Shown in pieces: positions 1 to 64,000 of a stretch of DNA of 64,000 bases. A program made the translations under genes and the position numbers. Source of the stretch: Mesorhizobium sp. (lineage in GTDB: Bacteria; Pseudomonadota; Alphaproteobacteria; Rhizobiales; Rhizobiaceae); assembly GCF_016793485.1 (NCBI RefSeq), contig NZ_JAEULZ010000026.1, positions 62,001 through 126,000 on the forward strand, in the 5' to 3' direction. Position 1 is the stretch's first letter. The number at the start of each line of letters is the position of its first letter. The notes under the pieces were generated by a model that did not search any database, was not told the DNA's origin, and saw nothing but the letters and a program-made list of their open reading frames with translations.

Positions 1-1559
1 TCGAGCCGGTGGCGCGGCAGCGCAAAGACCGGCGGTGTGTGGCCGGCGCCGAACGGCCCTGCCCGTTCAAGCGTCTCCAGCAGATCGAGCGTCGCGCCCT
101 CGGCAGCGAGCGCGGCGTCGATGTCGAGCACCTCCTCGTCCTGAAGCCGGAAAACATCCTGCGCAGCGCGCTCCTCGAAGAAGGCGCGCAATGCGCCGAG
201 CTTGTCGCGCTCAACGGTAATGCCGGCAGCCATGGCATGGCCGCCACCCTTGACGATCAGGCCTGCCTCCGCCGCATCGCGGACCAGGCGTCCGAGATTG
301 AACCCCGCGATGGAGCGGCCCGAGCCGGTGCCGATCCCGTTCGGGTTGAAGGCTATGGCGAAGGCGGGACGCCGCGCATGCTCCTTGAGCCGCGAGGCCA
401 GCAACCCGACCACGCCGGGATGCCAGTCGCGGCTGGCGGTGACGACGATGGCGGGACCGGCGCCCCCGGCGAGTTCCGCATCGGCCTCGGTCCGCGCCTG
501 AACCAGCATCTGCTGCTCCATCTGCTGGCGCTCCTGGTTCAGGCGGTCGAGCGTCTCGGCGATCTGCCCGGCCTCGACAGGATCGTCCGTCGCCAGAAGC
601 CGGCTGCCCAAAGCCGCATCGCCAATGCGCCCGCCCGCATTAATACGCGGCCCGATCAGGAAGGACAGGTGGAACACGCTGATCGGCTCGCCGATGCGCG
701 AGACGCGCGCCAGCGCGGCAAGCCCGGCGTTCTTCTGCTGGCGGGCGATGACGAGACCCTTGACCACGAAGGCCCTGTTGACGCCGACGAGCGGCACGAC
801 ATCACAGACCGTTGCCAGCGCGACGAGATCGAGCATGGAAAGCAGGTCCGGCTGCGGCGCGTCGGGCCGTTGCAGCCTCAGGACGCGGGCGGTCTGCACA
901 AGCGTCAAGAACACGACGCCGGCCGCGCACAGATGCCCCTGCCCCGAGAGATCATCCTCGCGGTTCGGGTTGACGACCGCGACCGCCATCGGCAACGGCC
1001 CGCCGACCTGATGGTGGTCTAGCACGACCACCTCCGCGCCCGCCTGAAGCGCGGCATCGACAGACGGCGCGCTGTTGGTGCCGCAATCGACGGTGACGAT
1101 CAGCTTTGCCCCGCGCGAAACCAGCTCGCGCATGGCGTCCGGGTTCGGCCCATATCCCTCGAAAATGCGGTCCGGAATGTAGATTTCGGATTCGATGCCG
1201 AAGAAGTCGAGGAAGCGCTTCAGCAGCGCAGAGGACGCGGCGCCATCGACGTCGTAATCGCCGAATATGGCGACCTTCTCGCGGTTGCGGATGGCGGCGG
1301 CGATGCGTTCGGCGGCCCGGTCCATTTCAGTCAGCGAGGCTGGATTGGGCAGCAGGTCCTTGATCGTCGGATCGAGGAAACGTTCGGTCTCCTCAGCTGT
1401 GACGCCCCGTCCTGCAAGAACGCGCGCAACAATGTCGGGCACGCCATGGGTCTGCGCGATGGTCAGCGCGGTCAATTCCTGCCGCTCGGTGAGACGGTGC
1501 TCCCAGCGGAGCCCCGTCACCGAACGCCTGACATCAAGGAAAATGCGCTTGTCCGCCAT
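1..1559 (-). CDS. recJ: Single-stranded-DNA-specific 5'-3' exonuclease RecJ (3' end outside window)
   Basis: RecJ degrades single-stranded DNA 5' to 3' in recombinational repair (RecF pathway) and in mismatch and base-excision repair. The reading frame runs off the left edge, so about 519 N-terminal codons are present. The DHH-family metal motifs are visible: DYDVDG at residues 101-106, VDCGT at about 157-161 and LDHH at 180-183. Further on, the DHHA1 region shows SGRS and a glycine-rich GGGHAMAAG stretch. ATG at 1557-1559 is the first in-frame start before the conserved N-terminus. It lies 82 bases downstream of hom on the same strand and may share its transcript. Confidence 0.95.
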   Translation of the reverse strand, partial: MADKRIFLDVRRSVTGLRWEHRLTERQELTALTIAQTHGVPDIVARVLAGRGVTAEETERFLDPTIKDLLPNPASLTEMDRAAERIAAAIRNREKVAIFGDYDVDGAASSALLKRFLDFFGIESEIYIPDRIFEGYGPNPDAMRELVSRGAKLIVTVDCGTNSAPSVDAALQAGAEVVVLDHHQVGGPLPMAVAVVNPNREDDLSGQGHLCAAGVVFLTLVQTARVLRLQRPDAPQPDLLSMLDLVALATVCDVVPLVGVNRAFVVKGLVIARQQKNAGLAALARVSRIGEPISVFHLSFLIGPRINAGGRIGDAALGSRLLATDDPVEAGQIAETLDRLNQERQQMEQQMLVQARTEADAELAGGAGPAIVVTASRDWHPGVVGLLASRLKEHARRPAFAIAFNPNGIGTGSGRSIAGFNLGRLVRDAAEAGLIVKGGGHAMAAGITVERDKLGALRAFFEERAAQDVFRLQDEEVLDIDAALAAEGATLDLLETLERAGPFGAGHTPPVFALPRHRL

Positions 1560-1641
1560 CGCTACCCGTTTGTCCCGGCATGACGATAGGCGACGGGAAG
1601 GCGCGCCGGAACCGTCAACGGAGCGAAAGCTGACAAATGTA

Positions 1642-2949
1642 TCAGGCGGCCCGCTCGATGCGTATGATCTGCGGCTTGTCCGTCAGATGGCCGTCCTTGG
1701 TGATGCCGTCCGTCGCCTTGCGTACGGCCGCCTCGGTCGTCTCGTGGGTGACGAGGATGACGGTCTTCTGGTCCTTGGCCTCGACCGACCGTTGCACGAT
1801 CGACTCCAGGGAGATGTCGTTGTCGGCCATGCGCTTGGCGATCGCGGCGAAGACGCCGGTGCGGTCATGCACGGTCAGGCGAATGAAATAGCCGCCGGCA
1901 TGGCTGCGCATCTGCGCTTTCTTGTAAGGCTTGAGTTGCTTCGCCGGCCAGCCGAAGACAGGGCCGTGCTGGAAGCCGGGGCGGCTCTTGGCAATGTCGG
2001 CGATATCGCCGATGACGGCTGACGCCGTCGCGTTTCCGCCCGCGCCGGGGCCGGACAGCAGCAACTCGCCGAGGATGTCCGTCTCGATCGCGACCGCATT
2101 GGTGACGCCGTGCACCTGCGCGATGACGCTGGCGGTGGGCACCATGGTCGGGTGCACGCGCTGCTCGATGCCGCTCTCGGTCCGCTGGGCGACGCCGAGC
2201 AGCTTGATGCGGTAGCCGAGCTCGGCGGCGGCGCGGATGTCGGCCTGGCTGATATTGGAGATGCCTTCCAGATAGATGTCCCCGGCCGCGATCTTGGTGC
2301 CGAAGGCGAGCGCAGTCAGGATGGAGAGCTTGTGCGCGGTGTCGTTGCCTTCGATATCGAAGGTCGGGTCTGCCTCGGCGTAACCGAGACGTTGCGCGTC
2401 CTTCAGGCATTCATCGAACGAAATGCCCTCCGCTTCCATACGCGTCAGAATGTAGTTGCAGGTGCCGTTGAGGATGCCGAAGACGCGGTTGACGGAATTG
2501 CCAGCCAGCGCCTCGCGCATCGTCTTGATGACAGGAATGCCGCCGGCCACAGCCGCTTCGTAGTTCAGCAGCACGCCCTTCTTCTCGGCGATCTCGGCCA
2601 GCGCCACGCCATGCTTGGCGAGCAGCGCCTTGTTGGCCGTGACGACATGCTTGCCGGCTTCCAGCGCGGCCTTCACGGCCTCGCGCGCCGGGCCCTCGTC
2701 GCCGCCGATCAGTTCGATGAACACGTCGATGTCGGCATTGGCGGCCATCCTCACCGGATCGACGAACCACTGGGCAGCGGTCAGGTCGACGCCGCGGTCC
2801 TTGCTGGCATCGCGCGCCGAAACGGCGGCAATTGCAATTGGCCTGCCGCATTGCCGGGTGAGTTCAGCAGCCTTGTGGGTGAGAACTCGCGCCACCGAAG
2901 CGCCAACGGTGCCAAGACCTGCAATTCCAACACGCAATGCTTCAGCCAT
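1642..2949 (-). CDS. hom: Homoserine dehydrogenase
   Basis: NADP-dependent reduction of aspartate semialdehyde to homoserine, the branch point to threonine and methionine. The 435-residue protein has the usual monofunctional length. It opens with the dinucleotide-binding loop GIAGLGTVG (residues 8-16), continues through the homoserine dehydrogenase catalytic domain, and ends with a C-terminal ACT domain (from about residue 350; VHDRTGVFAAIAKRM is recognisable) that normally senses threonine. It sits between an aminotransferase gene (46-base gap) and recJ (82-base gap), all on the minus strand, so a shared transcript is likely. Confidence 0.96.
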   Translation of the reverse strand: MAEALRVGIAGLGTVGASVARVLTHKAAELTRQCGRPIAIAAVSARDASKDRGVDLTAAQWFVDPVRMAANADIDVFIELIGGDEGPAREAVKAALEAGKHVVTANKALLAKHGVALAEIAEKKGVLLNYEAAVAGGIPVIKTMREALAGNSVNRVFGILNGTCNYILTRMEAEGISFDECLKDAQRLGYAEADPTFDIEGNDTAHKLSILTALAFGTKIAAGDIYLEGISNISQADIRAAAELGYRIKLLGVAQRTESGIEQRVHPTMVPTASVIAQVHGVTNAVAIETDILGELLLSGPGAGGNATASAVIGDIADIAKSRPGFQHGPVFGWPAKQLKPYKKAQMRSHAGGYFIRLTVHDRTGVFAAIAKRMADNDISLESIVQRSVEAKDQKTVILVTHETTEAAVRKATDGITKDGHLTDKPQIIRIERAA

Positions 2950-2995
2950 CAGCCGAAAATTCCCTCAAATCAAATGCTTGTCGATGGAACCTGAC

Positions 2996-4213
2996 TCAAC
3001 GCCTTGTCGCGAGCGACACGACGTTGTTCGGTTGCTTGGTCGCCGATGACAGAAACTTCTTGATGCTCCGCGCCGCCTGCCGGATGCGATGTTCGTTCTC
3101 CACGAAGGCCAGACGCACATAATCGTCGCCATGCTCGCCGAAGCCGATGCCGGGGGCCACGGCCACGTCTGCATGCTCAATCAAAAGCTTCGAGAACTCC
3201 AGCGAACCGAGATGCCGGAACGCCTCCGGAATAGGCGCCCATGCGAACATGGAAGCGGCCGGGGCCGGGATATCCCAGCCGGCACGGCCGAAGGAGTCGA
3301 CCATAACGTCGCGGCGCTTGTGATAGACGTCCCGCACCTCGGCGATGTCGGCCCCATCACCGTTCAGCGCGGCCGTCGCGGCCACCTGGATCGGCGTGAA
3401 CGCGCCATAATCAAGGTAGGACTTCACGCGCGTCAGCGCCGAGATCAGGCGTTCGTTGCCCACCGCGAAGCCCATGCGCCAGCCTGGCATCGAGAAGGTC
3501 TTGGACATGGAGGTGAATTCGACGGTCACGTCCATCGCGCCCGGAACCTGTAGAACCGAAGGCGGCGGGTTGCCGTCGAAATAGATCTCGGAATAGGCCA
3601 GATCCGACAGGATGATGAGGTCGTTCTTCTTCGCGAAAGCGACCACGTCCTTGTAGAAATCAAGGCTTGCGACCAGCGCCGTCGGGTTCGACGGGTAGTT
3701 GAGGATCAGCGCCAGCGGCTTCGGGATCGAATGGCGGATGCCGCGCTCCAGCGCCGGGATGAAAGCGTCGTTCGGCTCGACCTGCAGCGAACGGATGACG
3801 CCGCCCGACATGATGAAGCCGAAGGCGTGGATCGGATAGGTCGGGTTCGGGCAGAGGATGACGTCGCCCGGCGCGGTGATGGCCTGCGCCATATTGGCGA
3901 ATCCTTCCTTGGACCCTAGCGTCGCTACCACCTGCGTGTCGGGGTTCAGCTTCACGCCGAAGCGGCGGGCATAATAATTGGCCTGGGCGCGGCGCAGACC
4001 GGGAATGCCGCGGGACGACGAATAGCGGTGGGTCCGCGGGTCACGCACGACCTCGACCAGCTTGTCCACGATGGCCTTCGGCGTCGGCAGGTCAGGATTG
4101 CCCATGCCAAGGTCGATGATGTCGGCGCCGGCCGACCGGGCGCTGGCCTTGAGCCGGTTTACCTGCTCGAAGACGTAGGGTGGGAGGCGGCGAACCTTGT
4201 GAAACTCTTCCAT
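2996..4213 (-). CDS. PLP-dependent class I/II aminotransferase, AlaC/LL-DAP-aminotransferase-like
   Basis: A 405-residue fold-type I aminotransferase. The pyridoxal-phosphate lysine lies in SMSKTFSMPGWRMGF, and the family motifs NYPSNPT and SDLAYSEIYFDG are present. The opening residues match the group annotated as alanine transaminase AlaC or LL-diaminopimelate aminotransferase in rhizobia. It probably moves an amino group between alanine or another amino acid and 2-oxoglutarate. Being directly upstream of hom suggests amino-acid biosynthesis, but the exact substrate cannot be read from the sequence. ATG at 4211-4213. Confidence 0.88.
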   Translation of the reverse strand: MEEFHKVRRLPPYVFEQVNRLKASARSAGADIIDLGMGNPDLPTPKAIVDKLVEVVRDPRTHRYSSSRGIPGLRRAQANYYARRFGVKLNPDTQVVATLGSKEGFANMAQAITAPGDVILCPNPTYPIHAFGFIMSGGVIRSLQVEPNDAFIPALERGIRHSIPKPLALILNYPSNPTALVASLDFYKDVVAFAKKNDLIILSDLAYSEIYFDGNPPPSVLQVPGAMDVTVEFTSMSKTFSMPGWRMGFAVGNERLISALTRVKSYLDYGAFTPIQVAATAALNGDGADIAEVRDVYHKRRDVMVDSFGRAGWDIPAPAASMFAWAPIPEAFRHLGSLEFSKLLIEHADVAVAPGIGFGEHGDDYVRLAFVENEHRIRQAARSIKKFLSSATKQPNNVVSLATRR

Positions 4214-4319
4214 GGCGAGATTCCGGGCGCTCGGGAGGTGATGGCGGCGGCGTATATATCGAATTTGCGTCAGGGTCGAGGCCGATGCGCCCGCCGGTCG
4301 GCCCGGCCCGAAACTGGCG

Positions 4320-4577
4320 TCAGCGATTCTGCTTGCCCTGAAGTGATTCCAGATAGCGCAGCTTGGCCTGGGTTTCCTCGTCCGTGAGCTGCGCCGTGGC
4401 GCCCTGGCGGGGAACGTTCAGGTTCGGATAGGTGCCGGTATCGACCGGCGCGCCGCTGCGGCCGGGAGCCACGGCAACCTCCTCAGTCGGTGTCGTGCAG
4501 GCGCTTGCGCCGAGGGCGGCGGCCAGCACCGCGACACCCGCGAGAGGGAAAAACCGCTTGCCTTTACCATATGCCAT
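4320..4577 (-). CDS. Small lipoprotein of unknown function
   Basis: An 85-residue protein with a basic N-terminus, a hydrophobic run (LAGVAVLAAALGASAC) and a lipobox-like ASAC, so it is probably a lipoprotein. The mature part is short and polar, with proline-rich and glutamine-rich stretches, and ends LRYLESLQGKQNR. I use the ATG at 4575-4577; a longer frame up to 4658 would put 27 residues ahead of the signal peptide, which is unlikely. It is divergent from the PHA synthase gene. Function unknown. Confidence 0.7.
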   Translation of the reverse strand: MAYGKGKRFFPLAGVAVLAAALGASACTTPTEEVAVAPGRSGAPVDTGTYPNLNVPRQGATAQLTDEETQAKLRYLESLQGKQNR

Positions 4578-4663
4578 ATCTTCGCCCACCGCTGCGACAT
4601 AGAACGCATTGGACGTCCCATGATAATATGTCAAGAAAACGCCTGAGGAGGAAGGCACTCATC

Positions 4664-6499
4664 ATGTCCAAGGCAGCGGGGCCGGGTAGCAGGCCCGACG
4701 CCGGCGAAGCGCCGGACGTCGAGCAGTATCTGGTCAAGGATCCGGAACGCTTCGCGGTCAACCTTGCGCGCATGGTCGAGCAGGCCGGCAAGGCCGCATC
4801 CGCATGGGTAGAGCCGCGCGAGAAGGGCGAGCGCCGCGATGCGCTGGCCGAGCCAATGACGGACATGGTCAAGACCTTCTCTAAGGTCACCGAATACTGG
4901 CTGGCAGACCCTTCGCGCGCGCTGGAAGCGCAGACGCGCCTGTTCGCTGGTTATCTGACAGTTTGGAGCAATGCGATCAGCCATGTGCGTACCGGCGAAC
5001 CGCCGTCGGACGCGATCAGCCCGGAAAAAGGCGACAAGCGGTTCCTCGATCCCGACTGGGGAAAGAACGCGTTCTTCGATTTCCTGAAACAGACCTATCT
5101 CGTCACGTCGCGCTGGGCGAACGATCTGGTCGAGCGCGCCGACGGGCTGGACGAACATACGCGCCACAAGGCCAGCTTCTACGTCAAGCAAATCTCCAAC
5201 GCGATCTCGCCGTCGAACTTCATCCTGACCAACCCCGAGCTCTTCCGCGAGACGGTCGCCTCCAACGGCGAGAACCTCGTGCGCGGCATGAAGATGCTGG
5301 CCGAGGACATCGCTGCCGGCCATGGCGACCTGAAGCTGAGGCAAGCGGACAATGCCAGCTTTGAGATCGGCCGGAACATTGCGATGAGCAAGGGAAAGGT
5401 CGTCGGCCGCAGCGACGTGGCGGAGATCATCCAGTACGAGCCGGCGACCGAGCAGGTGTTGAAGCGCCCACTGCTCATCTGCCCGCCCTGGATCAACAAG
5501 TTCTACATCCTCGACCTCAACCCTGAAAAATCCTTTATCCGGTGGGCGGCCGAACAGGGGCATACGGTCTTCGTGATTTCGTGGGTCAATCCCGACGAAC
5601 GGCACGGAGCCAAGGACTGGGAGGCCTACATCCGCGAGGGCGTGCAGTACGGGCTGGACACCGTCCAGCGCACGACGGGAGAGCGCGAGGTAAACGCGGT
5701 CGGATACTGCGTCGGCGGCACGTTGCTGGCGGCCAGCCTTGCCCTGATGGCGCAGGAAGGCGACGACCGTATCCGTTCCGCCACGCTCTTCGCCACGCAG
5801 GTGGACTTCACCTATGCCGGAGACCTCAAGGTTTTCGTCGATGAAGAACAGCTCGAGGCCGTCGAGCGCTCGATGAACGAAAAGGGTTATCTCGACGGCA
5901 CGCGCATGGCCACCGCCTTCAATATGCTGCGTTCCGGCGACCTCATCTGGCCTTATGTCGTCAACAACTACATGCGCGGCAAGGACCCCCTGCCCTTCGA
6001 CCTGCTGTATTGGAACGCCGATTCGACGCGCATGGCGGCCGCCAACCATTCCTATTACCTGCGCAACTGCTACCTCCAGAACACGCTGTCGCAGGGCACA
6101 ATGGAACTCGCCGGACACACGCTGTCTTTGTCCGACGTCAAGATTCCCGTGTACAATCTCGCGACCAAGGACGACCATATCGCGCCGGCGCGATCGGTGT
6201 TCCTCGGGAGCCGTTTCTTCGGCGGCAAGGTGGAATACGTGCTCACCGGATCGGGCCATATCGCCGGCGTGGTAAACCCACCCAAGGCAAACAAGTACCA
6301 GTACTGGACCGGCCCCGCACCTGTTGGCGACTTCGACACCTGGCTCGCGGCGGCATGCGAAACGGTGGGCTCTTGGTGGCCGCACTGGCAGAAATGGATC
6401 CTCGCGCAGGACGGACGGCGGGTGAAAGCCCGAAAACCCGGCAAGGGCGTCAAGGTGCTTGGCGACGCCCCGGGGACCTATGTGAAGGTTCGCGTGTAA
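4664..6499 (+). CDS. phaC: Class I poly(3-hydroxyalkanoate) synthase
   Basis: Polymerises (R)-3-hydroxyacyl-CoA, mainly 3-hydroxybutyryl-CoA, into storage polyester at the granule surface. The 611-residue length fits class I enzymes. The N-terminal PhaC_N region is followed by an alpha/beta-hydrolase core. The lipase-like box is GYCVGG (347-352) with nucleophile Cys349; the aspartate is in TKDDHI (about 503) and the histidine in GSGHIAG (His532). I start at the ATG at 4664 because GAGGAGGAA lies about 10 bases upstream. An in-frame ATG at 4628 would add 12 basic residues. No phaA/phaB or phasin genes are in the window. Confidence 0.96.
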   Translation: MSKAAGPGSRPDAGEAPDVEQYLVKDPERFAVNLARMVEQAGKAASAWVEPREKGERRDALAEPMTDMVKTFSKVTEYWLADPSRALEAQTRLFAGYLTVWSNAISHVRTGEPPSDAISPEKGDKRFLDPDWGKNAFFDFLKQTYLVTSRWANDLVERADGLDEHTRHKASFYVKQISNAISPSNFILTNPELFRETVASNGENLVRGMKMLAEDIAAGHGDLKLRQADNASFEIGRNIAMSKGKVVGRSDVAEIIQYEPATEQVLKRPLLICPPWINKFYILDLNPEKSFIRWAAEQGHTVFVISWVNPDERHGAKDWEAYIREGVQYGLDTVQRTTGEREVNAVGYCVGGTLLAASLALMAQEGDDRIRSATLFATQVDFTYAGDLKVFVDEEQLEAVERSMNEKGYLDGTRMATAFNMLRSGDLIWPYVVNNYMRGKDPLPFDLLYWNADSTRMAAANHSYYLRNCYLQNTLSQGTMELAGHTLSLSDVKIPVYNLATKDDHIAPARSVFLGSRFFGGKVEYVLTGSGHIAGVVNPPKANKYQYWTGPAPVGDFDTWLAAACETVGSWWPHWQKWILAQDGRRVKARKPGKGVKVLGDAPGTYVKVRV

Positions 6500-6656
6500 C
6501 ACTCTTTGAACGCACAAGGATTGACCTCCCGCCCCGAAGCAGGCGAAAAGGTGTCCCGAACCGTGGGGCCGGGCTGACGCTTCTTGTCCGGCGATCGGGT
6601 GAACTTGAGTTCACCGCCGTTCCGCAAATTGTGCCCACCTCAAAATCGGGCACAGT

Positions 6657-7793
6657 GTGAAGACAGGGGGAATTTTGACTCCAGCAACGCGCCCCGCGAG
6701 AGGAGCATGCCGCGCATTTGCGGTTGGCCTCTTTGCGGCCCTTGCCGCGTCCTGTTCCTCGGGTAGCGAACCATCGATGCAGCTAGATCAATCCGCCGAA
6801 GCCGGTGCGCCTGTAGCAGCGCTGGACGCGGAAGCGGTCGGAGCGGCGGCGGGGAAGCCCAGCGCCGCAAGTGATGCAAGGCAGGCGGCAGCGCCTGAAT
6901 TGAAGCCCAACGACAAGACAATCTCTGCCGCGGAAACCCAGGAGACCGCGAGCGCCGCCGATCAGACCGGCGCTGAGAGTTCGGTAGCACAGCCTGAAGC
7001 CGCGGCAGGCGCGTCGCCACAAACCTCTCCATCGGGCCAGATCCTCGAAAACGGCGGCCCTATCCTGACCGCGGGCACCATGCCGGAAGTGATCGAACCG
7101 AAGAAGAAGAATTTCCTGTCCTCGTTCTTCGGATCGACGCCCGCCGAGGCCGCACCGGAAACCGCGGCGCCCGCCCGTGAGCCGAAGGCGAAGCCGGTCA
7201 TCGCCCTGCCAGACCCGAATGAGGCGAAACGCAAGCAGGAGGCGGCGATCCGCCTCGCCTCGCTCGGCGCCACGGATGATGGTGTCGACGGCGGCAACGA
7301 CTTCACGCTTCCTGGCGTCCGCACCACCAACCTGTTCGAGATCAAACGCAAGTCCGGTATTGATGACGACAGCGACATCGACGTCTATGAGGATATCGGC
7401 AGATACGACGTTGCCTCCGCCGCCGGAATGGCGCGCCTTGCGCCCAATGGCTTGTTGAAACAACGCGAGACCGTCGATACCGCCTGCCTGAAGCCGAAGC
7501 TCGTGCGCATCCTCAAGCAGGTGGAGCAGCATTTCGGCAAACGTCTGATCGTCACCTCAGGGTATCGTAGCCCTACCTACAACAAGAGGGTGCGCGGCGC
7601 AGAAAAATCGCAGCACATGTATTGCGCCGCCGTAGACGTCCAGATGCCGGGTGTTCAAAAGTTCGAATTGGCCCGCTATCTCCGAAACATGCCCGGTCGT
7701 GGCGGGGTAGGCACCTATTGCCACTCGGCGATTCACGTCGACATAGGTCCAGAGCGCGACTGGAACTGGAAGTGCAAGGGCTCGAAGACCTGA
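6657..7793 (+). CDS. Lipoprotein with C-terminal M15/YcbK-like (DUF882) peptidase domain
   Basis: About 375 residues. The N-terminus is a lipoprotein signal (FAVGLFAALAASC, then a Ser-rich mature start), followed by some 200 alanine- and glutamate-rich, low-complexity residues. The last 120 residues match the D-Ala-D-Ala carboxypeptidase-like M15/YcbK fold: TSGYRSPTYNKRVRGAEKSQHMY and, further on, SAIHVDIG supply the metal-binding histidines and aspartate. The usual SxHxxGxAxD motif has Cys in place of Gly. It probably acts on peptidoglycan peptides in the periplasm. The start is either GTG at 6657 or, with a better-placed AGGGGG, the in-frame TTG at 6675. Confidence 0.82.
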   Translation: MKTGGILTPATRPARGACRAFAVGLFAALAASCSSGSEPSMQLDQSAEAGAPVAALDAEAVGAAAGKPSAASDARQAAAPELKPNDKTISAAETQETASAADQTGAESSVAQPEAAAGASPQTSPSGQILENGGPILTAGTMPEVIEPKKKNFLSSFFGSTPAEAAPETAAPAREPKAKPVIALPDPNEAKRKQEAAIRLASLGATDDGVDGGNDFTLPGVRTTNLFEIKRKSGIDDDSDIDVYEDIGRYDVASAAGMARLAPNGLLKQRETVDTACLKPKLVRILKQVEQHFGKRLIVTSGYRSPTYNKRVRGAEKSQHMYCAAVDVQMPGVQKFELARYLRNMPGRGGVGTYCHSAIHVDIGPERDWNWKCKGSKT

Positions 7794-7915
7794 TCTTTTT
7801 TCGCAGGCTCGGTCGGCTGAACGTTACGTCACCCGCCTTGCCCAAAAAGTTTGTGACCGGCGCTGTTTCAAGGTTGCCGCACGGCCCCAACGTATCTATA
7901 AGCCGCCTTGGCTAC

Positions 7916-7990
7916 GCGCCCTTCGTCTATCGGTTAGGACGGCACCCTTTCACGGTGCAGAGAGGAGTTCGATTCTCCTAGGGCGTACCA
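7916..7990 (+). tRNA. tRNA-Glu (anticodon TTC)
   Basis: A full cloverleaf can be folded: acceptor GCGCCCT/AGGGCGT with a G:U first pair, D stem GTC/GAC, anticodon stem GCACC/GGTGC around loop CTTTCAC (anticodon TTC at 7949-7951), T stem AGGAG/CTCCT, discriminator A, and CCA encoded at 7988-7990. It reads GAA and GAG codons. Confidence 0.95.
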
Positions 7991-8174
7991 CCAATTCAAA
8001 GACTTAGCTTTATTGCCCGTGCTGCTGACCAGCCAGCAGTCGAATAGATGCTTCCGAGTCAGGCTGAATATGTCTGCGCCGGGATGAGGAAATGATTACA
8101 GTCGCCGCCAATGCAATCGATCTTCTTTCCGGCATAGCTTTGGCGAACATCGCAACCGACAGTTGGATCGTTCA

Positions 8175-9398
8175 ATGAGTCTGTCGGACGCACTGCGGGT
8201 TGGCGCATGGGGTTGCGCCGTGATTGCATTGTCGGTGCTGCTTGCCTCCTGCTCATCACGACCGACAGGTGTCCTGACGCCTACCAGTAGCAGGCAGTCC
8301 GGTGCGACTACCATCGACATGCTGGTCGCCACGACGCGAGCGCCCTCAAACTCTCCTGGCATCGTTTTCTCCGGTGAACGCGGCGCGGGCGTCTCATTGA
8401 CCTCGTTCGCCATTTCCATTCCGCCAAATCGGCAGATCGGCCAGGTCCAGTGGCCGACCCGGCTTCCCGCAAACCCATCGAAGGACTTTACGACGATAAG
8501 CGTGACGTCACTCGCAGGTATCGGCGATGCTCGGGGTTGGCTGAAGCAGAACCTCCCGAAAAGTCGGCGTGTGCTGATTTTCGTGCACGGTTTCAACAAT
8601 GGTTATGAGGACGCCGTCTATCGATTTGCCCAGATTGCGCATGATTCCCAGGCTGAAGCTGCTCCTGTCCTGTTCACCTGGCCCTCTCGGGGCAGCGCAT
8701 TCGCGTACGGTTTCGATCGCGAGAGCGCGAATTTCTCGCGAGACGCCTTGGAGGAGACAATCTGGCAACTGTCGCAGGACGCGACCGTCGGCGATGTCAC
8801 GATCATGGGCCATTCCATGGGCGCCTGGTTGGTCATGGAGAGCCTTCGACAGATGGCGATCCGTCGCGGCAGCCTGCCGTCCTCCATTCACAACGTTATC
8901 CTCGCCTCCCCGGACATCGACGTCGACGTGTTCGGAACGCAATGGCGGGCGATGCAGCGACCCGATCTCCGCTTCACGATTTTCGTATCGCAGGCCGACC
9001 GCGCGCTTGCGCTTTCGCGAAGACTTGCCGGCCGTGTGGACCGCCTCGGACAGCTTGATGTGAATTCCGCAACCAGCTTTTCCCTGGCGGATAAGGCAGG
9101 CATCACCGTGATCGATCTCTCCGAACTGCGCGGCGGCGATTCGCTGAACCACAGCAAGTTTGCGGAATCGCCTGAGGTCGTCCGGCTGATCGGTGCGCGT
9201 CTGGTCGCCGGTCAGGTCATCGACGATTCCGATGCCAGCCTCGGTGAAAGAATCGGCATTGCAGCGATGGGCGTGGGCCAGGCTGTCGGTGGCGCGGCCG
9301 GGGCCGTGATAACGGCACCGATCGTCGTACTCGATCCCAATACGAGAAGAACCTACAACGATCAGCTCAACCAGATTGGCCGGCCGGACGACTACTAG
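8175..9398 (+). CDS. DUF900-type alpha/beta-hydrolase lipoprotein
   Basis: A 407-residue probable lipoprotein (VLLASC lipobox, Cys26) with an alpha/beta-hydrolase domain of the DUF900 group. FVHGFNNG (137-143) is the oxyanion-region motif and GHSMGA (212-217) the nucleophile elbow with Ser214. Substrate unknown. I use the ATG at 8175; an in-frame TTG lies 12 bases upstream. A 28-codon ORF (8092-8178) ends across this ATG as an ATGA overlap and could couple translation, but has no independent support. The stop overlaps the convergent gene at 9395 by 4 bases. Confidence 0.82.
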   Translation: MSLSDALRVGAWGCAVIALSVLLASCSSRPTGVLTPTSSRQSGATTIDMLVATTRAPSNSPGIVFSGERGAGVSLTSFAISIPPNRQIGQVQWPTRLPANPSKDFTTISVTSLAGIGDARGWLKQNLPKSRRVLIFVHGFNNGYEDAVYRFAQIAHDSQAEAAPVLFTWPSRGSAFAYGFDRESANFSRDALEETIWQLSQDATVGDVTIMGHSMGAWLVMESLRQMAIRRGSLPSSIHNVILASPDIDVDVFGTQWRAMQRPDLRFTIFVSQADRALALSRRLAGRVDRLGQLDVNSATSFSLADKAGITVIDLSELRGGDSLNHSKFAESPEVVRLIGARLVAGQVIDDSDASLGERIGIAAMGVGQAVGGAAGAVITAPIVVLDPNTRRTYNDQLNQIGRPDDY

Positions 9399-10465
9399 GC
9401 AGGCTCATCGTAACATCTGTTCGCGAGCTGCAGCGCGTCAAACCTGCCGGCTTTGTCCAGCCTGCCGAGATACTGCACCGAGGCATAGAAACGCGTGTAA
9501 TCGCCCGAACACAGGTCGAATAACCGGATAAACTCATCCACCTGGTCGCTGTAGACCGACACTGCGGCAAGCTTGGCATTGTTGATCGGAGCATCGAACC
9601 AGCCATCGTACCCGCGGAATCCGCGCCAGCGGCCGTCACGGACCTGCCGGTAGCGCGCCCGCAATCTATCGATAACCTTCGCTTTCGCGTCGCGCTTTTC
9701 ATCCACGCTGCCGGAGCCAGCATAAATCCGCGCCAATTCTTCGCGCGTTCGCGATACCAGAGCGATGAATTCGGCGCGGCGCTTCCTATCAGCCTCGTAG
9801 CGGCGTAATCCGGCGGTGTCGCCGGCGGCACGCAACCATCTTCTTACGCCGGTTGTTTCGACCGCGACGGCAAAGGCCTCGTTGAACTCGGAATCGCCTG
9901 CTGTGTAGACCCGCTGATGGGCCAATTCGTGGAAAACCACGGCTGCGAGGTCGGTTTCGCCCTGCGCAAACATCGTGCTCAGCAACGGGTCACTTGACCA
10001 TCCCAGGGTCGAATAGGCGGTTACGCCGCCTATATATACATCCAGCCCCTGCCCCTGCAGTTCACGGGCAAATTCGACAGCCTTTTCCCTTGAAAAATAG
10101 CCGCGGTATGGGACGCAGCCATAGACCGGAACGCACCATGTCCGGGGGACAAGCGACAACTCCGGCGCGGCGAACACCGCCCATGTCACGGCATCGCGAC
10201 CGATATCGACATAGCTGCGGTAGCTCCTGTTGTCTGGCAATCCCAGTTCGTCGATGGCAAACTGCCGTATCGCACGCGCATCCTCCATTCGTTTGCGCAA
10301 TTCTTCGGAGGTCGAAGGATTCTCGATAAGCTTTGCGACGTCCTGGCGCGCGGTCATGATCGTCACGTGACCTTCCAGGGACTGCGCGTAGTACGGAATG
10401 CTTGTGCAGCCGGCGATGCCGAATACCATAACTGTCACGGCAACCAGCCGGAAGAATGCTCGCAT
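9395..10465 (-). CDS. Zinc-dependent aminopeptidase-like lipoprotein
   Basis: A 356-residue protein of the putative-aminopeptidase family (PF10023 type). A lipoprotein signal ends GIAGC (Cys20). The zinc motif is HELAH (179-183) with a further glutamate in FNEAF (Glu196), as expected for a gluzincin-like site. Residues 220-300 are charged and probably helical. It is therefore likely a membrane-anchored periplasmic metallopeptidase; the substrate is unknown. ATG at 10463-10465. It converges on the hydrolase lipoprotein gene. Confidence 0.82.
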   Translation of the reverse strand: MRAFFRLVAVTVMVFGIAGCTSIPYYAQSLEGHVTIMTARQDVAKLIENPSTSEELRKRMEDARAIRQFAIDELGLPDNRSYRSYVDIGRDAVTWAVFAAPELSLVPRTWCVPVYGCVPYRGYFSREKAVEFARELQGQGLDVYIGGVTAYSTLGWSSDPLLSTMFAQGETDLAAVVFHELAHQRVYTAGDSEFNEAFAVAVETTGVRRWLRAAGDTAGLRRYEADRKRRAEFIALVSRTREELARIYAGSGSVDEKRDAKAKVIDRLRARYRQVRDGRWRGFRGYDGWFDAPINNAKLAAVSVYSDQVDEFIRLFDLCSGDYTRFYASVQYLGRLDKAGRFDALQLANRCYDEPA

Positions 10466-10606
10466 GGGGTCCGGCCTTAGAACTGCTTACCGCGCCAATG
10501 AAGCGAATATCGCCAATGCACGCGGATTCGGCAATTCGTTCAGCAGCCTGCTAAGAGATAGCAAGCAAAGACGGCTATGTTTCCGATGTCGGATCGGCCG
10601 TAGTGC

Positions 10607-10816
10607 TTATGCAACCCGATCCGACCGGCCGCCGATGGCGGTTTCCAGGCCGCTGCGGAGGTCGGCAATGCTGATGGCTCCGAGATCGAAAAGCGCACTC
10701 ACGAGTTCGGTGACGTAAAGACGCTCATCGCCGTCCTCGATGCCACAGTCATGGCAATACTCGTCTACCGCCTGCGTCAGGAGTTTTTGCTGCTGGAATG
10801 TTCCGTTGAAAGCCAT
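10607..10816 (-). CDS. Small protein of unknown function (69 aa)
   Basis: I do not recognise this protein. The strong Shine-Dalgarno AGGAGGAGAG ends about 4 bases before the ATG at 10814-10816 and fixes the start; the open frame extends further up to 10930 but has no ribosome site. The 69 residues are acidic with CHDCGIEDGDE near residues 18-28, which could bind metal only speculatively, and the rest is predicted helical. It stands alone between the peptidase lipoprotein gene and the sugar operon. Confidence 0.6.
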   Translation of the reverse strand: MAFNGTFQQQKLLTQAVDEYCHDCGIEDGDERLYVTELVSALFDLGAISIADLRSGLETAIGGRSDRVA

Positions 10817-11011
10817 GATGCTCTCTCCTCCTTTTGTAGGGGCGAAAGCGTGATCGACTCTTCCAAGCGTCCGGATGCCGGGGGATATCGGACGACAACA
10901 CCACCATAGAGCTTGGTCCAACCATTGCATCTAACAAATGTTACCCAACTGACTGAGTTTGGCCCGCCTCGCGAACATGTGAACTTTCGACCTTCCGAGC
11001 ATCGACTATGG

Positions 11012-11070
11012 ATTCAGTACACTAATATACCAATTTCCGTTGACACCCCTTCTACGAGCGTGAAGATTGT
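11012..11070 (+). promoter_or_regulatory. Candidate promoter/operator of the sugar operon
   Basis: Upstream of the Gfo/Idh gene there is TTGACA at 11040-11045, 17 bases from AAGATT, and just before it an AT-rich segment GTACACTAATATACCAA. The AT-rich segment could be an operator for the operon's GntR regulator. No perfect dyad is present, so this is tentative. Confidence 0.3.
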
Positions 11071-11096
11071 CGCAAGGCTATCACTGGGAGGATGAG

Positions 11097-12275
11097 GTGC
11101 CGACAGACAGGGGCTTGAGGGTCGGACTTGTAGGCGCCGGCTTCATGGGCCGCACTCACTCCAACGCCTATCATCAGGTGAGCCGCTTCTTTCCGCAGGA
11201 AAGAGGCGCTGATCTGGTCGCCGTGTGCTCTCGCGACGGCGCGAAGGCCCAGGACTTCGCTACTCAATGGGGCTACGGCGGACACGAAACTGACTGGCGA
11301 AAGCTGGTCGCGCGCGATGACATCGACCTGATAGACATCGCCACTCCGAACGACACCCATGCCGAGATCGCCGAAGCTGCTGCCAAGGCCGGGAAGATGG
11401 TAGCATGCGAGAAGCCGCTGGGTCGCAGCCTCGCGGAATCGCGGCGCATGACGGTCGCCGTCGAACGCGCCGACGTCGCCAACATGGTCTGGTACAACTA
11501 CCGGCGCGTCCCTGCCCTCGCGCTCGCGAAGCAGATGATCGATGAGGGCCGGCTCGGGCGCATCTTCCACAGCCGCTTCAAATTCCTTCAGGACTGGACT
11601 ATTTCCGCCGACCTGCCTCAGGGCGGCGCGGGCACCTGGCGGCTTGATGCCGCCGTGGCTGGCAGCGGCGTCACTGGCGACCTGCTTGCGCACTGTATCG
11701 ACGCAGCGCTCTGGCTGGTCGGACCGGTAGCGGAGGTTTCCGGGACAACGGAAGTCTTCGTGCCAGAACGTGTCCATGCCCTCACCGGCAAGCGCGAGCC
11801 GATTACACTGGACGACGCCAGCCTGTTCCTTGCCCGTTTCGCCAACGGATCGCTGGCGACGTTCGAGGCGACGCGCTTCGCACGCGGCCACAAGGCGCTG
11901 TTCACGCTGGAGCTCAACGGCGAAAAGGGCTCGGTCGCCTGGGACCTGCATGACCTGCACCGGCTGCAATTCTTCAGCTACGATGGCGACGGCGCGACAC
12001 GCGGCTGGCGCTCGATTCACGTCACTGACGGCGACCACCCATACATGAAGGCTTGGTGGGTTCCGGGCCTGCAGATCGGTTACGAGCATACCTTCGTGCA
12101 TCAGGTCGCGGATTTCATGTCCGGCCTGCGCACTGGGACCAAGACCGTACCCGACTTCGCGGACGGCCTCGCGGTCGACGCCGTGGTTGACGCCGTCCTG
12201 AAATCGGCGCGATCGCGAAGCTGGGAAACCGTGGAAAATATCGAACAGGCGGCCAGGCTGGAGGGGGCAGCCTGA
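11097..12275 (+). CDS. Gfo/Idh/MocA family NAD(P)-dependent oxidoreductase
   Basis: A 392-residue oxidoreductase. The Rossmann motif is [12 protein letters not shown] near the N-terminus, followed by the family signature ACEKPLG (the EKP lysine is catalytic) and the C-terminal alpha/beta domain with a [16 protein letters not shown] helix. Such enzymes oxidise sugars, inositols or sugar acids. The GTG at 11097 follows GGAGG (11088-11092); an in-frame TTG at 11067 is the alternative. It leads a same-strand set with ABC transporter genes and a GntR regulator, so the substrate is probably the transported sugar or polyol. Confidence 0.9.
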
Positions 12276-12351
12276 GCCGACAGCCGGAAGCAAAAGTCGA
12301 AGGGCGTCGCGCCGGATCAGCAGGCCGACGACCATGGATGGGAGGAGCCGC

Positions 12352-13092
12352 ATGCCACTTCTGGATATCCGGAATGTTTCGAAAAGTTTCGGAGCCATCC
12401 GGGCGCTGACCGATATCAGTTTTTCGGTGGAGCCGGGCGAAGTCGTCGGCCTCATGGGCGACAACGGCGCGGGCAAATCCACGATGGTCAAGCTGATCGC
12501 TGGCAACTTCCGCCCAGACGAAGGCGAGGTGCATGTTGATGGCGAAACGTGCGAGTTCAACAAGCCCATTGAAGCACGCGGCAAGGGTATCGAGGTCGTC
12601 TACCAGGACCTTGCGCTGGCGGACAATCTGACAGCGGCTCAGAACGTTTTCCTCGGGCGCGAGATCAAGAAGGGAGTCTGGCCATTTCGCGTGCTCGACA
12701 AGCAGGCCATGATCGACCGCTCGGCCGACCTGTTCGCCGAACTCAAGTCCGAGACGCGTCCTCGCGATCTCGTGAAGAAAATGTCCGGCGGCCAGCGGCA
12801 GGCGGTAGCGATCGCGCGCACGCGCCTCTCCAACGCCAAGCTCGTGATGATGGACGAACCCACAGCCGCCATCTCGGTGCGGCAGGTGGCGGAGGTCCTG
12901 GAACTCATCCGCCGCCTCAAGGCGCAGGGCGTGTCTGTCATGTTGATCAGCCACCGCATGCCCGACGTGTTCGCCGTCTGCGACCGCATCGTGGTGATGC
13001 GACGCGGTACGAAAGTTGCGGACAAGCCGACGGCATCGACCTCGCCTGAAGAAATCACCGGACTTATTACGGGAGCGATACGTGCAGCCTGA
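12352..13092 (+). CDS. ABC sugar transporter ATP-binding protein (single-domain, FrcA-like)
   Basis: A 246-residue ATPase that powers the neighbouring permease. Walker A is GDNGAGKST (36-44), the signature MSGGQ (144-148), Walker B KLVMMDEPT (163-171) and the H-loop SHRM. It has one ATPase domain instead of the fused pair seen in RbsA, as in the rhizobial FrcA type. The ATG at 12352 has GGGAGGAG five bases ahead; an in-frame ATG at 12334 is less well placed. The 3' end overlaps the permease start by 11 bases, indicating coupled translation. Confidence 0.94.
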   Translation: MPLLDIRNVSKSFGAIRALTDISFSVEPGEVVGLMGDNGAGKSTMVKLIAGNFRPDEGEVHVDGETCEFNKPIEARGKGIEVVYQDLALADNLTAAQNVFLGREIKKGVWPFRVLDKQAMIDRSADLFAELKSETRPRDLVKKMSGGQRQAVAIARTRLSNAKLVMMDEPTAAISVRQVAEVLELIRRLKAQGVSVMLISHRMPDVFAVCDRIVVMRRGTKVADKPTASTSPEEITGLITGAIRAA

Positions 13093-14197
13093 AGCCACCA
13101 CAATCGCGGCCGCCCCTGCGGCGTCCGACCACGCAGCGCTCGATCAGGTGGTCGGTGTGCGCGAGCAGACGCCGCTCCAGAAGCTGTTCCGGGCCCAGTC
13201 CTTCTGGGTCGCGGTGGCGCTTGCCGTGCTCATGCTGGTGATGACGATCATCGAACCCACCTTTGGCTCCGTCGAAAACATCGGCAATATTTCGCGCAAC
13301 TTCGCGCCGATCGGGATCATGGCGCTCGGCATGACCGTAGTGCTGATCACGGGCGGCATCGACCTTTCCGTCGGTTCGATCATGGCTTTGGTCGCCATCG
13401 TTGCCGGCCTTTTTCTGACATGGCAGCACACATGGTACGTCGCCTTCGCGATGGGCATGCTGGCTGGGCTCGCCTGCGGCGTCGTCAACGGCTTCTTCGT
13501 TGCCTATCTGAACATGCCCTCCTTCGTGGTGACACTCGGCATGATGTCGATTGCCCGCTCGCTGGCGATCGTGCTTTCCGGCAACCAGATGCTTTACCAG
13601 TTCGGGCCGGACGCGCCGATCGTGAAGGCCATCGGCCAGGCGAAGTGGCCGTTGCGGGAACCGTTGGGCTGGGCGCCGCCATGGATGCCGGAATTCTCCT
13701 CGCATTTCTGGGCGCTGATCATCCTCGCGCTGATCGTCGGCTGGGTCTTCAACTACACGGCCTGGGCGCGCCATCTCTTCGCCATCGGCGGCAACGAGCA
13801 GGCTGCGCGCCTGACCGGCGTCCCCGTCGACAAGATCAAGTTCCAGGCCTACGTGTTTTCGGCCTTCACGGCCTCGTTCGCCTCGATCCTGCTGCTTGGC
13901 TACAACGGCTCGGCCCTTAACGCGCTCGGCACCGGCTACGAACTGCGTGTCATCGCAGCGACCGTCATCGGCGGCGCTAGCCTGATGGGCGGCTACGGAA
14001 CCGCCTTCGGCGCAGTGGTCGGCGCAGCGTTCCTGGAGGTGATCCGCAACGCGCTGCTGATGGCAGGCGTCGATTCCAACTGGCAGGGCGCATTCGTCGG
14101 CGTCTTCATCATCGTAGCTGTCCTGCTCGGCATGCAGACAAGCGGTACATCGCTTCGCGCCCTGACGCAGCATTGGCTGCCGGCAAGGCGTCGCTAG
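13082..14197 (+). CDS. ABC sugar transporter permease (CUT2/RbsC-FrcC family)
   Basis: A 371-residue inner-membrane permease with multiple hydrophobic helices. The family motif GGIDLSVGS lies in the first third, and GNEQAARLTGV, GGASLMGGYGT and an invariant-type glycine-rich loop follow. The soluble N-terminus is about 45 residues. Start GTG at 13082, which overlaps the ATPase gene. It forms the channel for the sugar or polyol delivered by the binding protein encoded at 14438. Confidence 0.94.
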   Translation: MQPEATTIAAAPAASDHAALDQVVGVREQTPLQKLFRAQSFWVAVALAVLMLVMTIIEPTFGSVENIGNISRNFAPIGIMALGMTVVLITGGIDLSVGSIMALVAIVAGLFLTWQHTWYVAFAMGMLAGLACGVVNGFFVAYLNMPSFVVTLGMMSIARSLAIVLSGNQMLYQFGPDAPIVKAIGQAKWPLREPLGWAPPWMPEFSSHFWALIILALIVGWVFNYTAWARHLFAIGGNEQAARLTGVPVDKIKFQAYVFSAFTASFASILLLGYNGSALNALGTGYELRVIAATVIGGASLMGGYGTAFGAVVGAAFLEVIRNALLMAGVDSNWQGAFVGVFIIVAVLLGMQTSGTSLRALTQHWLPARRR

Positions 14198-14198
14198 A

Positions 14199-14241
14199 GC
14201 ATGATCCCGAAAGGTGGGTACGGTCTCTGAAAAGGTCATGC
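14199..14241. repeat. Degenerate rhizobial REP-like palindrome
   Basis: GCATGATCCCGAAAGGTGGG at one end and AAAAGGTCATGC at the other resemble the abundant GCATGATC...GATCATGC palindromes found between genes in Rhizobiales. The outer arms GCATGA/TCATGC pair; the middle has drifted. It lies between the permease and binding-protein genes and may affect mRNA stability between them. Confidence 0.55.
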
Positions 14242-14437
14242 GCAAACAAGCACCAACACTGCGGCTGGAGGAGCCGCGGGAAACAGGATCAACGTGGAGG
14301 ATCATGAATGAGAAGAATCCGATGAGCGTCACAAACCGCCGACTGCGGAAAATGACGCCTCTGTCGCGATGAGGGAGAGAGACTGAAGGAAGGAACCGCC
14401 CGTTTCGGGCAACAAACATTGTGGAGGACTATCTGAC

Positions 14438-15442
14438 ATGAAGAACATTCTTTTGAGCGCCACCGTGGCCTTTGCCGCCCTTGCCGGCGGACAGGCCCTT
14501 GCACAGGACAAACCCGTTTTCGCGCTTGTGCCCAAGGCCATGGACAACCCGTTCTACGACCAGGCGCTCGCCGGCTGCAAAAAGGCCGTTGAGGATTCCG
14601 GCGGCGCGTTCGAGTGCCAGTATATCGGCCCCGGCGCGCATGGCGGCGGTGACGAGCAGGTGCAGATCGTACAGGATCTCGTCGCCAAGCGTGTCGCCGG
14701 CATCGCGGTTTCACCGTCCAACGCGGTGGCGATCCTGCCTGCCCTGCAGGCTGCCAAGGAAGCCGGCATCCCGGTCATCACCTTCGATTCCGACGTGCTG
14801 CCGGAAAACAAGGACCTGCGCGTCGCTTATATCGGCACGTACAATTATGAGATCGGCACCAACATCGCCAAGATCCTGCAGACGATCAAGCCGAAAGGCG
14901 GGGTGATCTGCATTCAGTCGGGCGGCGCAGCGGCAGCCAACCTCAACGAGCGCATGCAGGGCATCCGTGACGGACTGGCCGGCAAGCAGTCCGCCGCTTC
15001 CCCCGGCGACCCGCTAACCGGGCAGAACGGCTGGACCGAAGCCGAAGGCTGCCCACTCTACACCAACGACGACTTCCCGCTCGCTGCCCAGCAGTTCCAG
15101 GACCTGCTGACCAAGATGCCGAACCTCGACGCCTTCGCGGCGACCGGCGGCTTCGCGCAGTTCGTTCCGGATGCAAACCGCGCCGCGACCGAGCCGTTCA
15201 AGGACAAGATCGCCAAGAACGAACTCGCGGTTGTCTACGCCGACACGCTGCCGACGCAGATCGACCAGATGAAGGAAGGTCTGTCGCAGGGTCAGGTCGG
15301 CCAGCGTCCGTATGAAATGGGCTACAAGTCCATGATGGCGCTGAACGATATCAAGGCGGGCAAGCCGGGTCCGGCTGATCCGACCTATACCGGCCTCGAC
15401 GTCTGCACTCCAGCGACCGCCGACACCTGCATAGCCAAGTAA
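14438..15442 (+). CDS. Periplasmic sugar-binding protein of the ABC transporter
   Basis: A 334-residue protein with a clear Sec signal peptide (cleavage after AGGQALA, before QDKPVFAL). The mature part is a periplasmic-binding-protein type I fold of the RbsB/FrcB group: LVPKAMDNPFY near the start, VSPSNAVAILPAL, PVITFDSD and a C-terminal MGYKSMMAL segment. Two cysteine pairs may form disulfides. GTGGAGG precedes the ATG at 14438. The 240-base gap to the permease, with a REP-like palindrome and long leader, may allow the binding protein to be made in excess. Confidence 0.94.
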   Translation: MKNILLSATVAFAALAGGQALAQDKPVFALVPKAMDNPFYDQALAGCKKAVEDSGGAFECQYIGPGAHGGGDEQVQIVQDLVAKRVAGIAVSPSNAVAILPALQAAKEAGIPVITFDSDVLPENKDLRVAYIGTYNYEIGTNIAKILQTIKPKGGVICIQSGGAAAANLNERMQGIRDGLAGKQSAASPGDPLTGQNGWTEAEGCPLYTNDDFPLAAQQFQDLLTKMPNLDAFAATGGFAQFVPDANRAATEPFKDKIAKNELAVVYADTLPTQIDQMKEGLSQGQVGQRPYEMGYKSMMALNDIKAGKPGPADPTYTGLDVCTPATADTCIAK

Positions 15443-15529
15443 CGGCTGACAAGCATGAGCCGGGACGGAAAACTCTTCCGCCCCGGTTCACCGCCCGAAA
15501 TTGGATCATCGCATGGCGCCCGGCGCACA

Positions 15530-16207
15530 ATGATGAACGTGGAGGCAACGCAGCTCAGGCGCGGCGTCGCGTTGAGCGAGCAGGTCTATCAGGTCGTTCG
15601 CGGCATGATCGTCAGCGGCAGGATGCGGCCGGGCGAGGCCGTTGTCGAGGCAGCACTCGCCGCGCGGCTTGGCGTGTCTCGTACTCCCGTGCGCGAGGCG
15701 CTGAAACGCATCAGCGACGAGGGTCTCATCGAGGTTTTCGCGCAAAGCGGCACTTTTATCGCTCCGATAAGCCGCAAGGCGCTTGAAGAGGCCTACATCA
15801 TCCGAACGGCGCTCGAAGCCGAAAGCGCCTCACGCGCCGCAGGCCGCCTGACGGAGAGCGCCATAGAGGCCTTCATCGACAACATCGCCGCCCATGACAG
15901 GGCGATCGGCCGCCGGAATTTCGTCGACGCGATCCGGCTCGACGACACCTTTCATCGCATGATCGCCGAGGTGAACAGTCTGCACATGCTTTGGCGCGCC
16001 GTCGATGTTTCGAAGGCGCAGATGGATCGCGGCCGTCATCTGGCAATCCCAGAACCAGGCCTCGGAGATATAACCATACGCCAGCACAGGCTCATCCTGG
16101 AGGCGATGCAGGCAGGAAACGCTGCCGAAGCCGCTGCACAGATGCGGGAGCATCTGGCCACGTCACTACGCAATACGCTCGAGATCGCTTCAGGTCTGAT
16201 CGCCTGA
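15530..16207 (+). CDS. GntR family (FCD domain) transcriptional regulator
   Basis: About 225 residues. The N-terminal winged helix contains the GntR signature (RPGEAVVEAALAARLGVSRT then PVREALKRISDEGLIE), and the C-terminal FCD domain is all-helical with candidate metal/ligand residues (DDTFHRMI, HRLILEAM, MREHL). It lies 88 bases after the binding-protein gene on the same strand and probably represses the operon until its sugar or a catabolite binds. Start uncertain: ATGs at 15530, 15533 and 15455 are all in frame and no strong ribosome site decides between them. Confidence 0.9.
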   Translation: MMNVEATQLRRGVALSEQVYQVVRGMIVSGRMRPGEAVVEAALAARLGVSRTPVREALKRISDEGLIEVFAQSGTFIAPISRKALEEAYIIRTALEAESASRAAGRLTESAIEAFIDNIAAHDRAIGRRNFVDAIRLDDTFHRMIAEVNSLHMLWRAVDVSKAQMDRGRHLAIPEPGLGDITIRQHRLILEAMQAGNAAEAAAQMREHLATSLRNTLEIASGLIA

Positions 16208-16208
16208 T

Positions 16209-17258
16209 TCAGGCAATCGTCTGGTCATCGCTGAACAGCGACCACACGGCGACAAACAGCGCCGCGATCAAGGGGCCAATGACAAAACCGTTGATCCCAA
16301 ACAGCGAGATTCCGCCGACCGTCGAGATAAGGATGACGTAGTCTGGCAGACGCAGATCCTTGCCGACGAGTTGCGGCCGCAGCAGGTTGTCGACCATGCC
16401 GATGACCAGCGTGCCAACTGCTAGCAGCGCCAGACCCTTGCCGTACTCACCCGACAGCAACAGGAATCCCGCTACAGGCCCCCAGACCAGCGCGGCGCCC
16501 ACGGCGGGCAATAGCGACAGCAGCGCCATCAGCACGCCCCACAGCAGCCCGGCTTCGATGCCAATCAGCCAGAACATTACGCCGCCTATGGTACCTTGGA
16601 TGATCGCGATGATGACATTGCCCTTCACCGTCGCCCGGACAACGGAAGCGAACTTCGCAAAAATCTGGTCGGTGTAGCGGTCCTTGAGGGGACTGGCCCT
16701 GCGTATCGCCAGCGCCAGCGAATGGCCGTCGCGGAACAGGAAGAACAACAGGTACAGCATAACCCCGAGGCTGACGACGAACTGCAGCGTGCCCTGCCCT
16801 ATGATGACAGCGCGCGCCGCGAAGGCCTGCGCAAGTTGTCCCATGAAGGATGTCAGGCTGTTCTGAATTTCAGAAATATCGCCAAGCCCCAGAGACTGAA
16901 GACCATTGATCACAAATGTGGGGAGGGCATCATAAATTTGCTGCAGCATCGACGAGACATCGAACTCGCGCGTATCGATGCGTTGATAGAGGCTGGTTGC
17001 TTCCTGCGCCAATGAGGCGAGTACGATCGACCCCGGCAGGACCACAATGCAGATGCAGGCGAGCAGGCTGAGGCCGGCGGCGATGTTCGCGCCCCCGAAC
17101 CTGTGGAACAGCCGCCGGTATAAAGGCCGGAAAAGGATCGCGAGGATGGTCGCCCACAGAATCGCACCATAGTAAGGGAGCAGCAGCCAGACGAATGCTG
17201 CCGTCACGAGCACGACGGCCGTAACGAAGCTGACGCCTTCTATTGTCGTCTTGCGCAT
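16209..17258 (-). CDS. AI-2E family transporter (PerM-like membrane protein)
   Basis: A 349-residue polytopic membrane protein with the layout of the AI-2E/PerM family: two N-terminal helices, a soluble helical middle (about 75-150), then a cluster of helices containing GTIGGVMFWLIGIEAG and the conserved C-terminal region VGKDLRLPDYVIL...GGISLFGINGFVIGP. Family members export small molecules or act as sodium/proton antiporters; the substrate here is unknown. ATG at 17256-17258. It converges on the GntR gene with a one-base gap. Confidence 0.92.
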   Translation of the reverse strand: MRKTTIEGVSFVTAVVLVTAAFVWLLLPYYGAILWATILAILFRPLYRRLFHRFGGANIAAGLSLLACICIVVLPGSIVLASLAQEATSLYQRIDTREFDVSSMLQQIYDALPTFVINGLQSLGLGDISEIQNSLTSFMGQLAQAFAARAVIIGQGTLQFVVSLGVMLYLLFFLFRDGHSLALAIRRASPLKDRYTDQIFAKFASVVRATVKGNVIIAIIQGTIGGVMFWLIGIEAGLLWGVLMALLSLLPAVGAALVWGPVAGFLLLSGEYGKGLALLAVGTLVIGMVDNLLRPQLVGKDLRLPDYVILISTVGGISLFGINGFVIGPLIAALFVAVWSLFSDDQTIA

Positions 17259-17720
17259 AGAGGTGCTGTCCTTGTTCCGGCATGACCTCCCTGCCCGTCA
17301 GAGGTCGATGGTGATCCTGTAGAAAAGTGTTTGGCCGGAACCTGAGCCTTCAGCGGCTTTACTCCCGGTTTCCCACCAGTTCGCATGCCTGTTGAGAAAC
17401 TCAAAGGCGGTCCTTACCCCGAAAATCCCTGATAACCATCGCCGTTCGGTCACGCGCTCAGACCTCGTCGCACGTAGACTAAAGCAATGTTTGGACGGAA
17501 TGAACCGTTCTGCCCGCAACAGACGATGCCGTATGTCGCGCATGTCCAGCTCGCCGGGAAAGAAGCCCCAGCTAATCCCGGCGAGCGACGCCCATGACGC
17601 GGACGATTACCGGCAGACAGCCGGCACGATTTTCGCAGCAAGATACATGCCGGAGAAAGTGCCTCGAAACGAGACACATCAACTCAATACACGAGATACG
17701 ATCCCGAACATGTCAGATAC
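17259..17720. other. Gene-poor interval between AI-2E gene and split tRNA-Leu
   Basis: I see no convincing gene in these 462 bases. A minus-strand frame (17298-17543, 81 codons) ending in GSGSGQTLFYRITIDL is open, but it lacks a ribosome site and recognisable family features. Base composition is less GC-biased than in flanking genes, consistent with non-coding or decayed DNA next to an insertion point. Confidence 0.5.
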
Positions 17721-17780
17721 TGGTGCGGATGAAGGGACTCGAACCCCCACGCCTTGCGGCACCGGAACCTAAATCCGGGG
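17721..17780 (-). pseudogene. 3' part of the native tRNA-Leu(TAG), split by an integrated element
   Basis: On the minus strand this holds the anticodon arm (CCGGA, loop TTTAGGT, TCCGG), variable arm, T arm (GGGGG TTCGAGT CCC), acceptor CATCCGC and ACCA. Nothing upstream on the element side can complete a tRNA. Joined to 19913-19937 it gives an 85-base tRNA-Leu whose acceptor stem GCGGATG/CATCCGC pairs perfectly. It is therefore the displaced half of one gene. Confidence 0.88.
17765..17780. repeat. Left attachment core (att repeat)
   Basis: GAACCTAAATCCGGGG, identical to 19897-19912. The bases on both sides differ from the right copy, so the identity block is exactly 16 bp. On the minus strand it covers the tRNA-Leu anticodon loop and the 5' side of its stem, a common crossover site for tyrosine recombinases. 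Confidence 0.88.
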
Positions 17781-17826
17781 TGGAAATCCCGGAGGCTATA
17801 TAATCCACGGGGTCGAGGAAAATTGT

Positions 17827-17877
17827 CGGGCACAGTTCAGGCACTCCTCGGGCACACCGGGCACAGTTTCGGGCACA
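17827..17877 (+). repeat. Four CGGGCACA direct repeats near left end (putative integrase arm sites)
   Basis: Exact CGGGCACA copies start at 17827, 17849, 17858 and 17870, all in the same orientation; a partial copy (CAGGCAC) is at 17838. Three more lie near the right end. Short spaced repeats flanking the core on both element arms are typical binding sites for the integrase arm-binding domain or for excisionase. Confidence 0.6.
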
Positions 17878-17880
17878 GTC

Positions 17881-17909
17881 TTGCCATAGCCGTTCGGGGC
17901 CGGTAGAGG
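17881..17909 (+). promoter_or_regulatory. Candidate promoter of the element-borne tRNA-Leu
   Basis: TTGCCA at 17881-17886 and TAGAGG at 17904-17909 are 17 bases apart, and the second box is about 11 bases before the tRNA 5' end. This would give the tRNA its own sigma-70-type promoter inside the element. Confidence 0.4.
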
Positions 17910-17919
17910 GGGCGGCGCT

Positions 17920-18004
17920 GCGGGCGTGGTGGAATTGGTAGACACAGCAGGTTTAGGTCCTGCCGCCGCAAGGTTTGGGGGTTCGAGTCCCTCCGCCCGC
18001 ACCA
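17920..18004 (+). tRNA. tRNA-Leu (anticodon TAG), carried by the integrated element
   Basis: An intact 85-base leucine tRNA: acceptor GCGGGCG/CGCCCGC, type II variable arm, anticodon stem GCAGG/CCTGC with loop TTTAGGT (anticodon TAG at 17954-17956), T arm GGGGG TTCGAGT CCCTC, discriminator A and encoded CCA. It has the same anticodon as the native gene the element split, but a different acceptor stem and D arm, so it is not a local duplicate. It presumably supplies CUN decoding lost by the insertion. Confidence 0.95.
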
Positions 18005-18232
18005 TCACCACCAGTGCTCCTGGTGTCCTCTAGAGTCATACCAGCGAGTGGATACGTTAACCGGGTCCTTGATTAGGCCCGAGCGTATCATGCCCTCGGC
18101 CTCCGCGACGGTGCGAAACGAACCGTGGCTGTCCCATAAGCGGAATGGCCACCGACCTGTCAGCGCCTTGAGGCGGAACCACACTTCGCCGTTCGGATGC
18201 CTCCACTCCTCGATCTTGTATTTGTCAGCCAT
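18005..18232 (-). CDS. Small element protein, 75 aa, unknown function
   Basis: I do not recognise it. It is basic and rich in tryptophan (six or more Trp), with IEEWRHPNGEVWFRLKAL near the start and ending HWW. The ATG at 18230-18232 overlaps the stop of the 22-codon ORF upstream as TGATG, which supports coupled translation. The stop is immediately next to the tRNA-Leu 3' end on the other strand. Probably a phage early protein. Confidence 0.6.
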   Translation of the reverse strand: MADKYKIEEWRHPNGEVWFRLKALTGRWPFRLWDSHGSFRTVAEAEGMIRSGLIKDPVNVSTRWYDSRGHQEHWW

Positions 18233-18300
18233 CAGTCGTTGTCTCCATAGAGGACTGGACGCACGCGGCGGCCGGTGTAGGCGAAGTCGTAGTCGTTCAT
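18232..18300 (-). CDS. Possible 22-aa peptide gene linking two element ORFs
   Basis: The frame MNDYDFAYTG...YGDND starts at an ATG overlapping the stop of the 152-aa gene (ATGA at 18297-18300) and stops in a TGATG overlap with the 75-aa gene. The precise fit on both sides is the main support; there is no homology I can name. It could be a real peptide or merely a re-initiation bridge. Confidence 0.4.
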   Translation of the reverse strand: MNDYDFAYTGRRVRPVLYGDND

Positions 18301-18755
18301 GCCGAGACCCTCCGGCCAAACCCGAGGCTGTCCTTCCAGAACGAGAGCTTCAGGAATGGAGACCGGCGAGTGAACGTGTGGTCTGGTGTGAAGTGGTACC
18401 ATTTGTACCCGAGCGCGGCGTAGTAGATCGAAATGATGTGCCGGCCGTTCTGCCCAAGGGCGTCGATAGCGGCCCAAGTCAGCGCCGTTCGCCGGCAATA
18501 GGACGCCTTATGGTACGTCGCTAGGCGGTGGAAAGCCGTCGCAAGGTCGGTGTTGTGGTGCTTGGTCTTGTTCAGCAGATCGCGGGCTCGCTGGTACTCC
18601 AGCAACCGCGCTCCGGCGTCGAAGGAGAAGAACATCGTTGCCGCTACAGCGACGAATGATCCCGGAGCCGGGACTATAGAGGCAACAGAAGTGGACAGCA
18701 AAGCGAGGACGAGCGGCGGCCAGACAGCCGCGATGGAGTGGAGGATCGACTTCAT
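18297..18755 (-). CDS. Element protein with N-terminal membrane segments, 152 aa, unknown
   Basis: The first 50 residues hold two hydrophobic stretches (AAVWPPLVLALLSTSVASIV and SFVAVAATMFFSF); the remainder is soluble and aromatic-rich, with a helical RARDLLNKTKHHNTDLATAFH region. The ATG at 18753-18755 follows AAAGG. A hairpin terminator lies just upstream, so it may have its own promoter or depend on read-through. No family recognised; a phage-type accessory membrane protein is plausible. Confidence 0.6.
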   Translation of the reverse strand: MKSILHSIAAVWPPLVLALLSTSVASIVPAPGSFVAVAATMFFSFDAGARLLEYQRARDLLNKTKHHNTDLATAFHRLATYHKASYCRRTALTWAAIDALGQNGRHIISIYYAALGYKWYHFTPDHTFTRRSPFLKLSFWKDSLGFGRRVSA

Positions 18756-18770
18756 GGCTTACCTTTCGAG

Positions 18771-18803
18771 GACAAAGAAAAGCCCCCGGTGGAAGCCGAG
18801 GGC
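18771..18803 (-). terminator. Rho-independent terminator within the element
   Basis: On the minus strand GCCCTCGG, a CTTCCA loop and CCGGGGGC form an 8-bp stem with one G:U pair, followed by a T-rich TTTTCTTT tract. It would end transcripts coming from the polymerase fragment and the 53-aa gene. Confidence 0.7.
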
Positions 18804-18832
18804 GCTGACGAAACAGAGAGGTTGATGGGAGG

Positions 18833-18994
18833 CTAAGACGCCTGACGCTTAGCCGAGGACATGCGGTAGTGAATGAAGCCGGCAGCGAGGCCGATGAGCG
18901 CACCGATCAGGTCCGCTCCTGGCACCCACATGGCGGTCAGGCCGAAGATGGACACGACGCCGACGACAATGCCTATGACAATGGAAACGAGCAT
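18833..18994 (-). CDS. 53-aa membrane protein of the element
   Basis: A short frame of 53 codons with two predicted membrane helices (SIVIGIVVGVVSIFGLTAMW and LIGALIGLAAGFIHY) and a basic tail RMSSAKRQAS. AAGG-type ribosome-binding bases (GGAGACC) precede the ATG at 18992-18994. It lies 35 bases after the polymerase fragment. Its size and two-helix form resemble phage holin-like or inner-membrane peptides, but no motif confirms this. Confidence 0.6.
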   Translation of the reverse strand: MLVSIVIGIVVGVVSIFGLTAMWVPGADLIGALIGLAAGFIHYRMSSAKRQAS

Positions 18995-19029
18995 GGAAGG
19001 TCTCCGATGAGGAAACCCTTCCTATAACC

Positions 19030-19691
19030 CTACGCGACTCGTTCGAGCAAGGCCACCACGTCGTCCAGCGCTGCGTCGGCTTCAGGAACTTGACGGTCTT
19101 CTTGCCGTGCTTCTCGGAGCCGAACTCCAGCAGGCCGGTGGCCGAGACCATCAGCTCAATCAGCTTCAGGCCGGTCAGGAGCTTGTCGCGGTCAGACCAA
19201 GGGTCCCAATCGTCGCCGTGCTCGCGGAGCATGTGCATGAGGACGCGACGGCGGTGTTCGAGGTGCCCGGTGTTGTCGTCAAGGAAGCCGAGGGTGCCCT
19301 TGAAGTTCTGGGCGTTGTCCACAGCGAACTTCGCCAGACGCTTCTCCAGCTCGACAGTGCTGCCGATCCGGACGGCGAGTCGGGTGAGGTTCTGGTCCTG
19401 CGCATAGCCGTCGAGGATGAACTTGGCCGTGATGAAGGCCAGGGCCTCGGCCTCCAGCCCGCTGAAGAACCGCACGGCGCTGTGTCGCCTCCCTGCCCGG
19501 CCAGAGCCGGCCTCGTCCCGGAACTTCAGGATCGCGGCTGCGGTCGGGTCGATCACAACATCGAGAACGGTCTGCATGGATTTCGAGCGAGTCGCCTCGC
19601 CGGCCTCACGGGCTTCGAGGGCGTTCCTGCGAAATCGGTCTACACCGAGCGAAGCCATACGGGCCTCCAGATCGGCTTGAATTTCCATCAT
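19030..19691 (-). pseudogene. N-terminal fragment of a T7-like single-subunit RNA polymerase (frameshifted, truncated)
   Basis: About 215 residues align with T7 RNA polymerase residues of roughly 35-230: FFSGLEAEALAFITAKFIL matches T7 FLQEIKPEAVAYITIK, and WDPWSDRDKLLTGLKLIELM matches T7 WSSWHKEDSIHVGVRCIEML. This is the N-terminal domain that contacts the promoter; palm, fingers and thumb with the catalytic aspartates are missing. Near 19083-19088 the frame must shift by one base to give the natural-looking end PEADAALDDVVALLERVA and the stop at 19030. Start ATG 19691 or 19688, with AAGGAG upstream. It cannot polymerise RNA. Confidence 0.82.
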
Positions 19692-19714
19692 GTCTTGCAC
19701 GGTTTCTCCTTGGT

Positions 19715-19773
19715 TGGGCACAAGTTCGGGCACACATGGCCTCTCGGTCACGTTTCGTTCTTTTTCGGGCACA
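19715..19773 (+). repeat. Three (C/T)GGGCACA direct repeats near right end (putative integrase arm sites)
   Basis: Copies start at 19715 (TGGGCACA), 19727 and 19766 (both CGGGCACA), in the same orientation as the left-end set. The 12-base spacing 19715-19727 equals the left spacing 17858-17870. They lie between the polymerase start and the right attachment core, in non-coding DNA. Confidence 0.6.
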
Positions 19774-19896
19774 CAATCCAGTCCCGGAACCGGGAACACT
19801 AATCCGAGCCGAAAAACGCCCCAGTTACGGGGCTCAAGTCCTTGTTGGGTAAGGGATAGCGCTGTCTAGTCCCGCATCCGGGACAATTCCGTAGCA

Positions 19897-19912
19897 GAAC
19901 CTAAATCCGGGG
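19897..19912. repeat. Right attachment core (att repeat)
   Basis: Second copy of GAACCTAAATCCGGGG, joined on its right to the 5' half of the native tRNA-Leu. Downstream of it on the minus strand the sequence is not tRNA-like, so integration did not rebuild the gene. Confidence 0.88.
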
Positions 19913-19937
19913 CGTCTACCAGTTCCGCCACATCCGC
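19897..19937 (-). pseudogene. 5' part of the native tRNA-Leu(TAG)
   Basis: Reading the minus strand from 19937: acceptor GCGGATG, then TGGCGGAACTGGTAGAC (D arm of leucine type), then the anticodon stem and loop up to the attachment core. The 3' half is found at 17721-17780. The gene's presumed promoter remains attached to this half. Confidence 0.88.
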
Positions 19938-20290
19938 GCCCGCCCGCCAATCCCACGTTGGCCATCATTCTGTCAATCTCAAGGATGACAGCTTGTTCCC
20001 GTCTGTGTGACGCGAAGAAGTGTTGAAAATCCGCGGCGCGTATGACAAAAGGCGTGTCAATTGTGACGGGAGTGAAAGATCCGCTGCTTGCTGGCTCGGT
20101 AAGATAGTTCAGAAACAACGACTTATCGACAGAAGCACGTGTCCAGCGCCAAGGAATCCGGGCCGTAAGCGGCCGGTTGACTGTGCGTTCTGCCCTCATG
20201 ACGAACTAGCCACTCCGGCACGAATACACCGGCAGGCTGAACGGCGCGGCCGTACAGAATGCGCGGATTCGAGAAACGAAGGTTTTGACG
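19938..20290. other. Intergenic region between split tRNA-Leu and trigger factor gene
   Basis: About 350 bases without a credible gene. It holds the tRNA-Leu promoter at its left side and must hold the tig promoter at its right. Open frames here lack ribosome sites and recognisable proteins. Confidence 0.55.
19943..19976 (-). promoter_or_regulatory. Probable promoter of the split tRNA-Leu, now reading into the element
   Basis: TTGACA (19971-19976, minus strand) lies 34 bases upstream of the mature 5' end of the native tRNA, the expected position for a -35 box; the -10 would be near GTGGGATTG. With the tRNA cut, transcripts would run across the right core into the element's minus-strand genes. 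Confidence 0.45.
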
Positions 20291-21763
20291 ATGCAGGTTA
20301 CCGAGACGCTGAATTCCGGCCTCAAGCGCGAAATAAAGGTCACCGTTCCGGCCGGCGACATGGAAGCCCGGCTCGTGACGCGGCTTAACGAGATCAAGGA
20401 CAAGGCCCGCATCAACGGCTTCCGTCCGGGCAAAGTGCCGCTGCAGCACCTGCGCAAGGTCTACGGCAAGTCCTTCATGGCCGAGGTTGTGAACGACATC
20501 CTGTCGAACCAGACCCGCCGCATCATTGCCGACCGGGGTGAAAAGGCTGCCATGCAGCCCGAGGTCACGATGACAGAGGACGAGAAGGAAGCAGAGAAAA
20601 TCCTGGCCGGCAACGCCGACTTCGAGTTCCAGCTTGCCTACGAGATCATCCCGGCCATCGAGATCAAGGCTGTATCGGACATCGCCGTCACCCGTTCTGT
20701 GTATGACGTGCCGGAGAGCGAGATAGACGACCAGGTAAAGCGCGTCGCCGAATCGACTCGCAGTTACGAAACGAAGGCCGGCAAGGCCGCGGAGGGCGAC
20801 CGGGTCTCGATCGACTATGTCGGCAAGATCGACGGCGTGGCCTTCGATGGCGGCGCGGGCACCGACCAGCCGCTCGTGCTCGGCTCCAAGGAGTTCATCC
20901 CCGGTTTCGAGGACCAGCTTGTCGGCACCAAGGCCGGCGACGAAAAGCAGATCACCGTGACTTTCCCGGAGAACTACCAGGCACCGCATCTGGCCGGCAA
21001 GGAAGCCACCTTCGACGTCACCGTCAAGGAAGTCTCGGCCCCCGGCCCGTTTGAGATCAACGACGAAACGGCCAAGGCGCTCGGCCTGGAATCGCTCGAC
21101 CGCCTGCGCGAGATCGTGAAGGGCCAGCTCGAAAGCCAGTTCGGCTCGATCACGCGCCAGAAGGTCAAGCGCCAGTTGCTCGACCAGCTTGATAGCGCCT
21201 ACCAGTTCGAGGCCCCCTCCAAGCTTGTGGAAGCCGAATTCACCAACATCTGGAACCAGGTGAACCGCGACCTGCAGGCGGCCGGCCGCACCTTCGCGGA
21301 CGAGGAAACCACAGAGGACGAGGCTCGCGAGGAGTATACCAAGCTCGCCGAGCGTCGTGTCCGCCTCGGCCTGGTGCTGGCGGAGATCGGCGAGAAGGCT
21401 GGCGTGACGGTCGCCGACGAGGAGGTCCAGCGAGCCCTATTCGAAACCATCCGCCGCTTCCCGGCCGACCAGCAGCAGCAGGCGTTCGAATTCTACCGCA
21501 ATACGCCCGACGCGATCACCTCGATCCGCGCACCGCTGTTCGAGGAAAAAGTGATCGACCACCTGCTTGGCCAGGTTTCGGTGACCGACAAGAAGGTCTC
21601 GAAGGAAGAACTGACCGCCGAGGACGAGGCGGAAGAAACCGCCAAGCCGGCCAAGAAGGCCACAGCCAAGAAGGCGAAGAAGGCCGACGATGCGGCTTCG
21701 GAAGAAACTGCCGAAGCGCCGAAGAAGAAGGCGACCAAGAAGAAGGCCGCCGACGCCGAGTAA
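20291..21763 (+). CDS. tig: Trigger factor (ribosome-associated chaperone/prolyl isomerase)
   Basis: Binds L23 at the ribosome exit tunnel and shields nascent chains. The 490 residues include the N-terminal ribosome-binding domain with FRPGKVP (the GFRxGxxP signature, about residues 43-50), a central FKBP-type isomerase domain (about 160-245, starting [14 protein letters not shown]), and the helical C-terminal arms. After these comes a roughly 50-residue tail of alternating Lys/Ala and acidic blocks ([13 protein letters not shown]...[13 protein letters not shown]). The ATG at 20291 follows GAAGG; an in-frame TTG lies two codons earlier. Confidence 0.97.
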
Positions 21764-21783
21764 TCGAAGCGTCTCGCTTGCAG

Positions 21784-21812
21784 AAACAGGGCCGCCTAGC
21801 GCGGCCCTGTTT
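21784..21812. terminator. Bidirectional hairpin terminator between tig and radC
   Basis: AAACAGGGCCGC (21784-21795) pairs perfectly with GCGGCCCTGTTT (21801-21812) around a 5-base loop. The arms end in A/T runs on both strands, so it can terminate both convergent genes; the radC stop codon (21796-21798) is inside the loop. Confidence 0.8.
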
Positions 21813-22635
21813 CGTTTCGGATTATCCCTTTGCCGCTCATACTGTAATAGCCGTTCTTGCCGATGATTATGTGATCGTGGACGGCCACGCCGAGCCGTTT
21901 GCCGGCATCGATGATTTCATTGGTCATCGCGATGTCGGCCCGCGACGGCGTCGGATCACCTGACGGATGATTGTGGACAAGGATGATTGCAGTCGACGAC
22001 AGTTCGAGCGCTCGCCTGACAACCTCACGCGGATAGGCTGGCGTGTGATCGACCGTACCGACATGCTGCACCTCGTCGGCGATCAGCGCATTCTTCTTGT
22101 TGAGGAAGAGTATCCGGAACTGTTCCCGCTCCTCGAAGGCCATTGCGGCACGACAATACTCCAGCACCCTGTCCATCAACGACATCACGTCACGGTTCAT
22201 TATTTGGCCACGGATCATGCGGCCGGCGGCTTCTGCGACGATCTTGAGTTCGGTCGCGGATGCAGCTCCCATCCCCTCGACCTCCACAAGCAAATGAGGT
22301 GGCGCCCCAAGAACCTCGGGAAATGACCCAAACCGCTCCAATAGTGCCTTGGCTGTTGGCTTTGTATCGCCCTGGGGGATTGCCCTGTAGAGCAGCAACT
22401 CCAGCACCTCATAATCGTCCATCTTGTCGCCCGAGCGAGAGAAGCGCTTTCGTAGACGCTTCCGATGGCCGTGATAATGAGGTTTTGCTTTGACAGGCTT
22501 GGCTTTGCCAGACGTCTGTTTGGTAGATTTCGCGGTCGGGAAAGCTTGTTCCGCAGTAATTTCAGGCTTCAATTGCGGTTGCGGAACAGGGCGCTCCGCA
22601 AAGAAACCGCGCTCGTCGCTGTCCTCTTCTCCCAT
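21796..22635 (-). CDS. radC: RadC family JAB/MPN-domain protein
   Basis: A 279-residue RadC homologue. The N-terminal 60 residues are disordered and basic, then a helix-hairpin-helix region ([14 protein letters not shown], 118-132) and the JAB metalloprotease-like domain with [14 protein letters not shown] (His221, His223, Asp234), the zinc site. Family members were linked to DNA repair, but the biochemical role is unsettled. The ATG at 22635 is preferred over a TTG at 22656. It is followed upstream by map, an arrangement common in rhizobia. Confidence 0.93.
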
Positions 22636-22678
22636 CCAACGTCCCCCGACAGGCAAATACGCCCGACCGGGGAGAATA

Positions 22679-23506
22679 TTACGAAGGCAGGCCGGGACGG
22701 TCGAGCCCTTTCGGCGACAGTGTGAAAATCTCGCAGCCGGTCGCCGTCACGCCGACGGCGTGTTCGTATTGGGCCGAAAGGGACCGGTCCCGCGTGACGG
22801 CAGTCCAGCCGTCCGAGAGCACCTTCACATGCGGACGGCCGAGATTGATCATCGGCTCGATGGTGAAGATCATCCCTTCGCGCATCTCCACGCCTTCGCC
22901 GACGCTGCCGTAGTGGAGAATGTTAGGCGCATCGTGGAAAAGCTGCCCGACTCCGTGGCCGCAAAAGTCGCGCACTACCGAGCAGCGCTCGGCTTCCGCG
23001 TAAGACTGGATCGCCGCGCCAATCGCGCCGGTCCGCGCGCCGGGCTTTACGGCTGCGATGCCGCGCATCAGGCATTCGTGGGTGACTTCCAGCAGGCGTT
23101 CGGCCGCCCGCTTTATCTGGCCGACGGGGTACATGCGACTGGAATCGCCGTGCCATCCGTCCAGAATGTAGGTTACGTCGATGTTGACGATGTCCCCTTC
23201 CCGCAGCGGCTTGTCATCAGGAATGCCATGGCAGACGACGTGGTTGATCGAGGTGCAGGTGGACTTGGTGTAACCGCGATAGTTGAGCGTGGCCGGCATC
23301 GCGCCGTGATCCATGCCGAATTCGAAGACGAAGCGGTCGATGGCGTTCGTCGTCATGCCCGGCGCGACCATCGAAGCCAGTTCGTCGAGGCAGGCGGCGG
23401 TGATGGCGCTCGCCTTTCGCATGCCCTCGAAGCCCTCGCGCCCGTAGAGCCGTATCTGGCCGGTGTTGCGAAGCGGCGCCGTATCGGCATCAAGATATGT
23501 AACCAT
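22679..23506 (-). CDS. map: Methionine aminopeptidase, type I
   Basis: Removes the initiator methionine from new proteins. The 275-residue protein shows the pita-bread metal site: Asp110 (NIDVT), Asp121 (HGDSS), His184 (GHGVGQ), Glu217 (FTIEPM) and a later glutamate in AQYEHAV, with the substrate-binding His93 (VCHGIPD). The ATG at 23504-23506 begins [11 protein letters not shown]; the frame is open further upstream but without homology. It lies 43 bases upstream of radC. Confidence 0.96.
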
Positions 23507-23693
23507 GGAAAACTTGTCCGGCGCGACTGTCGAGTAAAGGTGCAGAAGCTTGATTTGGCACCGTATCGCCCGATGTTCAACCCCGCCTTGGCTCCCACGA
23601 AGGCATGACAAAGGATTTCCGGCACATCGAAGGCATTTCCGTTGCGATGGAAACCGATCGTCGCTACGCCAGCACGAGCCAAGGAGAAGACAA

Positions 23694-24281
23694 GTGCGCG
23701 ACAGAATCCGTGTCAGATCGGTTGAACTGCTTTCCGACGACTGGGCAAAGCTGACCAAGACGACATTCGACTACCGCCGCAATGACGGCACTTGGGAAAC
23801 GCAGATTCGGCAGACCTACGATCGCGGCGATGGCGCAGCCATCCTCCCTTTCGACCGCCAACGTTCAACCGTGCTGCTTGTCCGACAGTTTCGCTACCCA
23901 GCCTATGTGACGGGTCATCCGGAGCCACTAATCGAAGCGTGCGCCGGGCTGCTTGACGAGAATGATCCCGAGACAGCGATTCGGAAGGAAGCCGAGGAGG
24001 AACTCGGCTACCATGTGCACGGCGTACGGTCACTGTACGCACCATACATGAGCCCCGGGAGCGTAACTGAACGTCTTACGTTTTTCATCGCCGACTACAC
24101 GCCAGCCGATCGTATATCGGACGGCGGCGGCGCTGCCGAGGAAGGCGAGGACATAGAAGTCCTGGAGATCAAACTGGACGAAGCACTGGCCATGGTCGGC
24201 GACGGCCGGATCGTCGACGCCAAGACAATCATGCTAATCCAGCACCTCAAGCTGGAACTACTGGGCGCGTTCGGGTGGTAA
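23694..24281 (+). CDS. NUDIX hydrolase (ADP-sugar/nucleoside diphosphatase, YffH/AdpP type)
   Basis: A 195-residue NUDIX enzyme. The Nudix box at residues 85-107 reads GLLDENDPETAIRKEAEEEL followed by GY; the first box glutamate is replaced by aspartate, while the REUXEE-type core is KEAEEE. Size and the following MSPGSVTERLTFF fit the YffH/AdpP group acting on ADP-ribose or GDP-mannose. The GTG at 23694 has AAGGAG seven bases ahead, which decides the start. Divergent from map. Confidence 0.88.
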   Translation: MRDRIRVRSVELLSDDWAKLTKTTFDYRRNDGTWETQIRQTYDRGDGAAILPFDRQRSTVLLVRQFRYPAYVTGHPEPLIEACAGLLDENDPETAIRKEAEEELGYHVHGVRSLYAPYMSPGSVTERLTFFIADYTPADRISDGGGAAEEGEDIEVLEIKLDEALAMVGDGRIVDAKTIMLIQHLKLELLGAFGW

Positions 24282-24301
24282 ATTAGACGCTGCCGCTAGG
24301 G

Positions 24302-24478
24302 TCAGCGGATATTGCTCAATTCTGGGAAGGAATAGATCGTACCCACGGTGCATTGCCCGGCGTCGGAGAGACGCTGCGTGCACGCACGTCCCTGATGGCT
24401 GACGTTCGGCGGCGCGCCCTGGCAGGCGGCGAGGATGAATATCATCGGCAACAAGCTCCAGGCAGGCACTCGTCGCAT
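24302..24478 (-). CDS. Small lipoprotein, 58 aa
   Basis: The start ATG (24476-24478) is preceded by GGAGGGAG at good spacing. The protein has a basic start, hydrophobic LLPMIFILAAC lipobox, and a mature part of about 38 residues with two cysteines (ACTQRL, GQCTVG) that could form a disulfide. It is conserved-looking but I cannot name a family. Convergent with the NUDIX gene. Confidence 0.6.
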   Translation of the reverse strand: MRRVPAWSLLPMIFILAACQGAPPNVSHQGRACTQRLSDAGQCTVGTIYSFPELSNIR

Positions 24479-24582
24479 GGCGCATCTCCCTCCGGTTTTT
24501 CGTGCATTACCATATGGCGACAAGGCAATGGAGTCCCGTCGACCCTTCATTCAGTCCTTTTCGCGGCCGGCCCGCCACTGGT

Positions 24583-25158
24583 TCAATAAAGCGGTTCTTC
24601 GTAGAGCGGTGTCTGGCCGTCCAGAAGCGCCTTGATCTGGGCCGTGCCGTCCTGTGCGATCGCGGCAAGGACCCCAAACGGACGCTCGCGCATGTCAGTC
24701 TCGATCGCACGACCCTCGCCCTCCGGAACGTAGAAGCGGTCGATGCCATAGCCCACATTGTAAGCGAGTTCCGACCCAAAAGGTCCGCTGGTAATGATAC
24801 CCCGGATATCGACCTCCCCGGCTGTCGGCTGACCGGCTGGCGCACGGAGCGACGCGGATCGGGCGCGCCAGTAGCCGTCGTCATCCTTCCCAAGCCTAAC
24901 GAAGATGGGCGTATCCCGCGCCGCGTCGCCATCGGACGGCGCGTTCGAGACGATGGCAACCGGCACGTTCCGGATCTCGTAGTTCAAAACAACATAGTCG
25001 CCGCGCAGGAGGTCGCGCGGGTCGATCGGCTCGACCTTCAGCACGACTTCCTGCCCATTGCGCAGGACCGCGGCCCTACCCATGATGATCCACGAAAGGA
25101 AGCCGATCTGGACGAGCGCCAGAACGACAGCGGCAAGAACCAGTCTCTGTCCGCTCAT
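24583..25158 (-). CDS. GDYXXLXY domain membrane-anchored protein
   Basis: A 191-residue protein with one N-terminal membrane helix (LVLAAVVLALVQIGFLSW) and the defining motif RGDYVVLNY at residues 52-60. The rest is predicted to be a beta-rich periplasmic domain ending YEEPLY. The function is not established. The ATG at 25156-25158 overlaps the stop of the DUF2157 gene upstream (ATGA), a pairing that recurs in bacteria and suggests a joint membrane function. Confidence 0.85.
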   Translation of the reverse strand: MSGQRLVLAAVVLALVQIGFLSWIIMGRAAVLRNGQEVVLKVEPIDPRDLLRGDYVVLNYEIRNVPVAIVSNAPSDGDAARDTPIFVRLGKDDDGYWRARSASLRAPAGQPTAGEVDIRGIITSGPFGSELAYNVGYGIDRFYVPEGEGRAIETDMRERPFGVLAAIAQDGTAQIKALLDGQTPLYEEPLY

Positions 25159-26270
25159 GACTGCACTCCCTCGGTAACGCCGGGCCTGCTCATGCGCTTC
25201 TCGATCCGGATGATGGCTATGGCCAGGAGGCCCAGGATGATCCCGGCCGCGAGGAAGAAACCGGCCGTTCCGAGCATCCCCTGAATCATCACCACATAGA
25301 TCATGCAAAGCTCCAGCGCGAAGCCGATATAGGCGATCCAGCGCAGCCCACGGCTCTCGCGCCCTGCCAGCACGATCGCGGCGACGATGCCGGCCAGTAT
25401 GATCGCGGCAGTTATCGCGAACGCCGATCCGGAATCATCGCCGATCTGAATCTGGATCATCACCATGCCGGTCAGGAAGCCGATCAACCCATGCACCGGC
25501 AGCAATCCGTCGATCCGGGCGAACCGTTCGGCGGCCTGCGGCATCGCCACGGCAAATCCGAAGACTGCTGCAGACAGCGCAGCAAGAACCGGCGCTACCC
25601 GCAGAACACTGGTTTCTCCCGCCAGGAGCGCTCCATAGAAAATGAGCGACAGGAGCAGCAGGTGCCGCGAGCTAGGGCTTCTCGTCCAAAAGGAGACGAG
25701 CCACAGAACAGCCGCGATGCCGATGAAGACATGTGGAAAATCGGCGTGTCGCCAGAAGCTTACCCCGACGAGGAAGAGCCACGTCGATGCCAGCGCCACC
25801 GCGCCCATGGTGAGCGGACCGGAGCGCAACGCCGCGGCGGCGATGGTCGTGCCGACGCACCACGTCAGAATCGCCTGGGTTTCGTCGCCCGAGAGATGGT
25901 ACATCTGGCCGATCAGGGCGATGGCACCGCCAAAGGCGGCGGCGGCGATAAGCCAAAGCCCTTCGGCGATTGCATCGTGGTCCATGAGCTTGAGCACCGC
26001 GCCGCCGACATAGCCGGCGAAGATCACCGCGAAAAGAGCGCCCACGCGCCCTAGTCGTGGAATGGCCTCCCAGTTGGCGGCAACGAAAATCAGGATGGCC
26101 GCGCCAAACAGGAGCGCCGCCATGATGGCCAGAATGGAGCCGAAGCTCAGCGAACGGCGGTCCCGCGCCTCCGCGTCAGCGGCAATGGCTGCGGCAGCCT
26201 TGCCGTCTATATATCCGAGTTCGACCCATCTTGTGGCGTCAGCGCGCACCCGCGAGAAATAGCTCGCCAT
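25155..26270 (-). CDS. DUF2157 domain membrane protein
   Basis: A 371-residue protein with a short soluble N-terminal region (YFSRVRADATRWVELGYIDG) and about ten membrane helices, matching the DUF2157 family. Signs include the FGSILAIMAALLFGAAILIFVAANW stretch and many short loops. Function unknown. Translationally coupled to the GDYXXLXY gene downstream. Confidence 0.85.
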   Translation of the reverse strand: MASYFSRVRADATRWVELGYIDGKAAAAIAADAEARDRRSLSFGSILAIMAALLFGAAILIFVAANWEAIPRLGRVGALFAVIFAGYVGGAVLKLMDHDAIAEGLWLIAAAAFGGAIALIGQMYHLSGDETQAILTWCVGTTIAAAALRSGPLTMGAVALASTWLFLVGVSFWRHADFPHVFIGIAAVLWLVSFWTRSPSSRHLLLLSLIFYGALLAGETSVLRVAPVLAALSAAVFGFAVAMPQAAERFARIDGLLPVHGLIGFLTGMVMIQIQIGDDSGSAFAITAAIILAGIVAAIVLAGRESRGLRWIAYIGFALELCMIYVVMIQGMLGTAGFFLAAGIILGLLAIAIIRIEKRMSRPGVTEGVQS

Positions 26271-26317
26271 TACGTAGCTCCCGACCCTGCGGCCTAAAAC
26301 GGCCTATGCCCAAGCCT

Positions 26318-26423
26318 TTGACATTAATGTCTTTTACAAAAATTCAGCGCTTTTGGGTTCACCGCGCTAATCGATTTTTGTTGCGTTGCACAAATTGCAT
26401 TGCTGCCATGCACCAAAAGCGCT
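26318..26423. promoter_or_regulatory. Dyad-rich region upstream of the DUF1127 gene
   Basis: Two features stand out. A 12-base palindrome GACATTAATGTC (26320-26331) overlaps TTGACA (26318-26323). A perfect 11-bp inverted repeat, AGCGCTTTTGG (26346-26356) and CCAAAAGCGCT (26413-26423), encloses a TTGCA-rich segment. They sit between divergent genes and probably control the DUF1127/sRNA transcript; small DUF1127 genes in related bacteria are known to be stress- or LysR-regulated. Confidence 0.45.
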
Positions 26424-26500
26424 TTTAAAGCCTGCGGGGCAAACGTATCTCTTGTGCGTACCGAAGAGAACGAACGAACCGAAGACGAATCGAGACGACG

Positions 26501-26641
26501 ATGAACCTGATCCGCAATTACCGCAACTGGCGCCTCTACCGGGAAACCGTGACGGAGTTGAACCGCCTGACCAACCGCGAACTGAACGACTTGGGCATTG
26601 CCCGCGCCAGCATTCGCGAAGTCGCCCGCAAGGCGATCTGA
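26501..26641 (+). CDS. DUF1127 small protein (46 aa)
   Basis: A 46-residue basic protein matching DUF1127: NYRNWRLYRETVTELNRLTN, then the hallmark RELNDLGIARASI and a basic end REVARKAI. In Rhodobacter sphaeroides a DUF1127 protein (CcaF1) is RNA-binding and is co-transcribed with CCUCCUCCC-motif sRNAs; here the same arrangement follows directly downstream. The frame is too short for most gene callers but start, length and motif are clear. Confidence 0.9.
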   Translation: MNLIRNYRNWRLYRETVTELNRLTNRELNDLGIARASIREVARKAI

Positions 26642-26654
26642 CGATTTTGAATTT

Positions 26655-26768
26655 CGCCAGGGTCGACCTCCTCCCCGACCCTGACGGATACGGCCAGCTT
26701 TCACCTCCTCCCGATTGCTGGCCACCGAAACGGCGCCCGCCGCAACTCCTCCCGCGGCGGGCGTTGTT
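26655..26768 (+). ncRNA. Cuckoo/CcsR-like sRNA unit 1
   Basis: Three hairpins in a row, each displaying CTCCTCCC in the loop: 26658-26683 (stem CAGGGTCG/CGACCCTG), 26692-26723 (GGCCAGC/GCTGGCC) and 26734-26763 (CGCCCGCCGC/GCGGCGGGCG), the last followed by TTGTT and serving as a terminator. This matches the alphaproteobacterial CCUCCUCCC-motif RNAs processed from transcripts of DUF1127 genes. The anti-Shine-Dalgarno loops suggest translational targets. Exact ends are unknown. Confidence 0.72.
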
Positions 26769-26804
26769 CCCAGGAAGGTGTCGCCCCTTCTGAAAAACGG
26801 CGAC

Positions 26805-26930
26805 AGGAATTTCGTCAAAGCCGACCTCCTCCCCGGCGATGACGAATAGGCCGGTTTCCACCTCCTCCCGGGAACCGTCCACAAAAACGACACCCGCCGC
26901 ACCTCCTCCCGCGGCGGGTGTTGTGTTTTG
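26805..26930 (+). ncRNA. Cuckoo/CcsR-like sRNA unit 2
   Basis: A second set of three CTCCTCCC-loop hairpins: 26811-26846 (TTCGTCA/TGACGAA), 26852-26877 (CGGTTTCC/GGGAACCG) and 26890-26921 (ACACCCGCCGC/GCGGCGGGTGT), the last followed by TGTGTTTT. Loop sequence and order mirror unit 1 while the stems differ, as expected for duplicated sRNAs with compensatory stem drift. Ends are approximate. Confidence 0.72.
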
Positions 26931-26946
26931 GGAGGCTGTTCGTCGT

Positions 26947-27564
26947 TTAGTCCTGGCCAAATTGTCCCCGCAGCTTCCACTGCTCGAGCGGCATGATGTC
27001 AGGCGTACCGCCCATCGGCTTGTACCAGGAATCGACCACCCACTTTTTGCCGGATGTATCACTGACAAGCGCGGTAAAGTGAGGGTAGCGCTGATCCAGG
27101 AAGAAACCGCGCGACACATTGCGCTCGACCTTGTGGTGCCTGAGCAACCCACGCTCCTTGAGGTAGACGAGGAGGTTGCGTGTGTTTGTCGCCTCGTCGA
27201 CACAGTCCATCTGTCCACGCTCGGGCTTGCCGATCTCCGTCTTCGGCCTGTCCTGATAGCCGGTCGCCTGACCGGTTCGCTTTTCGTAGTAGCTGACGGC
27301 GCGCGCCAGCGCCGCACGCTCCGCAGCGGCGGATTTTACGCCTGCGCTCATGATGGAACGGAAACGCGCGCCATCGGCGGACGTCAGCACAAGCCTCGAC
27401 CGGAACGCGCATCCGTAGCCGTGGCAGACCTGGATGGTCTTGGGGGTCGTCGCAGACGCCTGCGCCGCCGCGGGATTGGCATGGAGAAAGCAGGACAGGG
27501 TCAATCCGGCGAAACCAAAGGCGACGATGGATAAAATGTTCAGCCGGCGAAAGTCGTGATGCAT
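26947..27564 (-). CDS. Secreted protein of unknown function with possible Cys-His-Asp triad
   Basis: 205 residues. An N-terminal hydrophobic segment ([17 protein letters not shown]) and ANPAAAQA suggest a signal peptide cut near residue 36. The later part has [10 protein letters not shown] (Cys121), RYPHFTALV (His162) and KWVVDSWY (Asp178), in the order and local contexts seen in transglutaminase-like and papain-like cysteine enzymes. I cannot assign a named family. The ATG at 27562-27564 is divergent from trmFO, 54 bases away. Confidence 0.72.
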
Positions 27565-27618
27565 GCCGGAGACGGTGTGCAATTGCGTCGAGCCGGTCAA
27601 GGTATTATTGCGAGCCGC

Positions 27619-29028
27619 ATGAACACAAAGCCCATTCATATCATAGGCGGCGGCCTTGCCGGCTCGGAAGCGGCGTGGCAAGCGGCAGAAGCTGGCGTGC
27701 CCGTCATCCTCCACGAGATGCGCCCCGTGCGCGGCACCGAGGCCCACAAGACGGAAGGCCTTGCAGAACTCGTCTGCTCGAACTCGTTCCGGTCCGACGA
27801 CGCGCAGAACAATGCTGTCGGCCTGCTGCACGCAGAGATGCGGCTTGCCGGATCGCTCATCATGGCGTCGGGCGACGCCAACCAGGTGCCGGCTGGCGGT
27901 GCGCTGGCTGTAGACCGCGACGGCTTTTCGGCGGCTGTTACCGCCAAGTTGGAGGCGCATACGCTCATCACCATCGTGCGCGAGGAAGTTTCCGGCCTGC
28001 CACCTGCGGACTGGGACAAGGCAATCATCGCCACGGGTCCACTGACGGCGCCCTCCCTTGCCGAGGCAATCGCGGCCGAGACAGGCGCCGATGCGCTGGC
28101 CTTCTTCGATGCGATCGCCCCCATCATTCATTTCGACAGCATCGACATGGATGTCTGCTGGTTCCAGTCGCGCTACGACAAGGTCGGGCCGGGAGGAACC
28201 GGGAAGGATTACATCAACTGTCCCATGGACAACGCGCAATATGATGCCTTCGTCGGCGCGCTCATCGATGGACAGAAGACCGAATTCAAGGAATGGGAAG
28301 GCACGCCCTATTTCGATGGGTGCCTGCCGATCGAGGTGATGTCCGAGAGGGGACCGGAAACGCTGCGCCATGGCCCCATGAAGCCGATGGGCCTGACCAA
28401 TGCGCACAACCCGACGGTAAAGGCCTACGCCGTCGTGCAATTGCGGCAGGACAACGCGCTCGGCACGCTCTACAACATGGTCGGCTTCCAGACCAAGCTG
28501 AAACACGCCGAGCAGGTACGCATCTTCCGCACCATACCGGGTCTGCAGAACGCCGAATTCGCCCGGCTCGGCGGCCTGCACCGCAACACCTACATCAACT
28601 CGCCGACACTGCTCGACGGCACGCTGCAACTGAGGTCGCGGCCCGGATTGCGGTTTGCCGGGCAGATCACCGGCTGCGAAGGTTATGTCGAATCGGCGGC
28701 AATCGGCCTGCTGGCGGGACGCTTCGCAGCCGCCGAACGGCTCGGCAAGCAAGTGGACCTGCCGCCCCCGACCACGGCGTTCGGCGCGTTGCTCGGCCAT
28801 ATTACCGGTGGCCACATCATCTCCGACGATGAACCCGGCAAGCGCTCGTTCCAGCCCATGAACATCAATTTCGGGCTCTTCCCGCCGGCCGAAGCGCCGA
28901 AGACGGAAGGCAAGCGCCTGCGTGGAAAGGAAAAGACCCACGCCAAACGACAGGCGATCACATCGCGGGCTTTGGCAGACTGTCGCGCGTGGCTTGGCCT
29001 GCCCGCGCTTGCGGTGGCGGCCGAATAG
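27619..29028 (+). CDS. trmFO: Methylenetetrahydrofolate-tRNA-(uracil-5-)-methyltransferase TrmFO
   Basis: Folate- and FAD-dependent methylation of U54 in the tRNA T-loop. The 469-residue protein begins with the FAD-binding loop [13 protein letters not shown], then [19 protein letters not shown] and [13 protein letters not shown], and ends with [19 protein letters not shown] and the FNINFGLFP-type segment, all characteristic of TrmFO/Gid rather than MnmG. Start ATG 27619. It ends one base before the convergent squalene/phytoene synthase-like gene. Confidence 0.96.
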
Positions 29029-29886
29029 CTAAGCCCAACCCTTCGATGCGCGCCTGAACAGCAGCCATTGCTTGCGCCAGGCGCTGATATCCACGCTTGC
29101 CGCCAGCATGTCCTTCTCCCGCCCCTGCATCTTCGCGAGTTGCGCGCCGACAGGCGCGAGCGGCAGGAAAGCCGGACGAAGAGACTCCGGGAGTGCTTTC
29201 GCACCCTTTTCGAACGCCGCCAGATGCTCCCGTGCGAGTGCGATCATGGCCACGACCGCGCGCGGCGCGTTGGGTCCGCCGTCCCCGGCAATGAATTCCT
29301 CCGGCGACGTACCGGCTGCGGCAAGCAAATCCTTCGGGATGTAGCATTGACCGCGCCTTCGGTGCAGCGGCAGCAGCCTGAGCAGGCCGCAGGTCGCCAG
29401 GGCGCAGCCAGCATGGCCAGCCGTTTCAGCGCTTTGCAATGCGGCCTGGCGGTCGAGCACGAGCGCCGAAAGCTGGATGACGGCGGCCGCCGTCTCGCCG
29501 CAATAGCCCTCTAGGTCGCCGCGTGTCGGCATGGGATCGTCGTAGAGATCGAAGATGCGCGCATCCAGATAGTTCTGGAATGCCTGGACAGGCAGGTTCC
29601 ACCGATGGATCGCTTGCAGCAGTGCCTCGGCTACCGGATGGCCTGCAGCGGCCTGCGGATCGTTCGCGTCGAAAGCGTCGCGCCACCATTGCAGGCGGAT
29701 TTCACCCGGAAGAGCCTGGCTGACACGGTCTCTTATGCCCGCAATCTCGGCGTTGAAGGCGTAAAGCGAGAGCAGGTCCTGCCGCTTGTCCTCCGGCGCA
29801 TAGAGCGTTGCAAGGTACCGATCCCGGTCGGTGCCCCGGACAAGATCGAGCAGCGGCGCGAGCCGGCCCTCAGTCGACGGCGACAA
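29029..29886 (-). CDS. Squalene/phytoene synthase family protein
   Basis: About 285 residues of the trans-isoprenyl diphosphate synthase fold. TLYAPEDKRQDLLSLYAFNAEIAGIRD at the N-terminus is typical, but the usual DxxxD aspartate-rich motifs are weak: the first region reads FNAEIAGIRD and the second YIPKDLLAAAG follows GQC. This fits the divergent NDUFAF6-like subgroup, which may not be catalytic. The neighbour encodes an Mth938/NDUFAF3-like protein, and together they may relate to respiratory complex assembly. The start is probably TTG 29886 (17-base overlap with that gene); TTG 29916 is an alternative. Confidence 0.78.
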   Translation of the reverse strand: MSPSTEGRLAPLLDLVRGTDRDRYLATLYAPEDKRQDLLSLYAFNAEIAGIRDRVSQALPGEIRLQWWRDAFDANDPQAAAGHPVAEALLQAIHRWNLPVQAFQNYLDARIFDLYDDPMPTRGDLEGYCGETAAAVIQLSALVLDRQAALQSAETAGHAGCALATCGLLRLLPLHRRRGQCYIPKDLLAAAGTSPEEFIAGDGGPNAPRAVVAMIALAREHLAAFEKGAKALPESLRPAFLPLAPVGAQLAKMQGREKDMLAASVDISAWRKQWLLFRRASKGWA

Positions 29887-30259
29887 GGGCGGCCGCCACG
29901 GCGCGGTCCTCGGCAAGAAGTACGTTGTAGGTGCGGACCGCCGCCCCGGTGGACATCGGGTCGGCGGATATGCCGGCCTCCCGGAATGCCTGCCTGAGAG
30001 GCATGGGAAGAGGCTTCAGGTCACGACCGGTCCCGACGAGCAGGATTTCGATGCGTTCGGTCTGCTGAAACACCCGATCGAAATCAGTCGGTCGGAGGGC
30101 AGCGGTGTCCTCCGGCTCCCATCCATGGATGCCGGAGGGAAGGCAGAGGATCGATCCCCTGTGCGACATGTCGGCGAAGCGGAAGCCGCCATTGCCATAG
30201 GCGTCTATTGGCGCGCGGCCGGGGAAATGCGCGTTGCGGATGACAATTCCCTCGGCCAT
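29870..30259 (-). CDS. Mth938-like (DUF498) domain protein
   Basis: 129 residues, the usual family length, with IDAYGNGGFRFADMSHRGS, PSGIHGW and the central ILLVGTGRDLKPLP motif that defines Mth938/NDUFAF3-type proteins. The eukaryotic relative assists complex I assembly; a bacterial function has not been shown. It starts 4 bases after secDF on the same strand and overlaps the squalene-synthase-like gene, so all are likely one operon. Confidence 0.88.
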   Translation of the reverse strand: MAEGIVIRNAHFPGRAPIDAYGNGGFRFADMSHRGSILCLPSGIHGWEPEDTAALRPTDFDRVFQQTERIEILLVGTGRDLKPLPMPLRQAFREAGISADPMSTGAAVRTYNVLLAEDRAVAAALVAVD

Positions 30260-30263
30260 TGCA

Positions 30264-32819
30264 TCACGTTTTCGACGGCTGCGCCGTCACCGCTCCGGCG
30301 ATGGCATCGTCGTCCTTTTCTGACGCCGGCCGCAGGTTGAACAGGATCAGCATCGGACCGGCGATGAACAGCGACGAGTAGGTGCCGATGAACACGCCCA
30401 GGATAATCGCGAACACGAAGGAGGAAATGACTTCTCCACCATAGAAGTAGAGCGCGAACAGGGCCAGCAACACTGTGAGACCGGTCAGGATCGTGCGCGA
30501 CAGGGTCTGGTTCAGCGATATGTTGATCACCTCGTCGATCGGCATCTTCTTGTATTTGCGCAACGTCTCGCGAATACGGTCGTAGATGACGACGGTGTCG
30601 TTGATCGAATAGCCGATGACGGTCAGGATCGCCGCGATGCTGGAAAGATTGAACTCGAGTCCGAGCAGCACATAGACTCCTACGATCATGATAACGTCGT
30701 GCGCGGTCGAGACGACTGCACCAACGCCGAACTGCCATTCGAAGCGGAACCAGATGTAGATCAGAAGCGCCAGCAGCGACAAAAGAATGCCGATCGTGCC
30801 GGTCATCGCCAACTCGCCCGAGACGGTAGGACCAACCACTTCTATACGTCGGAAATCGTACTCGTCGCCGAGTTCGGCCTGCACCATCTGCACGACGGAC
30901 TGTTCTGCGTTGTCGCCTGTACCCTGCGACTGCACGCGGATCAGGAGCGACCCTTCTGTACCGAACTCCTGTACCTGGATTTCGCCGATGTTGAGGTCGC
31001 CGAGTCTTGTGCGGACGTCGCCTGGGTCGGCGCTGCCGTCCTTGGCCTGGACTTCGATCAGCGAACCGCCGAGGAAATCGATGCCATAGTTAAAATCCTT
31101 GGCGAAGAAGAGGCCTACAACGAGAAGGGACAGCAATCCGGAGAACGCGAAGCCCAAGTTGCGCCACTTCATGAAGGGAATGTTCGGTTTGAGCGGAAGG
31201 TAGTTGACCAGTCCCTTGGGGAACTCGGTCGGCTTTTCCCGGCGAACCCAAACCGCAACCAGCCAGCGAGTCAGCGTAAAGGCGGTAAAGACCGTCGTTA
31301 TGATGCCGATGCCGAGTGTAACGGCGAAGCCTCGTATCGGTCCGGTCCCCATATAAAAGAGAATAACCGCGACGATAAACGTCGTCAGGTTGGCGTCGAC
31401 GACAGTCGCCAGCGCACGCTGGAAACCCTGGTCGAAGGATTGGACTATAGAGCGCCCCTGCGATCGCTCCTCGCGGACGCGCTCGAAGATGATGACGTTC
31501 GAGTCCACCGCCATGCCCATGGTCAGCACGATGCCGGCGATACCGGGCAGCGTCAGCGTCGCGCCGAGCATAGTCAGGACCGCAACAATGAGCGCCACGT
31601 TCGCCGCGAGCGCGATGTTGGCGATGATGCCGAGCTTTCCGTAGACCAAGAGCATGCAGACGATCACGAGGATCGCGCCGACGAGCGACGCCATCTGGCC
31701 CGCCGCGATGGAATCCGCGCCGAGGCTCGGACCGACCGTACGTTCCTCAACGATGGTCAGATCGGCGGGAAGCGCGCCGGCGCGCAGCAGCACAGCAAGG
31801 TCGTTCGCGCCCTGCACGGTGAAGCTTCCCGAAATCTGACCCGTACCACCGAGGATAGGCTCGCGGATCTGCGGCGCGGAGATCACCTGGTTGTCCAGGA
31901 TGATGGCGAACAGCCTGTTGACGTTCTGCTGCGTCGCCTGCCCGAAGCGCTGCGCGCCCCGGGAATCGAAGCGGAAGCTGACGACGGGCTCGTTGGTGCG
32001 CTGGTCGAAGGACGCCTGCGCGTCCACGAGATTTTCACCGGAGACGATGACCCGGTTCTCGATGAGATAGGGAACCGGCGGATCGTCGATCGAATACATG
32101 ACGGTCGAGCCCGCCGGCGGACGGCCCTCGATGGCCTCCTGCACGGGCATGGTTTGGTCGACCATCTGGAACGTCAGTTTGGCGGTCTGGCCGAGGATGT
32201 CCTTCAGGCGCTGCGGGTCCTGCAGGCCTGGAACCTGCACGAGGATGCGGTCATTGCCTTGGCGCTGGATGATCGGTTCGGTCGTGCCCAACTCGTTGAC
32301 ACGACGACCGACGACCTCGATGGACTGGTTGAGCGCCGTGCCCAGGCGATAGTTCAGGCCATCTTCCGTCAGCGTGTAGCGCAGGATGCCCGGTTCCGGT
32401 TCGCTCAGTGCGAGTTCTGTGACCGACCCCGACCCGAACAGGCTCGACGCCACAGGCTGGACCAACGACGCAAGCGCGGTTTTCGCGGCCTCAAGCTGGC
32501 CGGCATCCCGGATGCGCACCTGCACCGTGTTGCCGGTGCCGGTTAGCCCGGTATAGCCGATGCGGGCGTCGCGCAGAGTCGTGCGGATTTCGTCGCGCGT
32601 GCTTTCCAGTCGCTCGTTGGCAAGATCGTCCCGGTCGATCTGCAGCAGGATGTGAGACCCGCCCTGCAGGTCGAGACCCAGCGTCATGGTGCGCTTCGGC
32701 ATCCACTCCGGCATCGCGTTGAGCCATGACTGTGGATAGATATTCGGAAGCGCGACGAGTACGCCAAGCGCGACAACGCCCCAGATCAGGATCGTTTTCC
32801 AGCGAGAAAAATAAAGCAT
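30264..32819 (-). CDS. secDF: SecD-SecF fusion, protein translocase accessory subunit
   Basis: An 851-residue fusion of SecD and SecF that uses the proton gradient to pull secreted proteins through SecYEG. The SecD half has the first helix, the large periplasmic domain (DRDDLANERL, QVPGLQDPQRLK) and the GMAVDSNVIIFERVREE segment; the SecF half starts near residue 555 with its own periplasmic loop and contains GYSINDTVVIYDRIRE. Fused SecDF is usual in Rhizobiales. ATG at 32817-32819, 85 bases after yajC. Confidence 0.96.
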   Translation of the reverse strand: MLYFSRWKTILIWGVVALGVLVALPNIYPQSWLNAMPEWMPKRTMTLGLDLQGGSHILLQIDRDDLANERLESTRDEIRTTLRDARIGYTGLTGTGNTVQVRIRDAGQLEAAKTALASLVQPVASSLFGSGSVTELALSEPEPGILRYTLTEDGLNYRLGTALNQSIEVVGRRVNELGTTEPIIQRQGNDRILVQVPGLQDPQRLKDILGQTAKLTFQMVDQTMPVQEAIEGRPPAGSTVMYSIDDPPVPYLIENRVIVSGENLVDAQASFDQRTNEPVVSFRFDSRGAQRFGQATQQNVNRLFAIILDNQVISAPQIREPILGGTGQISGSFTVQGANDLAVLLRAGALPADLTIVEERTVGPSLGADSIAAGQMASLVGAILVIVCMLLVYGKLGIIANIALAANVALIVAVLTMLGATLTLPGIAGIVLTMGMAVDSNVIIFERVREERSQGRSIVQSFDQGFQRALATVVDANLTTFIVAVILFYMGTGPIRGFAVTLGIGIITTVFTAFTLTRWLVAVWVRREKPTEFPKGLVNYLPLKPNIPFMKWRNLGFAFSGLLSLLVVGLFFAKDFNYGIDFLGGSLIEVQAKDGSADPGDVRTRLGDLNIGEIQVQEFGTEGSLLIRVQSQGTGDNAEQSVVQMVQAELGDEYDFRRIEVVGPTVSGELAMTGTIGILLSLLALLIYIWFRFEWQFGVGAVVSTAHDVIMIVGVYVLLGLEFNLSSIAAILTVIGYSINDTVVIYDRIRETLRKYKKMPIDEVINISLNQTLSRTILTGLTVLLALFALYFYGGEVISSFVFAIILGVFIGTYSSLFIAGPMLILFNLRPASEKDDDAIAGAVTAQPSKT

Positions 32820-32904
32820 GGTCGGTCTTCCATGTCAGGCGCAACAGGCGACCGGCAACTCCCCGTCTCGCCCCAGCAACGTTCGATTTCCGCTGCGATA
32901 GCGG

Positions 32905-33243
32905 TTATTTCTTGGCGTTCTCGTTGGCGACCGGCTCGCCCTTGACCCGAACATCCATAATCGTGGAACGCAACGCCGTCACCTTGGTACCGCCGCCGAG
33001 ATCGACTTCCAACTCGGTGTCCGACGCCTTGGTCACCTTGCCGACCAGTCCGCCCCCGGTCACCACCGTGTCGCCGCGCCGAACCGCAGCCAGCATCTCG
33101 CCGCGCTTCTTGATCTGCGTCCGCTGCGGCCTGATGATCAGAAAATACATGATCACGAAAATCAGGACAAACGGCAAAATGCTGATCAGCATGTCGGGGC
33201 CTGCTGCCCCGGTACCCTGCGCGTATGCGGGCGTGACGAACAT
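32905..33243 (-). CDS. yajC: Preprotein translocase subunit YajC
   Basis: 112 residues with a short N-terminal segment (MFVTPAYAQ), one strong membrane helix (LISILPFVLIFVIMYFLIIRPQ) and a cytoplasmic beta-domain with KKRGEMLAAVRRGDTVVTGGG, the standard YajC layout. It partners SecDF and is directly upstream of it. The ATG at 33243 is chosen; an upstream extension would add 33 residues ahead of the conserved start. Confidence 0.95.
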   Translation of the reverse strand: MFVTPAYAQGTGAAGPDMLISILPFVLIFVIMYFLIIRPQRTQIKKRGEMLAAVRRGDTVVTGGGLVGKVTKASDTELEVDLGGGTKVTALRSTIMDVRVKGEPVANENAKK

Positions 33244-33393
33244 GTAAAAACTCCTGATTGGGCCTTCCGGGCCGAAAAGTTGCCGGAATATAGAGCCTGA
33301 AGCCGCGTTTGCAACCGCATATCCGGCGCTTTCCCGCCTCACTTCCGCGTGTTACAGGCCCAACACCCCGCTGGTGGATGGAATGCCTGGGAA

Positions 33394-34272
33394 ATGAACG
33401 ACAAGACGCTGGAAACACTGACGGAAAAGCTCGACCTGCTGATTGAGGCTGTCGGCCGCCTAGCTCCAACCCGGCCGGAACCGACCGACCTGACAGTAGC
33501 AGACTGCTTCGTCTGGTCCGCCGAGCAGGGTATCCTTGAACCGATCCATCGTGTGAACCGCGTCGATATCGGCCTCATCAGGGGCGTCGACCGGGTGCGC
33601 GACATCCTTTTCGACAACACCGAGCGTTTCGCGATGGGACTGCCGGCAAACAACGTGCTGCTGTGGGGCGCGCGAGGCATGGGCAAGTCGTCGCTGGTCA
33701 AGGCGGTACATGCATCCATCAATGCTGGTCGGAAAGCTGGCGATGCCCCGCTCAAGCTCGTCGAAATCCATCGCGAGGACATCGACTCGCTGCCGAGGCT
33801 GATGACGCAGCTCAAGGCAGCTCCCTTCCGCTTTATCCTGTTCTGCGACGACTTGTCGTTCGATAATGACGATACTTCCTACAAGTCGCTCAAGGCGGCA
33901 CTGGAAGGCGGCGTGGAGGGACGCCCGGCGAACGTCATCTTCTACGCGACGTCAAATCGCCGCCATCTGCTTCCGCGCGACATGATCGACAACGAGCGCT
34001 CGACCGCCATCAACCCGGGCGAGGCCGTCGAGGAAAAGGTGTCGCTGTCGGATCGGTTCGGCCTGTGGCTCGGCTTCCACAAATGCTCGCAGGACGATTA
34101 CCTCGATATGATCGACGCCTACGCGGCCTATCACGGGCTGGATATCGCGCCCGAGCAATTGCGTGCCGAAGCGCTCGAATGGGCGACGACGCGCGGCGGA
34201 CGTTCCGGCCGCGTCGCCTGGCAGTTCACGCAGGATCTGGCCGGCCGGCTTGGCAAGCCGCTCAAGGACTGA
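33394..34272 (+). CDS. DUF815 family ATP-binding (AAA-like) protein
   Basis: 292 residues. Walker A is WGARGMGKSS (91-100) and Walker B is FRFILFCDDLSF, followed by YATSNRRHLLPR (sensor-1-like). This matches the DUF815 P-loop family, whose role is unknown. An N-terminal helical region precedes the ATPase domain. ATG at 33394; divergent from yajC and convergent with the HAD phosphatase gene. Confidence 0.9.
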   Translation: MNDKTLETLTEKLDLLIEAVGRLAPTRPEPTDLTVADCFVWSAEQGILEPIHRVNRVDIGLIRGVDRVRDILFDNTERFAMGLPANNVLLWGARGMGKSSLVKAVHASINAGRKAGDAPLKLVEIHREDIDSLPRLMTQLKAAPFRFILFCDDLSFDNDDTSYKSLKAALEGGVEGRPANVIFYATSNRRHLLPRDMIDNERSTAINPGEAVEEKVSLSDRFGLWLGFHKCSQDDYLDMIDAYAAYHGLDIAPEQLRAEALEWATTRGGRSGRVAWQFTQDLAGRLGKPLKD

Positions 34273-34273
34273 A

Positions 34274-34932
34274 TTACCCCACGAGTTCGGCGATCATGGC
34301 CTTCAACTCGGCAGGCTGACTCGCAACACGCGCGGCGCCCGCCTCCTCAAGTTCTGTCCGGTCGCCAAAACCCCAGAGCACGCCAATCGCTGGCACGCCG
34401 TTCTTCGCGGCGCCGACGACGTCGTGCAGCCGATCACCGATCATGACCGTGCGCGCGGGGTCGAGACCTTCCGTCTGCAAGATGTAAGCGATCAGTTCGC
34501 CCTTGTCGGCTCTCGTCCCGTCCGCTTCCGAGCCATGCACATGCCGGAAGAAGGGCGTCAGGCCGAAATGGTCGATGATGTCGATCGCATGCGACTTCAG
34601 TTTCGATGTCGCGACGAACATGGTCTGCCCCTGCCCCGCAGCCGTCTCAAGCGCCTCGACAATACCCGGGATCAGCTCGTTCTCGAACTTGCCGACTTCT
34701 CCATAGCGCTGCCTGTAGTGGCCGAGAGCCTTCGTCGCCAGCACCTCGTCGCCGAACATGGCGAGGAATGTCTTGTGGATCGGCGGCCCGATATAGCGGC
34801 GCAGATCGTCGGCTGGTGGCGGTTCGTGCCCCATTTCGCGGATCGCATGCTGCAAGGTACCGGTGATGCCGACAAAAGGATCGGTCAGCGTGCCGTCGAG
34901 GTCGAACAGGACGGCGTGTGTAGGTTCAGGCA

Positions 34933-34933
<1 letters not shown>
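34274..34933 (-). CDS. HAD-superfamily phosphatase, phosphoglycolate phosphatase-like
   Basis: A 219-residue HAD hydrolase: motif I FDLDGTLTD (10-18), motif II VATS (108-111), motif III lysine in ADKGELI and motif IV MIGDRLHDVVGA. The cap domain and length fit Gph-type enzymes; the substrate is not certain. The ATG overlaps the stop of the carboxylase gene (TGATG), so it is translated from the same mRNA. Confidence 0.85.
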
Positions 34934-36942
<2,009 letters not shown>

Positions 36943-37130
36943 GCGATCCCTCGACGATGGCAGGAACACGCTTATGCGCATAACCGGCCGCGCTCAAGCA
37001 CCTAGAAAGTCGCGTGTTTGCGACGCCGGCGAGGCGTTCACGCCGCTCGATGGGCTTGATCCCGTGCAAAAATCCTGAAACTTTCGCCGCAAATCAAAGA
37101 CTGTCCAAAGACCATAGAGGAAACAGCCCC

Positions 37131-38258
<1,128 letters not shown>

Positions 38259-38324
38259 GCGAGCGGCACCGCCCCGCCGACCTCTAGGCCGACGATGGAC
38301 GGTCCAACCAAGGGAGGACTGCGC

Positions 38325-38894
38325 ATGCCAGAGAAACTGCACCCGAAAATCGACCACGGCCTGCCAAAGGAAAGCGCGAGCTTTGCCGGCGGCACGCTGG
38401 TCTGCCTTTGCACGAGCAAGCCCGTCAAGGTGAAGATCAAAGGCCAGATCGCCCACAACCACGCCTGCGGCTGCACCAAATGCTGGAAGCCTGACGGCGC
38501 GATCTTTTCGGTCGTGGCCGTGGCGCCGACGGACAACGTCACGGTAGCGGAAAATGGCGACAAGCTGAAAGTCGTCGACCCCTCCGCTCTCATCCAGCGC
38601 CATGCCTGCACCGGCTGCGGCGTGCACATGTATGGCCCGGTCGAGCGCGACCATGCCTTCAAGGGACTTTCCTTCGTTCATCCCGAGCGTTTCCAGGAGG
38701 ACGGCTGGTCGCCCCCCGGCTTTGCGGCTTTCGTGTCGTCGATCATAGAGTCCGGCGTCAACCCGGACCGCATGTCGGGCATTCGGGCGCAACTCAAGTC
38801 AGCAGGGCTGGAGCCCTACGACTGCCTTAACCCACCCCTGATGGACTATCTCGCCACTTTCGCGGCGAAGAAGTCGGGCGCGCTTGCGGCCTGA
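38325..38894 (+). CDS. gfa: S-(hydroxymethyl)glutathione synthase (glutathione-dependent formaldehyde-activating enzyme)
   Basis: 189 residues of the Gfa/CENP-V zinc fold. The zinc cysteines are visible as [21 protein letters not shown] and [12 protein letters not shown]. It promotes adduct formation between formaldehyde and glutathione. The ATG at 38325 follows GGGAGGA; an in-frame ATG at 38295 has no such site. It lies 66 bases after adhC on the same strand. Confidence 0.94.
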
Positions 38895-38956
38895 CACGGA
38901 TTGCCGGGTCGTATCGTAGAAGCCATGCGACCCGGCTAACCAACCGCAGCCTGCAT

Positions 38957-39424
38957 ATGACAACCATGCCATCCATCTATGTCGACGCCGACGCCTGCCC
39001 TGTAAAGGAGGAGGCGATACGCGTCGCCGAGCGCCACGGCCTCGTCATCACCTTCGTCTCCAACGGCGGGTTGAGGCCGTCGCGCGATCCGATGATCCGC
39101 AATGTCGTCGTCTCGAAGGGTGCGGACGCAGCCGACGACTGGATCGTCGAGAACGCGAAAGCCAACGACATCGTCGTGACGGCGGACATTCCTCTCGCCG
39201 CGCGAACCGTCGCGCTTGGCGCGCATGTGATCGGGCCGACAGGGAGGCCGTTCACGCAGGAGACGATCGGCATGGCGGTCGCCATGCGCGACCTCAAGCA
39301 GCATCTGCGCGAGACAGGCGAAAGCAAAGGCTACAACGCCAGCTTCACGTCGCGCGACCGCTCCGCTTTCCTCGGCGCGCTGGATGTCGCGGTGCGGCGG
39401 GCGCTGCGCGCCGCCTCGGCCTGA
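38957..39424 (+). CDS. YaiI/YqxD (UPF0178) family protein
   Basis: 155 residues with the family's N-terminal IYVDADACPVKEE, the central DIVVTADIPLAA and the FTQETIG segment. The fold resembles PIN/NYN nucleases, with clustered aspartates (Asp9/11 region and TADIP), but no activity is established. An alternative ATG is three codons in. Confidence 0.9.
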   Translation: MTTMPSIYVDADACPVKEEAIRVAERHGLVITFVSNGGLRPSRDPMIRNVVVSKGADAADDWIVENAKANDIVVTADIPLAARTVALGAHVIGPTGRPFTQETIGMAVAMRDLKQHLRETGESKGYNASFTSRDRSAFLGALDVAVRRALRAASA

Positions 39425-39486
39425 CACTTGCGAGCGACAGATACTCCGTTATCTGATGTTGGCGCTTGCACTGGAAAGACGAGCCG

Positions 39487-40143
39487 ATGAAATCCCTTCG
39501 CCGTTACGCCCCCTTCTATGCTGCGCTTGTCTGCGGCCTCGGCGGACTGGGGCTGGCGCTTTGGTTGATACCGGAACTCGCCGTGCAGGTCGCCGCGAAC
39601 GCTTTCTTCATCGTCTACCTGACCTTGGAATTCTTGAAATTCCGCCGGCTGACTCCGGACTTCCTGAGGAAACATGCCGCCAGCACCGACGAACCGGCCT
39701 GGGTGATCGTGCTCGTTACTTTCGGGGCGGTGGTGGCGGCAGTCGGGTCGCTCTTCCTTTTGCTGAACAGGGGCGGCCAGCCCAACGCACTGGACCTGTT
39801 CCTGTCGCTGACATCGGTCGCGCTTGGCTGGGCCAGCATACACACGATGATCGCTGTGCATTACGCCCACATCTACTGGCGGCCCGATGGCCACGAATTG
39901 GACGCTTCGGGTGCTCGCCAACTCCACAAGGGCCTCGACTTCCCCGGCGACGACGAGCCCGGCATCTACGACTTCCTGTACTATTCGTTTGTTGTCGGCA
40001 TGACGGCGCAAACAGCCGATGTGAACATCACCAAAACCCGCATGCGCAAGCTGACCATGCTGCACGGGGTCGTGTCGTTCTTCTTCAACACCGTGCTTGT
40101 GGCCGCCGCCGTTAATGTCGTCGTTTCGCTCGCTGCCGGCTGA
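39487..40143 (+). CDS. DUF1345 domain membrane protein
   Basis: 218 residues with five or six predicted membrane helices. The conserved family block YDFLYYSFVVGMTAQTADV lies at residues 159-177, followed by the last helix pair. Function unknown. ATG at 39487 is preferred to the one at 39466 because it places the basic KSLRRYAP just before the first helix. Confidence 0.88.
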   Translation: MKSLRRYAPFYAALVCGLGGLGLALWLIPELAVQVAANAFFIVYLTLEFLKFRRLTPDFLRKHAASTDEPAWVIVLVTFGAVVAAVGSLFLLLNRGGQPNALDLFLSLTSVALGWASIHTMIAVHYAHIYWRPDGHELDASGARQLHKGLDFPGDDEPGIYDFLYYSFVVGMTAQTADVNITKTRMRKLTMLHGVVSFFFNTVLVAAAVNVVVSLAAG

Positions 40144-40148
40144 CCCGG

Positions 40149-41150
40149 TCAGGCCACCTTTTCCAGCAGTGCCCCCAAGGCGGGATGCACCGAGGGAGAG
40201 GTTTCCCTGATGAACCTGACCAGCGCCAGCTCGTTGTCCTGGATGCGGCCGTCCTTGCCGATCCGGTCGGCCAGCCATCTGGCCTCGTCGCTCTCGCAGC
40301 GCTCGGCACGGCGTCGGCAACTGTCGTGCCACTGGTTGCGCGCTTCCCAGTCGGCGTCGATATCGACAGCCTCCCGATAAGCCGAAAGCAGTTCGCGGCC
40401 ACCGGACTTCGCCATGCGGGCGAGGAACGCGCCGATGTCGGCATCCGCCCGGTCGAGGAAGTTTTCCTGCCGCAAGGCCACCTCGCGGGTCGGCGCTTGA
40501 TAGCCCGACGCGCACATAACGAAATTGGCGACGGCCTTCACGAAAAGATCGTCCCAGGACACGTCATTGCGCGCGCCGGCGACCGCGTCGTTGATCTGAA
40601 AGAGCACCTCCGCCTCGGCTCGGGTGATGGCAATGTTTCCGTCGCCGCCGAACGCGTAAAGGACACGACGCAGCAGATCGACCTCGTCCCTGTCGACGAC
40701 GCCGCGCGCGTGATCGCCCTGCTCCATCACAGGGCCGACGCCCTCGGCGACCGCGAACCTGACCTGATCGAGCGCAAACGCCACGAGCCGGTCGGTAGAG
40801 AACTTCGCCTGTTCGAGCACACGGACGAGCAATTCGAGTTCCGTTGCGCTGCCGACCCGGCCGTCGTGCGAAATCGCACCGATCAGCCAGTCCGCCTTCT
40901 TTGCCGAGACGTAGCCGGACGGCTTCTCCTGATGGACGATATAGTCGGTCAGCGCTTCGACGAAGAACGCGCACCACTCCGGGCATTGGTCGGTGCAGGC
41001 ATCGTTGAGCGAGAATAACGCCTTGGCTTCGTCGCAGGATACCAGGCCGTCGCGGAAGATCAGGCTCCTCAGTTCAAGGACGTCCAGCGGCGTGATGCGT
41101 CCGTTCGATACGATGTCCGCAACGCGCGCGGACGCTTCCTGCTTATCCAT
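40149..41150 (-). CDS. Unknown protein built from an internal duplication (333 aa)
   Basis: No family recognised with confidence. The sequence is two related halves. DVLELRSLIFRDGLV...EAKALFSLNDA...EWCAFFVEALTDYIV (23-72) resembles EVDLLRRVLYAFGGD...EAEVLFQINDA...WDDLFVKAVANFVM (156-212). HDGRVGSATELELLVRVL (95-112) resembles KDGRIQDNELALVRFI near the C-terminus. The DGxI/V-E-rich helical repeats recall TerB- or EF-hand-like helical bundles. No signal peptide; probably cytosolic. ATG at 41148-41150. Confidence 0.75.
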   Translation of the reverse strand: MDKQEASARVADIVSNGRITPLDVLELRSLIFRDGLVSCDEAKALFSLNDACTDQCPEWCAFFVEALTDYIVHQEKPSGYVSAKKADWLIGAISHDGRVGSATELELLVRVLEQAKFSTDRLVAFALDQVRFAVAEGVGPVMEQGDHARGVVDRDEVDLLRRVLYAFGGDGNIAITRAEAEVLFQINDAVAGARNDVSWDDLFVKAVANFVMCASGYQAPTREVALRQENFLDRADADIGAFLARMAKSGGRELLSAYREAVDIDADWEARNQWHDSCRRRAERCESDEARWLADRIGKDGRIQDNELALVRFIRETSPSVHPALGALLEKVA

Positions 41151-41355
41151 GCCCTGCCCCCGATTGCGTCCGCCTGCTTCGCGCAGCGACTTTCGACGAC
41201 ACGTATATTAGCAGGACGTTTTTTAGGAACTGCAAAGGGGATTGGTTAGCAAAGCCCTTCCGGCTGGGATCCGGATGAATGGCGCCGGCAGGTGACAAAG
41301 CGTCCCGCATGGGCTATGCGTGTCGGTGTCCGGGGCTTGGTTTGGCCCATCTGTT
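41151..41355. other. Leader region upstream of the glycine riboswitch
   Basis: About 200 bases that should contain the promoter of the gcv operon and of the divergent 333-aa gene. I see no gene and no unambiguous promoter boxes. Confidence 0.5.
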
Positions 41356-41545
41356 TGCGGGAGAGAGCAGCCCGAAAAGCTGCCGCCGAAGGGGAAATCG
41401 CCCGAAATCTCTCAGGCAAAAGAACCGTAAACAGAAAGGACACTCTGGAAAGTCGGGGGCAACCCCGCGCCGAAGGTGTAAGCGTCGCCGACAGGGTTCC
41501 GGCTGCGCGAGTCTCTCAGGCTTCAGACAGAGGGGCACGGGAACA
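41356..41545 (+). promoter_or_regulatory. Tandem glycine riboswitch upstream of gcvT
   Basis: Two glycine aptamers in series. The first has GCGGGAGAGAGC, GCCGAAGGGGAAA and AATCTCTCAGGCAAAAGAACC with ACACTCTGGA; the second has CGCGCCGAAGGTGTAAGC and GAGTCTCTCAGGCTTCAGACAGAGGGG. These are the conserved blocks of the gcvT motif. Glycine binding normally switches on the cleavage operon. The gcvT start is about 43 bases downstream, so control of translation initiation or early termination are both possible. Confidence 0.93.
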
Positions 41546-41587
41546 GGCCGCATGTCGCGGCCCGTCGCGTGCGTTTCTGGAGAAGTC

Positions 41588-42688
41588 ATGACGGGCGAAG
41601 AACTGAAATCCTTAGCACTCGAAGATTTGCACAAGGCGGCTGGCGCTCGTTTCGGCGGCTTTGCCGGCTGGTTGATGCCGCTCACCTACCCGCCCGGCGT
41701 GATGAAGGAACACCTTCACACGCGCGAACATGCGGGGCTTTTCGATATCTCGCATATGAAGCTGTTCGAGGTTTCTGGACCGGAAACATCCAAGCTTCTC
41801 AACCGCGCCTGCCCGCTCGACGCCGCAGCGCTGGAAACCTCCCAGTCCAAATACACCTTCCTTCTCACAGAATCGGCCGGCATAATCGACGACCTGATCG
41901 TGACCCGGCTCGGACCGGAGCGCTTCATGGTCGTCGCCAACGCCGGCAACGCCGCAACCGACGAAGCCCATCTGAAATCCATTGCGAAAGATTTCGACGC
42001 GACTGTGAGACCCCTCGATCGCGTTTTTCTTGCGTTGCAGGGGCCGGAAGCCACCGACGTCTTGAAGCAGGCCGGCATCCGGACCGACACGCTGACCTTC
42101 ATGCATGGCGTTGAACCCGGCCCCGGCTGGTTCCTAAGCCGCTCCGGCTACACCGGCGAGGACGGTTTCGAGATCGGCCTGCCGGAGACCGACGCCCGCC
42201 AATTGGCGACAACGCTTCTGGCAGACTCCCGCGTGCAATGGATCGGCCTTGCCGCGCGCGACAGCCTGCGGCTGGAAGCCGGGCTTTGCCTGCACGGTCA
42301 GGACATCACACCCGAAGACAACCCCGCCTCTGCGGGATTGATGTGGGCAATTCCCAAGTACGTGCGTGCCAGCGGCGATTTCATCGGTGCGGAGGCATTG
42401 CGAAAGATCCTAGCCGACGGCCCATCCGAAAAGCGCGTTGGCCTGAAAGCCGAAGGCCGCCAGCCGGTGCGCGCCGGAACGGCGCTTTTCGATGCCGACG
42501 GCAACCCCGCTGGCCGCGTCACCTCGGGCGGGTTCGGGCCTTCAATCGGAGCGCCGGTGGCCATGGGCTATGTCGCTGCTGGTCTGGCGAAGCCCGGCAC
42601 AAAACTCTTCGCCGACGTGCGCGGCACCAAAATACCTGTCGACGTTTCCCCGCTTCCATTCACGCCTCATCGCTACCGAAAGGGATAA
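41588..42688 (+). CDS. gcvT: Glycine cleavage system T protein (aminomethyltransferase)
   Basis: Transfers the aminomethyl carbon from lipoyl-GcvH to tetrahydrofolate and releases ammonia. 366 residues with FGGFAGWLMPLTYP, the catalytic-region HAGLFDISHMKLFEV, SRSGYTGEDGFEI and ARDSLRLEAGLCLHG, all standard. The ATG at 41588 follows TGGAG and lies after the riboswitch, so longer open frame upstream is the riboswitch itself. First gene of gcvT-gcvH-gcvP. Confidence 0.97.
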   Translation: MTGEELKSLALEDLHKAAGARFGGFAGWLMPLTYPPGVMKEHLHTREHAGLFDISHMKLFEVSGPETSKLLNRACPLDAAALETSQSKYTFLLTESAGIIDDLIVTRLGPERFMVVANAGNAATDEAHLKSIAKDFDATVRPLDRVFLALQGPEATDVLKQAGIRTDTLTFMHGVEPGPGWFLSRSGYTGEDGFEIGLPETDARQLATTLLADSRVQWIGLAARDSLRLEAGLCLHGQDITPEDNPASAGLMWAIPKYVRASGDFIGAEALRKILADGPSEKRVGLKAEGRQPVRAGTALFDADGNPAGRVTSGGFGPSIGAPVAMGYVAAGLAKPGTKLFADVRGTKIPVDVSPLPFTPHRYRKG

Positions 42689-42694
42689 TCTCCT

Positions 42695-43063
42695 ATGGCA
42701 ACGACCTATTTCACCGAAGACCATGAGTGGATTCGTGTCGCGGACGGCATCGCCACTGTCGGCATCACCGACTACGCGCAGGAACAGCTCGGCGACCTCG
42801 TCTTCGTCGAACTGCCCGAAGTCGGCAAGGCGCTGAAGAAGGGCGACACGGCCGTCGTGGTCGAATCCGTCAAGGCAGCTTCGGACGTCTACGCGCCCGT
42901 GGATGGCGACGTCACCGAGGCCAACGGCGCGCTCTCCGGCGACCCCGCACTCGTCAATTCGGCGGCGACCGGCGACGGCTGGCTCTGGAAGATGAAGCTC
43001 GCCGACGAAAGCCAGTTGTCCGGTCTGCTCGACGAGGCCGGCTACAAAGCCCACATCGGCTGA
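42695..43063 (+). CDS. gcvH: Glycine cleavage system H protein
   Basis: Lipoyl carrier shuttling the aminomethyl group between P, T and L proteins. 122 residues, normal for the family; the lipoylated lysine is Lys60 in [10 protein letters not shown], with FTEDHEWI near the N-terminus and the conserved SLxxPL-type end. It starts 6 bases after gcvT. Confidence 0.97.
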
Positions 43064-43075
43064 TCGGAGGCCATC

Positions 43076-45883
43076 ATGACCGTATCGACCTACAGCTTTG
43101 CCCGCCGGCACATCGGCCCCAACCAGGGCGACGTGCGCGCCATGCTTGCGACGATCGGCGTGCCGTCCGTCGAGACCCTGATCGCCCAGGCGGTGCCGCA
43201 GTCGATCCGGCTGGATCGTCCGCTCGCCCTGCCCGCATCGGCGACTGAGGCGGAGGCGCTGGCCGAACTTGCGGCCAAGCTCGGCGCAAACACAGTCATG
43301 AAAAGCTTCATCGGCTCCGGCTACCACGGCACGATCGTGCCGCCGGTGATCCAGCGCAACATGTTCGAGAACCCTGCATGGTACACCGCCTACACGCCCT
43401 ACCAGGCCGAGATCAGCCAGGGCCGGCTGGAGATGCTGTTCAACTTCCAGACGTTGGTCACCGAACTGACCGGCCTGCCGGTGGCATCTGCCTCGCTGCT
43501 GGACGAGGCGACCGCCGTCGCGGAAGCCATGGGCATCGCCTTCCGCCATCATCGCGAAAAGCGCACGAAGGTGGCGCTGGCCGGACCGCTGCACCCGCAG
43601 GTGCTCGACGTGATGCGCACGCGCGCCGAACCGCTCGGCATCGAGATCGACGGCTCTGAAATCGACGAGAACACCGCCGCGCTCATGGTGCCGTGGCCGA
43701 ACACGCATGGAGTCTACGGCGACCATGGCGAGGCGATCGAAAAGGCCAAGGCCACCGGCGCAATCGTCGTGTTCGTCGCAGACCCGCTTGCGCTGACGCT
43801 CACCGAACCGGTCGCGGCGCTCGGCGCGGACATCGCCGTCGGCTCCATGCAGCGCTTCGGCGTGCCGCTCGGCTTCGGCGGTCCGCACGCCGCCTATTGC
43901 GCGGTTTCCGACAAGCTGACCCGGCTGATGCCGGGCCGCCTGGTCGGCCAGTCGGTCGACGCTCACGGCCGTCCCGGCTACCGCCTCGCGCTGCAGACGC
44001 GCGAGCAGCACATCCGCCGCGACAAGGCGACTTCCAACATCTGCACCGCGCAAGCGCTGCTGGCCAACATGGCCGCCGCCTATGCCATCTGGCATGGCCC
44101 GGAAGGCCTGCAGGAAATCGCCGGGCGCGTTCACGGCTTGGCGACGCGCCTCGCCGATGCTCTGAAGGCTGCTGGGCTGTCTGTATCAGGCGAGCGCCGC
44201 TTCGACACGGTGACGGTTGAAGCGAAGGGCAAGGCTGCGGAACTCGCGGCCGCTGCAGAAGCGTCCGGCCGACTGCTGCGCGTGATCGACGCTGATCATG
44301 TCAGCGTCGCCTTCGATGAAACCTCGACCGAGGCCGATCTTGAAGCCATCGCTGCCCTGTTCGGCGCGAGCGCCAAGGGTGATGCTCCGGCTGCCCTGCC
44401 CGGCAAGCCGCGCGGCAAGGCCTTCCTGAGCCAGCCGGTCTTCCACGAGAACCGCTCCGAAACCGAGATGATGCGGCTGCTCCGCCGTCTCTCCGACAAG
44501 GATCTGGCGCTAGACCGCACCATGATCCCGCTCGGCTCCTGCACCATGAAGCTCAACGCTGCAGCCGAGATGATGCCGGTAAGCTGGGCAGCCGTCGGCA
44601 ATCTGCATCCCTTCGCGCCGCATACTCACTCGGCTGGCTATCGCGCTATGTTTGCCGACCTCGAGGCGTGGCTTGCGGAGATTACCGGCTTCGACGCCGT
44701 CTCCCTGCAACCCAATGCGGGCAGTCAGGGCGAGTATGCGGGCTTGCTGGCGATCCGCCGCTATCACCTGTCGCGCGGCGACGCGAACCGCACCGTCTGC
44801 CTCATCCCCTCCTCGGCTCACGGTACTAACCCGGCGAGCGCCGCGATGGCTGGTATGCAGGTCGTCGTCGTGCGCTGCCTTGATCACGGCGATATCGACG
44901 TCGCCGACCTCAGGGCCAAGGCCGAGCAGCATGCGGCCAATCTCGCCGCGCTGATGATCACCTACCCGTCGACCCACGGCGTCTTCGAGGAAGGCGTGAA
45001 GGAGATCGTCGCGGCCATCCACGAGCATGGCGGACAGGTCTATCTCGACGGTGCAAACCTGAACGCCATGGTCGGGCTGGCGCGGCCGGGCGACATTGGC
45101 GCGGATGTCTGCCACATGAACCTCCACAAGACCTTCTGCATCCCGCACGGTGGCGGCGGACCCGGCGTCGGGCCGATCGGCGTCAAGGCGCATCTCGCAC
45201 CATTCCTGCCTGGCCACGTCTCCGAAGGCAGCGCGCATGCCGTGGCGGCGGCCGCCTTCGGCAGCGCGTCCATCCTGCCGATCACGTGGATGTACATCCG
45301 AATGATGGGTCCGGCGGGACTGAAGCAGGCGACCGAAATGGCGATCCTCAACGCCAACTATATCGCGACCCGCCTCACGCAGCACTATCCCGTTCTCTTC
45401 AAGGGTAGGAACGATCGCGTCGCACATGAATGCATCCTCGACACGCGTGTGCTCAAGGACAGCGCAAACGTCAGCGTCGAGGACATCGCCAAGCGCCTCA
45501 TCGACTACGGCTTCCACGCGCCCACCATGTCATGGCCGGTCGCAGGCACGTTGATGGTCGAGCCGACGGAGAGCGAGCCGAAAGCAGAGCTCGACCGCTT
45601 TTGCGACGCGATGATTTCGATTGCCGGTGAAGCATCGAAAATCGAAAAGGGCGAATGGCCGCGCGAAGACAATCCACTCGGCAACGCGCCGCATACCGCT
45701 GCCGAGGTACTCGCCGTTGACTGGAAACACGCCTATTCGCGACTGGAGGCGGCCTACCCGACCGGCGACGTCAATGCCGCGAAATACTGGCCGCCTGTCT
45801 CGCGCATCGACAATGTGGCGGGCGACCGAAACCTGGTCTGCTCCTGCCCGCCGCCCAGCGAGTATGTGGACGCCGCCGAGTAG
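43076..45883 (+). CDS. gcvP: Glycine dehydrogenase (decarboxylating), P protein
   Basis: PLP-dependent decarboxylation of glycine, passing the aminomethyl group to GcvH. At 935 residues it is the single-chain (fused P1/P2) form. FARRHIGP opens the protein, the PLP lysine is Lys685 in [18 protein letters not shown], and [10 protein letters not shown] and EPTESE are also diagnostic. It starts 12 bases after gcvH. The L protein is encoded elsewhere. Confidence 0.97.
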
Positions 45884-45903
45884 AGGTCTGGGGTTTTAGA
45901 TAT

Positions 45904-45939
45904 CTGATGTTCCTCGGCCGCAACGACGAGGAACATCAG
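45904..45939. terminator. Long hairpin between gcvP and the diguanylate cyclase gene
   Basis: CTGATGTTCCTCG (45904-45916) pairs perfectly with CGAGGAACATCAG (45927-45939), a 13-bp stem with a 10-base loop. On the minus strand it is followed by ATATCTAAAA, on the plus strand by no T run. It lies between convergent genes and probably ends or protects both transcripts. Confidence 0.6.
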
Positions 45940-45944
45940 CAGGC

Positions 45945-47096
45945 CTATCCGACGAGGCGCAGTTCGCCGCTTTCGATGCGATTGCGTCCCGCGCGTTTGG
46001 CCGAATAGAGCGCGCTGTCGGCGCGCGCCATGACGTGTTCGATGGGAACGCCCGAGCTCTGGCCGAACGCTATGCCCGCGCTGACGGTGCAACTGAACTG
46101 TTCTCCCTTGGAGGAAACCATCTGGACCGCCGCAAAGGCGACAAGAATGCGTTCGGCGATCCCCCTCGCCTCCTGCATTGAAACCCCCCGCATGACCATG
46201 GCGAATTCCTCCCCGCCGAGACGGGCCATGGGATCGCTCGACCGGCCGTGTTCCCGCAGCGTATCGGCAAAGCTTTGAATTACGCCGTCACCGACGGCAT
46301 GACCATGGAGATCGTTGATCCGCTTGAAATGGTCGAGATCGAACATAACCACGGCCTCGTTCTCGGACAGAGTATCGGAGACCGCTGCGGCCAGGCCACG
46401 CCGGTTCAACAGCCCGCTCAGCGGATCGCTCATGGCGGAAAGCTGATTGCGCCTCGCCAGTCGCATCTGGTCGAGCGACAGCGTCATCGCGCCAGCGCCG
46501 GTCAGCGCCAAGATCGAAATCGCCGTGTTCAGTTCTTCCGCCCAGTTTTGAGGCGGATAACCGATGGTCCACTGCCCGTTCGTGGCAATCACAAGGCCGC
46601 ACAAGGCGAAGCTCACTCCCGTGACCGTATAGAGTAAGGCGAGAGTTCCGATGGCAAATGGCGATTCCCTCCATCGCTCGACGTAAATCACCCCTCCCAA
46701 AATCAGAAGGGTTGCCGTCAACATGTTCTGGATCACGAGCGCCACGCCGTCGTAACCGGCGGCAAAGATTGGAGGTGCGATTAGAAGGTACGGCAACGAT
46801 ACCCACAACACCGTCCTGAGCAGGCTGAACTTCGCATCGAAATACTGGCGGACCGATGCATAGAGATAGGCTGCGCCGATCGGCTGAAGCGCACAGGCCA
46901 CAGTGCCTGCCACGACTGATCCGTCACGGGCATAAATCCAATAGGCGAAGACATGCAGGATGAGGAAGCCTACCCCGACAGCCCACCCTGCCTTGTAGTA
47001 GGATTTGCGGTCCGTCAGCCACATGGACAGCATGGTTATGCTGATGCCAATGCCTGCCACGGCGGCGCCAAGCAGCATTGAGGTCATGTCAAACAT
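45945..47096 (-). CDS. Membrane-bound diguanylate cyclase (GGDEF)
   Basis: 383 residues. Six or seven membrane helices fill residues 1-205, followed by a GGDEF domain that makes cyclic di-GMP. The active-site motif is GGEEF (294-298), FDLDHFK (252-258) binds metal, and an inhibitory I-site RSSD sits at 285-288, exactly five residues before GGEEF. No EAL domain. Start ATG 47096 (after GGTAG); a GTG at 47126 would add ten residues. It neighbours the Tad pilus genes, so it may influence surface attachment. Confidence 0.92.
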   Translation of the reverse strand: MFDMTSMLLGAAVAGIGISITMLSMWLTDRKSYYKAGWAVGVGFLILHVFAYWIYARDGSVVAGTVACALQPIGAAYLYASVRQYFDAKFSLLRTVLWVSLPYLLIAPPIFAAGYDGVALVIQNMLTATLLILGGVIYVERWRESPFAIGTLALLYTVTGVSFALCGLVIATNGQWTIGYPPQNWAEELNTAISILALTGAGAMTLSLDQMRLARRNQLSAMSDPLSGLLNRRGLAAAVSDTLSENEAVVMFDLDHFKRINDLHGHAVGDGVIQSFADTLREHGRSSDPMARLGGEEFAMVMRGVSMQEARGIAERILVAFAAVQMVSSKGEQFSCTVSAGIAFGQSSGVPIEHVMARADSALYSAKRAGRNRIESGELRLVG

Positions 47097-47320
47097 CGAA
47101 ACTACCTGCAATCCAAGCCATCTCACGGCCTGATCTTCGTTCCCTCCACACCAACCAGACGCGACCGCCTATTTAGCTTACCGGCCCCCCATCTTCCACA
47201 TCGAATACGGCGCGCCTTCTCGAACGTGGTTTCCAAATCGTCAATTTTGGCCGGCTTTAGGTCGCCGGTCCGTCGTGGAATTCGTAGGCAATGGGTCTCG
47301 GGCGCCTTCGACGTCCTCAC

Positions 47321-47791
47321 CTATTCTTTCGCCAGAAGCGCCAGGTTGGCGTCGACAACGGCCGGGTCTGCCATCTCCTTCTTGGCTTCATTGAGCAACT
47401 GCCGCGCCTTCTTGCGGTTGCCGCGCAGAAGCTGCGAGTAGCCCATGTTGTTCAACACCTCGGGCCTGCGACCTGCGACCTTCAACAGTTGGTCATAGGC
47501 GCGGTCGGCGAAGTCGAAGCGGCCGAGTTGGTCGTAGGACGCCGCGAGGCCCATCCATGCTTCCGAATTGTCTGCCCGCAATTCGACTGCCTTGCGGAAA
47601 TGCCGTTCTGCAAGGCCGTAGTTCGCCTCGCGGAACTGCGTCTTGCCGGCCGAAAGATCGGCTGCGCTGACATCCGCAGGCATTGGCGTAATCGCCGTCG
47701 TGGCCGTCTTGTCGACACCCTGCGTGGTGCAGCCGCCGACCATCAATGCCGCAAGTATAGCGGCTATCCCCGTCAAGGTTAGCTTGCCCAT
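47321..47791 (-). CDS. tadD: TPR-repeat lipoprotein, TadD-like
   Basis: 156 residues with a lipoprotein signal ending LMVGGC (Cys21) and two to three tetratricopeptide repeats (NYGLAERHFRKAVELRADNSEAW, SYDQLGRFDFADRAYDQLL, NMGYSQLLRGNRKKARQLL). TadD proteins aid secretin assembly in Flp/Tad pilus systems. It lies 130 bases downstream of tadC with its own leader. Assigned by position and architecture. Confidence 0.85.
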   Translation of the reverse strand: MGKLTLTGIAAILAALMVGGCTTQGVDKTATTAITPMPADVSAADLSAGKTQFREANYGLAERHFRKAVELRADNSEAWMGLAASYDQLGRFDFADRAYDQLLKVAGRRPEVLNNMGYSQLLRGNRKKARQLLNEAKKEMADPAVVDANLALLAKE

Positions 47792-47921
47792 TGTCCCTGT
47801 CCCGCCCGCCCGGTTTCCCCGGGTCGTTAACAGGGCAAGATTAGCTCAAAGGCTTTTAAACTTGGTGCCCAAGCGCGCTTAAGATTGGCTTACCACGTCA
47901 CGCTTCGTTTACCGCGGAGAT

Positions 47922-48884
47922 TTAGTCCGCGGTCATCTTTACCAGGATCGGGATGATCGCCACCATAAGGACGACGGGAAGGATGCAGACCGTCACAGGC
48001 ACCGACATCTTGGCCGGCAGCGCGTGCGCCTTCTCCTCGGCGAGCGACATGCGCTTGTGGCGCATTTCATCGGAGAAAACACGCAGCGCCCCCGAAAGAC
48101 TCGTTCCCAGTTCCTTTGACTGCTGCAAGAGCGTTGCGAAGGACCGCACTTCGTCGAGGCTGAGGCGATCGGCGAGCGACTTGAGCGCATCGTCCAGGCT
48201 GCGTCCCGCGCGCAGTTCCAGCGAAACAAGCACGAGGTTCTGGCTGAGCGACGGATAGGTGTTCGCCAGTTCCTTCGAAACGCGCTCGATGCCGGCCTCC
48301 ATCGCCATGCCCGCGTCCGAGCAGACGATCATCAGGTCCATGAAATCGGGGAAGCCATTGCGGTATTCACGCATCTTCGCCGAGATGAGCCGCGCCAGCA
48401 CGAAGTTCGGCACGAAATAGCCAACCGCGCCCGCGATAAGCACGAGTGACCAGCGGCTGAACGTGGTCGACTCCGCGCTCGCCATCCAGTTGTTGATCAA
48501 GACGGCAAGCACGGCGCCCGCAAACAGGCAGCCGAAGCGGATCAGGAAGAAGGTGCCTATTGCGCCCGGGTCCATGTAGCCGGCCTGGATGAGCTTTAGG
48601 CGCAGCCGTGCAACGTTTTCCGGATCGCTCTTGGCGTAAAAGTCCTGCGCCGTCTTCGCTGCCTTCTGGCGAACCGCACCCGCGTTTTTCTTCTTCTCAG
48701 GCTCCGCGGCCGTCACGGCGGTCAAGGCCTCGACCTTCAGTCGGCGCTTCACGTCGTTCTGTTCGCCACGCTGGGTCAGCGTCGACCATGCGACTGCCAG
48801 CCCGCCGCAGGCAAGCAGCAGGATCGCCATCGGCATCAGCGATGTCGGGCGAAGCGAGGCGAGGAAGACGATAAAATCCTGCAT
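47922..48884 (-). CDS. tadC: Tad pilus inner-membrane platform protein TadC
   Basis: A 320-residue type II secretion F-domain protein with an N-terminal helix, a middle helix pair (about 115-165), the F domain (NGFPDFMDLMIVCSDAGMAMEAGIERVSKEL) and C-terminal helix. With TadB it forms the platform driven by the TadA/CpaF ATPase. Its start is one base after the tadB stop. Confidence 0.93.
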   Translation of the reverse strand: MQDFIVFLASLRPTSLMPMAILLLACGGLAVAWSTLTQRGEQNDVKRRLKVEALTAVTAAEPEKKKNAGAVRQKAAKTAQDFYAKSDPENVARLRLKLIQAGYMDPGAIGTFFLIRFGCLFAGAVLAVLINNWMASAESTTFSRWSLVLIAGAVGYFVPNFVLARLISAKMREYRNGFPDFMDLMIVCSDAGMAMEAGIERVSKELANTYPSLSQNLVLVSLELRAGRSLDDALKSLADRLSLDEVRSFATLLQQSKELGTSLSGALRVFSDEMRHKRMSLAEEKAHALPAKMSVPVTVCILPVVLMVAIIPILVKMTAD

Positions 48885-48885
48885 G

Positions 48886-49839
48886 TCAGAACTTGAAGGT
48901 CGCCATCTTGAACATCATTGCGTTTCCCAGCAACAGCCACACGACGGAGCCGCCAAGCAGATACCATGTCATCGGCTCGTCCCAGACGCTGGTGTAGAAA
49001 TGCGGCATCAACACCATGATGGCCGCGCCGAGAAGGCAAGGCACCGCCGTCAGGATATAGGCGGACATGCGGCCCTCGGTGGAGATCGCACGCACCTTGC
49101 GCTTCAGCTTGCCGCGCTCGCGGATCGTTGCAGAAAGCCCGTCCAGGATTTCGCGCAGATTGCCGCCCGACGCGTTCTGGATCGACACGGCGGTGACGAA
49201 AAGCGGCAGGTCCTCGTGTCCCACGCGCTCATGGAGGTTGTGCAGCGCCGAGACGAGATCGGAGCCGTAGGTGACTTCGTCCGCAATGACGCCGAACTCG
49301 GTGCCGATTGGGTCCGGCATCTCGCGCGACACCATGCCGATCGCCACCGGAACGGGATGCCCCGCCTTCAGGCTTCGCGTGATGAGTTCCAGGGCTTCGG
49401 GCAACTGGATGCCAAAAGCCTTGTGTCGCTTGTTACGCCGAAATTTCAGCACCTTCAGGGGAATAACCGCGCAAAGGAAGAGGAACAGGACAATCGCAAA
49501 GAGGATCGGCAGGCCATAGACAATGGCAGTTGCGACGACGGCTAGCGCCACGGCACTCGTGATGCAGAGGAATTTCGTCATCGGCATAGTGATGCCGGAC
49601 TGCACGCGCAGCTTCTTTATCCAGTCCATCGACAGGAACGACCTGCCTTCCAGCCCACGCTCCTTGCGGAGCTGGATCAGCACCTGTTCCTGGCTGATCT
49701 TCTTTTCCTGCAGCTTTACGCGACGGTTGATGGCCGCGCGCCGGTCCTGCCTGCCGGAGTAGAGCAGATAAAGCCCCTCGGCGATCATGATGCCGAAAAG
49801 CGCAGCGCCGATATAGACGATGTAGAGCGCGCCGCTCAT
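48886..49839 (-). CDS. tadB: Tad pilus inner-membrane platform protein TadB
   Basis: A 317-residue F-domain protein. Membrane helices lie near residues 5-27 and 95-130 and at the C-terminus; the F domain reads [30 protein letters not shown]. The ATG at 49837-49839 begins [12 protein letters not shown], two bases after the cpaF stop. Works with TadC in pilus assembly and secretion. Confidence 0.93.
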
Positions 49840-49841
49840 AA

Positions 49842-51260
49842 TCACTCCAGCGGCCGGCCCGGCTCGAAATACTTGCCGGGGAATTCGATGCCCATGGCCC
49901 GCATGTCCTCGAGGAAGCGCGGCCGGATGCCGGTCGCCTCGAAGTGCCCGAGAATCTTGCCATCCGCTTCCATACCGGTGCGCACGAAACGGAAGATCTC
50001 CTGCATCTGGATAACGTCGCCTTCCATGCCCGTCACCTCGGCCACGCTCGTCACCTTGCGCTTGCCGTCGGAAAGACGCGTCAGCTGCACGATGATGTCT
50101 ATGGCGCTTGAAATCTGGCTCCGGATCGACTGCACGGTCATCGGCATGCCGGTCATGCCGAGCATCTGTTCGAGACGGCTGATCGCGTCGCGCGGTGTGT
50201 TGGCGTGGATCGTCGCCATCGAGCCTTCGTGGCCGGTGTTCATCGCCTGCAGCATATCGAACGCTTCCTCGCCACGGCACTCGCCGAGGATCACGCGATC
50301 GGGACGCATGCGCAGCGCGTTCTTGACGAGGTCGCGCTGTTTCAGTTCTCCGTGACCCTCGATGTTGGCGGGGCGCGTTTCCATGCGCGCCACATGCGGC
50401 TGCTGGAGCTGCAGTTCGGCCGCGTCCTCGATGGTGATGAGGCGTTCATCCTCGGGGATGAAAGCCGACAGCGCGTTCAGCATCGTCGTCTTGCCGGTGC
50501 CGGTGCCGCCCGAGATGATCGTGGTCTTGCGCGCATGCACCGCCGCCGCGAGAACCTCGGCGACATTTTGCGGGATCGCGCCGAACTCGACCAGCTTGTG
50601 GAGGCCGAGCTTGTTCTTGGAGAATTTGCGGATCGACACCAGCGGCCCGTCGACGCCGACCGGCCGGATCGCAGCGTTGAAGCGCGAGCCGTCCAGCATG
50701 CGGGCGTCCACCATCGGCTGGCTCTCGTCGACGCGGCGGCCGACGGCGGACACGATCTTGTTGATGATGCGCAGCAGATGCGCCTCGTCTTTGAACGGAA
50801 TGTGGACCTGCTGGAGCTTTCCCTTCCGCTCGACGAAGCAGTTCTGGTGCCCGTTGATCAGGATGTCGTTGATCTCGGGGTCCTTGAGCAAGGGTTCGAG
50901 CGGCCCGAGGCCAACCATCTCGTCGACGACGTCATCGACCAGCGCTTCGAGCTCGGCAACGTTGATCGCCATCCGCTCCTGACGCGTCTTCTCGGAAACG
51001 AAATCGTGAATCTGCCGGCGCATCTCGTCGCGCGGCAAGCGCTCCAGCGCGACGAGGTTGATCTCCTCGATCAGCGTCCGATGCAAGCGCGCCCGGGCGT
51101 CTATGACACGGTTCGTCGCCTTGGGCGCGAGGTCGGCCTTTGGCTGCATCTTCCGCGTGGTGGGAATGACAACGGCTTTATGAGACGCCAGCGCCGGTTC
51201 GGGCGCCGCGGCCGGCCGAGCATCGCGGCTCTGTAGGGCGGAGAAGCGGCTTGCGCTCAC
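49842..51260 (-). CDS. cpaF: Tad pilus assembly ATPase CpaF/TadA
   Basis: A 472-residue secretion ATPase that powers Flp pilus extension. Walker [10 protein letters not shown] (251-259), the Asp box [11 protein letters not shown], Walker [17 protein letters not shown] and the His box [13 protein letters not shown] are present. GTG at 51260 follows GGAGG and overlaps the cpaE stop as GTGA, showing coupled translation. Confidence 0.95.
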
Positions 51261-52465
51261 GCCGATTTCCTCCACAGTCCACGTCCCACGTCGAGGATCG
51301 AACGCTTCTTGGGAGCGGCTACGGCCTCCTCGGGCAGGATGATGCGCTTCAGGTCGTTGATGACGTTGGCGTTTGCATCGACCTCGTGCAGAGGCACGCC
51401 ACGGTCGACCGCCTCGCGCACCAGCCGGTAGTTGTTGGCGATCCCGCCGACGAAATGGTCGCCGAGGATTTCCTCGACATCGGCCTGCTTCACGCCATTC
51501 TCGAACATGCGCTGTTCGAAGCGGTTGACGATGACGTTGGGCTTCACTTCCTTGCCCGCGGTCTCGTAGATCGCCTGGATCAGCCGCTGCGTGTGACGCA
51601 GGCAGGGCACCGTCATCTCGGTGACGACATAGAGCTTGTTCGAGCCAAGCAGCACCGTCTCCGTCCAGGGAAACCATGTGCGCGGCATGTCGATGACGAC
51701 ATTGTCGAAATAGGCCGAGACGAGATCGAGCATGCGCACCACGACGTCGGCGTTGAACGATCGCATCTCCGATGGTCGCGTCGGCGCGGCGAGCACGCAG
51801 AGCCCGCTCGAATGCTTGGACAGCATCACGTCGAGCAATTGCCGATCGAGGCGCTCCGGCTGGTTCTCGATTTCGGTAATGTCGAAGCGCGGTTCGAGGT
51901 CGAGATATTCCGCGCAGGCGCCCTGCTGGAAATTCAGGTCGACCACGCAGGTCGATGCACCGCGCGTAACCGAATGGTGCAACTGGAACGCGGTCTGCAA
52001 GGTCAGCGTCGTGCAGCCGACACCACCGGCCGCCGGCATGAAAGTGTAGATCTGGGACTCGGTGTTCTGCTCACGACCCGGCCCCTGAAGGACGCGAATG
52101 CAGGAGCGCACGAGGTCGGCGGTCGTCAGCGGCTTCACCAGAAAATCGGCGACATGCAACTGAACGAGGATGCGCACGGCAGCCGCGCTGAACTCTTGCG
52201 TGACGACCAGGATCGGCGCCCTGCCCTCAAGCCTGCGCGTGATGCGCTGCAGCGCCTCGATCTCTTCGAGCCTGGCCGCGTCCATATCGATGATGACAGC
52301 GTCGCAATCGGCTTCCTGGATCTCGCCGCGCAGTTCGACCACGCTCTTTTCGACAGTTGAGAGCTGGATGAGGTCGGAAGCGGCGAACGCCGCCCTGCTG
52401 TCCTGCACAAACGCCTTGTCGGTCGAGACGAGGACGATGCGCTTGCTGTTGGTAGGGTTTGCCAT
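51257..52465 (-). CDS. cpaE: Pilus assembly protein CpaE (MinD/ParA-like)
   Basis: 402 residues. The N-terminal 130 residues form a receiver-like domain (IVLVSTDKAFVQDS); then a ParA/MinD-type ATPase region starting FMPAAGGVGCTTL, a deviant Walker A. CpaE proteins position the pilus machinery. ATG at 52463-52465, 16 bases after the tiny lipoprotein gene. Confidence 0.92.
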   Translation of the reverse strand: MANPTNSKRIVLVSTDKAFVQDSRAAFAASDLIQLSTVEKSVVELRGEIQEADCDAVIIDMDAARLEEIEALQRITRRLEGRAPILVVTQEFSAAAVRILVQLHVADFLVKPLTTADLVRSCIRVLQGPGREQNTESQIYTFMPAAGGVGCTTLTLQTAFQLHHSVTRGASTCVVDLNFQQGACAEYLDLEPRFDITEIENQPERLDRQLLDVMLSKHSSGLCVLAAPTRPSEMRSFNADVVVRMLDLVSAYFDNVVIDMPRTWFPWTETVLLGSNKLYVVTEMTVPCLRHTQRLIQAIYETAGKEVKPNVIVNRFEQRMFENGVKQADVEEILGDHFVGGIANNYRLVREAVDRGVPLHEVDANANVINDLKRIILPEEAVAAPKKRSILDVGRGLWRKSA

Positions 52466-52481
52466 GGCTATTGTCCGTTGG

Positions 52482-52757
52482 TCACTCGCTGCCGCTGCTG
52501 CCCATCGTCTGCGACGACTTGGCCTTGGCTGCCGTGTCGGCGGCGCCTGGAGCGGCGGCCCGGTTGGCAGGGACGAGAAGGTCGGTGTCCTGCACGCCGT
52601 ACTGCCAGGGATCGACCATCTGCATGACCGTATTTGATGCAATCGCGTCGCCCGCGCCGTCCGTCAGGCCGTCGGCTCGGCGTTTCGATTCGGTCATGCA
52701 ACCCGACGCGAGTGCGGCAAGGCTGGTTATGGCCGCGAGTTTGATGCCGGCACGCAT
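52482..52757 (-). CDS. Small lipoprotein in the CpaD position of the tad locus
   Basis: 91 residues with signal IKLAAITSLAALASGC and a mature part containing GDAIASNTVMQMVDPWQYG. Canonical CpaD is over 200 residues, so this is either a strongly reduced CpaD-like protein or an unrelated tad-locus lipoprotein. AGGAG seven bases upstream selects the ATG at 52755-52757; the ATG at 52772 would overlap the cpaC stop as ATGA. Both are in frame. Confidence 0.75.
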   Translation of the reverse strand: MRAGIKLAAITSLAALASGCMTESKRRADGLTDGAGDAIASNTVMQMVDPWQYGVQDTDLLVPANRAAAPGAADTAAKAKSSQTMGSSGSE

Positions 52758-52768
52758 TCCCATGCTCC

Positions 52769-54193
52769 TCATGGCAGGTCCAGTATGTGGCCGGAGCCGA
52801 CCTGTGCGGCCACCCCGCTTCTCGTGCCCACGACAGTTCCAGCATCCGAAACCCGCAACTCTTCCTTGTTGCCGAGGAAGTAGTCGACGGCGCTTGCAGG
52901 CGCAGTGCCGTCGGTCGGCTCGCGAACCTTCTTCGACGGGTCGATCGGCTTCACCAAATATGGCGTGATGATGATGACGAGGTCTGTTTCCCGGCGCTGG
53001 TAAGCCTTGGACGAGAACAGCGGTCCGAGCACAGGCAGCTTGCCGAGGCCGGGCACGCGCTGCTGGATCATATCGTTTTCTGTCTGCAGCAGACCGGCCA
53101 TCATGAAGCTCTGGCCGCTCTTCAGGTCGACGGATGTCTGCGCACGCCGTACTACGAATCCCGGCAGCGAGATGTTGCCGACCTGATAGGACTGCGACCT
53201 GTCTACCGAAGAGACCTCCGGTGCGATGTCGAGCGAGATGAGGCCGTCGGAAAGGACCGTCGGCGTGAAGTCGAGGCCGACACCGAACTTCTTGTATTCG
53301 ACAGTGATGGTGCCCTCGTCCTCAGCGACAGGAATCGGCACCTCGCCGCCGGCAAGGAAGCTCGCCTTCTGGCCCGACCGCGCGATCAGGTTTGGTTCGG
53401 CAAGCCGCCGCGCCAGGCCGCGATCCTCCAGCGCCTTGATCGCGACGTCGATCGTCCACCCGTTGGTCAGCAGCGCACCGATGATCTGGCCGGCTGGCGC
53501 ACTGCTCGTGGATTTCGGATTAGAGTTGAATGAAATGCCGCCATTGGTCCCGAGATAGGTCGCGCTGATCTTAGTGCCGAGTTCCTGCCCGACCTCGCGA
53601 TTGATCTCTACGAAGCGCACGTTCAGCTGCACCTGCTGGGAGGACGAGATGTTGACCGAATTGATCACCGTCTCCTCGCCGGAGAAGTTCGACGCGATCT
53701 TGGACGCCTTGTCGGCCGCGACCTGATCGTTGGCTGAACCCGACAAAACGACGCGGCCGTTGGCCGAGCTCACCTGAATTTCCTCACCGCCCGGCACGCT
53801 GTTGCGGATGGTCGACGCTAGGCGATCGGTGTCCAGTGTGACTTCGATATCGACGGAGCCGACAAGCTGCTTGTTTTCGTCGAACAGCGCGATGCCGGTG
53901 GTTCCGAGAGTGTTGCCGAGGACATAGAAGGAGTCGTCGGTCAGGGGATTGACGTTCGCCACCTCGGGGTCACCCAGCACGATCTCGTAGAACGGCACGC
54001 TGGTCTTGATCGTCTTCGGCTTGCCCTTGGCGATCTTGATCGAGGTCGTTTTGTTGGCAGAGATGCGGATGACATCGTTGTCCGCCGTGGCGGACGCGGG
54101 CGCAGATAGACCGGCCAGGCCAAGCGTCGCCGCCAGCAGCGATGCCACAAACGCCCTGACCACGCCTCGTACAGTCCCCGTTCCCTCAAACAT
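52769..54193 (-). CDS. cpaC: Tad/Flp pilus outer-membrane secretin CpaC
   Basis: 474 residues with a signal peptide (cleavage near ASA), a BON-like and pilotin-type N-domain (VPFYEIVLGDPEVANVNPLT), and the C-terminal secretin domain with ALEDRGLARRLAEPNLIARSG and VPGLGKLPVLGPLF, the secretin hallmark. Forms the outer-membrane channel for the pilus. ATG at 54191-54193, 34 bases after cpaB. Confidence 0.94.
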   Translation of the reverse strand: MFEGTGTVRGVVRAFVASLLAATLGLAGLSAPASATADNDVIRISANKTTSIKIAKGKPKTIKTSVPFYEIVLGDPEVANVNPLTDDSFYVLGNTLGTTGIALFDENKQLVGSVDIEVTLDTDRLASTIRNSVPGGEEIQVSSANGRVVLSGSANDQVAADKASKIASNFSGEETVINSVNISSSQQVQLNVRFVEINREVGQELGTKISATYLGTNGGISFNSNPKSTSSAPAGQIIGALLTNGWTIDVAIKALEDRGLARRLAEPNLIARSGQKASFLAGGEVPIPVAEDEGTITVEYKKFGVGLDFTPTVLSDGLISLDIAPEVSSVDRSQSYQVGNISLPGFVVRRAQTSVDLKSGQSFMMAGLLQTENDMIQQRVPGLGKLPVLGPLFSSKAYQRRETDLVIIITPYLVKPIDPSKKVREPTDGTAPASAVDYFLGNKEELRVSDAGTVVGTRSGVAAQVGSGHILDLP

Positions 54194-54227
54194 GACCCTA
54201 TCCCCTATCCCGGTGTCCCGCCGGGTT

Positions 54228-55193
54228 TCAGTTGAATTCCTGCGCGCCCTTGATTGTCTCTGGAGGCACGTATCTTTCGGGTGTCACCACCTGATAGCTT
54301 TGCGGCTGCAGGCCGCGCGTCACGATCACCGTCTTGAACTTCGGCCCTTCCGGCTCCGCCGTGGCCGCGCCGAAGATCGAGCTCACGACGTCGGCCGCGT
54401 TGCCGGCGACCGAGCCACCGAACGACGAGATCGTGGTCAGTCCGTCGCCCGCCTCGCCAACATCGGCGGCCGAGCGCAGCGAAAGCGAAAGCGAGCCGAC
54501 ATTGCGCGCCAGCGCGATCTTCTTGGCGCCGTCTACGCTGACCTCGATGGTAACCGAGCCGACGACCTGCGGGCTTGTCTGGCGTTCGTCCGCCCCCTGG
54601 CCGACCGTCAGCACTTTCGCATTTTCGACAACGACTTCCGTCGCAATCGTCGAGCCCGATGCTCCCGAGGCATTGCCCGACACTTCCTCGATCGCGCCAG
54701 CGTCACGCGTCAGCACGATGTCGACGCGGTCGCCGGGCGTGATGAAGCCGCCGACACCGGCGATCTCGTCTGTCCGTATGGTGACGGCGCGCATGCCGGG
54801 TGCGAGCAGGTTCGACAGTGTCGCGCGGCCGTTTGCGCCCGAAAGCTTCGCAAGCAACACTGGCTCGCTTGTCTCTATCGGTGACAGCACGACACGCGAA
54901 CCATCGGCGAAAAGCTCGTCTATCGAGCCAAACGCGCCTTCCGGCAGGTTGTCCTGCGGCCACGGGATTTCGTTGAGCTGGGCGCGGTCGAGTTGCATGC
55001 CGAACCGCAGCGGCGCGGACGCAACCACGATCTTGCCGAATTCCACGCGCGGAACATCGGGCATCGGCACGCTGACCTCAATCGGGTCTATGCGCGCGTT
55101 TTCCGTGCTTTTGACCCACAGGTCAGCAGCGAATATCGATATCGCGCCGAACACGGCGGCGATGCCGATCATCGTGACAGCCTTACCCCGCAC
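54228..55193 (-). CDS. cpaB: Pilus assembly protein CpaB (SAF domain)
   Basis: About 321 residues: N-terminal membrane helix (MIGIAAVFGAISIFAADLWV), a SAF domain near 50-115 (VVASAPLRFGMQLDRAQLNEIPWP), then the RcpC/CpaB domain with VDIVLTRD and a Gly/Ser-rich loop, ending QSYQVVTPERYVPP. It is the first gene of the tad cluster here. GTG 55193 with AGGGG eight bases ahead is preferred; a TTG at 55199 is possible. Confidence 0.9.
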   Translation of the reverse strand: MRGKAVTMIGIAAVFGAISIFAADLWVKSTENARIDPIEVSVPMPDVPRVEFGKIVVASAPLRFGMQLDRAQLNEIPWPQDNLPEGAFGSIDELFADGSRVVLSPIETSEPVLLAKLSGANGRATLSNLLAPGMRAVTIRTDEIAGVGGFITPGDRVDIVLTRDAGAIEEVSGNASGASGSTIATEVVVENAKVLTVGQGADERQTSPQVVGSVTIEVSVDGAKKIALARNVGSLSLSLRSAADVGEAGDGLTTISSFGGSVAGNAADVVSSIFGAATAEPEGPKFKTVIVTRGLQPQSYQVVTPERYVPPETIKGAQEFN

Positions 55194-55358
55194 CCTCAAA
55201 ACCCCTGTATGCCTGTTTTTGTTATTGGCGTCAGGCTAGGGACCTTTGTTAAAGATTCAGGAATCGTCGGGCTTGCAGCCGTTCCATTTCGGCTTCGTTG
55301 GTTATCGAATGGTTTGGATTAAACTGTTGTTTTCCATGCTGATCGGCTTGAGACGGAC

Positions 55359-55970
55359 ATGATCGCGCGGGTCGCCATCGCGATTGCGCTGTCGTTCATG
55401 GCCGGTTTCGTCGACGCACTCGGCTTCATGCATCTTGGCGGCTACTTCGTTTCCTTCATGAGCGGCAACTCGACCCAGATGGCGGCCGCTCTGCCCGATG
55501 GCGTGGCCGGCGCACTGCTGCCGGCGGGCATCATCGGCCTGTTCGTCCTCGGTGTCATGCTGGGCACTGTGCTGGAACAGCGGTTTTCAAGCGCGCTGGG
55601 CATGCTCATCCTGGCTGGACTGCTCGGCATCGCGTCAGCGCTGTCAGCCATGAAACTGGACGACGCGGCCATTCTGGTGACGCCGCTCGTCATGGGCGCC
55701 ATGAACATGGTCCTGCGCAGCGGCCAGGGCGGGATGGCCGTGACCTACATGACCGGCAATCTCGTCAAGCTCGGCCAGATGATCGTCGCCGCGTTCCAGG
55801 GCGGCGGAAGCTGGGCCTGGCTGCCGTACCTGCTTCTCTGGCTCGGCATGGTGGCCGGCGTCTTCTGCGGCGTTATCGCCTATGGGGAAATCGGCCTCGT
55901 CGCCTTGTGGCTGCCAACGATCGGCCTTATTGGCTTGGCGCTCTTGAGAACGATCCCGAGCCTGCGCTAA
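55359..55970 (+). CDS. DUF1275 (YoaK-type) membrane protein
   Basis: 203 residues with six predicted helices and the family motifs AGFVDALGFMHLGGYFVSFMSGN and VTYMTGNLVKLG, two related halves each with a (M/T)xGN signature. Function unknown; often called a transporter-like protein. ATG at 55359, divergent from cpaB. Confidence 0.9.
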   Translation: MIARVAIAIALSFMAGFVDALGFMHLGGYFVSFMSGNSTQMAAALPDGVAGALLPAGIIGLFVLGVMLGTVLEQRFSSALGMLILAGLLGIASALSAMKLDDAAILVTPLVMGAMNMVLRSGQGGMAVTYMTGNLVKLGQMIVAAFQGGGSWAWLPYLLLWLGMVAGVFCGVIAYGEIGLVALWLPTIGLIGLALLRTIPSLR

Positions 55971-56061
55971 AGACGGTGCCTCGCCCGAACGTAACGTGAA
56001 CCCTGTTCCTCGACGCCACCGTCGTGGCAGTATCCAGACTGATTCGCTGAACCGGTACCCA

Positions 56062-58119
56062 ATGGACGACAGAGACGACCTATTTTCCCAACCGGAAAAG
56101 CCAGCGCCGCGTTCGGTGTCGCGGCCGCTGGACCCTATTTTGCAGGCAGCGACCAAGCGCAACGCCCAGCCGAAAGACGGCAGCGAAGGCTATTCGGCCG
56201 CCGACATCGAGGTTCTGGAGGGTCTGGAGCCCGTCCGGCGGCGTCCCGGCATGTATATCGGTGGCACCGACGAGAAGGCGCTGCATCACCTGTTCGCCGA
56301 AGTCATCGACAATTCGATGGACGAGGCGGTTGCAGGCCATGCCACCTTTATCGAGGTAGACCTGTCTGCCGACGGCTTCCTGACCGTCACCGACAATGGC
56401 CGCGGCATTCCGGTCGACCCGCACCCGAAATTCCCGAAGAAGTCCGCGCTCGAAGTCATCCTCTGCACGCTGCACGCCGGCGGCAAGTTCGACTCCAAGG
56501 TCTACGAGACCTCCGGCGGTCTGCACGGCGTCGGCGTCTCCGTGGTCAATGCGCTGTCGGACAGCCTCGAGGTCGAGGTGGCGCGGGCGCGCCAGCTCTA
56601 CCGGATGCGCTTCTCGCGCGGTATCCCGCAGGGCGGGCTCGAACAGCTCGGCGAGGTACACAACCGGCGCGGCACGCGCGTGCGCTTCCATCCAGACCCG
56701 GACATCTTCGGAAAGAACGCCCATTTCGAGCCGGCGCGGCTCTACCGCATGGCGCGGTCGAAAGCTTACCTGTTTGGCGGCGTTGAAATCCGCTGGAATT
56801 GCGCGCCTGAACTGCTCAAGGAAAAGGACGAGACCCCGGCAAAGGCCGTCTTCCATTTCCCCGGCGGCCTGAAGGACTATCTCTCCGCGCAGCTCGGCTC
56901 CGAATTCCAGGTCACGCGCGAGATTTTTGCCGGCAAGAGCGAAAAGCAGAGCGGCCACGGCTCCGTCGAATGGGCGGTCACCTGGTACGGTGGCGACGGT
57001 TTCGTCAGTTCTTATTGCAATACCATTCCGACCCATGAAGGCGGGACGCACGAAGCTGGACTGCGCAACGTGCTTTTGCGTGGCTTGCGCGCCTATGCCG
57101 ACCTTGTCGGCAACAAGCGCGCCTCCATCGTCACCAGCGACGACGTGATGATCTCGGCGGCGGGCATGCTGTCGGTGTTCATTCGCGAACCAGAATTCGT
57201 CGGCCAGACCAAGGACAGGCTGGCAACGATGGAAGCGATCCGCATCGTCGACGCCGCAATCCGCGATCCGTTCGACCACTGGCTCGCAGACAACCCACAG
57301 GAAGCCTCCAAGCTGCTGGAATGGGTAATCGCGCGCGCCGACGAGCGCGTGCGCCGTCGCCAGGAGAAGGAAGTCAGCCGCAAGTCGGCCGTGCGCAAAC
57401 TGCGCCTCCCCGGCAAGCTCGCCGACTGCACGCAAACCGCAGCGCAGGGCGCCGAGCTTTTCATCGTCGAGGGCGACTCCGCAGGCGGCTCGGCCAAGCA
57501 GGCGCGCGACCGCGCCAGCCAGGCTGTGCTGCCGTTGCGCGGCAAAATCCTCAACGTCGCCAGCGCAGGCAACGACAAGTTGGCTGCCAACCAGCAGATA
57601 TCGGACCTCACCCAGGCGCTCGGCTGCGGCACACGGACAAAATACCGTGACGAGGATTTGCGCTACGACCGCGTCGTCATCATGACCGACGCCGACGTCG
57701 ACGGCGCTCACATCGCCTCGCTGCTGATCACCTTCTTCTATCAGGAGATGCCGAATCTCATCCGAGGCGGCCATCTCTACATGGCCGTGCCGCCGCTCTA
57801 CCGCATCAGCCAGGGCGGCAAGGTGCTCTATGCGCGTGACGACGCGCACAAGGACGAGTTGCTGAAGACCGAGTTCACCGGCCGCGGCAAGGTCGAGATC
57901 GGCCGCTTCAAGGGACTGGGCGAGATGATGGCGGCCCAGCTCAAGGAAACCACCATGGACCCCGGGAAGCGCACGCTCCTGCGCGTCGAGGTCGATGAAA
58001 CCGACCCCGAAGGCACCAAGGCGTCCGTCGACGCGCTGATGGGCACCAAGCCCGAACTGCGTTTCCGCTTCATCCAGGAGCGCGCAGAATTCGCCGACGC
58101 TGAGGCGTTGGATATCTGA
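56062..58119 (+). CDS. parE: DNA topoisomerase IV subunit B
   Basis: ATPase subunit of topoisomerase IV, which separates linked daughter chromosomes. 685 residues: GHKL ATPase (EVIDNSMDEAVAGHA, DNGRGIPVDPHP, GLHGVGVSVVNALS), transducer domain, TOPRIM with EGDSAGGSAKQARDR and DADVDGAHI, and the C-terminal GRFKGLGEM. The basic 40-residue N-terminal extension and overall length fit ParE rather than GyrB. ATG at 56062 begins MDDRDDLF. Confidence 0.95.
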   Translation: MDDRDDLFSQPEKPAPRSVSRPLDPILQAATKRNAQPKDGSEGYSAADIEVLEGLEPVRRRPGMYIGGTDEKALHHLFAEVIDNSMDEAVAGHATFIEVDLSADGFLTVTDNGRGIPVDPHPKFPKKSALEVILCTLHAGGKFDSKVYETSGGLHGVGVSVVNALSDSLEVEVARARQLYRMRFSRGIPQGGLEQLGEVHNRRGTRVRFHPDPDIFGKNAHFEPARLYRMARSKAYLFGGVEIRWNCAPELLKEKDETPAKAVFHFPGGLKDYLSAQLGSEFQVTREIFAGKSEKQSGHGSVEWAVTWYGGDGFVSSYCNTIPTHEGGTHEAGLRNVLLRGLRAYADLVGNKRASIVTSDDVMISAAGMLSVFIREPEFVGQTKDRLATMEAIRIVDAAIRDPFDHWLADNPQEASKLLEWVIARADERVRRRQEKEVSRKSAVRKLRLPGKLADCTQTAAQGAELFIVEGDSAGGSAKQARDRASQAVLPLRGKILNVASAGNDKLAANQQISDLTQALGCGTRTKYRDEDLRYDRVVIMTDADVDGAHIASLLITFFYQEMPNLIRGGHLYMAVPPLYRISQGGKVLYARDDAHKDELLKTEFTGRGKVEIGRFKGLGEMMAAQLKETTMDPGKRTLLRVEVDETDPEGTKASVDALMGTKPELRFRFIQERAEFADAEALDI

Positions 58120-58145
58120 GCTCGAGGGACCGGGTTCCCGGCGCC

Positions 58146-59123
58146 TCACACGGCGGCGGGCATAGGTTCCACTTCGATCGTCACGTGTGACAGGTCGTGT
58201 ATGTGTGCGAGCTTCTGCCGGTAGAATGCCGGCGCGCGCGGAGTCAGGGACCAGATCGATACGATCGCGGCGTGGTGCCCCGGTCCGAGCTGCCAGACAT
58301 GCAGGTCCGTGATCTGCTCGCCGTCCCGCTCGATCGCCTCGCGGATTTCCTCCGGCAGATCTTCGCCCGACGGCAAGTGGTCGATAAGCACGCCACCCGC
58401 GTCGCGGACTAGCCCCCACGACCAGCGCAGAATAACAACGCCACCGACGATGCCCATGGCCGGGTCCATCCAGTTCCAGCCATAGAGGCTGCCCAGTACG
58501 AGGGCGCTAATCGCCAGGATCGCGACCAGCGCGTCAGCGAGAACGTGAAAATAGGCAGCCCGCAGATTGTTGTCGTGTGCGCCCTTGGCGGCATGATGCC
58601 CATGTCCGTCGTGCCCATGTGCGTGATGCCCATGTGCGTGATGCCCGTGCCCGTGATGGCCATGATCTTCGCGCAGCAGCCAGGCGCTGAGGAGATTGAC
58701 CGCTAGTCCCAGGGCGGCGACCGAGATCGCTTGCGGAAAGTCGATCGCGACCGGGTTGTAGAGGCGCAGTACGCTTTCCCAGATGATCATCATCGCGACG
58801 AGCGCCAGCACGATGGCGCTGGCGAACGCCGCGAGGTCGCCTAGCTTGCCGGTGCCGAAGGTGAAGCGCGGGGTGCGCGCGTGCTTCCTGGCGAACATGT
58901 AGGCAAGCGCGGTGATCAGCATGGCGGCCGCGTGGGTGGACATGTGCCACCCGTCGGCCACCAGCGCCATGGAGCCATAAATCGTTCCGGCGACGATCTC
59001 CACGACCATCATGGTCGCTGTGATGGCAATCACGATCCATGTTCGCCGTTCGTTGCGTTCATGGTCGTCGCCCAGGAACACATGATCGTGCGGCGTTGAA
59101 AAGCGGCCGGACAAATCGTTCAT
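58146..59123 (-). CDS. dmeF: Cation diffusion facilitator DmeF (Co/Ni efflux)
   Basis: 325 residues with six membrane helices and a cytoplasmic C-terminal domain. It exports divalent metal ions against protons. Metal-site motifs are VADGWHMSTH (helix 2) and HVLADALV (193-200, helix 5). A 25-residue loop (153-177) between them is almost entirely His, Gly and Asp, typical of Co/Ni/Zn CDFs. The start overlaps the dmeR stop (ATGA). Confidence 0.93.
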   Translation of the reverse strand: MNDLSGRFSTPHDHVFLGDDHERNERRTWIVIAITATMMVVEIVAGTIYGSMALVADGWHMSTHAAAMLITALAYMFARKHARTPRFTFGTGKLGDLAAFASAIVLALVAMMIIWESVLRLYNPVAIDFPQAISVAALGLAVNLLSAWLLREDHGHHGHGHHAHGHHAHGHDGHGHHAAKGAHDNNLRAAYFHVLADALVAILAISALVLGSLYGWNWMDPAMGIVGGVVILRWSWGLVRDAGGVLIDHLPSGEDLPEEIREAIERDGEQITDLHVWQLGPGHHAAIVSIWSLTPRAPAFYRQKLAHIHDLSHVTIEVEPMPAAV

Positions 59124-59398
59124 TTCAGGTAGGTCCTTATAGCATCTATCAATTCGCCGGCGCCCTGCGCTCTGGCTGAGTCTTCATCATTGTCAGGGTT
59201 CACGACGTGCTCGCGGATATGATCCTCGAGCAGTTCGACTGTCAGCCCATTCATCGCGCCGCGCACCGAAGCAGCGAGGTTGAGTACCTCTCCGCACGGA
59301 GCGTCGGCCTCCAACGCACGTTCGATCGCTTCCATTTGTCCGCGCAGCCGCCGAACACGCGCGAGAAGCTTCTGCTTGTTCTTCACTGTATGGCTCAT
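59120..59398 (-). CDS. dmeR: Metal-sensing repressor DmeR (RcnR/CsoR family)
   Basis: A 92-residue all-helical repressor. The Ni/Co ligands of RcnR are all at the expected places: His3 (MSHTV), Cys35 (APCGEV), His60 (LEDH) and His64 (REHV). It controls dmeF, as shown for dmeRF in Rhizobium leguminosarum. Metal binding should release it from the palindrome just upstream. ATG at 59396-59398. Confidence 0.92.
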   Translation of the reverse strand: MSHTVKNKQKLLARVRRLRGQMEAIERALEADAPCGEVLNLAASVRGAMNGLTVELLEDHIREHVVNPDNDEDSARAQGAGELIDAIRTYLK

Positions 59399-59401
59399 AC
59401 C

Positions 59402-59418
59402 ATAGGGGGCTACCCTAT
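59402..59418. promoter_or_regulatory. Putative DmeR operator
   Basis: ATAGGG (59402-59407), a 5-base spacer, CCCTAT (59413-59418): a perfect 6-bp dyad with a G-tract, 4 bases before dmeR. RcnR-type operators are G-tracts flanked by short inverted repeats, so this is the likely autoregulatory site. Confidence 0.65.
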
Positions 59419-59505
59419 ATTTGCAGCTTTTGCAATGCTTATGCTGCGAGCGCTTGCGGTTGGCCGGCCATCACTGCACGATGGACGGATGTCGGAGGCA
59501 GACAC

Positions 59506-59703
59506 ATGGCAGACGCAAACGATATCCCGGCTCACCCGCAAGAAATGAAGGCGACCTACAAGGTCCGTGTAGGCAATATGATCTCGGTCGAAAGCACTGC
59601 CCGCATCACGCCGGCTGGCGTTGTCGCGGTCGGCGTCACCACTTTGCTGGTCGCGCTGGCCTTCACCGCGCTCGCAAGGCCGCGCCGCAGGTATTGGCGC
59701 TAG
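59506..59703 (+). CDS. Small single-helix membrane protein (65 aa)
   Basis: GGAGG eight bases ahead of the ATG at 59506 supports it. The first half is polar (QEMKATYKVRVGNMISVESTAR), followed by one hydrophobic helix (GVVAVGVTTLLVALAFTAL) and a basic tail RPRRRYWR that would stay in the cytoplasm. No family recognised. Confidence 0.6.
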   Translation: MADANDIPAHPQEMKATYKVRVGNMISVESTARITPAGVVAVGVTTLLVALAFTALARPRRRYWR

Positions 59704-59710
59704 CTAAGCC

Positions 59711-59926
59711 TCACGGCACCTTGCCGTCATACATCCGGAAAAGCGTCCATTCTTCGATGATCCGCTCGTCGGGCAGGTAGCAGAGGCCGATCTCGCCTCC
59801 GCTCTTGTCCTTCACGCTGTCCAGCCGCCCGCCCATCTTCATGCAGAATTCCGAAGCCGGATTGGCGATGGCGAATGCGGGCCCGGCCGCGAGCAGCAAG
59901 GCAACGACGAACAACCAGCGTGTCAT
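59711..59926 (-). CDS. DUF333 small periplasmic protein
   Basis: 71 residues with a signal peptide (LFVVALLLAAGPAFA) and the complete DUF333 core: NPASEFCMKMGGRLDSV, then GEIGLCYLPDERIIEEW and LFRMYDG. The two cysteines probably form a disulfide. Function unknown, sometimes labelled hemolysin-like. ATG at 59924-59926. Confidence 0.9.
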   Translation of the reverse strand: MTRWLFVVALLLAAGPAFAIANPASEFCMKMGGRLDSVKDKSGGEIGLCYLPDERIIEEWTLFRMYDGKVP

Positions 59927-60034
59927 TTCATTCGCCTCCGATGAGTCCGCCGCCTGGCCAACGTCAAGGCTTGGCCCAAGCCACTCCCCGTCCTGACATT
60001 GGGCCATGTTGCAGCCTATCTATAGGATGCCGGC

Positions 60035-60928
60035 ATGTCCGGCGAAACTACGATTCCACATCCCCTTTCCAACGAGCGTACTCTCGGCGCGGCGCTTGTC
60101 GTCGCATCGTCCGCCTTCTTCGCCATGGCCGGCATCTTCACCAAGTCCATCTCGACCGATCCGTGGACGATCGCCTGCTGGCGCGGCCTCGTCGGAGGCC
60201 TGCTCATCACTGGCTATGTAATCTGGCGATCAGGGCCGAACGGCCTGCGGCTCGACTTCGGCTGGCGCGGCTGGCTGATGGTCGCGGTCGGCGTCGCGGC
60301 CTCGCTGGGCTTTATCGCTTCCTTCAGGCTCACCTATGTCGCCAATGTCGCAGTCATCTACGCAGCGACGCCGCTGATCGCGGCGTTTCTGGAATGGATA
60401 TTCCTTCGCGTCCGGCCACGCCCCTTCACGCTTGCCATGGCGGTCGTGTGTCTGCTCGGCGTGGGCATCATCGTCTCTGGCGGTATCGGCAGCGGGAACA
60501 CCTTTGGCGATCTGGTCGCCCTCTGCATGACGGTTTCAAGCGCGATCTACCTCGTCATGATACGCGCCTTTCGCCACCTACCCGTCGTCTGGATCGGCGC
60601 GGTATCAGCCTTTATTCTTTTCGCGATGGGCTGGCTGACCACCGACCCGCTGGCGGTCTCGGCGCCAGACGCGTGGCGTATGGTGGGCTTCGGCGTTACC
60701 TTCGCCTTCGCGGTGGTGTTGTGGACGGAAGGAGCGCGTCTCATCCCTGCGTCGGAATCCGGTGTACTTGGCGCAGCCGAAGTCCCCTTCGCCATCCTGT
60801 TCGCCTGGATATTTCTCGCGGAGCTGCCGCCTGTCCTCAGCGTCGTCGGCGGTGCGGTGGTGCTGACAGCGGTCGTCCTGCATGCACTGCGCGCACGCCG
60901 CGCACCGCCGGTCCTGCCTGTCGGTTAG
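60035..60928 (+). CDS. DMT-superfamily (EamA) transporter
   Basis: 297 residues with ten predicted helices in two EamA repeats (about 18-150 and 160-290). AALVVASSAFFAMAGIFTK at the start and SESGVLGAAEVPFAILFAWIFLAELP in the second repeat are typical. Substrate unknown; relatives export amino acids and other metabolites. ATG at 60035. Confidence 0.92.
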   Translation: MSGETTIPHPLSNERTLGAALVVASSAFFAMAGIFTKSISTDPWTIACWRGLVGGLLITGYVIWRSGPNGLRLDFGWRGWLMVAVGVAASLGFIASFRLTYVANVAVIYAATPLIAAFLEWIFLRVRPRPFTLAMAVVCLLGVGIIVSGGIGSGNTFGDLVALCMTVSSAIYLVMIRAFRHLPVVWIGAVSAFILFAMGWLTTDPLAVSAPDAWRMVGFGVTFAFAVVLWTEGARLIPASESGVLGAAEVPFAILFAWIFLAELPPVLSVVGGAVVLTAVVLHALRARRAPPVLPVG

Positions 60929-62050
60929 CTACGCTGCCGCGATCGCCAGCGCATGCTCACGCGCATTCTCGCGCAACGCATCGAGATGGATGGACTTGAG
61001 CAGCGCTGCCAGGTCGCCCTGCGCCTCGTGGCCGCCGACTTCCTTCAGCATCAGCCACGACACTTCCTGCGCGCCGGCGACGCGCTTGCCGTTAGCGACT
61101 TCCCGCCAAACCTTGAGCGCCCTGATCAGCACGGCATGCACAACGTCCGAAAGTCCCGCCTTGCGGAACGCCGCGGTCAGCGCGACATCGCTTCCCGCTG
61201 CCAAAAGCGAGCGGATGCGCTGTTCCGACTGGCCGGACAACGCAACCAGCGCCGCGCCGAAGAAATCGACCTTTCCGTACGCGACGGCGCGGATGACGAA
61301 GCTCGCCGTCATGTCGCCGCGTACGCGCAAATGCGTGACGAGCGCCGGATATTCTTCCACGCGCGTACTGTCGATCAGCGTCAGCGACGCCTTCACACAG
61401 GCATCCTTCATGATCCGCTCGGCGCGCGTCGCGCCCATCAGCGCAACGACGAGCGGCGAGCCCTGCAGGGCTTCGCCGAGCTTCACCAGCAGCATGTGCC
61501 GGCAATCCGCAGGCAGCCGGGGATCGGCGATCAATGCCTCGCGCATCGCGCCTAAATGGCCGAAACGCTCGGCCATGCGGCGGAAGGAAAGCGGCGCGAT
61601 CTCCGCGCCGGCATTGGCGATCAGCACCTTGCAGGCATCCGCCTCGCCGATTTCAGCGATGACCGCCGAAAGCTCCATCGACAAGGACGCCCTGTCGGCC
61701 ACCAGCGATTGGGTTGCCTTTGGACCGCTCGCGACTCGCTCGATCAGGTCGGCGTCGGTCAGCAAAGGGGAGCGCGCCAGCACGACGGAGGCGACTTCCG
61801 GTTGATCCGCTGCCAGCACTGCAATGACCTGTGGCGGTGCGTGACGCGAGAGCGCCAGCGCCTCGGCCATGGCCTTGCGCACCTTTGCCGAAGGATCGTC
61901 GAGCAAGAGAGTCAGCGCGGCTTCCGCGGCGCAACGATCCTCGAAGGGCAGTTCGTGTTGCGCGTAGGCTCTCGACAGCGCGCCGGCTGCTGCCGCCCGT
62001 TCGGTTACCTTCGCAGTATTCGCCCATTTCAGAAAATGAGAAACGACCAT
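60929..62050 (-). CDS. DUF2336 domain protein
   Basis: A 373-residue helical protein matching DUF2336, with HEAT-like repeats at the N-terminus (AAEAALTLLLDDPSAKVRKAMAEALA and PEVASVVLARSPLLTDADLIERV). No signal peptide or catalytic motif. The function is unknown. Start ATG 62050; the stop adjoins the DMT gene stop. Confidence 0.88.
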   Translation of the reverse strand: MVVSHFLKWANTAKVTERAAAAGALSRAYAQHELPFEDRCAAEAALTLLLDDPSAKVRKAMAEALALSRHAPPQVIAVLAADQPEVASVVLARSPLLTDADLIERVASGPKATQSLVADRASLSMELSAVIAEIGEADACKVLIANAGAEIAPLSFRRMAERFGHLGAMREALIADPRLPADCRHMLLVKLGEALQGSPLVVALMGATRAERIMKDACVKASLTLIDSTRVEEYPALVTHLRVRGDMTASFVIRAVAYGKVDFFGAALVALSGQSEQRIRSLLAAGSDVALTAAFRKAGLSDVVHAVLIRALKVWREVANGKRVAGAQEVSWLMLKEVGGHEAQGDLAALLKSIHLDALRENAREHALAIAAA

Positions 62051-62113
62051 CAAAGCCGTAATGCCCCTCGCCCAACCCTGTGGCTCAGCTTCGAACCCTA
62101 GCCGGGAAATGGC

Positions 62114-62130
62114 TTACGATTGGTTAACCA
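62114..62130 (+). promoter_or_regulatory. Possible CtrA-type site
   Basis: TTACGATTGGTTAACCA resembles the CtrA recognition pattern (TTAA-N7-TTAA; TTAACCAT half-site), with one mismatch and a 6-base spacer. It lies between divergent DUF2336 and MaoC genes. Tentative. Confidence 0.25.
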
Positions 62131-62207
62131 TGTTGCTGACGCCTTGCCGCCCGGCCCGGTGACGCATATTCCTTCGGTACCCAGATTCAGAACCTCGGGA
62201 GGATCGG

Positions 62208-62660
62208 ATGGCCGGGTTGCATCTCGAGGAGTTCCGGGTCGGCTCCGTCATCAGGCACGGGCTGACCAAGACCGTCACCGAAAGCGACAACATGCTTTTC
62301 TCGGTGATGACGCTGAATCCACAGCCGCTGCACATCGATTTCGACTTCGCCTCCAAGAGCGAATGGGGCAAGCCGCTGGTCAACTCGCTGTTCACGCTGG
62401 GGCTGATGATCGGCATCTCGGTGCACGACACCACGCTCGGCACCACGCTCGCCAACCTTGGAATGACCGAGACGACGTTTCCCGCTCCAGTCTTCCATGG
62501 CGACACGATCAGGGTCGAGACGGAAGTCCTCTCCGTCCGCGAGTCAAAATCGAAGCCGGACCGCGGCATCGTCGAGATGGAGCATCGCGCCTACAATCAG
62601 AATGGCGTGCTGGTTGCGCGTTGCATCCGCCAGGCGATGATCCAGAAGAAGGCTGCCTGA
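62208..62660 (+). CDS. MaoC family (R)-specific enoyl-CoA hydratase-like dehydratase
   Basis: 150-residue single hot-dog domain. FRVGSVIRHGLTKTVTESD near the N-terminus and NPQPLHIDFDFA supply the Asp/His hydratase dyad (hydratase-2 motif). GGGAGGATCGG precedes the ATG. The stop overlaps the next gene (TGATG), so hydratase and CoA-ester lyase act together, plausibly on a mesaconyl- or malyl-type CoA ester. Confidence 0.9.
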   Translation: MAGLHLEEFRVGSVIRHGLTKTVTESDNMLFSVMTLNPQPLHIDFDFASKSEWGKPLVNSLFTLGLMIGISVHDTTLGTTLANLGMTETTFPAPVFHGDTIRVETEVLSVRESKSKPDRGIVEMEHRAYNQNGVLVARCIRQAMIQKKAA

Positions 62661-63535
62661 TGCGCTCGCTCCTGTTCGTGCCCGGAGATTCGGAGAAAAA
62701 GCTCGAAAAGGGATTCTCGGCCGGCGCGGACGTGATCATCATCGACCTCGAGGATTCTGTCGCCGCCTTAACCAAGCCAAAAGCGCGAAGCCTCGCCGCC
62801 GAAGCGATCCGCGCGCGTCCCAGCGGAGCCAAGGTTTATGTCCGCGTCAACGACCTCACCACCGGGCTGACCGACGACGACTTCGCGGCAGTCGTGCCCG
62901 CTAGGCCTGACGGCATTGTCCTACCGAAATCGCAGGGCGGTACGGACGTGCAGCACCTGTCGGTCAAGCTGCGTGTCGCCGAGATCGAGGCAGGCTTGCC
63001 TGATGGCGGCATTGCCATCATTCCGATCATCACGGAAACCGGGTTGGCCACGCTTTCGACCGCCACCTATCCCGGCTGCAGCCCGCGCCTTGCGGGCCTG
63101 ACATGGGGCGCGGAAGACCTTGCAGCCGAGATCGGCGCACGCACCAACCGTAACGCAGAGGGCCGCTATACCGACGTGTTCCGCCTCGCGCGCAGCGTCA
63201 CTTTGCTCGCCGCATCGGCTTCGGCGGTCGCGGCCATCGACACCGTCCATGTCGACTTTCGAGACCTCGGCGCGCTTCGTGCCGAATGCCTGGAAGCCGA
63301 GCGCGATGGCTTCACCGGAAAGCTCGCCATTCATCCCGCGCAGGTTCCGATCATCAACGAGGTCTTCACCCCGTCGCGCGAAGCCGTGGATCAGGCGAAT
63401 GCGCTCGTCGCGGCCTTTGCCGATGCCGGCAACCCAGGCGTCGTCGCGCTGGAAGGGCGGATGTACGACATCCCACACCTGAAACGGGCCCAACGCCTGC
63501 TGGCCCGCGCTCGCGACGCGGGCGTCCTGGCCTAG
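62660..63535 (+). CDS. CoA ester lyase (HpcH/HpaI aldolase / CitE family)
   Basis: 291 residues of the citrate-lyase-beta-like TIM barrel: RSLLFVPGDSEKKLEKG, the metal-binding LEDSV, PKSQGG, ITETGLATL, LTWGAEDLAAEIG and FTGKLAIHPAQVPI. It cleaves or hydrolyses malyl- or citramalyl-type CoA esters. Translationally coupled to the MaoC gene. The substrate cannot be told from sequence. Confidence 0.92.
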   Translation: MRSLLFVPGDSEKKLEKGFSAGADVIIIDLEDSVAALTKPKARSLAAEAIRARPSGAKVYVRVNDLTTGLTDDDFAAVVPARPDGIVLPKSQGGTDVQHLSVKLRVAEIEAGLPDGGIAIIPIITETGLATLSTATYPGCSPRLAGLTWGAEDLAAEIGARTNRNAEGRYTDVFRLARSVTLLAASASAVAAIDTVHVDFRDLGALRAECLEAERDGFTGKLAIHPAQVPIINEVFTPSREAVDQANALVAAFADAGNPGVVALEGRMYDIPHLKRAQRLLARARDAGVLA

Positions 63536-63824
63536 GCAAGCACGATCGCCACATCCTTGACAGCACCGGCGTTATTTCCCATGTCTGGCGTTATGAGCCA
63601 CGCGGAACGCCTTACCAGGTTTCTGAACAGGGTCTGCCCCATCGCGGGCAGTTGACCCCCGGCCCGGTCGTGTCGCGCCCGGCCGTGGGGCGTGACAGCC
63701 AAACCGCCTGAAACTGGCGGACGCTGGCAAAGGGTAGTCCGCATAGTGCGGCTCTCAGGCGACATCCACCCTTTTTAGATTTAGCTCCGTCCGCCCTGCG
63801 GTACGGACCACGATGAGGTCTGAC
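63536..63824. other. Intergenic region before rnk-like gene
   Basis: 289 bases without a gene I would support. Short frames here lack ribosome sites. The downstream part must hold the promoter of the rnk-like gene. Confidence 0.5.
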
Positions 63825-64000
63825 ATGACTTCCGATATCAGGACGCGGCGCAAGCCGCCCATCACATTTGGCCAGTCCGACTACGAACAACTGATGCGTC
63901 TCGCGGACTCCGGCGCCGGCAAACCCATCTTCGACGAGTTGCTGGCCGAACTCGAACGCGGGCGCGTCACACCGGACGCAAGGCTTGCCGACACTATCGT
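63825..64000 (+). CDS. rnk: Nucleoside diphosphate kinase regulator / GreA-GreB family protein (cut by window end)
   Basis: The first 58 codons are present. KPPITFGQSDYEQLMRLAD and FDELLAELERGRV match the coiled N-terminal start of Rnk-type proteins, which bind RNA polymerase and carry a GreA C-terminal domain. The rest lies beyond the window, so the assignment rests on the N-terminus only. ATG at 63825 after GAGG. Confidence 0.75.
   Translation, partial: MTSDIRTRRKPPITFGQSDYEQLMRLADSGAGKPIFDELLAELERGRVTPDARLADTI

Follow-up and report, generated by a model that had tools for sequence, protein, structure and literature searches.

How does a bacterium keep reading CUA codons when its tRNA-Leu(UAG) gene has been cut in two? 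The question is raised by a 2,132-bp element that interrupts the native tRNA-Leu(UAG) gene in its anticodon arm, with a 16-bp core repeat, in the window (the whole 64,000-nucleotide stretch of Mesorhizobium sp. DNA analyzed here). The original prediction was that the halves of this gene lie on the minus strand joined to 16-bp repeats, that neither junction rebuilds a tRNA, and that the element is addictive because it supplies a complementing tRNA. The features of the locus, in window positions, are as follows.

17721..17780, minus strand: 3' half of the native tRNA-Leu(UAG) with core repeat (sequence reading, junction analysis)
17765..17780, no strand given: left att core, 16 bp (repeat search, junction analysis)
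17827..17877, plus strand: four CGGGCACA repeats, probably arm-type sites for an integrase and conserved in both L053 and L088 (phage contigs)
17920..18004, plus strand: complete phage-derived tRNA-Leu(UAG) (ARAGORN; 92.9% identity to its counterpart in phage contig L088)
18297..18755, minus strand: 152-aa ORF with a homologue in phage contigs L053, L088, and L103 (48-50% over 110-126 aa)
18833..18994, minus strand: 53-aa ORF; its DNA matches the L103 stretch directly after the integrase (73% over 100 bp)
18995..19066, no strand given: probable deletion junction between RNA polymerase and post-integrase genes, exact point not fixed (comparison with phage contigs)
19067..19799, minus strand: N-terminal fragment of a T7-like phage RNA polymerase (phrog_414, E 1.4e-32, positions 2-220 of 816)
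19715..19773, no strand given: GGGCACA repeats, likely arm-type sites, flanking the core on its other side (sequence reading)
19897..19912, no strand given: right att core, 16 bp (repeat search, junction analysis)
19897..19937, minus strand: 5' half of the native tRNA-Leu(UAG) with core repeat (sequence reading, junction analysis)
20285..21763, plus strand: flanking host gene, which we take to be trigger-factor-like (tig-like); it adjoins an uninterrupted tRNA gene in five relatives

The predicted arrangement of the halves was borne out by the coordinates and by a repeat search, in which the 16-mer GAACCTAAATCCGGGG (plus strand) had exactly two copies in the window, 17765-17780 and 19897-19912. 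ARAGORN found no tRNA at the left or the right junction; only the flanks, joined in silico at the core, gave one, a complete 85-nt tRNA-Leu(tag). Rebuilding through the att overlap was therefore rejected, and the host gene is destroyed, as had been proposed. An attB within a host tRNA gene, a short common core, and a tRNA that is not rebuilt are features of tRNA-dependent lysogeny (PMC10865867), and all are present here. In five relatives lacking the element, the native tRNA-Leu(tag) gene is uninterrupted next to the same neighbor gene, and each carries exactly one tRNA-Leu(UAG). A plus-strand tRNA at this locus without the element, an arrangement that would have spoken against insertion, was found in none of the five and was rejected.

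The element is a stump left by a T7-like temperate prophage (Autographiviridae). Along with the tRNA, it contains a truncated phage RNA polymerase gene, likely arm sites for an integrase, and two small ORFs that have homologues in phage contigs. The polymerase fragment, the one trace of the single-subunit enzyme of this family, is 50% identical to that of Rhizobium phage Pasto and 73% to that of L053, and its reading frame extends to 18849 through unrelated sequence; it also gave the single Pfam match on the element, a sub-threshold one. No PHROGs family was found for either small ORF, nor a Pfam family for the 152-aa one. Searches of the 2.1 kb by ORFs, Pfam, and PHROGs revealed no replication, structural, or terminase genes, as expected of a remnant rather than a phage, and no integrase ORF, although a phage-encoded tyrosine integrase is part of tRNA-dependent lysogeny. 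The integrase is gone, and with it probably about 95% of the phage.

In related IMG/VR contigs, tRNA, arm sites, attP, and RNA polymerase follow one another in this same order. The layout of the element recurs in L053 and L088, the gene order after the integrase is matched in L103, and the stretch comprising the element tRNA and arm sites is 84.8% identical to L088 over 171 bp. Relatives L088, Pasto, and Shinella carry an integrase. Every part of the stump can be matched to one end or the other of related phages, with the order kept and a single internal gap. This collinearity speaks against a living satellite, in which the att sites, arm sites, and small genes would be retained for mobilization by a related T7-like helper phage providing integrase and capsids. 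Both cores, both sets of arm-like repeats, and open small ORFs would suit such a satellite, but a broken RNA polymerase is no satellite gene, and no second copy of the region was present among the matches listed for 40 relatives; we regard a satellite as very unlikely.

The prediction of a complete tRNA-Leu(TAG) on the opposite strand of the element was correct (17920-18004, plus strand). This tRNA folds fully and is 78.8% identical to the restored native tRNA-Leu(tag), with the same anticodon, which supports its proposed complementing role. The assembly (draft, 5.2 Mb, 52 contigs, listed as 100% complete with 2.26% contamination) gave 44 Rfam tRNA matches. The eight long (class II) tRNAs outside the element were typed as Tyr, three Ser, and Leu taa, caa, cag, and gag, with no further intact tRNA-Leu(tag) among the typed class II tRNAs of this draft. 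A pattern of Leu D-arm plus UAG loop had two matches in this genome, the element tRNA and the 5' half of the broken gene; as the reversed control gave seven matches, the pattern alone is unspecific. Taken together, the Rfam matches, typing, and pattern search led us to reject a second UAG tRNA elsewhere in the draft assembly, where the element tRNA is the sole intact copy.

Phage tRNAs are common, and the remnant of an ordinary tRNA-site prophage could hold a non-functional one as a passenger while another tRNA reads CUA. Compatible with this are the rarity of CUA (7 of 268 leucine codons in eight CDSs counted) and the negative search for a consensus sigma-70-type promoter upstream of the element tRNA, which also counts against our preferred reading. 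Yet CUA is in use, once in the tig-like gene itself, and the intact fold, the sole copy in the draft, and the single UAG tRNA of each of the five relatives leave the passenger explanation with little probability. The element tRNA is presumably expressed, charged, and essential; in tRNA-dependent lysogeny the lysogen needs the phage tRNA to survive, and the sole copy in the draft supports such a need indirectly.

The assembly is a draft, but collapse of a full prophage to 2.1 kb is the least credible explanation, as the insertion site is internal to a 142-kb contig, no further phrog_414 match (hence no additional T7-like RNA polymerase) exists in the assembly, and no close integrase was found there at E 1e-60.

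Very probably, then, a T7-like phage integrated, split tRNA-Leu(UAG), and decayed, and its own tRNA took over as the tRNA-Leu(UAG) of the host. A temperate phage akin to Pasto and L053/L088 would have entered the anticodon arm by means of a tyrosine integrase. Because attP and the gene would have only the short core in common, the gene would be split without being rebuilt, and the lysogen would have survived on the complete tRNA-Leu(UAG) that the phage brought. In its anticodon arm this phage tRNA differs from the core, so that it would not itself be an integration target. A later deletion of perhaps 40 kb, from the start of the RNA polymerase gene through to a small gene just past the integrase, would have left a stump unable to excise by an integrase of its own; since a deletion also taking the tRNA would be expected to be lethal, the phage tRNA would have become that of the host. 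The claim of an addictive element thus holds in part: the complementing tRNA is present, but with the integrase gone there is no self-sufficient mobile unit, and the term fits the phage's past, the present state being closer to a fixed gene replacement. A distantly related integrase encoded in this genome (locus L022; 39% over 222 aa; 12 of 18 integrase loci compared) might act on the att sites, which counts against this history.

A second decayed case lies in Shinella PSBB067 (UAA; 8,829 bp; 11-bp core), where an integrase is still present. There, too, the joined flanks give a tRNA and the junctions none, and the element tRNA is the sole UAA copy in the 4.6-Mb record by pattern search. Two related prophages, in G943 and in Afifella, can rebuild the tRNA, which we counted against the preferred history; the one in G159 probably does likewise. 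The prophage in G943, a genome of the same bacterial family as the window, also targets a tRNA-Leu(UAG), next to what reads by eye as a tig-like start, and has a related RNA polymerase (64% to L053) and an integrase 53% identical to that of Pasto. Unlike the element, it has the 3' half within its attP and thereby rebuilds the host tRNA; only one tRNA was found in the 54-kb stretch. A scan of genome contigs yielded two loci, one of them that of Afifella. No anticodon-arm att sites were resolved for prophages of G150, G289, G314, G114, G401, G175, and G192, and G1055 and G726 have related integrases with no RNA polymerase match within the fetched stretch.

Among 20 T7-like phages surveyed (about seven lineages by our own grouping), 11 carry a tRNA-Leu, 10 of these with an att-like core of the same anticodon; the nine without one speak against a simple rule. 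The 8-base words used were picked after a first scan of 13 phages, and phage Eistla, with no integrase annotated in the fetched stretch, was excluded. The survey suggests that temperate T7-like phages infecting alpha-, beta-, and gammaproteobacteria carry a tRNA-Leu to make up for the matching host gene, which their integration destroys. In the case of Pseudomonas phage LUZ100, the authors of PMC10134795 had proposed that the tRNA-Leu was recruited through imprecise excision.

That a phage tRNA replaces a broken host gene is already published: it was shown experimentally, as tRNA-dependent lysogeny, in actinobacteriophages in 2024 (PMC10865867) and inferred for Rhizobium Autographiviridae in 2021 (PMC8631192) and for Sinorhizobium tRNA-Leu(UAG) in 2024 (PMC11476347). 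The vTRX32-1/RHEph01 group, T7-like phages of rhizobia, likewise has a short core (12 bp, CAGATTTAGGTT) within host tRNA-Leu and its own core-less tRNA-Leu, said to substitute for the interrupted gene and block self-integration; unlike the stump, these phages are complete and inducible, with an integrase, and the study reports no degraded copies in its strain collection (PMC8631192). Lo5R7ANS-like prophages inactivate the same tRNA species centrally (Sinorhizobium meliloti tRNA-Leu(UAG)026) and bring a replacing tRNA-Leu(UAG) resembling that of other alphaproteobacteria, but are classed as intact (PMC11476347), whereas the element lacks an integrase and nearly all phage genes. The actinobacteriophage system shares the short core, the unrebuilt host tRNA, and complementation by a same-isotype phage tRNA, demonstrated there by experiment, but its phages and hosts are unrelated to those here, the phages are living ones, and the tRNA is mostly Lys, one group having Leu(CAA) instead (PMC10865867). 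In the parts of the tRNA-dependent lysogeny literature available to us, we found no description of a decayed final stage with the phage tRNA as the host's sole copy.

We lean toward the view that the decay of T7-like prophages with tRNA-dependent lysogeny allows a phage gene to take the permanent place of an essential bacterial tRNA gene present in single copy. The tRNA would guard itself from deletion, making stumps that keep it, as in the window and in Shinella, an expected end state. Since the core is missing from the phage tRNA, attB would also disappear with the swap, which should close the genome to re-lysogenization by the same phage group. That a single phage group shows both rebuilding and replacement is relevant to an evolutionary question raised in PMC10865867. 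With the phage nearly gone and its tRNA the host's only copy, this end state would show concretely how a tRNA gene that is conserved and probably essential can be replaced horizontally.

The native tRNA-Leu(UAG) is split by the 2,132-bp element, which carries a complementing tRNA between the two halves:

17721-17780 and 19897-19937, minus strand: halves of the native tRNA-Leu(UAG), with a common 16-bp repeat over the anticodon arm
17765-17780 and 19897-19912: the two copies of the 16-bp repeat (core), over the anticodon arm
17920-18004, plus strand: complete element tRNA-Leu(tag), full cloverleaf fold

The whole window contains exactly two copies of the repeat. ARAGORN detected no tRNA at the element junction on either side, and joining the flanks at the core in silico restored the empty site, with a complete 85-nt tRNA-Leu(tag). 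The original prediction of a tRNA-Leu split between 16-bp repeats with junctions that do not rebuild it, and of a complete opposite-strand tRNA-Leu of the same anticodon between the halves, thus describes real features. The element and native tRNAs share 78.8% identity.

The frame at 18849-19799 (minus strand) matched phage RNA polymerase phrog_414 (1.4e-32; profile positions 2-220 of 816). In a tblastn search of this frame against phages, which matched 885 records, Rhizobium phage Pasto ranked first (50%), with the following layout:

Pasto 5434-6510: tyrosine integrase
Pasto 8491-8573, opposite strand: tRNA-Leu, anticodon Leu(taa)
Pasto from 9351: RNA polymerase

The Pasto RNA polymerase is preceded, at a distance of 603 bp, by a Leu(UAA) anticodon-arm word. 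The related IMG/VR phage contig L053 encodes a full-length RNA polymerase, 73-74% identical to that of the element across the common part. Some 360 bp upstream of it, on the other strand, is a tRNA-Leu(tag), and between the two lies the core GGGATTTAGGTTCTG, amid GTGCCCG repeats. A second contig, L088, has the same order and an integrase in addition, and a third, L103, has DNA homologous to the 53-aa and 152-aa ORFs of the window directly after its integrase. The window retains the RNA polymerase to about 19067; beyond a junction at 18995-19066 come the pair of small ORFs, then the tRNA and arm-like sites. The element has no integrase, replication or structural genes. Together, these phage layouts indicate that the window retains both ends of such a prophage. 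Judged by the size of its relatives (about 42 kb), the prophage would have lost about 40 kb. A decayed derivative of a prophage of known kind explains the observation well. One defining feature of that kind, the integrase, is absent from the element.

The element tRNA is closer to that of L088 (92.9% identity) than to that of its own host (78.8%), and the stretch comprising the tRNA and arm sites is 84.8% identical to L088 over 171 bp. Matches to the element tRNA at E 1e-19 or better were found in 35 of 394 genomes of the family, the own genome included. Beyond the latter, the best matches (five genomes at 92%, one more at 89%) were whole tRNA-Leu(tag) genes, all from one other genus. Both that tRNA and the phage tRNA lack GATTTAGGTTC in the anticodon arm. 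The phage tRNA may have come from a host of that other genus.

The element tRNA is the sole intact tRNA-Leu(UAG) in the assembly (5.21 Mb, 52 contigs). Among 44 Rfam tRNA matches, the eight long tRNAs outside the element were typed as Tyr, three Ser, and Leu taa, caa, cag and gag. A pattern combining the Leu D-arm and UAG loop had no matches beyond the element tRNA and the broken half; the reversed control matched seven times, so this pattern is not specific when taken alone. No second intact copy was found in this assembly, in agreement with the prediction. The same pattern matched exactly once per genome in all five relatives searched, which were three congeners and two members of the same family (reversed control, 1-7 per genome). 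When the 2.3-kb region was used as a DNA query against 40 relatives, the matches listed were only pieces of about 30-102 bases, and in the closest genomes among them both tRNA halves matched side by side, as an uninterrupted gene. A comparison of related strains had been proposed as a check; at five of these loci, ARAGORN found an intact tRNA-Leu(tag). The tig-like gene (20285-21763) adjoins the tRNA in all five (81-89% identity); the permease-like gene that flanks the other side is present in one of the five 3-kb loci.

We infer that the element tRNA is both expressed and essential. CUA is a rare codon but does occur, making up 7 of the 268 leucine codons in eight window CDSs, with one of the seven in the tig-like gene. 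In mycobacteriophages lysogen survival is reported to need the phage tRNA (PMC10865867). DNA upstream of the element tRNA is conserved with L053 and L088; a search there for a sigma-70-type promoter found none. The own genome encodes an integrase distantly related to that of L088 (39% over 222 aa; 12 of 18 integrase loci compared). The lack of a promoter in that search and the presence of this integrase are weak points of the mechanism. The integrase lies in C17:1-15000, on the same contig as an intact tRNA-Leu(CAG), and no repeat of that tRNA was found near it.

Twenty T7-like phages (18 named records from hit lists and two IMG/VR contigs), forming about seven lineages by our grouping, were surveyed. 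Nineteen have an integrase; L053 has none because the contig is cut short. A tRNA-Leu is present in 11, always UAA or UAG, and in 10 of these it is opposite to the strand of the phage genes. In 10 of the 11, the stretch from integrase to RNA polymerase contains an 8-base word of the anticodon arm for that same anticodon (chance 0.2-4.4% per phage; non-overlapping base pairs shuffled 500 times); the words had been picked after a first scan. In the eleventh, TRX32-1, for which a 12-bp core is described (PMC8631192), this stretch is cut by the record end. The word of the other anticodon occurred in none of the 20, and neither word in the nine phages without tRNA-Leu. Anticodon arms of other tRNAs may also be targets of this integrase group. 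The tRNA-Leu genes of RHEph21, HTVC200P, RHEph01 and HTVC119P, detected by ARAGORN, are unannotated in their records. HTVC019P and HTVC304P carry AGGATTTGCAATCC, which resembles the tRNA-Cys(GCA) anticodon arm, between integrase and RNA polymerase; in IMG/VR contig L105, a tRNA-Cys(gca) lies in that interval.

In Shinella sp. PSBB067 (NZ_CP069303.1), tRNA-Leu(UAA) is interrupted by an element of 8,829 bp whose core is 11 bp long; the joined flanks give a whole tRNA and neither junction does. Within this element, the RNA polymerase frame aligns only to residues 2-775 of 831, the integrase frame is open, and a tRNA-Leu(taa) belonging to the element lies on the opposite strand. A pattern search of the 4.6-Mb record matched the element tRNA, the broken half and a third site overlapping the broken half on the other strand. 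In three IMG/VR contigs, a host 3' half adjoins phage DNA bearing the same tRNA species (the analysis of each contig covered this junction only):

L101: UAA
L132: UAA, LUZ100-like; its name suggests an isolate genome
L139: UAG, RHEph01-like

The classical solution is also used by related phages. In G943, a genome of the same family, a prophage with 64% RNA polymerase identity lies inside tRNA-Leu(UAG) beside a tig-like start (read by eye) and supplies its own 3' half, rebuilding the tRNA. In Afifella pfennigii (9935-12700 of locus L083; also L086), a T7-like stump lies beside a whole, rebuilt tRNA-Leu(UAA); the RNA polymerase of this stump is truncated, and its integrase match is split in two. 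Both modes are thus found in one phage group, which speaks against a simple rule.

T7-like phages with tRNA-Leu att sites have been described (PMC10134795, PMC8776855; related literature, PMC9437464, PMC6918029), and phiLM21-like prophages are reported to rebuild their tRNA (PMC12429752). Our literature search turned up no account of a decayed stump that leaves its tRNA as the sole copy, and PMC8631192 reports no degraded copies among its strains. The principle itself is already in print (PMC8631192, PMC11476347, PMC10865867); the interest of the present case lies in the end state and its generality.
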